Part shown: piece by piece, positions 1 through 33,947 of the stretch | Layout: each line of letters opens with the position of its first letter | How positions within the stretch are numbered: position 1 is the first letter of the stretch | DNA from: an uncultured Bacteroides sp. | GTDB lineage: Bacteria > Bacteroidota > Bacteroidia > Bacteroidales > Bacteroidaceae | Length of the DNA stretch: 33,947 nucleotides | Direction: 5' to 3' | NCBI GenBank assembly: GCA_947646015.1 | Contig: CANSEY010000038.1 | Coordinates: 1 to 33,947 of the forward strand | Translations under genes and position numbers: made by a program | The notes under the pieces: generated by a model | Databases searched by the model: none | Seen by the model: only the letters and a program-made list of their open reading frames with translations | Told to the model about the DNA's origin: nothing

Positions 1-44
1 TACTCCTGTTTGTTGTGATCATTGAGTTGAGGTTGTTGTTCCAT
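1..44 (-). CDS. Start of an unidentified leftward gene (partial, cut by window edge)
   Basis: On the minus strand an ATG at 42-44 opens a frame that runs off the left edge and reads MEQQPQLNDHNKQE. It begins 35 bp after the stop of the SanA-like gene and has the same direction, so it could be the third gene of that unit. Fourteen residues are too few to name a family. It is supported only by an open frame and by position; it could also be chance. Confidence 0.4.
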   Translation of the reverse strand, partial: MEQQPQLNDHNKQE

Positions 45-79
45 AAATTTTTCAATAACTTTTTGTTTTTGATATTTTC

Positions 80-724
80 TTATTTGCCGGATGGCAGTTT
101 GTACTTTTCTCCCAGGAAATGCGGTTGCTTATCTATTGCTAAATCGATAAACATCTTGACCCTTGCAAATAATTCTCTGATATTGGTTTTCAATCCTGCA
201 TAGACGTCTACATCCCTGGCATTAAAACCGATGGCGGTAATCCCATTCTTTTCGGCAAGATAAATAGCCCGCTCATTGTGAAATCGTTGAGAAATGATGG
301 TCAGACGGGTCTGACCGAATACTTCTTTAGCACGCACAACAGAGTCAAGGGTACGAAAACCGGCATAATCTAAATAGATAGACTTTTCAGGAACACCTTT
401 TTGCATAAGCGCTTTCTTCATTTCTTCCGGTTCGTTGTAATCTTCTTTGCGATTATCTCCACTGATAAGAATATAATTAATTTTGCCTGCCTTGTACAGT
501 TCAACCACCGCATCAATGCGATAGTCAAAATATAAATTGTTATTTCCGCTTTTCAGCTTAGGAGAGGTGCCGAGAAGCAGACCTACATTGTTTGCAGGAA
601 TATCACTGATTTCAGTATAGATGCAGGAGGCTGCATTCTTCTTGATGGTCCAGTCGCAGATAAAGATACTGATAACACAAAGTATGGCAATTATCAGTGT
701 GATATAGAATAGCTTTTTTTTCAT
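80..724 (-). CDS. SanA/YdcF-like DUF218 membrane protein
   Basis: The 214-residue product starts with a short basic stretch and one hydrophobic helix (about residues 4-24), then a soluble domain expected outside the inner membrane. The motifs VGLLLGTSPKL, ILISGDNRKEDYNEPEEMKKAL and RLTIISQRFHNERAIYLAEKNGI match the DUF218 (ElyC/SanA/YdcF) family. Escherichia coli SanA affects envelope barrier function and vancomycin sensitivity at high temperature; the biochemical activity is unclear. The start codon overlaps the stop of the upstream DUF4919 gene by 4 bp, so the two are very probably translated from one message. The family call is firm; a role in cell-wall or envelope upkeep is inference. Confidence 0.85.
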   Translation of the reverse strand: MKKKLFYITLIIAILCVISIFICDWTIKKNAASCIYTEISDIPANNVGLLLGTSPKLKSGNNNLYFDYRIDAVVELYKAGKINYILISGDNRKEDYNEPEEMKKALMQKGVPEKSIYLDYAGFRTLDSVVRAKEVFGQTRLTIISQRFHNERAIYLAEKNGITAIGFNARDVDVYAGLKTNIRELFARVKMFIDLAIDKQPHFLGEKYKLPSGK

Positions 725-1389
725 TTTCCGAATAATTCACTCATATAATCAAGGGAACGGCTAATGTCGAAATACATTTGATTTCCTTCATAGTACTGGC
801 ATTTATCAAACTCTATCAGATCACATTTATTGACTAGCGATTGACCTTTCATGTTTTCCATTTTGAATAACATGTTCAGCAGTTGGTATTCGTCATTTAC
901 GCAGATAACCTTAAATGCGGTTTCTTCGCTTGTACCGTCACCTGTAAGCGCAATCATAGTAAGCAGGGCTGCGTATCTCTTTGAATAGTGTTTTATTTCC
1001 CGGATGTCTTTTTGAAGCAAACCGGCTATTCCGTACATATTATATAATAATTGGAGAGATACCGGGTTCTTTTTTAGTAGTTCTTTGCCGATATTATAAG
1101 CGTCTTCATACTTTTCTTCTTTAATCAACTTCCGGAAATCCTGAAAATCATCCATACTTCCTTTATAAGCTGGTGTGAATGAATATCCGTAATATAGCAT
1201 GACATGATCTTGCCGGGTGAGTAAGGTATCATTCTCTTCAAAACGTTGCATGAGCTTTTGGAACTCCGTGTTGTGATTAGTCACGTACTCTTTGATGGCC
1301 GGATAATCCACTTTTAATATTTCTTGTGCGGAACAATAAACCTGAAGGCTAAGTATGCTTATAAATAAAAGAGTAATGAGCTTTTTCAT
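721..1389 (-). CDS. Secreted DUF4919 family protein
   Basis: This 222-residue protein has an N-terminal signal peptide (MKKLITLLFISILSLQVYCSA, cleavage likely near residue 21) and so is probably periplasmic. The body contains HVMLYYGYSFTPAYKGSMDDF and a helical repeat-like middle (EEKYEDAYNIGKELLKKNPVSLQLLYNMYGIAG) resembling TPR packing, then TGDGTSEETAFKVICVNDEYQLL. That combination is characteristic of the DUF4919 proteins of Bacteroidetes, whose function is unknown. It is the first gene of a two-gene unit with the SanA-like gene (4-bp overlap). A -7 element lies 30 bp upstream. Confidence 0.75.
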   Translation of the reverse strand: MKKLITLLFISILSLQVYCSAQEILKVDYPAIKEYVTNHNTEFQKLMQRFEENDTLLTRQDHVMLYYGYSFTPAYKGSMDDFQDFRKLIKEEKYEDAYNIGKELLKKNPVSLQLLYNMYGIAGLLQKDIREIKHYSKRYAALLTMIALTGDGTSEETAFKVICVNDEYQLLNMLFKMENMKGQSLVNKCDLIEFDKCQYYEGNQMYFDISRSLDYMSELFGK

Positions 1390-1418
1390 GACAGTGTTTT
1401 TTTAGGGTATTAAGATTC

Positions 1419-1427
1419 ACAAAAATA
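1419..1427 (-). promoter_or_regulatory. Bacteroides -7 element for the DUF4919/SanA-like unit
   Basis: The minus strand reads TATTTTTGT, matching TAnnTTTG. Initiation would fall near 1412, giving a leader of about 22 nt before the ATG at 1389. No clear TTTG is seen at -33. Confidence 0.5.
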
Positions 1428-1461
1428 CCATTCTTTTTCAGGAAACCAAGCGTATAGGCAT

Positions 1462-1524
1462 AAAAAAAGGAGCAACGCCTTGCTCCAACCTTTGTTAACC
1501 TTAAATCTAATACTATGAAAAACA
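1462..1524 (-). ncRNA. Short small RNA, copy 1 (own promoter and terminator)
   Basis: On the minus strand a full Bacteroides promoter (TTTG at 1557-1560, 19 bp, TATCTTTGC at 1529-1537) is followed by about 62 nt and an intrinsic terminator. The terminator stem GGAGCAA/TTGCTCC (1469-1486, loop 4 nt) is followed by seven U (1462-1468). There is no plausible reading frame: the only ATG near the predicted 5' end gives four codons. Positions 1458-1540 match 2499-2581 with one mismatch, and similarity continues weakly through the -33 region. The transcript start is estimated from the promoter, so the 5' end may be off by a few bases. It resembles multi-copy Bacteroides sRNA families as I remember them; I could not verify this. 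Confidence 0.75.
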
Positions 1525-1528
1525 CATT

Positions 1529-1560
1529 GCAAAGATACGGACTTCTGTGAACTTAGCAAA
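1529..1560 (-). promoter_or_regulatory. Promoter of small RNA copy 1
   Basis: Minus-strand TTTG at 1557-1560 and TATCTTTGC at 1529-1537 are separated by 19 bp, an exact match to the Bacteroides -33/-7 consensus. Confidence 0.75.
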
Positions 1561-1660
1561 TTAACCAAGGAAAATCTTATGTTATATAACATAGATTAAG
1601 AATTTTCCCTTTCCGCTTAACGGATATTCGGTATTTGATCGTTCATATAAAGAGTTTTTT

Positions 1661-1669
1661 TATCTTTGC
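1661..1669 (+). promoter_or_regulatory. -7 element for the SGNH hydrolase gene
   Basis: TATCTTTGC matches TAnnTTTGC. Initiation would be near 1675, with a leader of about 30 nt before the ATG at 1705. The closest upstream TTTG (1634-1637) is 23 bp away, slightly farther than usual. Confidence 0.6.
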
Positions 1670-1704
1670 AACCAATTTGAATTACTAATCTTTATACTAC
1701 GTAT

Positions 1705-2409
1705 ATGAAAAAGAAAAGACTGGGTCAATGGATGTTATTGGCCATCGTTTGTTTGAGTTTCTCAGTAGGAGAGACCTATGCACAGAAACATGAGTTCGCT
1801 AATTACAAGCGTTATGTGACAGAGAATGCAGCACTTGCACAACCTGTAAAGAAGGAAAAAAGAGTGGTCTTTATGGGCAATTCCATTACGGAAGGATGGG
1901 TGAGGACACATCCTGATTTCTTCAAAACAAATGGATATATCGGTCGGGGTATCAGTGGTCAGACGTCCTATCAGTTTTTACTTCGTTTTAGGGAAGATGT
2001 GATCAATCTTTCTCCGGCATTGGTTGTCATTAATGCAGGAACAAATGATGTAGCCGAAAATACAGGTGCTTATAATGAAGATTATACATTCGGAAATATT
2101 GCATCTATGGCAGAACTGGCGAAGGCAAATAAAATCAAAGTGATTCTGACTTCAGTATTGCCGGCTGCTGAATTTCCGTGGAGACGGGAGATTAAAGATG
2201 CTCCTCAAAAGATTCAGTCATTGAATGCCCGCATAGAAGCTTATGCCAAAGCTAATAAAATTCCATTTGTGAATTATTATCAGCCAATGGTGGTGGGTGA
2301 GAACAAGGCCTTGAATCCTCAATATACGAAAGATGGAGTACATCCTACAGGAGAAGGATATGATATCATGGAAGCACTCATTAAACAGGCTATTGAAAAA
2401 GCGCTTTAA
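1705..2409 (+). CDS. Secreted SGNH/GDSL-family hydrolase
   Basis: The product has 234 residues. A signal peptide (residues 1-26, ending TYAQ) predicts export. The SGNH blocks are in order: FMGNSITEG with nucleophile Ser60, the block II glycine in RGISGQTS (around 82-87), AGTNDV with Asn114, and DGVHPT with Asp210 and His213 as the remaining triad. These enzymes hydrolyse acyl or acetyl esters; the layout resembles platelet-activating-factor acetylhydrolase-like and carbohydrate-esterase members, so the substrate could be an acetylated glycan or a lipid. It stands alone between two small-RNA genes that run the other way. A hairpin follows the stop. The fold is near certain, the substrate open. 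Confidence 0.9.
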   Translation: MKKKRLGQWMLLAIVCLSFSVGETYAQKHEFANYKRYVTENAALAQPVKKEKRVVFMGNSITEGWVRTHPDFFKTNGYIGRGISGQTSYQFLLRFREDVINLSPALVVINAGTNDVAENTGAYNEDYTFGNIASMAELAKANKIKVILTSVLPAAEFPWRREIKDAPQKIQSLNARIEAYAKANKIPFVNYYQPMVVGENKALNPQYTKDGVHPTGEGYDIMEALIKQAIEKAL

Positions 2410-2430
2410 TTATAGATAGAGTGTAGATAA

Positions 2431-2466
2431 AAAATGCCCTTTGATAAGATTTCAAGGGGTATTTTT
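2431..2466 (+). terminator. Intrinsic terminator after the SGNH hydrolase gene
   Basis: TGCCCTTTGA pairs with TCAAGGGGTA (two G-T wobbles) around a short loop and is followed by TTTTTG. It lies about 25 bp past the stop. Confidence 0.65.
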
Positions 2467-2502
2467 GTAGGATCGGAAGATGCTAAGATGGGGTATGGGC
2501 AT

Positions 2503-2565
2503 AAAAAAAGGAGCAACGCCTTGCTCCAACCTTTGTTAACCTTAAATCTAATACTATGAAAAACA
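2503..2565 (-). ncRNA. Short small RNA, copy 2 (paralogue of copy 1)
   Basis: This is the same design as copy 1. The promoter is TTTG at 2598-2601, 19 bp, then TATCTTTGC at 2570-2578. The body is about 62 nt, and the terminator stem GGAGCAA/TTGCTCC (2510-2527) is followed by seven U (2503-2509). It is identical to copy 1 over 83 bp except at 2568, which lies between promoter and start. The body is therefore perfectly conserved, including the segment before the terminator (minus-strand TTAAGGTTAACAAAGGTT). It lies between the SGNH terminator and the 3' end of uvrB. Confidence 0.75.
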
Positions 2566-2569
2566 CAGT

Positions 2570-2601
2570 GCAAAGATACGGGCTTTTGCGAAATCTGCAA
2601 A
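2570..2601 (-). promoter_or_regulatory. Promoter of small RNA copy 2
   Basis: Minus-strand TTTG (2598-2601) and TATCTTTGC (2570-2578) are spaced by 19 bp. Confidence 0.75.
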
Positions 2602-2685
2602 TTATTTCTCCTAAATAGGTGTTTTTATAACACTAATTAGCAAAAGCACGGGTTTCTTATAGATTTATTGATATTTATAAGCCGT

Positions 2686-4719
2686 TTATCCCCACTTTTC
2701 TTTCATCAAATCTTCCAGTTTCAGCAGCTCGTTCCGATATTGGGCAGCTTCGATAAATTCCAGCTTTTTGGCGGCCTCCTGCATTAATTTGCGGGTACGC
2801 TCTATGCTCTTTTCCATTTGAGCTTTGCTCATATATTGTACGATTGGGTCGGCTGCGATATTAGGTGAAGAAGGTTCCACATAAGCGTGTTTTTCTTTCA
2901 GCAACTCATCGGCTTCGGAACTTGGACTGCCAAATACAGACAAGTTTCTCGCCTTTTTGATTTGTTGTGGGGTGATGCCGTTCGCTTCATTATAAGCGAG
3001 CTGTTTCTCGCGTCGACGGTTTGTTTCATCGATCGTAAGCCGCATACTGTCTGTTATTTTATCTGCATACATGATTACTTTTCCGTTTACATTACGGGCA
3101 GCACGTCCTGCAGTCTGGGTCAATGAGCGATGCGAACGGAGGAAGCCTTCCTTATCGGCATCGAGAATAGCGACAAGGGATACTTCCGGAAGGTCAAGAC
3201 CTTCACGAAGCAGATTGACACCGATAAGTACGTCATAAACGCCTTGTCTCAAGTCATCCATGATCTTCACACGCTCTAATGTATCCACATCGCTATGGAT
3301 ATAGTTACATCTCACATTATTGTTGAGAAGGTATTCTGTCAGCTCTTCCGCCATACGTTTCGTAAGTGTCGTTACAAGTACCCGTTCTTCTTTTTCGATA
3401 CGCAGCTGAATTTCTTCCATCAGGTCGTCAATTTGATTGAGACTCGGGCGTACTTCAATAACAGGATCAAGCAGACCGGTAGGGCGGATCACTTGTTCTA
3501 CAACGATCCCTTCCGATTGTATCAGCTCATATTCTGCCGGGGTAGCACTGACATAAATCACTTGTTTTGTCATCTCCTCAAATTCTTCAAATTTCAGAGG
3601 GCGGTTGTCCATTGCGGCAGGCAGTCGGAACCCATATTCTACCAGATTGATTTTACGGGCACGGTCGCCTCCATACATGGCGCGAACCTGCGGCACGCTT
3701 ACATGACTTTCGTCAATAACCAGCAAAAAGTCATCCGGGAAGAAATCGAGAAGGCAATAAGGACGGGTGCCGGCAGCGCGACCGTCGAAATAACGGGAAT
3801 AATTCTCAATGCCGGAACAGTGCCCTAATTCCCGGATCATTTCCATGTCATACGTAACTCGCTCGTACAATCGTTTCGCTTCATATTCTTTGCCGATAGA
3901 TTCGAAGAACGCTACTTGTTTGGTTAAGTCATCCTCTATTTCGTGGATGGCACGAAGAGTAGCTTCCTTGGTGGTCATAAATAAATTGGCGGGATAGATC
4001 TTATAAGCTTCGAAAGGAGCGGTAGTCACACCAGTAATCGGGTCCACTTCTTCTATACCATCAATCTCGTCTCCCCAGAAAGTGACACGAAGCAGAGTGT
4101 CTGAGTACGCAAGGAAAATGTCGACCGTGTCTCCTTTAACGCGGAAGTTGCCACGATTCAAATCGATATCATTACGGACATACAGGCTGTCCACAAGACG
4201 ACGCAGAAAAACATTACGGTCAAGCATCCGCCCCCGTTCAATTTCGATTACATTTTTATAGAAATCCGACGGGTTTCCCATACCGTAAATACAGGAGACT
4301 GAGGAAACGACTACCACATCTTTCCGGCCTGAAAGCAGGGAGGAGGTAGCGGCGAGACGTAACTTGTCAATCTCGTCATTGATGGCGAGATCCTTTTCTA
4401 TATAGGTATCTGAATTTGGCAGATAGGCTTCCGGCTGATAGTAGTCGTAATATGAAACGTAATATTCTACGGCGTTATTGGGGAAAAATCCCTTGAACTC
4501 GCTGTATAGCTGCGCAGCCAATGTCTTGTTGTGGCTCAAGATCAACGTAGGCTTGTTGATGTTGGCGATCACATTGGCGATGGTGAACGTTTTTCCCGAT
4601 CCGGTAACCCCCAATAAAGTCTGTGCGGGAACTCCTTGAAGTACCCCCTCAGTAAGCTGGGCGATCGCTTCTGGTTGATCCCCGGTAGGTTTGTAAGCTG
4701 ATGTTAGTTCAAAATTCAT
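2686..4719 (-). CDS. uvrB: Excinuclease ABC subunit B
   Basis: UvrB is the damage-verifying helicase-like subunit of nucleotide excision repair: it receives DNA from UvrA and recruits UvrC. The 677-residue length is normal. Visible features are the Walker A motif GVTGSGKT (37-44), the beta-hairpin region around YYVSYYDYYQPEAYLP, the DEAD-like box VIDESH, the helicase motif QTAGRAARN, and a C-terminal UVR motif (IERTRKLMQEAAKKLEFIEAAQYRNEL, written here in two parts: IERTRKLMQEAAKK and LEFIEAAQYRNEL) that contacts UvrC. The gene is alone in its transcription unit. uvrA lies 6.7 kb away on the other strand, so the two are not co-transcribed. A -7-like element (TTATTTTGC, 4751-4759) is 32 bp upstream. 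Confidence 0.98.
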   Translation of the reverse strand: MNFELTSAYKPTGDQPEAIAQLTEGVLQGVPAQTLLGVTGSGKTFTIANVIANINKPTLILSHNKTLAAQLYSEFKGFFPNNAVEYYVSYYDYYQPEAYLPNSDTYIEKDLAINDEIDKLRLAATSSLLSGRKDVVVVSSVSCIYGMGNPSDFYKNVIEIERGRMLDRNVFLRRLVDSLYVRNDIDLNRGNFRVKGDTVDIFLAYSDTLLRVTFWGDEIDGIEEVDPITGVTTAPFEAYKIYPANLFMTTKEATLRAIHEIEDDLTKQVAFFESIGKEYEAKRLYERVTYDMEMIRELGHCSGIENYSRYFDGRAAGTRPYCLLDFFPDDFLLVIDESHVSVPQVRAMYGGDRARKINLVEYGFRLPAAMDNRPLKFEEFEEMTKQVIYVSATPAEYELIQSEGIVVEQVIRPTGLLDPVIEVRPSLNQIDDLMEEIQLRIEKEERVLVTTLTKRMAEELTEYLLNNNVRCNYIHSDVDTLERVKIMDDLRQGVYDVLIGVNLLREGLDLPEVSLVAILDADKEGFLRSHRSLTQTAGRAARNVNGKVIMYADKITDSMRLTIDETNRRREKQLAYNEANGITPQQIKKARNLSVFGSPSSEADELLKEKHAYVEPSSPNIAADPIVQYMSKAQMEKSIERTRKLMQEAAKKLEFIEAAQYRNELLKLEDLMKEKWG

Positions 4720-4750
4720 AGTTAAATCCTAAAAAGTGGAGCAATATTCG

Positions 4751-4759
4751 GCAAAATAA
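4751..4759 (-). promoter_or_regulatory. Candidate -7 element of uvrB
   Basis: Minus-strand TTATTTTGC differs from TAnnTTTGC at the second base. The position gives a leader of about 25 nt. Confidence 0.4.
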
Positions 4760-4793
4760 TTGAGATAACAAATCATTTTTCCAAATAAATCCT

Positions 4794-4802
4794 TTACTTT
4801 GC
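4794..4802 (+). promoter_or_regulatory. Candidate -7 element for the CoA ligase/ACT unit
   Basis: TTACTTTGC differs from TAnnTTTGC at one base. The start codon is 53 bp downstream. Confidence 0.4.
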
Positions 4803-4854
4803 AACATATTAATATCAAAAAACAGATTCATACAACTAGTAATACCAGAAACAC

Positions 4855-6153
4855 ATGATTTGGAATGAGAGCATTGAGTGTATGGACCGCGAAAGTCTTC
4901 GCAAGATTCAAAGCATACGACTCAAGAAAATTGTGGATTACGTTTATCACAACACGCCTTTTTACCGGAAGAAAATGCAGGAAATGGGTATCACCCCCGA
5001 TGATATCAATACGATTGATGATATCGTGAAACTGCCGTTTACCACGAAACATGATTTAAGAGATAATTATCCTTTCGGACTTTGTGCCGTGCCGATGAGC
5101 CAGATCGTGCGTATTCATGCCTCTTCCGGAACGACCGGAAAGCCGACGGTAGTGGGATATACCCGCAAAGACCTTTCTTCGTGGGCAGAATGTATATCGC
5201 GTGCTTTTACTGCTTATGGAGCAGGACGCTCAGATATATTTCAGGTTTCCTATGGTTACGGACTTTTTACGGGTGGCCTGGGAGCACACGCCGGAGCTGA
5301 GAATATTGGTGCTTCTGTGATTCCGATGTCCAGTGGTAATACAGAAAAGCAGATTACATTGATGCATGATTTTGGATCAACGGTTCTTTGCTGTACTCCT
5401 TCGTATGCACTTTATCTGGCGGATGCCATTAAAGATTCCGGCTATCCGCGGGAGGAATTCCAACTGAAAGTGGGAGCCTTGGGTGCGGAGCCCTGGACGG
5501 AGAATATGCGTCATGAAATCGAAGAAAAACTCGGTATTAAAGCATATGATATCTACGGACTGAGTGAAATTGCCGGACCGGGTGTAGGTTACGAATGTGA
5601 ATGTCAGCATGGTACGCACTTGAATGAGGATCATTATTTCCCGGAAATTATTGATCCGAATACATTGCAGCCGGTAGAACCCGGACAGACGGGCGAGCTG
5701 GTATTTACGCACCTGACGAAGGAAGGAATGCCATTGCTTCGTTATCGTACGCGTGACTTGACGGCCTTGCATTATGATAAATGCTCCTGCGGGCGTACAT
5801 TGGTTCGTATGGACCGTATCCTGGGACGTAGTGACGATATGCTGATTATCCGTGGTGTCAATGTATTCCCGACTCAGATCGAGTCCGTCATTCTTGAGAT
5901 GGAAGAATTCGAACCACATTATTTGTTGATAGTGGGGCGTGAAAACAATACCGATACGATGGAACTTCAGGTAGAAGTGCGCCCGGATTTCTATTCGGAT
6001 GAGATTAACCGTATGCTAGCGTTGAAGAAGAAACTGGCAAGCCGTCTCCAAAGCGTACTTGGACTGGGAGTCAATGTGAAACTGGTAGAACCGCGTAGCA
6101 TTGAACGCAGCGTGGGCAAAGCTAAACGAGTGATTGATAACAGAAAAATTTAA
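4855..6153 (+). CDS. paaK: Phenylacetate-CoA ligase (aryl-acid CoA ligase)
   Basis: This 432-residue adenylate-forming enzyme activates an aryl acid such as phenylacetate to its CoA thioester with ATP. It shows the phosphate-binding loop SSGTTGKPTVV (90-100), the core motif YDIYGLSEIAGPG, RTRDLTALHYDKCSCGRTL with paired cysteines, and a C-terminal lid starting near GRSDDMLIIRGVNVFP and ending in a KAKRV stretch. Length and motifs match anaerobe PaaK. In anaerobes such ligases often sit with indolepyruvate ferredoxin oxidoreductase genes and an ACT protein and handle products of aromatic amino acid oxidation or reductive synthesis. Here only the ACT partner follows, 111 bp downstream across an unusual inverted-repeat spacer. 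The exact acid used cannot be read from sequence. Confidence 0.92.
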   Translation: MIWNESIECMDRESLRKIQSIRLKKIVDYVYHNTPFYRKKMQEMGITPDDINTIDDIVKLPFTTKHDLRDNYPFGLCAVPMSQIVRIHASSGTTGKPTVVGYTRKDLSSWAECISRAFTAYGAGRSDIFQVSYGYGLFTGGLGAHAGAENIGASVIPMSSGNTEKQITLMHDFGSTVLCCTPSYALYLADAIKDSGYPREEFQLKVGALGAEPWTENMRHEIEEKLGIKAYDIYGLSEIAGPGVGYECECQHGTHLNEDHYFPEIIDPNTLQPVEPGQTGELVFTHLTKEGMPLLRYRTRDLTALHYDKCSCGRTLVRMDRILGRSDDMLIIRGVNVFPTQIESVILEMEEFEPHYLLIVGRENNTDTMELQVEVRPDFYSDEINRMLALKKKLASRLQSVLGLGVNVKLVEPRSIERSVGKAKRVIDNRKI

Positions 6154-6158
6154 AATAG

Positions 6159-6250
6159 GTAATAAGTAATAAGTATTAGGTATTATCGTAGCTGCAACAT
6201 GGAATCCGTGTGGCTATTACTTATTACTTATTACTTAATACCTAATACTT
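6159..6250 (+). repeat. Overlapping inverted repeats (two mutually exclusive hairpins) between paaK and the ACT gene
   Basis: Two perfect 15-bp arm pairs are interleaved. GTAATAAGTAATAAG (6159-6173) pairs with CTTATTACTTATTAC (6220-6234). AAGTATTAGGTATTA (6171-6185) pairs with TAATACCTAATACTT (6236-6250). The left arms share 3 bp and the pairs cross, so the two full hairpins cannot form as a simple nested structure. The composition is almost wholly AT. Confidence 0.85.
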
Positions 6251-6264
6251 AAAACTTTACGATA

Positions 6265-6690
6265 ATGGTAGCAAAACAACTTTCTATCTTTTTGGAAAAC
6301 AAGTCCGGCCGTTTGACGGAAGTGACTGAAGTGCTGGCAAAAGAGAACATCAATCTTTCTGCCTTGTGCATCGCTGAAAATGCTGATTTTGGCATTTTGC
6401 GTGGAATTGTATCCGATCCGGATAAAGCATATAAAGCATTGAAAGATAATCATTTTGCCGTGAATATAACAGATGTGGTCGGCATTAGCTGTCCGAATGT
6501 GCCGGGAGCTCTGGCAAAAGTGCTGGGATTCTTGTCGGCAGAAGGGGTCTTTATTGAGTATATGTATTCGTTTGCCAATAATAACGTGGCAAACGTTGTG
6601 ATTCGTCCTAGTAATATGGATAAATGTATTGAAGTACTGAAAGAAAAGAAAGTCGACCTGTTGGCGGCAAGTGATTTGTACAAGCTGTAA
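6265..6690 (+). CDS. Tandem ACT-domain amino-acid-binding protein
   Basis: The 141 residues hold two ACT domains and nothing else: the first (about 3-70) contains QLSIFLENKSGRLTEVTEVLAKENINLSALCIAE and the second (about 72-138) contains GISCPNVPGALAKVLGFLSAEGVFIEYMYSFA. ACT domains bind amino acids and act as allosteric modules. A free-standing tandem next to a phenylacetate-CoA ligase is a known anaerobe arrangement, so a role in sensing aromatic amino acids is a reasonable inference, but ligand and partner are not shown. The start ATG follows the inverted-repeat spacer by 14 bp. Confidence 0.9.
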   Translation: MVAKQLSIFLENKSGRLTEVTEVLAKENINLSALCIAENADFGILRGIVSDPDKAYKALKDNHFAVNITDVVGISCPNVPGALAKVLGFLSAEGVFIEYMYSFANNNVANVVIRPSNMDKCIEVLKEKKVDLLAASDLYKL

Positions 6691-6711
6691 CCGGACGGCG
6701 GACCATAAGCG

Positions 6712-6781
6712 AACGGTGAACGAAGAACGATAGCGCTGGTATACCAATGACATATAGCGCGCTTGTTGATCGTTCACCGTT
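6712..6781. terminator. Long-stem hairpin after the ACT gene, probable terminator
   Basis: AACGGTGAACGA (6712-6723) pairs perfectly with TCGTTCACCGTT (6770-6781). The 46-nt loop can pair further through AGCGC segments. The hairpin is followed by TTATTATTG. It separates paaK-ACT from the bamD unit. Confidence 0.5.
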
Positions 6782-6874
6782 TATTATTGACTGTTTATAG
6801 CTTCCTGTTCGACGTCGTTTTTTCTCTTTTCGTCGATGTTTAACGCCTTTTATGTATTAAAAAACATAGATTAA

Positions 6875-6906
6875 TTGGTTAATTCCCCGCGAATAAGTAA
6901 CTTTGC
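6875..6906 (+). promoter_or_regulatory. Promoter of the bamD unit
   Basis: TAACTTTGC at 6898-6906 matches TAnnTTTGC. A TTGG (6875-6878) sits 19 bp upstream at the -33 position. The bamD ATG is 19 bp past the -7 element. Confidence 0.6.
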
Positions 6907-6924
6907 GCAATATTTTTTAAAAGG

Positions 6925-7728
6925 ATGAAGAAAAATATCATTATAACTTTGCTCGCAGCAGCCTCTCTGACATCGTGTGGAGAGTACAATAAGTTGCTGA
7001 AAAGTACCGATTACGAATACAAGTACGAGGCCGCCAAAAACTATTTTGCTAAAGGGCAGTATAACCGCTCAGCTACCTTGCTGAACGAATTGATTACAAT
7101 CCTTAAGGGAACCGATAAAGCGGAGGAGTCTCTGTATATGTTGGGTATGAGTTACTATAATCAGAAAGATTATCAGACAGCTGCCCAGACGTTTATCACC
7201 TATTTCAACACTTATCCCCGTGGTACTTTCACTGAACTGGCACGTTTCCATGCAGGTAAATCCCTGTTCCTGGATACTCCGGAACCACGTTTGGATCAAT
7301 CAAGCACTTATCAGGCTATCCAGCAACTGCAGATGTTTATGGAATATTTCCCGAACAGTACCAAGAAGCAGGAAGCACAAGATATGATTTTTGCTTTGCA
7401 GGATAAACTGGTGTTGAAAGAACTCTATTCTGCAAAGTTGTATTATAATCTGGGTAACTATCTGGGTAATAACTATGAATCCTGTGTAATTACAGCTCAG
7501 AATGCTCTGAAAGATTATCCTTATACAGATTATCGCGAAGAACTTTCCATATTGATTCTGCGTGCCAGACATGAAATGGCTATTTATAGTGTAGAAGACA
7601 AGAAGATGGATCGTTACCGTGAAACGATAGATGAATATTATGCTTTCAAGAATGAGTTTCCGGAAAGTAAATACCTGAAAGAGGCTGAAAAAATATTCAA
7701 TGAATCACAGAAAGTAATTAAAGACTAA
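6925..7728 (+). CDS. bamD: Outer membrane protein assembly factor BamD
   Basis: The 267-residue product has a lipoprotein signal peptide with lipobox LTSC (Cys about 18) and then repeated TPR helices, for example AAKNYFAKGQYNRSATLLNELI and ESLYMLGMSYYNQKDYQTAAQTF. The length, lipobox and TPR order match BamD/YfiO, the periplasm-facing lipoprotein of the BAM complex that helps BamA fold outer-membrane barrels. The first gene of an apparent unit with the omega-like subunit (14 bp downstream) and the DUF4293 gene; this order recurs in Bacteroidetes as I recall. Confidence 0.9.
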   Translation: MKKNIIITLLAAASLTSCGEYNKLLKSTDYEYKYEAAKNYFAKGQYNRSATLLNELITILKGTDKAEESLYMLGMSYYNQKDYQTAAQTFITYFNTYPRGTFTELARFHAGKSLFLDTPEPRLDQSSTYQAIQQLQMFMEYFPNSTKKQEAQDMIFALQDKLVLKELYSAKLYYNLGNYLGNNYESCVITAQNALKDYPYTDYREELSILILRARHEMAIYSVEDKKMDRYRETIDEYYAFKNEFPESKYLKEAEKIFNESQKVIKD

Positions 7729-7742
7729 ATTTAAATAGATTT

Positions 7743-8078
7743 ATGGACTACAAAAAAACGAACGCTCCTGCTACGACGGTAACCCGTGACATGATGGAAC
7801 TCTGTGCTGACACAGGGAATGTTTATGAAACTGTTGCCATTATTGGTAAGCGTGCTAACCAGATTAGTGTGGAAATTAAAAACGATCTTTCTAAGAAATT
7901 AGCAGAGTTTGCTTCTTACAACGATAATTTGGAAGAAGTATTCGAGAATAGAGAACAGATCGAAATTTCTCGTTATTATGAGAAATTGCCGAAACCTGAC
8001 TTGATTGCTACACAGGAATACATCGAAGGGAAAATTTATTATAGAAATCCGGCTAAGGAGAAAGAAAAACTTCAGTAA
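7743..8078 (+). CDS. rpoZ: RNA polymerase omega/Rpb6-like subunit
   Basis: The 111-residue product contains the omega/Rpb6 core: a helix with NVYETVAIIGKRANQIS followed by EIKNDLSKKLAEFA, then an acidic stretch and a C-terminal tail ISRYYEKLPKPDLIATQEYIEGKIYYRNP that is characteristic of the Bacteroidetes version. Omega helps RNA polymerase assembly and stability. It starts 14 bp after bamD stops, so the two are almost surely co-transcribed. The Bacteroidetes protein is longer and diverged from the E. coli one, which is why automated calls often say 'omega family' or leave it hypothetical. Confidence 0.85.
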   Translation: MDYKKTNAPATTVTRDMMELCADTGNVYETVAIIGKRANQISVEIKNDLSKKLAEFASYNDNLEEVFENREQIEISRYYEKLPKPDLIATQEYIEGKIYYRNPAKEKEKLQ

Positions 8079-8184
8079 TTTATTTTCTAACGAAAGAATT
8101 GATAGTCAAGTAGTAAGCGGGAAGCATTTTCCTATTCCTTATTGCTTGGCTATTATTGTTTAACTTAACTACTATAGAATACTT

Positions 8185-8628
8185 ATGATTCAACGAATTC
8201 AAAGTTTTTACTTATTGATTGTAACAGGGTTGCTGATTACAGCAATGTGTTTACCGATGGGATATTTTATTGACACTACAGGAGAACATCCTTTTAAAGC
8301 ACTGGGGATAGACGTGAATGGAATTTTCCAGTCTACTTGGGGGATATTTGGTATTCTGATGCTGAGCGCTCTGGTAGCTTTTGCGACTATTTTTCTGTAT
8401 AAGAACCGAATGTTGCAGATTCGTATGTCAATCTTCAATAGCTTGTTGCTGGTGGGCTATTATATTGCCTTCATTGCTTTTTATTTTGCATTGAAGAGCG
8501 ATGCCAATCTGTTCCGTATTGGTTGGGCGCTTTGCTTACCATTGGTGTCTATCGTTCTGAATGTGCTGGCTATTCGTGCTATCGGACGTGACGAGGTGAT
8601 GGTAAAGGCTGCAGACAGACTTCGATAA
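8185..8628 (+). CDS. DUF4293 four-helix membrane protein
   Basis: The 147 residues contain four hydrophobic segments (about 5-25, 49-71, 83-105, 111-131), with MIQRIQSFYLLIV at the start and GYYIAFIAFYFALKS in the third segment. This matches the Bacteroidetes DUF4293 family, which has no known function and typically follows the omega-like gene. The 106-bp gap upstream contains an imperfect hairpin but no obvious -7 element, so read-through from bamD is likely. Confidence 0.85.
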   Translation: MIQRIQSFYLLIVTGLLITAMCLPMGYFIDTTGEHPFKALGIDVNGIFQSTWGIFGILMLSALVAFATIFLYKNRMLQIRMSIFNSLLLVGYYIAFIAFYFALKSDANLFRIGWALCLPLVSIVLNVLAIRAIGRDEVMVKAADRLR

Positions 8629-8673
8629 GAATGCGGGAAGCTCTCGCATTAGGAGTTCCTGATAGAATAAAAA

Positions 8674-8736
8674 CAGGCGCGAATTTCGCAGACTCACGGA
8701 AATATAAACCGTAGGTTCGAGCGAAATTCGCGCCTG
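8674..8736. terminator. Bidirectional terminator with perfect 16-bp stem
   Basis: CAGGCGCGAATTTCGC (8674-8689) pairs perfectly with GCGAAATTCGCGCCTG (8721-8736). The 31-nt loop holds a small inner ACGG/CCGT pair. T-rich tracts flank both sides (ATCTTTTTGGG to the right, GTTTTTATTC leftward). It serves the convergent DUF4293 and barrel genes. Confidence 0.8.
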
Positions 8737-8756
8737 ATCTTTTTGGGTACTGTTTT

Positions 8757-9479
8757 TTATTTCTTTAAATCGAATAGATAAGTGAGCTTCACTGTAATTG
8801 TGCCATGAGCCGCACGGGAGAAATAGTCTTTCTTCGTTGTGCTGTAAAAGTCTGACAGAGCAAAATAATAGCGTCCTTCGAGCAGAAAACTACCGACTTT
8901 CTTTGTTCTGAATTCTATTCCGCCGCCTCCGGCTATACCATAATCGAATTTGTTTTGGATTTTATCCCCGTAAACAGCTTTTTGTGTGTTTGTCAGGGTA
9001 TTCATGTCTATATTCTCCATGCTTTCAGATTCACCGATCAGAAGGCCGATCTGAGGACCTGCATTGATAAAGAACTGCAGTCCTTTTTCATTACCGAAAG
9101 CCAAGTGTGCGAGGAAGGGAATGTCGAGATAGGTCATCTTTCGGGTGTACTTGCGGGTAGGATCTTCTACGGTCTGCCCATTTTCATCCATGATTTCGAA
9201 TAACTCATCCCAGCCGCGCTGTGAGATATTTAACTCTACTTGCGCACCACAGATCATTGCAAAATACTTTTCGGAAATGTAGCGTGCCGTCAAACCTCCG
9301 GTAATACCCATCAATGAGTTCTGTTTGATTTTAGGAGTGAATGAAGCACTGTTTAAGTTGACACCTCCATTAAATCCGACAGAAAAGTTCTGGCGTGGTT
9401 CGCCAATCTGTGCGGTGGCAGGAAGCGCAAATCCCATCATCAGGGAAGCGGCAATCAGAAGTGATTTTATCTTTGTCAT
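8757..9479 (-). CDS. Outer-membrane beta-barrel (porin-like/PorT-type) protein
   Basis: The preferred ATG at 9477-9479 gives 240 residues beginning MTKIKSLLIAASLMMGFALPATAQ, a clear signal peptide; a farther in-frame start would be TTG and would overlap the upstream gene. The mature part alternates polar and hydrophobic strands (FSVGFNGGVNLNSASF, AMICGAQVELNISQRGW, FDYGIAGGGGIEFRTKKVGSFLLEGRYYFAL) and ends in an amphipathic strand. This is the small 8-10-stranded 'outer membrane beta-barrel' fold common in Bacteroidetes. It begins 7 bp after the LysM gene stops, so the two form a unit, possibly linking cell wall and outer membrane. Ligand unknown. Confidence 0.85.
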   Translation of the reverse strand: MTKIKSLLIAASLMMGFALPATAQIGEPRQNFSVGFNGGVNLNSASFTPKIKQNSLMGITGGLTARYISEKYFAMICGAQVELNISQRGWDELFEIMDENGQTVEDPTRKYTRKMTYLDIPFLAHLAFGNEKGLQFFINAGPQIGLLIGESESMENIDMNTLTNTQKAVYGDKIQNKFDYGIAGGGGIEFRTKKVGSFLLEGRYYFALSDFYSTTKKDYFSRAAHGTITVKLTYLFDLKK

Positions 9480-9486
9480 TTTCGTG

Positions 9487-11253
9487 TTATTCGAAGTCAA
9501 GTTTTACTAATTCAAAATTCTTCGTGAAGCGGATAAAGAATACTTTCTTATTAATGAATCCTCCCCAGTTATTGACACGTTCGAATTTGAATCCTGTCTG
9601 TATCGGAGTCAGATTCATTTTCGGCAAATTGTTTTCCAGTTCCGAGCCATAGCGTGACAAGCCTTTCAGGAAGAAGAAGCCTGTGTCGAAACCAAGCATT
9701 CCGTAGCTTGGAAATTTACTCACCAAGTCCTTGCTATACCATTTGTGATAATTGTTGGTGAACTGTATGGCAGCCGGAAACAATGTATTTGTGTAGAACG
9801 ATGAATAGAAATAGGTATCCAGTTCAAAGAAACTTTCCAGGTGATCCCGGGTATATGTCTGCCATTCGGGATAACCGAACAGATGAATATTCTGCTCCGG
9901 AGTGTCTCTGACTAATAAAATCAGTTGAGGAAGAACCTTGATTAACATGACATTTTTGCCGGAAGTCGGAATGAAAATATTGTCTTTGTCAGAGCGGAGA
10001 GCTTCCTTCAGCATATCTTTGGTTGCGTTCTCATTGACGGTTTTCATTGATATTCCCTTGCTCTTCAGCTCTTGTTTCATGCCGCTAATAAACTCGGCTT
10101 TTTCTTTATCTTCGCTGGTTGGCTCAATAAAGATAACATGGGCATTGGGAAATTGACGGGTAAAGTGCTCATATACTTCCGAATATAAATAGGATTGCGG
10201 AGTATTAATCTGGTAGATGGCAGGATTATTAAATACCTCTTCACCTTTCGAAGAGAAAGGAATCACCAGTCGTATATCATTCTTTTCTGCAAAAGTAGAT
10301 AAAGGTTTGATCTGTTGCTGGTGCATCGGACCGAAAATGACATTCATGTTCTTCATCTCATTTTTCGCCAGAATAGTATTTAATGTAGAAACATCTTTTC
10401 CACAGTCATATACATACAGATCAATAGAAGTACCCGTACGTTTCAGACTGTCTACCGCCATCAGGAAACCTTCGTAGTATTCCACCATACGTTTGTCTTC
10501 CTGGAAAGGCAATAGCAGGGCCGCTTTGATAGTGGAGATTGCCTGAGGGGCTTCTTTGCTCTTGCGGAAAAGTTCATTGTTACTGGGGGGGATAGCGTAC
10601 GGATCCTCTTTGGGAGTCGTCGGTTGCATGGTGGTTGCACTGGGATAGGGGATACAGAGGTATTGTCCCTTTTTCATTCCCTTTTTCAGTTCGGGATTGG
10701 CTGCAATCAATTCCTGTTCGCTGATTCCATATTCGCGGCTTACACTGAATACGGTTTCTTTGCGTTTTACCTTATGCATATCTTTGCATCTGGATTGTAC
10801 AGGCCCCTGTATAGCGGTTTTTTCAGCCGGTGCTTGTGCAGTTTCCGTTTCCTGCTCTTGTTCCAACGGAATGAGAATAACCTGACCGATACGGAAGTTT
10901 TCGGCGCTTAATCCCGGATTGGCTTCACAAATGGCTTTTGCAGATATATTATAAATGGTAGTCAGTTTGTATAAAGTTTCTCCGGCTTGAATCGTATGGA
11001 ATGTTTCCCCTTTTTGGCTTTCTTTTCCTTTAGGGATTTTTATAGCTTGTCCGGCATAAATTTTCTCATCACATCCGGGATTCAGACGTATGATGTCGTT
11101 TGTTGTGACATTATACATCTTGGCAATGGAGTATAAACTCTGTCCTTTTTCGATGGTATGCAAGAAATAAGATTGGTTCTCTTGTGCATAACTAATAGCG
11201 TATGAGGCGCTTATAAAAAGCAAAAATAAGAATATTCGGCTTATCGGTTTCAT
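9487..11253 (-). CDS. LysM (x3) protein with periplasmic-binding-fold C-terminal domain
   Basis: The ATG at 11251-11253 gives 588 residues with signal peptide MKPISRIFLFLLFISASYAISYAQ; the upstream in-frame start is TTG and lies at the predicted transcription start. Three LysM peptidoglycan-binding repeats follow: HTIEKGQSLYSIAKMYNV, HTIQAGETLYKLTTIYNI and HKVKRKETVFSVSREYGI (roughly 25-75, 82-130, 155-200). After a proline-rich linker, residues from about 235 (AALLLPFQEDKRMVEYYEGFLMAVDSL) to the end resemble a type I periplasmic-binding (amino-acid ABC receptor/LpoA-like) fold. No transporter genes are near, so a sensor or cell-wall regulator role is more likely than uptake. No lipobox. Confidence 0.85.
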   Translation of the reverse strand: MKPISRIFLFLLFISASYAISYAQENQSYFLHTIEKGQSLYSIAKMYNVTTNDIIRLNPGCDEKIYAGQAIKIPKGKESQKGETFHTIQAGETLYKLTTIYNISAKAICEANPGLSAENFRIGQVILIPLEQEQETETAQAPAEKTAIQGPVQSRCKDMHKVKRKETVFSVSREYGISEQELIAANPELKKGMKKGQYLCIPYPSATTMQPTTPKEDPYAIPPSNNELFRKSKEAPQAISTIKAALLLPFQEDKRMVEYYEGFLMAVDSLKRTGTSIDLYVYDCGKDVSTLNTILAKNEMKNMNVIFGPMHQQQIKPLSTFAEKNDIRLVIPFSSKGEEVFNNPAIYQINTPQSYLYSEVYEHFTRQFPNAHVIFIEPTSEDKEKAEFISGMKQELKSKGISMKTVNENATKDMLKEALRSDKDNIFIPTSGKNVMLIKVLPQLILLVRDTPEQNIHLFGYPEWQTYTRDHLESFFELDTYFYSSFYTNTLFPAAIQFTNNYHKWYSKDLVSKFPSYGMLGFDTGFFFLKGLSRYGSELENNLPKMNLTPIQTGFKFERVNNWGGFINKKVFFIRFTKNFELVKLDFE

Positions 11254-11286
11254 CAATTTATAACTATTGGTTCTTGAAATCAAGGA

Positions 11287-11295
11287 ACAAAGGTA
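11287..11295 (-). promoter_or_regulatory. -7 element for the LysM/barrel unit
   Basis: Minus-strand TACCTTTGT matches TAnnTTTG. Initiation near 11281 leaves about 27 nt before the chosen ATG and supports it over the upstream TTG. Confidence 0.6.
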
Positions 11296-11379
11296 CGAAT
11301 AATGCCCTATATCTTCATAAGATTTGAGTTAAGAAAATAATATTGTGCTTTTTTAGGAGCATATTTCAGTCGGAAACAT

Positions 11380-11388
11380 TAATTTTGT
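11380..11388 (+). promoter_or_regulatory. -7 element of uvrA
   Basis: TAATTTTGT matches TAnnTTTG. It is only 7 bp before the first ATG (11396), so the message would be nearly leaderless or would use the ATG at 11405 or 11411. Confidence 0.5.
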
Positions 11389-11395
11389 ACCGTTT

Positions 11396-14236
11396 ATGAA
11401 GGATATGAATATGCAAGAAACAGAATATATTAATGTGTATGGTGCCCGTGTGCACAATTTGAAAGATATTGATGCTGAAATTCCCCGTAACAGTTTGACA
11501 GTGATTACCGGATTGAGTGGTAGTGGTAAATCTTCCTTGGCTTTCGATACGATATTTGCCGAGGGACAGCGCCGCTATATCGAGACTTTTTCGGCCTATG
11601 CCCGCAACTTTTTGGGGAATCTGGAACGTCCGGATGTCGATAAAATAACAGGGCTGAGTCCGGTTATCTCTATCGAACAGAAAACTACGAATAAAAATCC
11701 CCGTTCTACCGTGGGAACAACAACGGAAATATACGATTATCTTCGTCTGCTCTATGCCCGTGCAGGTATTGCTTATTCGTACCTGTCAGGAGAGGAGATG
11801 GTGAAATATACGGAAGAACAGATTCTGGATTTAATCCTGAAAGATTATAAAGGAAAGAAAATATACTTGCTCGCACCCTTGGTTCGTTCGCGTAAGGGAC
11901 ATTACAAAGAACTCTTCGAACAGGTGCGAAAGAAAGGATATCTCTATGTACGGATAGACGGCGAACTGCGTGAAGTGACGCACGGCATGAAACTCGACCG
12001 TTACAAGAATCATGATATTGAGGTAGTCATTGATAAACTGATAGTAGCCGAGAAAGATGATAAACGCCTGAAACAGAGCGTGGCAACTGCTATGCGCCAA
12101 GGTGATGGTTTATTGATGATTCTTGATGCGCAGACAGAAAGTGTCCGTCATTACAGTAAACGCCTGATGTGTCCGGTTACCGGACTGTCTTATCGGGAAC
12201 CGGCTCCTCATAACTTCTCGTTCAACTCTCCGCAGGGAGCGTGCCCGAAATGTAAAGGATTAGGCGTGGTCAATCAGATTGATGTCGATAAAGTGATTCC
12301 CGACCGTGAACTTTCCATCTATGAAGGAGCGATAGCACCTTTGGGAAAATACAAGAATGCCATGATTTTCTGGCAGATCGGTGCTTTGCTGGAGAAGTAT
12401 GAAGCCACTTTAAAAACTCCGGTGAAGGAATTGTCGGATGATGCGGTTGAAGAAATATTATATGGTTCGGATGACCGGATCAAGATCAAGAGTTCGCTGA
12501 TAGGAACTTCTTCTGATTACTTTGTAACCTATGAAGGAGTCGTAAAATATATCCAGATGCTTCAGGAAAAGGATGCTTCTGCTACCGCGCAGAAGTGGGC
12601 GGAGCAGTTTGCCCGTACCACTGTTTGTCCGGAATGTAAAGGTGCCCGGTTGAATAAAGAAGCATTGCACTTCCGTATTCATGACAAGAACATCAATGAC
12701 TTGGCCAATATGGACATCAATGAGCTATATGACTGGTTGATGAACGTAGATCAATTTCTGTCCGATAAACAAAAGAAAATCGCAGCCGAGATTCTGAAAG
12801 AAATTCGTACGCGTTTGAAATTCTTGTTGGATGTAGGATTGGATTATTTGGCATTGAACCGTAGCTCGGTCAGCCTGTCCGGTGGTGAAAGTCAGCGTAT
12901 TCGTCTGGCTACACAGATCGGCTCGCAATTGGTGAATGTGCTTTATATTCTGGATGAACCGAGTATCGGGTTGCACCAGCGTGACAATCTGCGTTTGATC
13001 CGCTCGTTGAAAGAGCTTCGTGATATGGGAAACTCGGTTATCGTTGTTGAACACGATAAAGATATGATGCTGGCTGCCGATTATGTGATTGATATGGGGC
13101 CTAAAGCCGGTCGTCTGGGTGGGGAGGTAGTCTTCTCGGGAACCCCGTCAGAAATGCTTCAAACCGAAACGATGACTTCGCAGTATCTGAACGGAGAGAT
13201 GAAAATAGAAGTACCCGCCAAGCGAAGAAAAGGAAATGGAAAATCTATCTGGCTGAAAGGAGCGAAGGGAAATAATCTGAAAAATGTAGATGTTGAATTT
13301 CCGTTAGGGAAGTTGATTTGTGTGACCGGAGTATCCGGAAGTGGTAAATCGACGTTAATTAATGAGACTTTGCAGCCGATTCTTTCACAGAAATTCTATC
13401 GCTCTTTGCAGGATCCTTTGGAATACGATTCTATAGAGGGACTGGAAAACATAGATAAGGTAGTGGACGTGGATCAATCTCCGATTGGTCGTACCCCCCG
13501 TTCCAATCCGGCCACTTATACAGGTGTATTTTCCGATATCCGTAACTTGTTCGTAAGCCTTCCGGAAGCTAAGATTCGCGGTTACAAGCCCGGACGCTTC
13601 TCTTTTAATGTATCGGGCGGTCGTTGTGAAGCCTGTACCGGAAATGGATACAAGACGATTGAAATGAACTTCTTGCCGGATGTGTATGTGCCTTGTGAGG
13701 TTTGCCACGGCAAGCGGTATAATCGCGAAACGCTTGAAGTACGTTTCAAAGGAAAGTCTATTGCTGATGTGCTTGATATGACTATAAACCGTGCTGTCGA
13801 ATTCTTTGAGAATGTGCCGCAGATTCTGAATAAGATAAAAGTCTTGCAGGATGTCGGTTTGGGCTATATTAAATTAGGGCAGTCATCTACTACCCTTTCC
13901 GGTGGAGAGAGCCAGCGTGTGAAACTAGCAACAGAATTGTCCAAGCGAGATACCGGTAAAACACTTTACATTCTCGATGAACCGACTACCGGACTTCACT
14001 TTGAGGATATCCGTGTATTGATGGGGGTACTTAATAAGCTGGTGGACAAAGGTAATACCGTCATTGTAATCGAACATAACCTGGACGTTATCAAGATGGC
14101 GGATTATATCATAGACATGGGACCTGAAGGTGGTAAGGGCGGGGGAGTACTCCTTAGCTACGGAACACCGGAAGAGGTTGCGAAGAGCCAGAAAGGTTAT
14201 ACTCCTAAGTTTCTTCGCGAGGAATTAGGACTTTAA
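11396..14236 (+). CDS. uvrA: Excinuclease ABC subunit A
   Basis: UvrA is the damage-recognising ATPase dimer of nucleotide excision repair. The 946 residues contain two ABC modules: Walker A GLSGSGKS (39-46) with signature LSGGESQR (about 494), and GVSGSGKS (about 645) with signature LSGGESQR (about 835), each followed by a D-loop region (ILDEPSIGLH and ILDEPTTGLH). Zinc-binding cysteines are present in CPVTGLS...CPKCKGLG and in CEACTGNG...CEVCHGKR (about 744-772). The frame opens MKDMNMQETEYINVYGARVHNL; the predicted -7 element ends 8 bp before the first ATG, so the true start may be Met4 or Met6. The YbaK-type gene follows at 42 bp. Confidence 0.98.
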   Translation: MKDMNMQETEYINVYGARVHNLKDIDAEIPRNSLTVITGLSGSGKSSLAFDTIFAEGQRRYIETFSAYARNFLGNLERPDVDKITGLSPVISIEQKTTNKNPRSTVGTTTEIYDYLRLLYARAGIAYSYLSGEEMVKYTEEQILDLILKDYKGKKIYLLAPLVRSRKGHYKELFEQVRKKGYLYVRIDGELREVTHGMKLDRYKNHDIEVVIDKLIVAEKDDKRLKQSVATAMRQGDGLLMILDAQTESVRHYSKRLMCPVTGLSYREPAPHNFSFNSPQGACPKCKGLGVVNQIDVDKVIPDRELSIYEGAIAPLGKYKNAMIFWQIGALLEKYEATLKTPVKELSDDAVEEILYGSDDRIKIKSSLIGTSSDYFVTYEGVVKYIQMLQEKDASATAQKWAEQFARTTVCPECKGARLNKEALHFRIHDKNINDLANMDINELYDWLMNVDQFLSDKQKKIAAEILKEIRTRLKFLLDVGLDYLALNRSSVSLSGGESQRIRLATQIGSQLVNVLYILDEPSIGLHQRDNLRLIRSLKELRDMGNSVIVVEHDKDMMLAADYVIDMGPKAGRLGGEVVFSGTPSEMLQTETMTSQYLNGEMKIEVPAKRRKGNGKSIWLKGAKGNNLKNVDVEFPLGKLICVTGVSGSGKSTLINETLQPILSQKFYRSLQDPLEYDSIEGLENIDKVVDVDQSPIGRTPRSNPATYTGVFSDIRNLFVSLPEAKIRGYKPGRFSFNVSGGRCEACTGNGYKTIEMNFLPDVYVPCEVCHGKRYNRETLEVRFKGKSIADVLDMTINRAVEFFENVPQILNKIKVLQDVGLGYIKLGQSSTTLSGGESQRVKLATELSKRDTGKTLYILDEPTTGLHFEDIRVLMGVLNKLVDKGNTVIVIEHNLDVIKMADYIIDMGPEGGKGGGVLLSYGTPEEVAKSQKGYTPKFLREELGL

Positions 14237-14278
14237 TATTGAAGTATAAGTGTCGGCTTACTAAAAAGAAACAACAAG

Positions 14279-14758
14279 ATGAAAATCAATAAAACGAATG
14301 CGGCGCGTTTGCTGGATAAAGCTAAAATAGCGTATGAACTGATTCCTTATGAAGTTGACGAAAACGATCTGAGTGCCATTCATGTAGCTGCCAGCTTAGG
14401 CGAGAATATAGAACAGGTATTTAAGACACTGGTTCTTCACGGTGACAAAAGCGGTTATTTTGTTTGCGTCATTCCGGGTGAGCACGAAGTCGATCTGAAG
14501 CTGGCAGCAAAGGCTTCCGGCAATAAAAAGTGTGATCTGATACCGGTGAAAGAACTTCTTCCGCTGACGGGATATATCCGGGGCGGCTGTTCGCCTATTG
14601 GCATGAAGAAACATTTTCCTACTTATATTCATGAAACCTGCCGGCAATTTCCGTATATTTATGTAAGTGCCGGTGTACGGGGGCTGCAGATAAAGCTTGC
14701 GCCGGGTGATTTAATCCGTGAATCGAGGGCAGAAATTTGCCGTTTATTTGAGGAATAA
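14279..14758 (+). CDS. ybaK: YbaK-type Cys-tRNA(Pro)/aminoacyl-tRNA deacylase
   Basis: The 159-residue product is the usual length of YbaK/EbsC trans-editing proteins, which hydrolyse mischarged aminoacyl-tRNA, typically Cys-tRNA(Pro). Family marks are NAARLLDKAKIAYELIPYEVDE at the N-terminus, QVFKTLVLHGDKSGYFVCVIPG in the middle, and RGGCSPIGMKKHFPTYI, which carries the conserved GG-S-P-GMKK loop. It follows uvrA by 42 bp with no visible terminator, so it may be read from the uvrA promoter, though it has no obvious link with DNA repair. Confidence 0.9.
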   Translation: MKINKTNAARLLDKAKIAYELIPYEVDENDLSAIHVAASLGENIEQVFKTLVLHGDKSGYFVCVIPGEHEVDLKLAAKASGNKKCDLIPVKELLPLTGYIRGGCSPIGMKKHFPTYIHETCRQFPYIYVSAGVRGLQIKLAPGDLIRESRAEICRLFEE

Positions 14759-14771
14759 ATCCAAAAAAGTA

Positions 14772-14780
14772 TATATTTGC
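14772..14780 (+). promoter_or_regulatory. -7 element of the peptide transporter gene
   Basis: TATATTTGC matches TAnnTTTGC. The ATG is 54 bp downstream; the leader is AT-rich. Confidence 0.6.
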
Positions 14781-14833
14781 AGAATATATGTCATTAGAAA
14801 AATTATCAATCATTAATTAATAAATTTATATCT

Positions 14834-16348
14834 ATGTTTGACAAACACCCTAAAGGACTGATAGCAGCCGCTTTAGCCAATCTAGGTGAACGCTTTGGCT
14901 TCTATACAATGATGGCGATCCTCGTGCTTTTCTTGCAAGCTAAGTTTGGAATGAATGGAAAAGAAGCGGGATTTATTTATTCAACTTTCTATTTTTCCAT
15001 TTACATTCTTGCTTTGGTTGGAGGTATTATCGCCGATAAGACACGAAACTACAAAGGAACTATTTTCACGGGAATTGTGCTGATGGCAGTGGGATACCTG
15101 TTGTTGGCTATTCCATCCAAGACTCCGGTAGACAATCAGACCTTTTATCTGGTCATTACTTGTGCCAGCTTGTTTGTGATTGCATTTGGTAACGGATTAT
15201 TTAAAGGAAATTTGCAAGCTTTGGTAGGGCAGATGTACGATAATCCTAAATACGCCAGTATGCGTGACTCCGGTTTCTCCTTGTTTTATATGTTCATTAA
15301 TATCGGTGCAATCTTTGCTCCGTTTGCAGCAGTAGGTGTACGTAACTGGTGGTTGTCTACTTTCGGTTATAATTACGATGCTGATCTTCCTGCATTATGT
15401 CACGGTCATTTGGCTGGTACTTTGTCGCCCGAAGCTACTGAAACTTATCATACGTTGGTAGAGAAAGCTTCCAACGCTCCGGTACAGGATTATACAGCTT
15501 TTGCATCCGATTACCTGAACGTCTTTACTACAGGTTTCCATTATGCATTTGGAGTAGCTATCATTGCTATGGTCATTTCTTTGACTATCTATTTGCTGAA
15601 TAAGAGAAACTTCCCCGATCCCAGCAAGAAAGCCGTTGCGTCTTCAGCATCTTCGGCTACTGTAGAAATGAGTATTCAAGAAGTGAAACAACGTATGTAT
15701 GCCCTGTTCGCAGTGTTCGGAGTTGTTATCTTCTTCTGGTTCTCTTTCCATCAGAATGGTTTGACTTTGACGTACTTTGCAAAGGAATATACTGACCTTA
15801 ACTTGTTTGGTATGCCTATTTCCGCAGAGCTGTTCCAGTCGTTGAATCCGTTCTTCGTTGTTTTCCTGACTCCTGTGATTATGGCTATCTTTGCCAGCCA
15901 GCGCAGACGTGGGAAAGAGCCTTCTACTCCTAAGAAGATTGCAATTGGTATGGGTATTGCCGCATTGGCCTTTATCGTAATGGCTGTCGGTTCTTATTTT
16001 GCCAATCTGCCTTTGCACAAGGACATTATCGCTGTAGGAACTTCACCAGTCAAAGTGACTCCGTTCTTGTTGATGCTGACTTATCTGATTTTGACAGTAG
16101 CTGAGTTGTATATTTCTCCGTTGGGAATTTCATTTGTGTCTAAGGTAGCTCCTCCGAAATACCAGGGTATTATGCAGGGAGGATGGTTAGGTGCGACTGC
16201 ACTTGGCAATCAGCTGTTGGTGATCGGTGCTATTTTGTATGAATCCATTCCTATCTGGATGACATGGACAGTATTTGTGGTAGCTTGTACTATTTCAATG
16301 TTTACCATGATCTTCATGCTGAAATGGCTGGAACGCGTAGCGAAATAA
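14834..16348 (+). CDS. POT/PTR-family proton-dependent oligopeptide transporter
   Basis: This 504-residue major-facilitator protein has the family opening HPKGLIAAALANLGERFGFYTMMAILVLFL, including the E-x-x-E-R/ERFGFY-type motif of POT carriers on the first helix, and GKEAGFIYSTFYFSIYILALVGGIIADK. About 12-14 membrane helices can be drawn. A long polar stretch (about 185-235, LPALCHGHLAGTLSPEATETYHTLVEKA) interrupts the helices. POT proteins import di- and tripeptides with protons, which fits a gut organism that also encodes an S9 peptidase in this window. The gene is monocistronic with its own -7 element and terminator. Confidence 0.92.
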   Translation: MFDKHPKGLIAAALANLGERFGFYTMMAILVLFLQAKFGMNGKEAGFIYSTFYFSIYILALVGGIIADKTRNYKGTIFTGIVLMAVGYLLLAIPSKTPVDNQTFYLVITCASLFVIAFGNGLFKGNLQALVGQMYDNPKYASMRDSGFSLFYMFINIGAIFAPFAAVGVRNWWLSTFGYNYDADLPALCHGHLAGTLSPEATETYHTLVEKASNAPVQDYTAFASDYLNVFTTGFHYAFGVAIIAMVISLTIYLLNKRNFPDPSKKAVASSASSATVEMSIQEVKQRMYALFAVFGVVIFFWFSFHQNGLTLTYFAKEYTDLNLFGMPISAELFQSLNPFFVVFLTPVIMAIFASQRRRGKEPSTPKKIAIGMGIAALAFIVMAVGSYFANLPLHKDIIAVGTSPVKVTPFLLMLTYLILTVAELYISPLGISFVSKVAPPKYQGIMQGGWLGATALGNQLLVIGAILYESIPIWMTWTVFVVACTISMFTMIFMLKWLERVAK

Positions 16349-16375
16349 GCCCGCTTGGTAATAAATAAACGAATA

Positions 16376-16412
16376 CCCCGGAACATTGATTGAGTAACAA
16401 TCTGTTCCGGGG
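16376..16412. terminator. Bidirectional terminator between transporter and GNAT genes
   Basis: CCCCGGAACA (16376-16385) pairs with TGTTCCGGGG (16403-16412); an inner TTG/CAA extends the stem. It is followed by CATTTTGT to the right, and the genes on both sides converge on it. Confidence 0.8.
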
Positions 16413-16438
16413 CATTTTGTATATGGTTACCTTACTTT

Positions 16439-16936
16439 TCAGATATCCAGTCCCATGATATAATCATTCATATAGTACCCGTTGCCAATCGGAAAATCCC
16501 CTTCCCGCAATTTTCTCATACCCATCCGTTCATAGAACAGTAAAGCCTTGTTGTTACGGTTCACGTTAAGCTCCATTAAGCAAGGTTCCGGATGCACCTC
16601 CTTGATATATCTGACAGCCTCTCTGAATAAAAAACTACCGCAGTGTGCGCCTTGAAAATGGGGGAGGACATAGATTTTCTGCAGATGGAATACATTCTCT
16701 TCCTGTTGCTGTACGGAGACATAGCCACAGGGCTCATCTCCTTCATATGCGATAAAATAAACATGACCTTCTTCTTCCATTTGTTTCCGGATATTTTCGG
16801 GAGAGTACATCCAGTCCATCATATAGTCCAGTTGTCCGGGAGATAAGATCTCTTGGTAAGTGGCTGGAAATACTTCACCGGCCATTTGGTTGATCAGACC
16901 GCAATCATCTATCCTTGCTTTTCGAATAGTAAACAT
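16439..16936 (-). CDS. GNAT-family N-acetyltransferase
   Basis: The 165-residue protein shows the GNAT fold: IRKARIDDCGLINQMAGEVFPATY at the N-terminus, YVSVQQQEENVFHLQKIYVLPHFQGAHCGSFLF with the acetyl-CoA-binding Q-G-x-x-G segment (about 96-103), and ELNVNRNNKALLFYERMGMRKL near the end. Such enzymes transfer an acetyl group from acetyl-CoA to an amine of a small molecule or protein N-terminus; the acceptor cannot be told. Single gene with its own promoter (minus TATATTTGC at 16968-16976). Confidence 0.9.
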   Translation of the reverse strand: MFTIRKARIDDCGLINQMAGEVFPATYQEILSPGQLDYMMDWMYSPENIRKQMEEEGHVYFIAYEGDEPCGYVSVQQQEENVFHLQKIYVLPHFQGAHCGSFLFREAVRYIKEVHPEPCLMELNVNRNNKALLFYERMGMRKLREGDFPIGNGYYMNDYIMGLDI

Positions 16937-16967
16937 ACGTATTTTCTTTTTTGTGGTTTTATGAGCT

Positions 16968-16976
16968 GCAAATATA
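16968..16976 (-). promoter_or_regulatory. -7 element of the GNAT gene
   Basis: Minus-strand TATATTTGC matches the consensus exactly; leader about 25 nt. Confidence 0.6.
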
Positions 16977-17037
16977 GCTATTATTTCTTTTTATAATAAG
17001 GAGAAAACTTCTTAATGATTTAATTATTATTAAATTA

Positions 17038-17062
17038 TAGTACTTTGTAATACAAGGTACTA
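17038..17062. promoter_or_regulatory. Dyad in the padR-pspC promoter, candidate PadR operator
   Basis: TAGTACTTTGT (17038-17048) and ACAAGGTACTA (17052-17062) form 11-bp arms with one mismatch around a 3-bp centre. The dyad lies just upstream of the -7 element, over the -33 region. Confidence 0.55.
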
Positions 17063-17072
17063 GAGTAATGCA

Positions 17073-17081
17073 TATATTTGT
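17073..17081 (+). promoter_or_regulatory. -7 element of the padR-pspC unit
   Basis: TATATTTGT matches TAnnTTTG. It lies inside the longest possible padR frame (in-frame ATG at 17068), which shows the true start is the ATG at 17104. Confidence 0.6.
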
Positions 17082-17103
17082 CCTGTCAAAAAGAAAAATA
17101 ACA

Positions 17104-17430
17104 ATGAATGTAGACAATGTAAAATCTCAGATGAGAAAAGGCATGTTAGAGTATTGCATCATGCTTTTACTGCACAAAGAGCCGGCTTATGCTTCTGATA
17201 TTATTCAGAAGTTGAAAGAGGCACAGCTGATTGTGGTGGAAGGTACCTTGTATCCATTGCTGACACGTTTGAAGAATGACGATTTGTTGAGTTATGAATG
17301 GGTAGAATCCACGCAGGGACCTCCTCGCAAGTACTATAAGCTCACAGAAAAAGGAGAGGCTTTTTTAGGCGAGCTTGAGATATCCTGGAAGGAACTGAAC
17401 GAAACCGTGAATCATATTGCTAGTAGATAA
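17104..17430 (+). CDS. PadR-family transcriptional regulator
   Basis: From the ATG at 17104 the product has 108 residues and the standard PadR winged-helix: QMRKGMLEYCIMLLLHKEPAYASDIIQKL, then VVEGTLYPLLTRLKNDDLLSYEW, then QGPPRKYYKLTEKGEAFL (wing). There is little beyond the DNA-binding domain, as in the short subfamily 2 PadR proteins. It is followed after 21 bp by a PspC membrane protein, a pairing common in Bacteroidetes, so it probably represses its own unit through the dyad at 17038-17062 and responds to an envelope cue. The signal is unknown. Confidence 0.9.
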   Translation: MNVDNVKSQMRKGMLEYCIMLLLHKEPAYASDIIQKLKEAQLIVVEGTLYPLLTRLKNDDLLSYEWVESTQGPPRKYYKLTEKGEAFLGELEISWKELNETVNHIASR

Positions 17431-17451
17431 TTCGATAAAGAAGAAATAATA

Positions 17452-18546
17452 ATGAAAAAAACATTGACTGTAAATTTGGGAGGAACTGTCTATCATATAG
17501 ATGATGATGCCTATCGTTTGCTGGACGATTATCTGTCCAACCTGAAACATTTTTTTCGCAAACAGGAGGGGGCGGAAGAGATTGTGAATGATATCGAGAT
17601 TCGTATTGCCGAGCTGTTTGCCGAGAAAGTGTCCGCAGGGAAGCAAGTCATTACCATTGCCGATGTGGAAGAAATAATTGCCCGGGTAGGCAAGCCGGAA
17701 GATTTTGGTGTATCTGATGACGAATCCGAACCGCATAAGAAGGAACAGACAGCTTCTTCCGGTCAGGGATATACACGGACCACTACAGCCCGTCGCTTGT
17801 TCCGTGATCCGGATAATAAGTTGCTTGGAGGGGTAGCTTCCGGGCTGGCAGCTTATTTTGACTGGGATATCACGCTGGTGCGTATCTTGATGATCGTATT
17901 ATTGTTTGTTCCCTATTGCCCGATGATTATCCTTTATATTATAGGATGGATTATCATTCCCGAAGCACGTACGGCAGCAGAGAAGCTGAGTATGCGTGGC
18001 GAAGCGGTAACCATAGAAAATATAGGCAAAACGGTGACGGACGGATTTGAACGGGTTGCCGACGGGGTCAATAACTTTGTGAACTCGGATAAACCGCGTA
18101 CCTTTCTGCAAAAAGTAGGAGATGTATTTGTCACGATCGCCGCTATCATTCTTAAGATATTCTTGGTAGCTCTTGTCATCATTTGCTGTCCGGTATTGTT
18201 CGTGCTCGCTGTGGTGATAGTAGCTCTTGTGTTTGCGGTGATTGCTGCGCTTGTTGGCGGCGGAGCTCTGCTTTATGAAATGCTTCCGGCTATTGACTGG
18301 ACGCCCATAGCTACCATATCTCCTGTGATGACATTGCTTGGCACCATTTCAGGAATTGCACTCATTGCCATTCCATTAGGAGCTTTTCTGTACACTATAA
18401 TGCGTCAGTTGTTTCATTGGTCACCGATGGGGACCGGCTTGAAATGGTCTCTGTTTATCCTATGGGTATTGGGACTGGTCATCGTGATTATCAATTTGTC
18501 AGCTCTCGGATGGCAGCTGCCGTTGTATGGACTGCATTGCTTTTAA
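17452..18546 (+). CDS. PspC-domain membrane protein
   Basis: The 364-residue protein has a cytoplasmic N-terminal domain typical of Bacteroidetes PspC proteins (TLTVNLGGTVYHIDDDAYRLLDDYL and a helix pair up to about 90). The PspC domain follows (about 117-175): RRLFRDPDNKLLGGVASGLAAYFDWDITLVRI with a hydrophobic helix ending in IIGWIIIPE. Three or four further membrane segments lie at about 220-350. PspC senses inner-membrane stress in enterobacteria; no pspA or pspB gene is nearby, so the output here is unclear. It shares a unit with padR and ends before a terminator. Confidence 0.88.
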   Translation: MKKTLTVNLGGTVYHIDDDAYRLLDDYLSNLKHFFRKQEGAEEIVNDIEIRIAELFAEKVSAGKQVITIADVEEIIARVGKPEDFGVSDDESEPHKKEQTASSGQGYTRTTTARRLFRDPDNKLLGGVASGLAAYFDWDITLVRILMIVLLFVPYCPMIILYIIGWIIIPEARTAAEKLSMRGEAVTIENIGKTVTDGFERVADGVNNFVNSDKPRTFLQKVGDVFVTIAAIILKIFLVALVIICCPVLFVLAVVIVALVFAVIAALVGGGALLYEMLPAIDWTPIATISPVMTLLGTISGIALIAIPLGAFLYTIMRQLFHWSPMGTGLKWSLFILWVLGLVIVIINLSALGWQLPLYGLHCF

Positions 18547-18594
18547 TGTAAGATCGTTCTATTAAAAAAGAATAATATTTATTCTTTTTCTGAG

Positions 18595-18631
18595 AAATGT
18601 GCCCCGATAGTGTGTCTGGGGTACATTTTTT
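18595..18631 (+). terminator. Intrinsic terminator after the PspC gene
   Basis: AAATGTGCCCC (18595-18605) pairs with GGGGTACATTT (18618-18628, one G-T wobble) and is followed by a T run. Confidence 0.8.
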
Positions 18632-18642
18632 GTTTGTCCCTC

Positions 18643-18673
18643 TTTGTAAATCGAGATTTTTAATTAAGTTTGT
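18643..18673 (+). promoter_or_regulatory. Promoter of the MBL-hydrolase/flavin reductase unit
   Basis: TTTG (18643-18646) and TAAGTTTGT (18665-18673) are spaced by 18 bp. The leader is about 20 nt. Confidence 0.55.
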
Positions 18674-18699
18674 GAGGACTTATTCAATAGATAAAGAAA

Positions 18700-19698
18700 A
18701 TGGGTGAACATATATGTTTCAGGAGAAACGAACGTTTGGCTACCGTTAATCCTTATTGGAGAGGAAATCCGATGGTACGCGGACGTTTTTTTAACAGGCA
18801 GCACCGTTTCCGCCCCGGTATGGGAAGTGTGTTGAAATGGCGGTTGTCCCCCAATCCTCAGCGGAAAGAAAAGAAAACGGTGAAGTGGGACCCGAAAGTC
18901 TGTTATCTTCGTTCGCTGGATGCTGTGGTGGGAGATTCTTTAATATGGCTGGGACATAATTCCTTCTTCCTTCAGTTGGCAGGTAAAAGAATCATGTTCG
19001 ATCCGGTTTTCGGAAACATCCCTTTTGTGAAAAGACAGAGTGAGTTTCCTGCCAATCCCGACATTTTTACAGAAATTGATTACCTGCTTATCAGTCATGA
19101 TCATTTTGACCATCTGGACAAGCAAAGTATCACCCGTTTGCTGAATAATAATCCGCAGATGAAATTGTTTTGCGGTTTGGGAACCGGAGAACTGATAAAG
19201 AGCTGGTTTCCGGAAATGAGAGTGATTGAGGCCGGCTGGTATCAGCAACTGGAAGATGAAGGGCTGAAAATAACTTTCTTGCCGGCACAGCATTGGAGCA
19301 AACGCTCCGTACGTGATGGAGGGCAGCGATTGTGGGGAGCTTTCATGCTGCAGGGGAATGGTGTTTCTCTCTATTATAGCGGAGACACAGGGTATTCTAC
19401 CCATTTTAGGGAAATCCCGGATCTGTTCGGAGCTCCGGACTATGCCTTGTTGGGTATCGGTGCATATAAACCCCGTTGGTTCATGCGTCCCAATCATATT
19501 TCTCCTTATGAATCACTGACTGCCTCCGAAGAGATGCACGCAGGAATAACCATTCCGATGCACTACGGTACATTTGATTTGTCTGATGAACCCTTGCATG
19601 ATCCGCCTAAAGTATTTGCGGCAGAAGCAAAGAAAAGAAAGATTCGTGTGGAAATCCCTTATCTGGGAGAAATCGTAAAACTGAGTAAAAGAAAGTAA
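18700..19698 (+). CDS. Metallo-beta-lactamase-fold hydrolase (UlaG/NAPE-PLD-like)
   Basis: The 332 residues include the metal-binding set of the family: HDHFDH (His133, His135, Asp137, His138), AQHWSKRS (His198), SGDTGY (Asp229) and PMHYGTF (His288). The N-terminus NPYWRGNPMVRGRFFN and the segment LIWLGHNSFFLQLAGKRIMFDPVF place it with the L-ascorbate-6-phosphate lactonase-like and N-acyl-phosphatidylethanolamine phospholipase D-like branch. No signal peptide or membrane helix is seen, so it is cytoplasmic or membrane-associated. The preferred substrate may be a phosphodiester, lactone or N-acyl lipid. It shares a unit with the flavin reductase gene 19 bp downstream. Confidence 0.88.
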   Translation: MGEHICFRRNERLATVNPYWRGNPMVRGRFFNRQHRFRPGMGSVLKWRLSPNPQRKEKKTVKWDPKVCYLRSLDAVVGDSLIWLGHNSFFLQLAGKRIMFDPVFGNIPFVKRQSEFPANPDIFTEIDYLLISHDHFDHLDKQSITRLLNNNPQMKLFCGLGTGELIKSWFPEMRVIEAGWYQQLEDEGLKITFLPAQHWSKRSVRDGGQRLWGAFMLQGNGVSLYYSGDTGYSTHFREIPDLFGAPDYALLGIGAYKPRWFMRPNHISPYESLTASEEMHAGITIPMHYGTFDLSDEPLHDPPKVFAAEAKKRKIRVEIPYLGEIVKLSKRK

Positions 19699-19717
19699 TT
19701 ATAAAATAAACTGAGAG

Positions 19718-20227
19718 ATGAAGAAGTTAGAAGTAAAAGACCTGAAAGAAAATTTCTTTGAGGCGATTGGCAAAGAATGGATGTTGGTTACTGCCGGCAC
19801 CAAAGAGAAATTCAATACAATGACTGCCAGCTGGGGTGGCATTGGCTGGCTTTGGAATAAGCCCGTTGCTTTTGTTTTTGTCCGCCCCGAACGATATACG
19901 TATGAGTTCATCGAGAAAAGTGATTATCTGACACTTTCTTTTTTGGGCGAAGCAAATAAGAAGATTCATGCAGTTTGTGGCTCAAAGTCCGGTCGTGATA
20001 CGGATAAGGTGAAAGCAACCGGATTGAAGCCGATCTTCACAGAACAGGGGAATGTGCTTTTCGAACAGGCGCGCCTGAGTCTGGAAGGAAGAAAACTGTA
20101 TGCGGATAACATTAAACCTGAGTGTTTCCTGGATAAAGAGTCCTTGGAAAAATGGTATGACGATGCTCATGGAGGTTTTCATAAAATGTATATAGTAGAA
20201 ATCGAAAATATTTGGGAGGGAGATTAA
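19718..20227 (+). CDS. Flavin reductase-like FMN-binding protein
   Basis: The 169-residue product matches the split-barrel flavin reductase family: EWMLVTAGTKEKFNTMTASWGGIGWLWNKPVAFVFVRPERYTYEFIEKSDYLTLSFL (cut into its parts: KFNTMTASWGGIGW binds the flavin phosphate region, then FVRPERYTYEFIE), and CGSKSGRDTDKVKATGL. These proteins reduce or hold FMN using NAD(P)H, or serve as small oxidoreductases in anaerobes. It follows the MBL-fold gene by 19 bp with no promoter of its own, so the two are co-expressed; whether they act together is unknown. Confidence 0.88.
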   Translation: MKKLEVKDLKENFFEAIGKEWMLVTAGTKEKFNTMTASWGGIGWLWNKPVAFVFVRPERYTYEFIEKSDYLTLSFLGEANKKIHAVCGSKSGRDTDKVKATGLKPIFTEQGNVLFEQARLSLEGRKLYADNIKPECFLDKESLEKWYDDAHGGFHKMYIVEIENIWEGD

Positions 20228-20259
20228 TTCTCCCTTTTTTTATTTTTTATCGGTAAAGC

Positions 20260-20291
20260 TTTGATAAGTGATATAAATATTATACATTTGC
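20260..20291 (+). promoter_or_regulatory. Promoter of the orphan lipoprotein gene
   Basis: TTTG (20260-20263), 19 bp, TACATTTGC (20283-20291): an exact -33/-7 match. Leader about 35 nt. Confidence 0.75.
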
Positions 20292-20331
20292 CCTAAACTA
20301 AACTATTGTAACACAACTAAAACTAAGCGTT

Positions 20332-21036
20332 ATGAAAACAAAAATGTTCTTTCTTGCAGGTATCTGTGCTGCACTCGCAGCTTGTAGTAGTGATTCGGAT
20401 GATGTGTCTTCTTCTCCATCCAATGCTCCGGCGATATTAGAGGTTGTTTCCTATAAGTTTGTGCAGGAGGAAACGGATGTAGTAGAGCGGGTTGAATATC
20501 CTGTAGTAGTCTTGCAACATAAAGTAAATGATAAAGATGAACCTCTTCCAATGATATATGCATGGGATGTGGAAGAGGAAGAGAACTCTTTATTTGTATT
20601 GACTGAAGGTTCTTTGCCTGTTAATGCTGAAAATTTGGCGGATTTGAAGATTCCTGTTCCTTTCATTGATGCTGGAGGTAAGCTTTTTATAGACGGAACG
20701 GGTGCGAAGACTCCGTTGATTTTTGGAGAAACATTAAAAGTAAAGAATGGATCACGTTCTATTGGAAATGTAAAGTATGAGATACCTCCCTATTCAACTT
20801 ATGAGTTAACAAAACAAGAATGTGGATATCGATGTACCTTAACTTTTTATTTGGTACTGAAGGCCGTAAATAAAGGGGAAGAATACCATTTAAAAGGCAG
20901 ATGGACTGGAGAACAATTAAGGGAGCAAAAAATGGGATTAATTGATTTCTCAGACGAAAAAGGTGCTGAAAAAACTGTTTTAATGGAGGCTCCGATTGAG
21001 CTATTTGAAAAGGATTATGAAACAGGTCTAGATTGA
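20332..21036 (+). CDS. Unidentified lipoprotein
   Basis: I do not recognise the family. The 234-residue product has a lipoprotein signal peptide with lipobox LAAC (Cys18), followed by SSDSDD, an acidic start that in Bacteroides resembles a lipoprotein export signal for surface display. The rest is rich in short beta-type segments (AILEVVSYKFVQEE, YPVVVLQHKVNDK, TLTFYLVLKAVNKGEEYHLKGRW), with a lone CGYRC pair near residue 164. It has an exact promoter of its own and is flanked by a terminator hairpin. No partner gene is next to it. It is likely a real, expressed, lineage-restricted surface lipoprotein of unknown role. Confidence 0.8.
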   Translation: MKTKMFFLAGICAALAACSSDSDDVSSSPSNAPAILEVVSYKFVQEETDVVERVEYPVVVLQHKVNDKDEPLPMIYAWDVEEEENSLFVLTEGSLPVNAENLADLKIPVPFIDAGGKLFIDGTGAKTPLIFGETLKVKNGSRSIGNVKYEIPPYSTYELTKQECGYRCTLTFYLVLKAVNKGEEYHLKGRWTGEQLREQKMGLIDFSDEKGAEKTVLMEAPIELFEKDYETGLD

Positions 21037-21118
21037 ATCATAGACCTTATCTAAGTATATAGTAGCAATCGAAAATATATATCATGAGTAAAGTCTAGCG
21101 GATTTTAGATGTAATGCA

Positions 21119-21158
21119 GAAGGCTCTGAACTCAATTTGATTTGAGAACAGAGCCTTC
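21119..21158. terminator. Bidirectional hairpin between lipoprotein and S9 peptidase genes
   Basis: GAAGGCTCTG (21119-21128) pairs with CAGAGCCTTC (21149-21158), and an inner CTCAA/TTGAG extends it. The convergent genes on either side end here. The flanking T tracts are short. Confidence 0.65.
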
Positions 21159-21181
21159 ATTATTTGTCTTATATCAAAGAT

Positions 21182-23281
21182 TTATTTTGCAGGAGCCTTC
21201 AGCCACTTATCCAGCCACTCAAAGAAAGTGCGTTGCCACAAGACACCATTCTGCGGTTTCAGTACCCAGTGGTTTTCATCCGGATAAATCAGCAACTCTG
21301 CAGGTACACCACGCATTACAGCGGCATCAAATGCAGCCATAGCCTGATTAGCCAAAATACGGAAATCTTTTTCTCCATGAATACAGAGAATCGGAGTATC
21401 CCATTTTTCCACGAAGAGGTGAGGGGAGTTGGCGAAAGTACGTTGTGCTATCGGATTCTGTTTTTCCCAGTACGCGCCGCCCATATCCCAGTTGGCAAAC
21501 CATTTCTCTTCTGTTTCCAGATACTGCATTTCCATATTGAAGATTCCGTCATGAGCGATAAATGCCTTGAAACGTTTGTCGTGATGACCGGCTAACCAAT
21601 ATACGGAGAATCCTCCGAAACTTGCGCCCACACATCCCAGACGATCTTTATCTACATACGATTCTTTTGCCATCTCGTCGATAGCAGTGAAATAGTCTTT
21701 CATACACTGACCACCATAATCACCACTGATCTGTTCGTTCCATTCCACTCCGAATCCCGGTAATCCGCGACGGTTCGGGGCTACGATGATATAGTCGTTG
21801 GCAGCCATAATCTGGAAGTTCCAGCGATAAGACCAGAACTGGCTTACCGGACTTTGAGGACCACCTTCACAGAACAGCAATGTCGGATATTTCTTGTTCG
21901 GATCGAACTGGGGAGGATAGATCACCCATGTCAACATATCCTTGCCATCCGTCGTTTTCATCCAGCGACCTTCTACCTTGCCCATTTCCAGCTGATCATA
22001 AATCTCCTTGTTCTCCTGTGTCAGTTGAGTGGCAGAACCATCCAATGCTACCGCATAGATCTCATCACCCATACTCATCGAATGACGTTTGGCAATCAGT
22101 TTGTCACCGAAGAGTGCTACCCCTTCATAATCATACATACCCGAAGTAATCGCCTTTACAGAATCATTCGTCAGGTCAAGAGAATAAATCTGAGTTTCTC
22201 CGTGCCATACACCTGTAAAATAGATGGTCTTGGCATCGTTGCCCCAGACAAACGCATCCACATTAGACTCAAATGCTTTGCTGACAAAACGCTTCTCTCC
22301 GGTTTCCAGATTCATGATAAACAAACGGTTCAGATCAGCTTCGTATCCATCGCGCTCCATGCTTTGCCATGCAATGTACTTGCCATCCGGAGAGTATTGC
22401 GGATTGGTGTCATACCCCTTGTTTTCTTCGGTGATATTATCCGTTTTCTTTGTATTCAGATCATACACATAAATATCCGAATTGGTAGAAACAGCATATT
22501 CCAGCCCTGTTTTCTTGCGACAGGTATAAGCCACTTTGTCCGAAGTCGTATTCCAAGCCAGCTGCTCAATGCCGCCCCAAGGTTTCATCGGACTTTCGTA
22601 TGGTTCTCCTTCCAGTATATCCACGATATTGGAAATACCGTTACCGTCAAAGTCTGCCACGAAAGGATGCGGAGCAGTTGTCACCCATTCATCCCAGTGC
22701 TTATACATCAGGTCGGTGACAATAATACCTGTAGCTTTCGGCAGATCCGGATATTTATCGGCAGTGCTTTCTTTGGTTTTCACTTGCGAGATGAACAGTA
22801 GTTTCTTGCCGTCCGGTGAGATAGAATAACCCTCGATGTCACCGTCGTAGTTGGTCAGTTGTTTACGGCCGCTACCGTCCGGATTCATTTCATATAGTTG
22901 GCTGCTTCCGTTGTCGTTGCTCAGGAAAGCCAGCTTCGATCCTCCTTTTATCCAGGTCACCTCATTCTCCTGATAAGGAGTGCGGGTGATTTGCCGGTTA
23001 TCGCTGCCGTCCGCGTTCATGACGAAAACTTCGCGATTACTCTTGTTCTCCGGTACACTGTAGTATGCTACCGTATACGCAATTTTCTTTCCGTCGGGCG
23101 ATACCGCCAGTCCTCCGATACGTCCCATTGCCCAAAGGGCTTCAGGCGTCATACGCTTCCCTTCGATCTTAATATCGGATTTTTCGATAAGCACCTGATC
23201 CGTTTTGCCCGCGTCTTTTGTTCCGCCGCAGGCAGCTAACAACATTGCTGCCGACATCATAAATAGATTTGCTTGTCTCAT
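21182..23281 (-). CDS. S9-family peptidase (DPP5/acylaminoacyl-peptidase-like) lipoprotein
   Basis: The 699-residue protein starts with a lipoprotein signal peptide (MRQANLFMMSAAMLLAAC). An N-terminal beta-propeller follows, with repeated PD40-type blades such as VSPDGKKIAYTVAYYS, GYSISPDGKKLLFIS and PQYSPDGKYIAWQS. The C-terminal alpha/beta-hydrolase domain carries Ser554 in GASFGGFS, Asp639 in HGEKDFRI and His671 in DENHWVL, a complete catalytic triad. Such enzymes release dipeptides or acylated residues from short peptides, most resembling dipeptidyl peptidase 5 of Porphyromonas-type organisms. Being a lipoprotein it would work in the periplasm or at the outer membrane, supplying peptides for uptake. 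A -7-like TATCTTCGC lies at 23307-23315. Confidence 0.93.
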   Translation of the reverse strand: MRQANLFMMSAAMLLAACGGTKDAGKTDQVLIEKSDIKIEGKRMTPEALWAMGRIGGLAVSPDGKKIAYTVAYYSVPENKSNREVFVMNADGSDNRQITRTPYQENEVTWIKGGSKLAFLSNDNGSSQLYEMNPDGSGRKQLTNYDGDIEGYSISPDGKKLLFISQVKTKESTADKYPDLPKATGIIVTDLMYKHWDEWVTTAPHPFVADFDGNGISNIVDILEGEPYESPMKPWGGIEQLAWNTTSDKVAYTCRKKTGLEYAVSTNSDIYVYDLNTKKTDNITEENKGYDTNPQYSPDGKYIAWQSMERDGYEADLNRLFIMNLETGEKRFVSKAFESNVDAFVWGNDAKTIYFTGVWHGETQIYSLDLTNDSVKAITSGMYDYEGVALFGDKLIAKRHSMSMGDEIYAVALDGSATQLTQENKEIYDQLEMGKVEGRWMKTTDGKDMLTWVIYPPQFDPNKKYPTLLFCEGGPQSPVSQFWSYRWNFQIMAANDYIIVAPNRRGLPGFGVEWNEQISGDYGGQCMKDYFTAIDEMAKESYVDKDRLGCVGASFGGFSVYWLAGHHDKRFKAFIAHDGIFNMEMQYLETEEKWFANWDMGGAYWEKQNPIAQRTFANSPHLFVEKWDTPILCIHGEKDFRILANQAMAAFDAAVMRGVPAELLIYPDENHWVLKPQNGVLWQRTFFEWLDKWLKAPAK

Positions 23282-23328
23282 ATTTTATAAAAATGTTTAT
23301 TTTCTTGCGAAGATAATGAAAAAAGGAT

Positions 23329-24660
23329 TTAAATCTGCTTTTTCTGCCAGTTTCCTTTCTTCATATACCAGTAGCAGAAGAGGAGGATAAAGATTCCATA
23401 CACACTTTCTGTTGTCCAGGCAAACGCAATGTCCATTTTAAGGTAAAGAATAAAATAAGTAGCGTAAGCTACATAAATTGTCAGTACACAAAGTTCCATG
23501 GCCAGTGCCGTGCGTGTGTTACCTGTTCCCGATACCGACTGGAAATACACATTGGCTGGTACCAGCACTACATAGGCTGCGCATAACACCCATAAAGAAG
23601 GGATGGACGCATCCCTCAAATCGGGCATATCCGTGTATATGCGCAGAATCAGGTCGGGAAACAGACAGAAGAATATCAATATCGGCAGTACGAACACATA
23701 TCCGATACGGATGTGCTGATTGATGGTTCCCCGTACACAATCTTTTTCGCCCGCACCGATAAGGTTGCTGACCAGAGATCCGCAGGTTGCAGCAAAAGCC
23801 ATGGCGATCATAAACGGGATACCCGACACATTCCGGATAATGTTCGCGATAGCCAATGACCGTTCTCCCAGGTGTTCCACGAACAGGAAGAACATAAACC
23901 AGGTAGATAAAGAAACGAAGTTCTGAATCATTGTCCACACGGAGACATTGAGAATCCGCTTCAATGTCCGGCTTTGGAATTTCGGCAGGATATTCAGTGC
24001 ATACTTCTTGCAGTCGATCCGCTTCCAGGTATAGATGATAAAGAAAATCACCGATACCAGCTCGGCGAGGGATGAACCGATGGCTGCACCGGCAATGCCC
24101 AGTTGTGGGAAACCGAACTTACCGAAAATCAGGATATAGTTGAATACCACGTTAGAAAGCACCATCACGATGGAGTTCAGCGTCAGCGTCTTGGTCTGTG
24201 TCGTACCGACAAAGAAGGCACGGAACATCACTCCGACAAATGAGAAAAAGAACCCGTACACCCGCCAATGAATATAACTTTCCGCAGCATCATAAATGTG
24301 AGGGGACGAAATGATATTCTTTAAAATAAATGGCGAGAATACGATGGAAAGTGTAAACAGAATCGCAGCAACCACTACCAGGAAATAAATCCCCTGATAG
24401 AAAATCGGTCCGATTTCCTTGTAGTTTCCTTCCCCGTTGCGACGGGCGATCAATATCTGTGCTCCTACGCTGAATCCGAATGCCATCATGAAAATAGCCT
24501 GGTAGTAAACCCCGGCGATGGCGGATGCCCCTAATTCAATTTCCCCGACACGTCCAAGAAAGGCCGTGTCCGTCATGCCGATCAGCTGCTCCATAATCAG
24601 GCTGATCAGAATAGGGTAGGCGATCGTCCAGATTTGTTTATAAGTATATTTTGTCTTCAT
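23329..24660 (-). CDS. MATE-family multidrug/metabolite exporter
   Basis: The ATG at 24658-24660 gives 443 residues (MKTKYTYKQIWTIAYPILI); the farther in-frame start is TTG inside the preceding hairpin. Twelve membrane helices in two similar halves fit the MATE family: ISLIMEQLIGMTDTAFLGRVGEIELGASAIAGVYY at the start and the second half beginning near ILNVSVWTMIQNFVSLSTW. These carriers export cationic drugs or metabolites using Na+ or H+. The gene follows yidC on the same strand with a hairpin between, so its expression may be partly read-through. Confidence 0.9.
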   Translation of the reverse strand: MKTKYTYKQIWTIAYPILISLIMEQLIGMTDTAFLGRVGEIELGASAIAGVYYQAIFMMAFGFSVGAQILIARRNGEGNYKEIGPIFYQGIYFLVVVAAILFTLSIVFSPFILKNIISSPHIYDAAESYIHWRVYGFFFSFVGVMFRAFFVGTTQTKTLTLNSIVMVLSNVVFNYILIFGKFGFPQLGIAGAAIGSSLAELVSVIFFIIYTWKRIDCKKYALNILPKFQSRTLKRILNVSVWTMIQNFVSLSTWFMFFLFVEHLGERSLAIANIIRNVSGIPFMIAMAFAATCGSLVSNLIGAGEKDCVRGTINQHIRIGYVFVLPILIFFCLFPDLILRIYTDMPDLRDASIPSLWVLCAAYVVLVPANVYFQSVSGTGNTRTALAMELCVLTIYVAYATYFILYLKMDIAFAWTTESVYGIFILLFCYWYMKKGNWQKKQI

Positions 24661-24682
24661 ATTAAGTTTGTTTTTTAGAGAA

Positions 24683-24721
24683 AGAAAGCCGGACAAACCC
24701 CTTTCGGTTGCCCGGCTTTCT
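24683..24721 (-). terminator. Hairpin between yidC and the MATE gene
   Basis: AGAAAGCCGG (24683-24692) pairs perfectly with CCGGCTTTCT (24712-24721), 25 bp after the yidC stop. The leftward tail is pyrimidine-rich but broken by C and G, so termination may be partial. Confidence 0.6.
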
Positions 24722-24745
24722 CAGAATATATCTTCGGATAATTTC

Positions 24746-26602
24746 TTATCGTTTATTCTGTTTTTGCTGCTGTAACTGTTCCTGTTGCTTTTGCATAGCT
24801 TCCAGGCGTGCAGCAAATCCGGTCTTTTTCATTTGTTTCGGGTCTTTTTTCTTAGCTTCCAGAATAGCCAGTAATTTTGTTTCGTCTGTAGTTTTACGCA
24901 ACAAAATCATGGTTCCTACACTAATCAGTGTTGACACGAAATAATAATAGTTCAATCCCGAAGGATAGTCGTTCAGTACGAACAGGAACATAATCGGCAT
25001 CAGATACATCATCCATTTCATCGCAGCCATTTGCGGTTGTGCTCCTGTATCCTGCATCGTCATTGTATACTTTGTGTTCAAGATGTTGGTTACCGTCATC
25101 AGCAAGCAGAACAAGCTGAGATGGTTGCCCAGGAACGGGATATGGAACGGGAATGTGATGAACGCGTCGTAAGTGGACAAGTCGTCCGCCCACAAGAAGC
25201 TCTGCTGACGTAACTCGATAGCGCTCGGTACGAACATGAACAATGCCATCAAGATCGGGAACTGCAATAACATTGGCAGACAACCGCCCATCGGGCTCAC
25301 GCCATACTGGCTGTAAAGGCTCATCACCTCCTGCTGTTTCTTCATCGCATCTTCCTGCTTCGGATACTTCTTGTTGATCTCGTCGATTTTCGGTTTCAAT
25401 ACACGCATCTTGGCAGAAGACATGTATGTTTTCCAGGTAGCAGGGTAAACTACCACCTTCACCATGATTGTCAGAATCAACAGTACGATACCCATGCTCA
25501 AGCCCCAGCCCGACAGCCAGTCGAATACGTTGATCGTGATAAACTGGTTGATCCAGCGGATTAACGGCCAGCCCAGATATACCAGTCTGTTAAGTTCCCA
25601 TTTCTCTGTACGTCCTTTGTCCAGTGCCTTCAAGGTCTTGAAGTGGTTCGGGCCAAAGTAGAAGTACATTTCTGTCGGTTGTTTTCCGCTCGGATCGAAG
25701 AAGGTACTCATTTCTGCAGAATAATCCTTGATATATCCGCTTCCTTGTTGTTCCATTCTTGACTTCACAGAAACCTTGTTGAAGTCCTGGTCTGCAATGA
25801 ATACAGAAGAGAAGAACTGGTTTTTGAATGCTACCCAGTCGATCGCTGTATTGCCCAGATCCTTTTCGTCATCCTTGGCAGCCGACAGATTATCTACATT
25901 GTCACCTTTTACCTTATAAGTCAGCTCTGAGAGGCGGTTTTCGTAAGTGAATCCCTTTTCCAGCTGGCGTGCACGCTGTGTCCAGTCGATGTCTACATAC
26001 TCCGTACTGGCCAGTTTGCCTTCCATGCCTGTTGCTTTGATTTCAAAGTTCATCAGGTAGCTGTTCGGTTTCAGCGTATAGATAAAATCGATGTAGCTGG
26101 CGTTGTCCGCAGCCAGACGCATAGTTACGCTGCTGTCTGTCTTATTGACAGCTTCGAAGTAATAGTCCTTTGTCTGGATGGCTCCTTGCTTGTTGTAGAA
26201 GTTGAAACTCATGGTAGCATCATCACCGTCGAACAGTACGACAGGGTTTGTCTTGTCCTGTCCTTTGTATTCTTTCAGCATAGCCGAATATACCCGTCCG
26301 CCTTTCGTAGTGAAAGTGATTTCCGCTACGCTGTTCTGGATGCTTACTTTGGAATCAGTTCCATGCATCGCGTTGAAAAACAGGGCAGAAGAATCTGCTG
26401 CCGCCGCTGCACCTTTGTTTTCATTGGCGAGTGCGGCTTCTGTTTTTGCTTTCAGCGCTTCCTGCTGCTGTTGCACCACGGCAATAGAATCGTAGTATTT
26501 CTTCTGCGCAGCTATCTGCTCCTCGCTTGGACGGCTCAGATAACTGAATCCTACCAATAATATACCTATTAAAACGAGACCTGTAATGGTGTTTTTATCC
26601 AT
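24746..26602 (-). CDS. yidC: Membrane protein insertase YidC
   Basis: YidC inserts inner-membrane proteins alone or with SecYEG. The 618-residue form has an N-terminal anchor (about 4-22), a low-complexity linker ([20 protein letters not shown]), and a large periplasmic domain (about 75-345). The conserved insertase core begins near [28 protein letters not shown] and holds [23 protein letters not shown] and [15 protein letters not shown] basic, glutamine-rich tail ([16 protein letters not shown]) could contact ribosomes. It lies 62 bp after pyrG with no -7 element between, so the two genes are probably one message, an order I recall as common in Bacteroides. Confidence 0.97.
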
Positions 26603-26640
26603 TCCTATTAATTATGAATTATAAATTTTTGAATAATAAA

Positions 26641-28305
<1,665 letters not shown>

Positions 28306-28333
28306 TTAGTAGTTTCTTACGAACTTAAAAAGC

Positions 28334-28342
28334 GCAAAATTA
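28334..28342 (-). promoter_or_regulatory. -7 element of the pyrG-yidC unit
   Basis: Minus-strand TAATTTTGC matches TAnnTTTGC; leader about 50 nt. Confidence 0.6.
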
Positions 28343-28436
28343 TAAAAAAAAGGGGAAGAATGCAGACTTTCCCCTCTACAATTTTATTAAAAAATGCAAT
28401 TTTGAAAGATTCCTATGTTTTCTAAACAAAATAATG

Positions 28437-28445
28437 TAGATTTGC
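28437..28445 (+). promoter_or_regulatory. -7 element of the DUF3078 gene
   Basis: TAGATTTGC matches TAnnTTTGC. It lies inside the longest possible frame (from 28415), so the start is set at the ATG 28463. Confidence 0.6.
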
Positions 28446-28462
28446 ACCAAATTAGGAATATT

Positions 28463-29914
28463 ATGAGAAGAGAGTTATTATCATTCGTAGTTTTTACCTC
28501 GACTTTATCTTTATCGCTTTCAGCACAGACCGCCACTCAACCTTCTACCGTAGTGGCAAAAGCGAAAATTGTGAAGGCAGACACGCTTTCGTCAGAACTT
28601 CAGAAGTATTTAATGCTTAAATTGAATCTGTCCGGAGAAACTCCTAAATTGGACACTGTATCAATCTTATATAATAAGTATATCGGTCAGTTGGACTACC
28701 TGAATGACCCGTCTGTACCGGAACGTTATATTCCGTCCGATCCTGACTATTTTCGTCTGTTTACTCCGTTAGCCTATTATTATGCTCCGATGGCGCAGTA
28801 TTCAAAGGTGGATTGGAAACCGGTACAGTTTGACTCTTTGCCCGACAACTTGAAAAAGTTGACAGCGGAACTTCTTCCTTATGATACTTTGGCATATACG
28901 AAGTCCGAGCGTGCCAATCAATCGGTCAATAAAGCACTGATGGCTCTTTATCTCAATCATCCGGAATTGGTTGTCACCACGGAAAACCGTATCATGAGCC
29001 GTGATGTCTTCCGTAGGGATGTGAAACCGAAGATTTCTCCGAAGGCATCTGTTGTCCATCTTTTCCAGCCGGAAGAAATGAGCAACGATGTAGGCAAGGC
29101 AAAAATGAAAATCAGCCGTCCTAACTGGTGGGTTACCGGAGGTAACGGTTCTTTGCAAATCAGCCAGAACCACCTTTCTGAGAACTGGTACAAGGGAGGA
29201 GAAAGTAACTTTGCTGGTCTGGCTACCTTGCAGCTTTATGCCAACTACAATGATAATGAGAAAGTCCTTTTCGAAAATCAGTTGGAGGCTAAACTGGGTA
29301 TGACATCCACACCGTCGGATAAATTCCATGATTACCTGATTAATACCGACCAGTTCCGTCTGTACAATAAGTTAGGATTAAGAGCGTTAAAGAACTGGTA
29401 CTATACTATTTCTTCCGAGTTTAAGACTCAGTTCTGCCACGGTTACAAAGCCAATAGCGAAGAACTTGTTTCCGCATTCCTGTCTCCGGCGGATTTGGCA
29501 GTCAGTATCGGTATGGACTACAAATTGAATAAGCAGAAATTCAATCTTTCTGTTTTCATCGGTCCGCTGACTTATAACTTGCGATATATCGACAATTCGG
29601 AAGTAGATGAAACCAAGTTCGGTCTGGAGAAAGGCAAATGCTCTAAAAACGACTTCGGTTCTCAGTTGCAGTCAACGTTCAACTGGAAAATCATTTCGGC
29701 TGTTTCGCTGGAATCCCGTCTGAACTATCTGACCAATTACGAATGGGTGCGTGTGGAGTGGGAGAATACATTCAACTTTGTTTTGAACCGCTATCTTTCT
29801 ACTAAACTTTACGTACACGCCCGTTTTGACGACAGTTCAAAACCAACCGTTGAAAATGGCAGCTTTTTCCAGCTGAAGGAATTGCTGAGCTTCGGTATTA
29901 ACTATAAGTGGTAA
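28463..29914 (+). CDS. DUF3078 outer-membrane-type protein
   Basis: From the ATG at 28463 the product has 483 residues with signal peptide [22 protein letters not shown]; the longer frame would begin upstream of the promoter. The C-terminal half matches DUF3078: [45 protein letters not shown] (a tryptophan- and asparagine-rich motif) followed by many alternating strands and a final [11 protein letters not shown], as in outer-membrane barrels. The N-terminal third (about 25-200) is soluble and unrecognised. Function unknown. It is divergent from pyrG and ends at a long hairpin. Confidence 0.88.
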
Positions 29915-29922
29915 TTTTTTTT

Positions 29923-29999
29923 AGGCACGGATTACACAGATTTCACGGTTTCAGGAATTGAGTAACTAAAAACCGTGTTAATTCGTGTAATCCGTGCCT
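29923..29999 (+). terminator. Two-tier hairpin after the DUF3078 gene, boundary of the accessory region
   Basis: AGGCACGGATTACAC (29923-29937) pairs perfectly with GTGTAATCCGTGCCT (29985-29999); inside it CACGGTT (29944-29950) pairs with AACCGTG (29971-29977). It is followed by TATTTTATC. It fills the gap between convergent genes and probably terminates at least the rightward one. Confidence 0.7.
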
Positions 30000-30009
30000 T
30001 ATTTTATCT

Positions 30010-30795
30010 CTATGTCCTCAACGTTGAAATGATATACCTTCCCGGATTATCAATCTTTCCCCACTTGGTGGTAGACAGCGTGATCCATATCTGCGTCCCC
30101 TTCTTTCCGTAATCCGACAGCTTGAGAATAGCTGTAATTTCTTTCTTGTTTGTTACTCCATGTTGTGCCAGGCTGTCCAGAAGTCCTTTGACGTTGTGCG
30201 TACTCTTGTTGTAGGCATAACCGGGGATTTCGAGCGAAGGCGAAGCCGTATTGTCTTCTTCCTCTTCTGCTTTTCTTTTCTCTCCTTTACTTTGTCCGGA
30301 AATGTCAGCAATTTCGGGTGAAATGTTCTCATTTTCCAGTTTCAATTCACCTTGTACTGACGAATTGTTTGCATCCTTTGTATTATTTTCCTTTTCCTGT
30401 TTTTGGGTGTCATTGACTAACAGGTAGGGCAAATCTTCTAACTTTCTTTTCCTGCGGCAGGTAGCATCTATCCAGATGTGCTGAATTTCAAGGGAAGTCA
30501 ATATCTGAAACTTCTCATAGCTTTCTTTGTCAAAGAATCCTTTGTCAAGCAAAATTTGAATGATTCCGTCTATCTCTTTTCCTTTCAGTTCTCCTCCCAG
30601 TTTGCGGGCAAAAATCAACGATTGTTCCTCACCCCATGGGATGTAATATCCTTCTTTGAATATTTTACATAGAAGTTTGCATACAGCTCCATCCACTCTG
30701 ATACCATATTTGGCTTCAGCCAGTTCAATGGCATCTCTGTCGAAAAAGTTTACGGTAAGCGGAAAATAGTCTACGCTTAAATAAGTTGTGCTCAT
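30010..30795 (-). CDS. DUF4373 (Lin1244/Lin1753-like) domain protein
   Basis: The ATG at 30793-30795 gives 261 residues; the longer frame would need a TTG and would overlap the upstream gene. Residues about 3-110 (YLSVDYFPLTVNFFDRDAIELAEAKYGIRVDGAVCKLLCKIFKEGYYIPWGEE) match DUF4373, a replication-initiator-like winged-helix domain found in phage and mobile-element proteins and often next to Bacteroides capsule loci. A charged, low-complexity linker (about 130-190) precedes a C-terminal domain with SLAQHGVTNKKEITAILKLSDYGKKGTQIW. DNA binding is inferred. It is the second gene after the 121-residue protein, 26 bp apart. Confidence 0.75.
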   Translation of the reverse strand: MSTTYLSVDYFPLTVNFFDRDAIELAEAKYGIRVDGAVCKLLCKIFKEGYYIPWGEEQSLIFARKLGGELKGKEIDGIIQILLDKGFFDKESYEKFQILTSLEIQHIWIDATCRRKRKLEDLPYLLVNDTQKQEKENNTKDANNSSVQGELKLENENISPEIADISGQSKGEKRKAEEEEDNTASPSLEIPGYAYNKSTHNVKGLLDSLAQHGVTNKKEITAILKLSDYGKKGTQIWITLSTTKWGKIDNPGRYIISTLRT

Positions 30796-30821
30796 ATCAG
30801 TCTTATTGTTTGTTTTTAAGT

Positions 30822-31187
30822 TTATACAATTGGTTTCCAATCGAGAAAATTCTCAATCTGAAAGGTTCTCCATCCTTTCTCTTCCATGCACCAGAATATG
30901 AAGGTACTGTGTACCTGCTTCATGTCATAAGAGTGGTGAAAGTCTTTGGAATAAGAAATAAGAGTGCCTGTAACTAACTGAAAACTACCGTTCTGTCTGT
31001 AGTATGCGATGATGGCATGGCCATATTGCATGTAGTCTGCCAGTGATTTCACTTTTTCGGCTATTCGTTCTGCGATCGTTTCCGAATAACCTTTCTCTGA
31101 TACGATACGTTTTTTCCATACTTCTGTTAATCGATCTCTTTCTTCTTCTGTTTTGTTAGTGGCTATCAGCCGTTTTTCTTTTGTCAT
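30822..31187 (-). CDS. Small protein, possibly SH3-barrel fold
   Basis: The 121 residues fall into a charged helical N-terminus (NKTEEERDRLTEVWKKRIVSEKGYSETIAERIAEKVKSLADY) and a beta-rich C-terminus (HAIIAYYRQNGSFQLVTGTLISYSKD, STFIFWCMEEKGWRTFQIENFLDW). The second part resembles small SH3-like barrel proteins of Bacteroides mobile elements, with an x-W-R-x-F ending, but I hold this loosely. No signal peptide. It is led by a predicted leader of about 180 nt that carries the eight-half-site array (31255-31345). Confidence 0.55.
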   Translation of the reverse strand: MTKEKRLIATNKTEEERDRLTEVWKKRIVSEKGYSETIAERIAEKVKSLADYMQYGHAIIAYYRQNGSFQLVTGTLISYSKDFHHSYDMKQVHSTFIFWCMEEKGWRTFQIENFLDWKPIV

Positions 31188-31254
31188 TACATTATAAATT
31201 TGTTAGTAAAATAGTTATATTTAAAGAAAAGGCGGAACTGTCTGTAGGATGCTT

Positions 31255-31345
31255 ACACTATCGTGCGATGATAGTTACACTATCCTGTCGGGATAGTGAC
31301 ACTATCTTGCTGTTATAGTGACACTATAATTTCTGCGGGATAGTT
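31255..31345. repeat. Array of eight alternating ACTATC/GATAGT half-sites
   Basis: Four tandem units begin ACACTAT at 31255, 31277, 31299 and 31321. The first three are exactly 22 bp. Each holds ACTATC, 7 bp, GATAGT, and units are joined by 3 bp, so half-sites alternate in direction: 31257-31262, 31270-31275, 31279-31284, 31292-31297, 31301-31306, 31314-31319 (TATAGT), 31323-31328 (ACTATA), 31339-31344. The last internal spacing is 10 bp. The spacers between half-sites differ, so only the half-sites are conserved. Confidence 0.85.
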
Positions 31346-31373
31346 CGTTCATTTCTTTATCTAAAAAACGGGG

Positions 31374-31382
31374 GCAAAAGTA
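31374..31382 (-). promoter_or_regulatory. -7 element upstream of the half-site array
   Basis: Minus-strand TACTTTTGC matches TAnnTTTGC, with TTGG 19 bp farther upstream (31402-31405). Initiation near 31367 would put the array at about +22 to +112 of the leftward message. Confidence 0.55.
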
Positions 31383-31414
31383 TAAGTTGTATTTTTTCGC
31401 TCCAATTATTCTTG

Positions 31415-31813
31415 CTATTTTCTACTGTGATACTTTGATTTGTATTGTTCTTTCTCTTCTTTTTCGTGCTTCGAAATTATTCCGATTCCTTTGCTTAAAC
31501 TGCTAATTTCGCTGAGTATACTCCTGAATTTCATTAATCTATATCCATGATGTGTGTTTACGTAAAAGATTCTCCAGTCTGCAATGTACTTGGCTAGTCC
31601 TGTTAAAGATTTTACGTAGGAATTAAACTCGTCATCTTCGTAATAAGTGCGAAGACAGGCAATGAAATAGTGTTTTTTTTCGCCTGTGATGCCATTTCTT
31701 TTTCTAACCTCATCGATGTCAATAATTTCGTCATCATCCTGATAATCAGTTTCAAGACTTCTCTTCTTTTGTGTGCCAGTTGCATTTTTCAGGCATTTTT
31801 TTGTCGTTGTCAT
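31415..31813 (-). CDS. Unidentified small protein next to the recombinase
   Basis: I do not recognise this 132-residue protein. It is highly charged: the first 45 residues are polar (KKRSLETDYQDDDEIIDIDEVRKRNG), the centre is a plausible folded unit (KKHYFIACLRTYYEDDEFNSYVKSLTGLAKYIADWRIFYVNTHHGYRLMKF), and the end is a lysine/glutamate helix (ISKHEKEEKEQYKSKYH). There is no signal peptide or membrane segment. It is divergent from the recombinase gene with 87 bp between the start codons, and its stop is just upstream of the promoter for the next two leftward genes. Position suggests a regulator or accessory factor; that is inference only. Confidence 0.65.
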   Translation of the reverse strand: MTTTKKCLKNATGTQKKRSLETDYQDDDEIIDIDEVRKRNGITGEKKHYFIACLRTYYEDDEFNSYVKSLTGLAKYIADWRIFYVNTHHGYRLMKFRSILSEISSLSKGIGIISKHEKEEKEQYKSKYHSRK

Positions 31814-31874
31814 TTCTTTTGATTTAAATAAAATTAATAAATGGCATTAAGATGGAAATTCCAAATTTTCGCCC

Positions 31875-31883
31875 TATAATTGT
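31875..31883 (+). promoter_or_regulatory. Candidate -7 element of the recombinase gene
   Basis: TATAATTGT differs from TAnnTTTGT at one base and lies 17 bp before the chosen ATG. Confidence 0.35.
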
Positions 31884-31900
31884 ATATAAAATAACTAGTG

Positions 31901-32857
31901 ATGCAAATAATGAATAAAAATGGATTTAGCCGATGTGGGGAACTATACATCGGCCTTTTACGAAAAGAAGGTCGTTTTTCTACGGCACATGTCTATCAAA
32001 ATGCTCTTTTCTCTTTTAATAAATTTTGTGGTAATGCCAGTGTATCTTTCAGGCAAGTCACTCGTGACCGATTGCGTCGTTACGGGGAACATCTGTATGA
32101 TTCGGGCTTAAAACCGAATACGGTATCAACGTATATGCGTATGCTTCGCAGTATCTATAACCGTGGGGTAGAGTTGGGTAGTGCGCCCTATGTACATGGT
32201 CTGTTCCGTGATGTGTATACAGGAGTGGATATCCGTCAGAAAAGGGCTCTTCCGGTGAGTGAACTCCGACGGCTTCTTTACGAAGATCCCAAGACGGATT
32301 GTTTGCGGCGCACACAATCGATTGCTGCTTTGATGTTTCAATTCTGTGGGATGTCTTTTGCCGATTTGGCTCATTTGGAAAAGTCGGCTTTAGATTGTAA
32401 TGTGCTCCGATATAATCGAATTAAAACCAGAACTCCAATGAGTGTGGAAGTTTTGGATACAGCTAAGGAAATGATGAATCAGCTTCGCAATTCCCAGTCA
32501 TCGCGTCCGGGTTGCCCCGATTACCTTTTCAGTATCCTTTCCGGTGATAAGAAACGTAAGGATGAACGTGCTTATCGTGAATATCAGTCTGCACTTCGCC
32601 GGTTTAATAATCATTTGAAAAGTTTGGCGAGGGCTTTGCACCTGACCTCTCCGGTAACTTCTTACACGATTCGCCATTCTTGGGCAACTACTGCCAAGTT
32701 CCGTGGAGTTCCAATTGAAATGATCAGTGAATCTTTAGGGCATAAGTCTATAAAGACGACACAAATTTATCTGAAGGGGTTTGAGTTGAAAGAGCGTACA
32801 GAGGTAAATCGTAAGAATTTGCATTACGTGAAGACTTGCCCTTTAGGTCGAATTTGA
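31901..32857 (+). CDS. Tyrosine recombinase, likely invertase of the adjacent promoter switch
   Basis: From ATG 31901 the protein has 318 residues (numbers below count a GTG one codon earlier). An N-terminal SAM-like domain (about 12-105, with STAHVYQNALFSFNKFCG) precedes the catalytic domain. Visible catalytic residues are Lys176 (NRIKTRTP), Arg259 (SYTIRHSW), His282 (SLGHKS) and the nucleophile Tyr291 (TTQIYLK). The box I site reads FQFCGMSFADL, without the usual arginine; Bacteroides relatives commonly read RGMS here. The gene ends 36 bp before the left inverted repeat of the promoter segment. Recombinases in this place flip capsule promoters in Bacteroides, so this is the prime candidate. 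Confidence 0.88.
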   Translation: MQIMNKNGFSRCGELYIGLLRKEGRFSTAHVYQNALFSFNKFCGNASVSFRQVTRDRLRRYGEHLYDSGLKPNTVSTYMRMLRSIYNRGVELGSAPYVHGLFRDVYTGVDIRQKRALPVSELRRLLYEDPKTDCLRRTQSIAALMFQFCGMSFADLAHLEKSALDCNVLRYNRIKTRTPMSVEVLDTAKEMMNQLRNSQSSRPGCPDYLFSILSGDKKRKDERAYREYQSALRRFNNHLKSLARALHLTSPVTSYTIRHSWATTAKFRGVPIEMISESLGHKSIKTTQIYLKGFELKERTEVNRKNLHYVKTCPLGRI

Positions 32858-32892
32858 ATGGTTAAAAATTTGATAATCAGCATTGATGCTGG

Positions 32893-32915
32893 TGTGTTAC
32901 TTCTTAGGTAACGGA
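32893..32915 (+). repeat. Left crossover site of the invertible promoter
   Basis: GTTACTTCTTAGGTAACGGA at 32896-32915 is perfectly inverted at 33165-33184. It is built as arms GTTAC and GTAAC around the 7-bp spacer TTCTTAG (32901-32907). The outer arm (TGTGTTAC) is less like its partner (GTAACGGA) than in the right site. Confidence 0.9.
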
Positions 32916-33164
32916 TTTAAATTTGACGCAAAGATAGACAAAAACACATGTATTAAACAAATAAAAACCTACTTTTTTTTCGATTTAACCCTGAATTTGA
33001 AAAAAAATGTATCTGAACATGAAAAAGGCCTATTTTCATGCTTAGGAATTTATATGCCCAATTTTCCTAAGAATCTCTACTTTCTCTAAAGCCAAGATGC
33101 TCTCAACCCTCATTAGACGGTACTTTTCGACTTTTTCCTCCCGATTTATTATGAAGTGTACTTT
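32916..33164. other. Invertible promoter segment (249 bp), OFF orientation
   Basis: This segment lies between the two inverted crossover sites, downstream of the recombinase and upstream of upxY. It is A/T-rich and has one clear Bacteroides promoter, on the minus strand. There is no comparable TAnnTTTG element on the plus strand near upxY. A short open frame that spans it has no coding look. Confidence 0.85.
32928..32961 (-). promoter_or_regulatory. Switchable promoter, now facing away from upxY
   Basis: Minus-strand TTTG (32958-32961), 21 bp, TATCTTTGC (32928-32936). As sequenced it transcribes leftward into the 3' end of the recombinase gene. After inversion the -7 element would sit at 33144-33152 on the plus strand, about 55 bp before the upxY ATG. 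Confidence 0.8.
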
Positions 33165-33187
33165 TCCGTTACCTAAGAAGTAACGGA
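33165..33187 (-). repeat. Right crossover site of the invertible promoter
   Basis: The plus strand has TCCGTTAC (33165-33172), spacer CTAAGAA (33173-33179) and GTAACGGA (33180-33187): perfect 8-bp inverted arms around 7 bp. Positions 33165-33184 are the exact inverse of the left site. Confidence 0.9.
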
Positions 33188-33207
33188 AAAACATGGGGTA
33201 AAAAAGT

Positions 33208-33786
33208 ATGATTTTAACAAAAGAGAAATCACTAAATGCTGGGCCTATTTATGGGACAGGGGAAGGCGTAGCACACTCAAAACGCTGGTATGTTGCATTA
33301 GTTCGTATGCATCATGAAAAGAAGGTTTCCGAGTATTTGAACAAGGTGGGGATTGAGAATTTTGTACCTGTTCAGAAGGAAATCCATCAATGGAGTGATC
33401 GCCGTAAATTAGTTGAATCCGTTCTTCTTCCGATGATGGTTTTTGTACACGCTGATCCGAAAGAACGTATGGAAGTCCTGAACTTTACTACTGTGAGCCG
33501 TTATATGGTGATGCGCGGTGAGAGCAGTCCTGCTGTTATTCCTGACGACCAGATGGCACGTTTCCGTTTCATGCTTGATTATTCGGATGAAACAGTCTGT
33601 ATGAATAGCTCCCCTTTGGCACGTGGTGAGAAAGTTCAAGTAATTAAAGGACCTCTGCAGGGGCTTGTGGGTGAGCTTGTCAATGTAGATGGTAAAAGTA
33701 AGATTGCTGTTCGACTGAACATGCTTGGTTGCGCCTGCGTAGACATGCCGATTGGCTATGTTGAGCCTATAGGTGAAAAAAACTAA
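33208..33786 (+). CDS. upxY: UpxY-family capsule transcription antiterminator
   Basis: The 192-residue NusG-like protein has an NGN domain (about 26-125: KRWYVALVRMHHEKKVSEYLNKVGIENFVPVQ, with HQWSDRRKLVESVLLPMMVFV) and a C-terminal KOW motif (about 138-165: GEKVQVIKGPLQGLVGELVNVDGKSKIAVRL). UpxY proteins open Bacteroides capsular polysaccharide operons and prevent early termination in the leader of their own operon. It follows the invertible segment directly and has no fixed promoter of its own in the 20 bp after the right repeat. upxZ follows 7 bp after the stop. The polysaccharide genes lie beyond the window. Confidence 0.95.
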   Translation: MILTKEKSLNAGPIYGTGEGVAHSKRWYVALVRMHHEKKVSEYLNKVGIENFVPVQKEIHQWSDRRKLVESVLLPMMVFVHADPKERMEVLNFTTVSRYMVMRGESSPAVIPDDQMARFRFMLDYSDETVCMNSSPLARGEKVQVIKGPLQGLVGELVNVDGKSKIAVRLNMLGCACVDMPIGYVEPIGEKN

Positions 33787-33793
33787 GTGGGTA

Positions 33794-33947
33794 ATGACGA
33801 CTTCCTGTTTACAAGAAAAAATCGATAAACTTCAAAATACAGTTCATGCTCTGCTCCATAAAAGTAATTATATGGCGGGTGTGTATGTTGATGATCTTTC
33901 ACTACTTAATAAAGAGATCCATGAACAGATCAATGATCTGTATCCTT
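33794..33947 (+). CDS. upxZ: UpxZ-family capsule regulator (partial, cut by window edge)
   Basis: An ATG at 33794 opens a frame of 51 codons to the edge of the window: it reads MTTSCLQEKIDKLQNTVHAL and then LHKSNYMAGVYVDDLSLLNK. The small helical opening and the position right after upxY fit UpxZ, which inhibits UpxY proteins of other capsule loci so that one capsule dominates. A GTG at 33787 is in another frame. The C-terminus is missing, so length cannot be checked. Confidence 0.85.
   Translation, partial: MTTSCLQEKIDKLQNTVHALLHKSNYMAGVYVDDLSLLNKEIHEQINDLYP

Follow-up and report, generated by a model that had tools for sequence, protein, structure and literature searches.

A probable phase-variable capsule promoter switch beside a tyrosine recombinase gene in an uncultured Bacteroides

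The stretch of 33,947 nucleotides from an uncultured Bacteroides sp. analyzed here (the window) very probably carries a phase-variable capsule switch, at which a local recombinase inverts a promoter segment and of which the sequenced copy is in the OFF orientation (Table 1). The initial annotation had proposed a capsule promoter switched by inversion before upxY; because the expected anatomy is all present, this reading was right in substance. It is also backed by the inversion published for the same 20-bp repeat in B. xylanisolvens (PMC12118408, accessible part).

Table 1. Features of the predicted capsule switch and their positions in the window.
Feature	Position	Strand	Family match
Tyrosine recombinase gene (DNA invertase), 319 aa, ends 38 bp before left site	31898..32857	+	PF00589, PF13102
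Left recombination site, GTTAC-TTCTTAG-GTAAC + GGA	32896..32915	+	
Predicted invertible segment, 249 bp, OFF orientation	32916..33164	.	
Promoter TTTG-N21-TATCTTTG, aimed at recombinase gene, away from upxY	32929..32961	-	
Conserved dyad CATGAAA-N9-TTTCATG, near segment middle, upstream of promoter	33018..33040	.	
Right recombination site, identical 20 bp inverted	33165..33184	-	
23-nt stretch from right site to upxY start, mostly conserved ATGGGGTAAAAA	33185..33207	+	
upxY, capsule transcription antiterminator, 192 aa	33208..33786	+	NF033644
DNA-level conserved block GGGACAGGGGAAGGCGTAGCACAC inside upxY, codons 16-23	33253..33276	+	
upxZ, 5' part, cut by contig end	33794..33947	+	PF06603 (9e-11 on 51 aa)

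Anatomy of the locus

The perfect 20-bp inverted repeats recognized in the initial annotation have arms that are 100% complementary and enclose 249 nt; with both sites included, the stretch from 32896 to 33184 measures 289 bp. Allowing up to three mismatches, a search of the window found no copies of the repeat beyond the two arms, and 0 in 100 shuffles. At a spacing of 100-400 bp, it is the longest perfect inverted repeat in the window, whereas 60 first-order Markov simulations gave a maximum of 15 bp. A chance origin of the repeats was ruled out by these shuffles and simulations.

Each repeat contains a recombinase-type palindrome (GTTAC-N7-GTAAC) with the 7-bp middle TTCTTAG. In the case of tyrosine recombinases, two opposed copies of an asymmetric middle favor inversion over deletion; since TTCTTAG is asymmetric, its two opposed copies should favor inversion also at this locus. 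The palindrome and its form in Parabacteroides distasonis have already been published, as has the exact 20-bp repeat, which lies before capsule operons of B. xylanisolvens with inversion reported (PMC12118408). The 10-bp repeat GTTCGTTTAA of the B. intestinalis-type capsule inverton (PMC12118408, accessible part) is absent from both strands of the whole window.

The segment is adjoined by a gene for a tyrosine-type recombinase with the domains Phage_integrase (PF00589; 8.1e-14) and Phage_int_SAM_5 (PF13102; 4.9e-16); the initial annotation had mentioned neither a local recombinase nor the palindromic nature of the repeat and its presence at several loci. A site is located at most 900 bp 3' of the recombinase relative in 43 of 45 loci if an exact core is demanded, and in 44 of 45 if one arm change is allowed. 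The recombinase would bind both palindromic sites and exchange strands inside their identical middles, which would invert the 249-bp segment. It is unlikely, if conceivable, that the segment is inverted wholly or partly by the recombinase of another locus, as might be suspected from the presence of the same 17-bp core at four loci of this genome (C5, C20, one on C32, and C38, which is the window itself). Each of these loci, however, has its own recombinase gene beside it, and that of the window is open over all 319 aa; cross-action is compatible with this arrangement.

The recombinase has Ser and Tyr aligned at the first catalytic arginine and the HxxR histidine of tyrosine recombinases. The SYT[LIFA]RH form occurs in 45 of 48 recombinase relatives, and a pattern check of the first position confirmed Ser in 19 of the 48, with Pro in 5 and no pattern match in 24. 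IntDOT, too, reportedly lacks this first catalytic arginine. Two relatives (L024:4001-4954 and L026:4001-4933) have an in-frame stop in the recombinase frame of the range taken, so these copies may be broken. No close recombinase relative was confirmed among viral contigs, where none of 10 pattern matches stood up. Matches were present in 8 of 72,556 plasmid records; among them, a record of B. finegoldii (NZ_OY725914.1, 18266-20141) comprises the whole stretch from recombinase via segment to upxY (100% of the query, 73.0% identity).

The switch region has a single match to the pattern TTTG-N16-24-TAnnTTTG when both strands are scanned (32961-32929), and this promoter is conserved in the segment alignment. 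The whole window contains 10 matches, compared with 1.9 expected. The one strong minus-strand promoter of the initial annotation is thus retained as a unique consensus match, although its span (32928-32961) had been drawn one base too wide. Its direction, away from upxY in the sequenced copy, was also read correctly: the match is on the minus strand, and there is none on the plus strand of the segment. No promoters of the sigma-70 type were found in 32700-33400, and Rfam gave no match there at gathering thresholds. The window has just two Rfam matches at these thresholds; they lie far from the switch and represent FopS small RNA genes on the minus strand (RF04319; 1459-1525 and 2500-2566; 77.8 bits each), both closely preceded by a match to the TTTG/TAnnTTTG promoter.

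In the OFF orientation, the sole consensus promoter would fire toward the 3' end of the recombinase gene, with none before upxY, upxZ, and the capsule genes, which would probably leave upxY silent. Inversion of 32916-33164 would bring the -7 box to face upxY at the position that had been predicted, albeit by simple arithmetic at 33144-33151 on the plus strand rather than 33144-33152; the box would then precede the right repeat by 13 bp and the upxY start (33208) by 56 bp. Transcription in the flipped form is expected to start near 33155-33160 and would yield a short mRNA leader in which the right site forms a hairpin with an 8-bp stem; its first 70 nt are predicted to fold at -10.3 kcal/mol and to include a second, imperfect stem. 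UpxY would then assist the polymerase in traversing the capsule operon.

Read-through from the recombinase gene into upxY is possible in the OFF state; it could be limited by a weak plus-strand terminator candidate at 32876-32893, the only one found in the scan (0.4 expected by shuffling). On the minus strand, the scan found no terminator site between the promoter and the recombinase gene; this stretch folds into two small hairpins (-8.8 kcal/mol), better than 199 of 200 shuffles. The OFF-state promoter may give rise to a putative antisense RNA that dampens the recombinase. A narrow literature search found no published account of such antisense control of a recombinase by an OFF promoter; invertases near invertons are generally placed where the promoter cannot drive them (PMC11892184, accessible part).

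The match of UpxY to NF033644 (174.9 bits; 1.2e-51) is well above the cut-off of 100 bits. The operon order (upxY, upxZ, capsule genes) agrees with that of capsule operons: the window ends within upxZ, and the capsule genes further on are known from a relative (L014) alone, in which a complete upxZ (PF06603, 145.7 bits) is followed by one polysaccharide gene, encoding a biosynthesis protein of 641 aa (PF02719, 397.9 bits). Among the 28 UpxY loci taken, 27 have 20-26 nt between the right site and upxY; the 43 nt of the remaining locus (L045) arise because its right site was placed by assumed length.

Related loci and the orientation of their segments

A scan of genome contigs with the recombinase yielded 41 loci, 40 of them labeled Bacteroides. 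Together with the window and the loci on C20, C5, and one on C32 of the same genome, they form the 45 loci searched for sites with an exact core, among which 38 have two cores, 5 have one, and 2 have none. Addition of the pairs on C12, C17, and C27 brings the set to 48 loci, 41 of which have two exact cores. The 7-bp middle is identical within all 46 readable pairs; those of L033 (contig end) and L049 (masked) are unreadable. Nine of the 41 exact pairs have a middle other than TTCTTAG, which is still equal within each pair. L018, L031, L045, L052, and L053 differ by one arm base in one or both sites, with the same middle on both sides. In L051 (Parabacteroides distasonis), which is a distant relative, the two arms have changed in a matching way (GCTAC-TTGGGGA-GTAGC).

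The genome itself contains at least eight pairs that follow one pattern (C5, C12, C17, C20, C27, two on C32, and C38), and a control pattern gave none. In all eight, the sites are opposed and their middles identical, with four kinds of middle among them: TTCTTAG at C5, C20, one on C32, and C38; TTTCTAG at C12; TTCGTAG at C17; and TTTGTAG at C27 and the second pair on C32. The four loci that share one middle could in principle recombine with each other. A recombinase gene is located beside seven of the eight pairs (37-83% identity among each other); none was seen at the second pair on C32, which lies near a contig end. The pair on C5 precedes YjbH-type genes, that on C17 precedes Mfa-type fimbrial genes, and those on C12, C27, and both on C32 are followed by ORFs of 827-956 aa, which look like surface lipoproteins by their lipoprotein-like starts.

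The best direct evidence of inversion comes from a sibling locus in two genomes. The segment of C20 is 96.9% identical to that of L019 when flipped but only 48.5% when unflipped, whereas the flanks are collinear and in the same orientation (left 1000 bp, 93%; right 32 bp, 100%). C20 is in the ON state, opposite to the window locus; its upxY is deduced from L019, because the contig ends 32 bp past the core of the right site.

A promoter scan of 49 loci (41 retrieved and 8 of the same genome) assigned 40 to OFF and 4 to ON (L034, L046, C20, and, with a weaker match, C17); 4 were undecided (L047, C12, and both on C32) and 1 was unreadable (L033). The OFF call of L049 is based on a partly masked stretch. 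When the 38 segments bounded by two exact sites were aligned, 35 had the orientation of the window and 3 were flipped (L034, L046, and C20); the segments of L047, L051, and C32 carry little weight, as their alignment is weak. That the repeats represent a terminator or RNA hairpin unrelated to inversion, with a fixed promoter for upxY, is extremely improbable. The right repeat indeed folds as RNA in the present orientation, with an 11-bp stem at -12.9 kcal/mol that is equaled by 5 of 200 shuffles, but the segment has no TTTG/TAnnTTTG promoter on its plus strand, homologous segments occur in both orientations, and the comparison of C20 with L019 disfavors a fixed arrangement.

The locus of the window was found in three genomes (window, L014, and L015) and is OFF in each of them; neither the scan of genome contigs nor a search of the genus yielded an ON copy. 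L014 is almost identical to the window (left 1000 bp, 100%; segment, 99.2%; right 700 bp, 99.3%). The uniform orientation would also be expected if the element were inactive and frozen in the OFF state, which is very unlikely, considering that both sites are perfect, that the recombinase frame is open, and that the sites of L015 have remained identical although its left flank (88%) and segment (88.4%) have diverged. In the genus search, 32 of 149 genomes matched, including that of the window; the best two others (G059 and G001) have the window orientation and might correspond to the L014 and L015 genomes. Four further genomes (G044, G053, G082, and G091), in which right flank and segment lie on opposite strands in places, look like the ON state by this alignment pattern and may overlap with the loci named above. 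Since the assembly of the window is 74.7% complete and comprises 100 contigs, the orientation seen is at best the majority state.

Conserved elements and possible exchange between loci

Comparison of the segments revealed a conserved third element, the dyad near the middle of the segment, which represents a testable addition. It matches at 12 or more of 14 positions in 29 of 38 segments and falls below this value in L042, L043, L046, L047, L048, L050, L051, L054, and C32; in shuffled segments, the mean is 9.5-10.3 and the highest value 13. Within the genome, the exact pattern occurs only at C20 and C38 (C5 matches at 13 of 14 positions), and a control pattern does not occur at all.

A codon alignment of 28 loci with readable UpxY (14 once near-copies were removed) showed a synonymous identity of upxY of 0.83 in alignment codons 11-20, compared with 0.67 for the preceding ten codons, 0.68 for the following ten, and 0.37-0.63 later in the gene. 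The block GGGACAGGGGAAGGCGTAGCACAC is a candidate recognition element of UpxY, as this conservation at the DNA level suggests, and presumably resembles the ops element of RfaH. UpxY reportedly recognizes paused polymerase (work by Saba et al.). Three more upxY genes were detected in the genome; the stretches read there lack the core of the block (GCGTAGC), and the 5 kb fetched around these genes contain no inversion-type site. A described UpxY site was not found in the literature searched, which included the accessible part of PMC7593976.

Several surface loci of one genome have the same type of site, which means that the switches may trade parts. Three species have two such loci apiece; there, the segments within a genome are 0.980-0.990 identical, compared with 0.951-0.975 for orthologues between species, whereas the recombinases of the same genome share an identity of just 0.75-0.76. 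No such excess is seen in the 600 bp to the right of the site, where identity is 0.914-0.944 within a genome and 0.923-0.950 for orthologues. Of 14 same-genome pairs, 6 change in identity no more than 40 bp from the right site, including a weak case (L015/L017), and the other 8 have no such shift; examples are L016/L022, which goes from 0.70 to 0.95, and L032/L039, which goes from 0.64 to 1.00. Breakpoints at the right site as a general rule were rejected: among 23 UpxY loci, the best breakpoint falls within 25 bp of the right site in a minority of 15 of 253 pairs, and some tabulated breakpoints only mark a contig end (e.g., L029/L035). This count leaves out L014 (a near-copy of the window), L045, L047, L050, L054, and C20.

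Near-identical segments or upxY genes next to diverged neighbors were observed in L016/L022, L029/L040, L030/L036, L032/L037, L032/L039, and C32. Such similarity within one genome may reflect concerted evolution or exchange. The two segments on C32 are 95.9% identical, although their flanks are not (49% on the ORF side, 81% on the other); because the middles of their sites differ, ordinary gene conversion fits better than recombinase exchange. More generally, gene conversion by homologous recombination would explain the sharing at least as well as exchange by recombinases. The identical UpxY proteins of two B. xylanisolvens capsule loci (PMC12118408, accessible part) would fit either process. 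We put forward only tentatively, as a rather doubtful proposition, that switches trade promoter segments and upxY between loci, by which two capsules would share one antiterminator and the one-capsule-per-cell rule would be rewired. Comparison makes the exchange of segments and antiterminator genes among loci with such sites a testable possibility.

Comparison with known switches

Capsule switching influences how gut Bacteroides resist phages and make contact with the host, and the locus of the window provides one more clean case, comprising a defined site, a likely enzyme, a promoter, and a target. The element belongs to a described class of switches and uses a published repeat sequence. Its closest counterparts are the capsule (CPS) loci of B. 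xylanisolvens and B. thetaiotaomicron in the accessible part of PMC12118408: the repeats of CPS1, 3, 4, and 5 of B. xylanisolvens are identical to the 20 bp of the window, and those of CPS1, 3, 5, and 6 of B. thetaiotaomicron are near-identical palindromic repeats. The invertible or potentially invertible stretches of these CPS loci measure 289-290 bp, compared with 289 bp here, and are likewise adjoined by an invertase or integrase; UpxY is named for CPS3, 4, and 5. CPS1 of B. xylanisolvens combines the repeat with high-confidence inversion and an upstream integrase. The published loci differ in that they belong to another species and another capsule operon, and inversion is reported there for CPS1 only.

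The Mpi-dependent capsule promoters of B. fragilis also invert before capsule operons and have UpxY and UpxZ as a second layer (PMC4747536, PMC12632263, accessible parts). However, Mpi is a single global serine recombinase, whereas the recombinase beside the site of the window is of the tyrosine type, which speaks against inversion of the Mpi type. A tyrosine recombinase beside an invertible surface polysaccharide promoter, able to act also on a distant promoter, is described for a Bacteroides species; by the accessible account, that system concerns loci for extracellular polysaccharide and outer membrane proteins and does not comprise a capsule operon with upxY. The BT1927 switch of B. thetaiotaomicron is another invertible promoter of a surface component; in rich medium, about one cell in 1,000 has it ON (PMC12548429, accessible part). 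It controls an S-layer protein, whereas the switch of the window controls, in all likelihood, a capsule, but there is a further likeness in the large ORFs that follow the sites on C12, C27, and C32 of the same genome.
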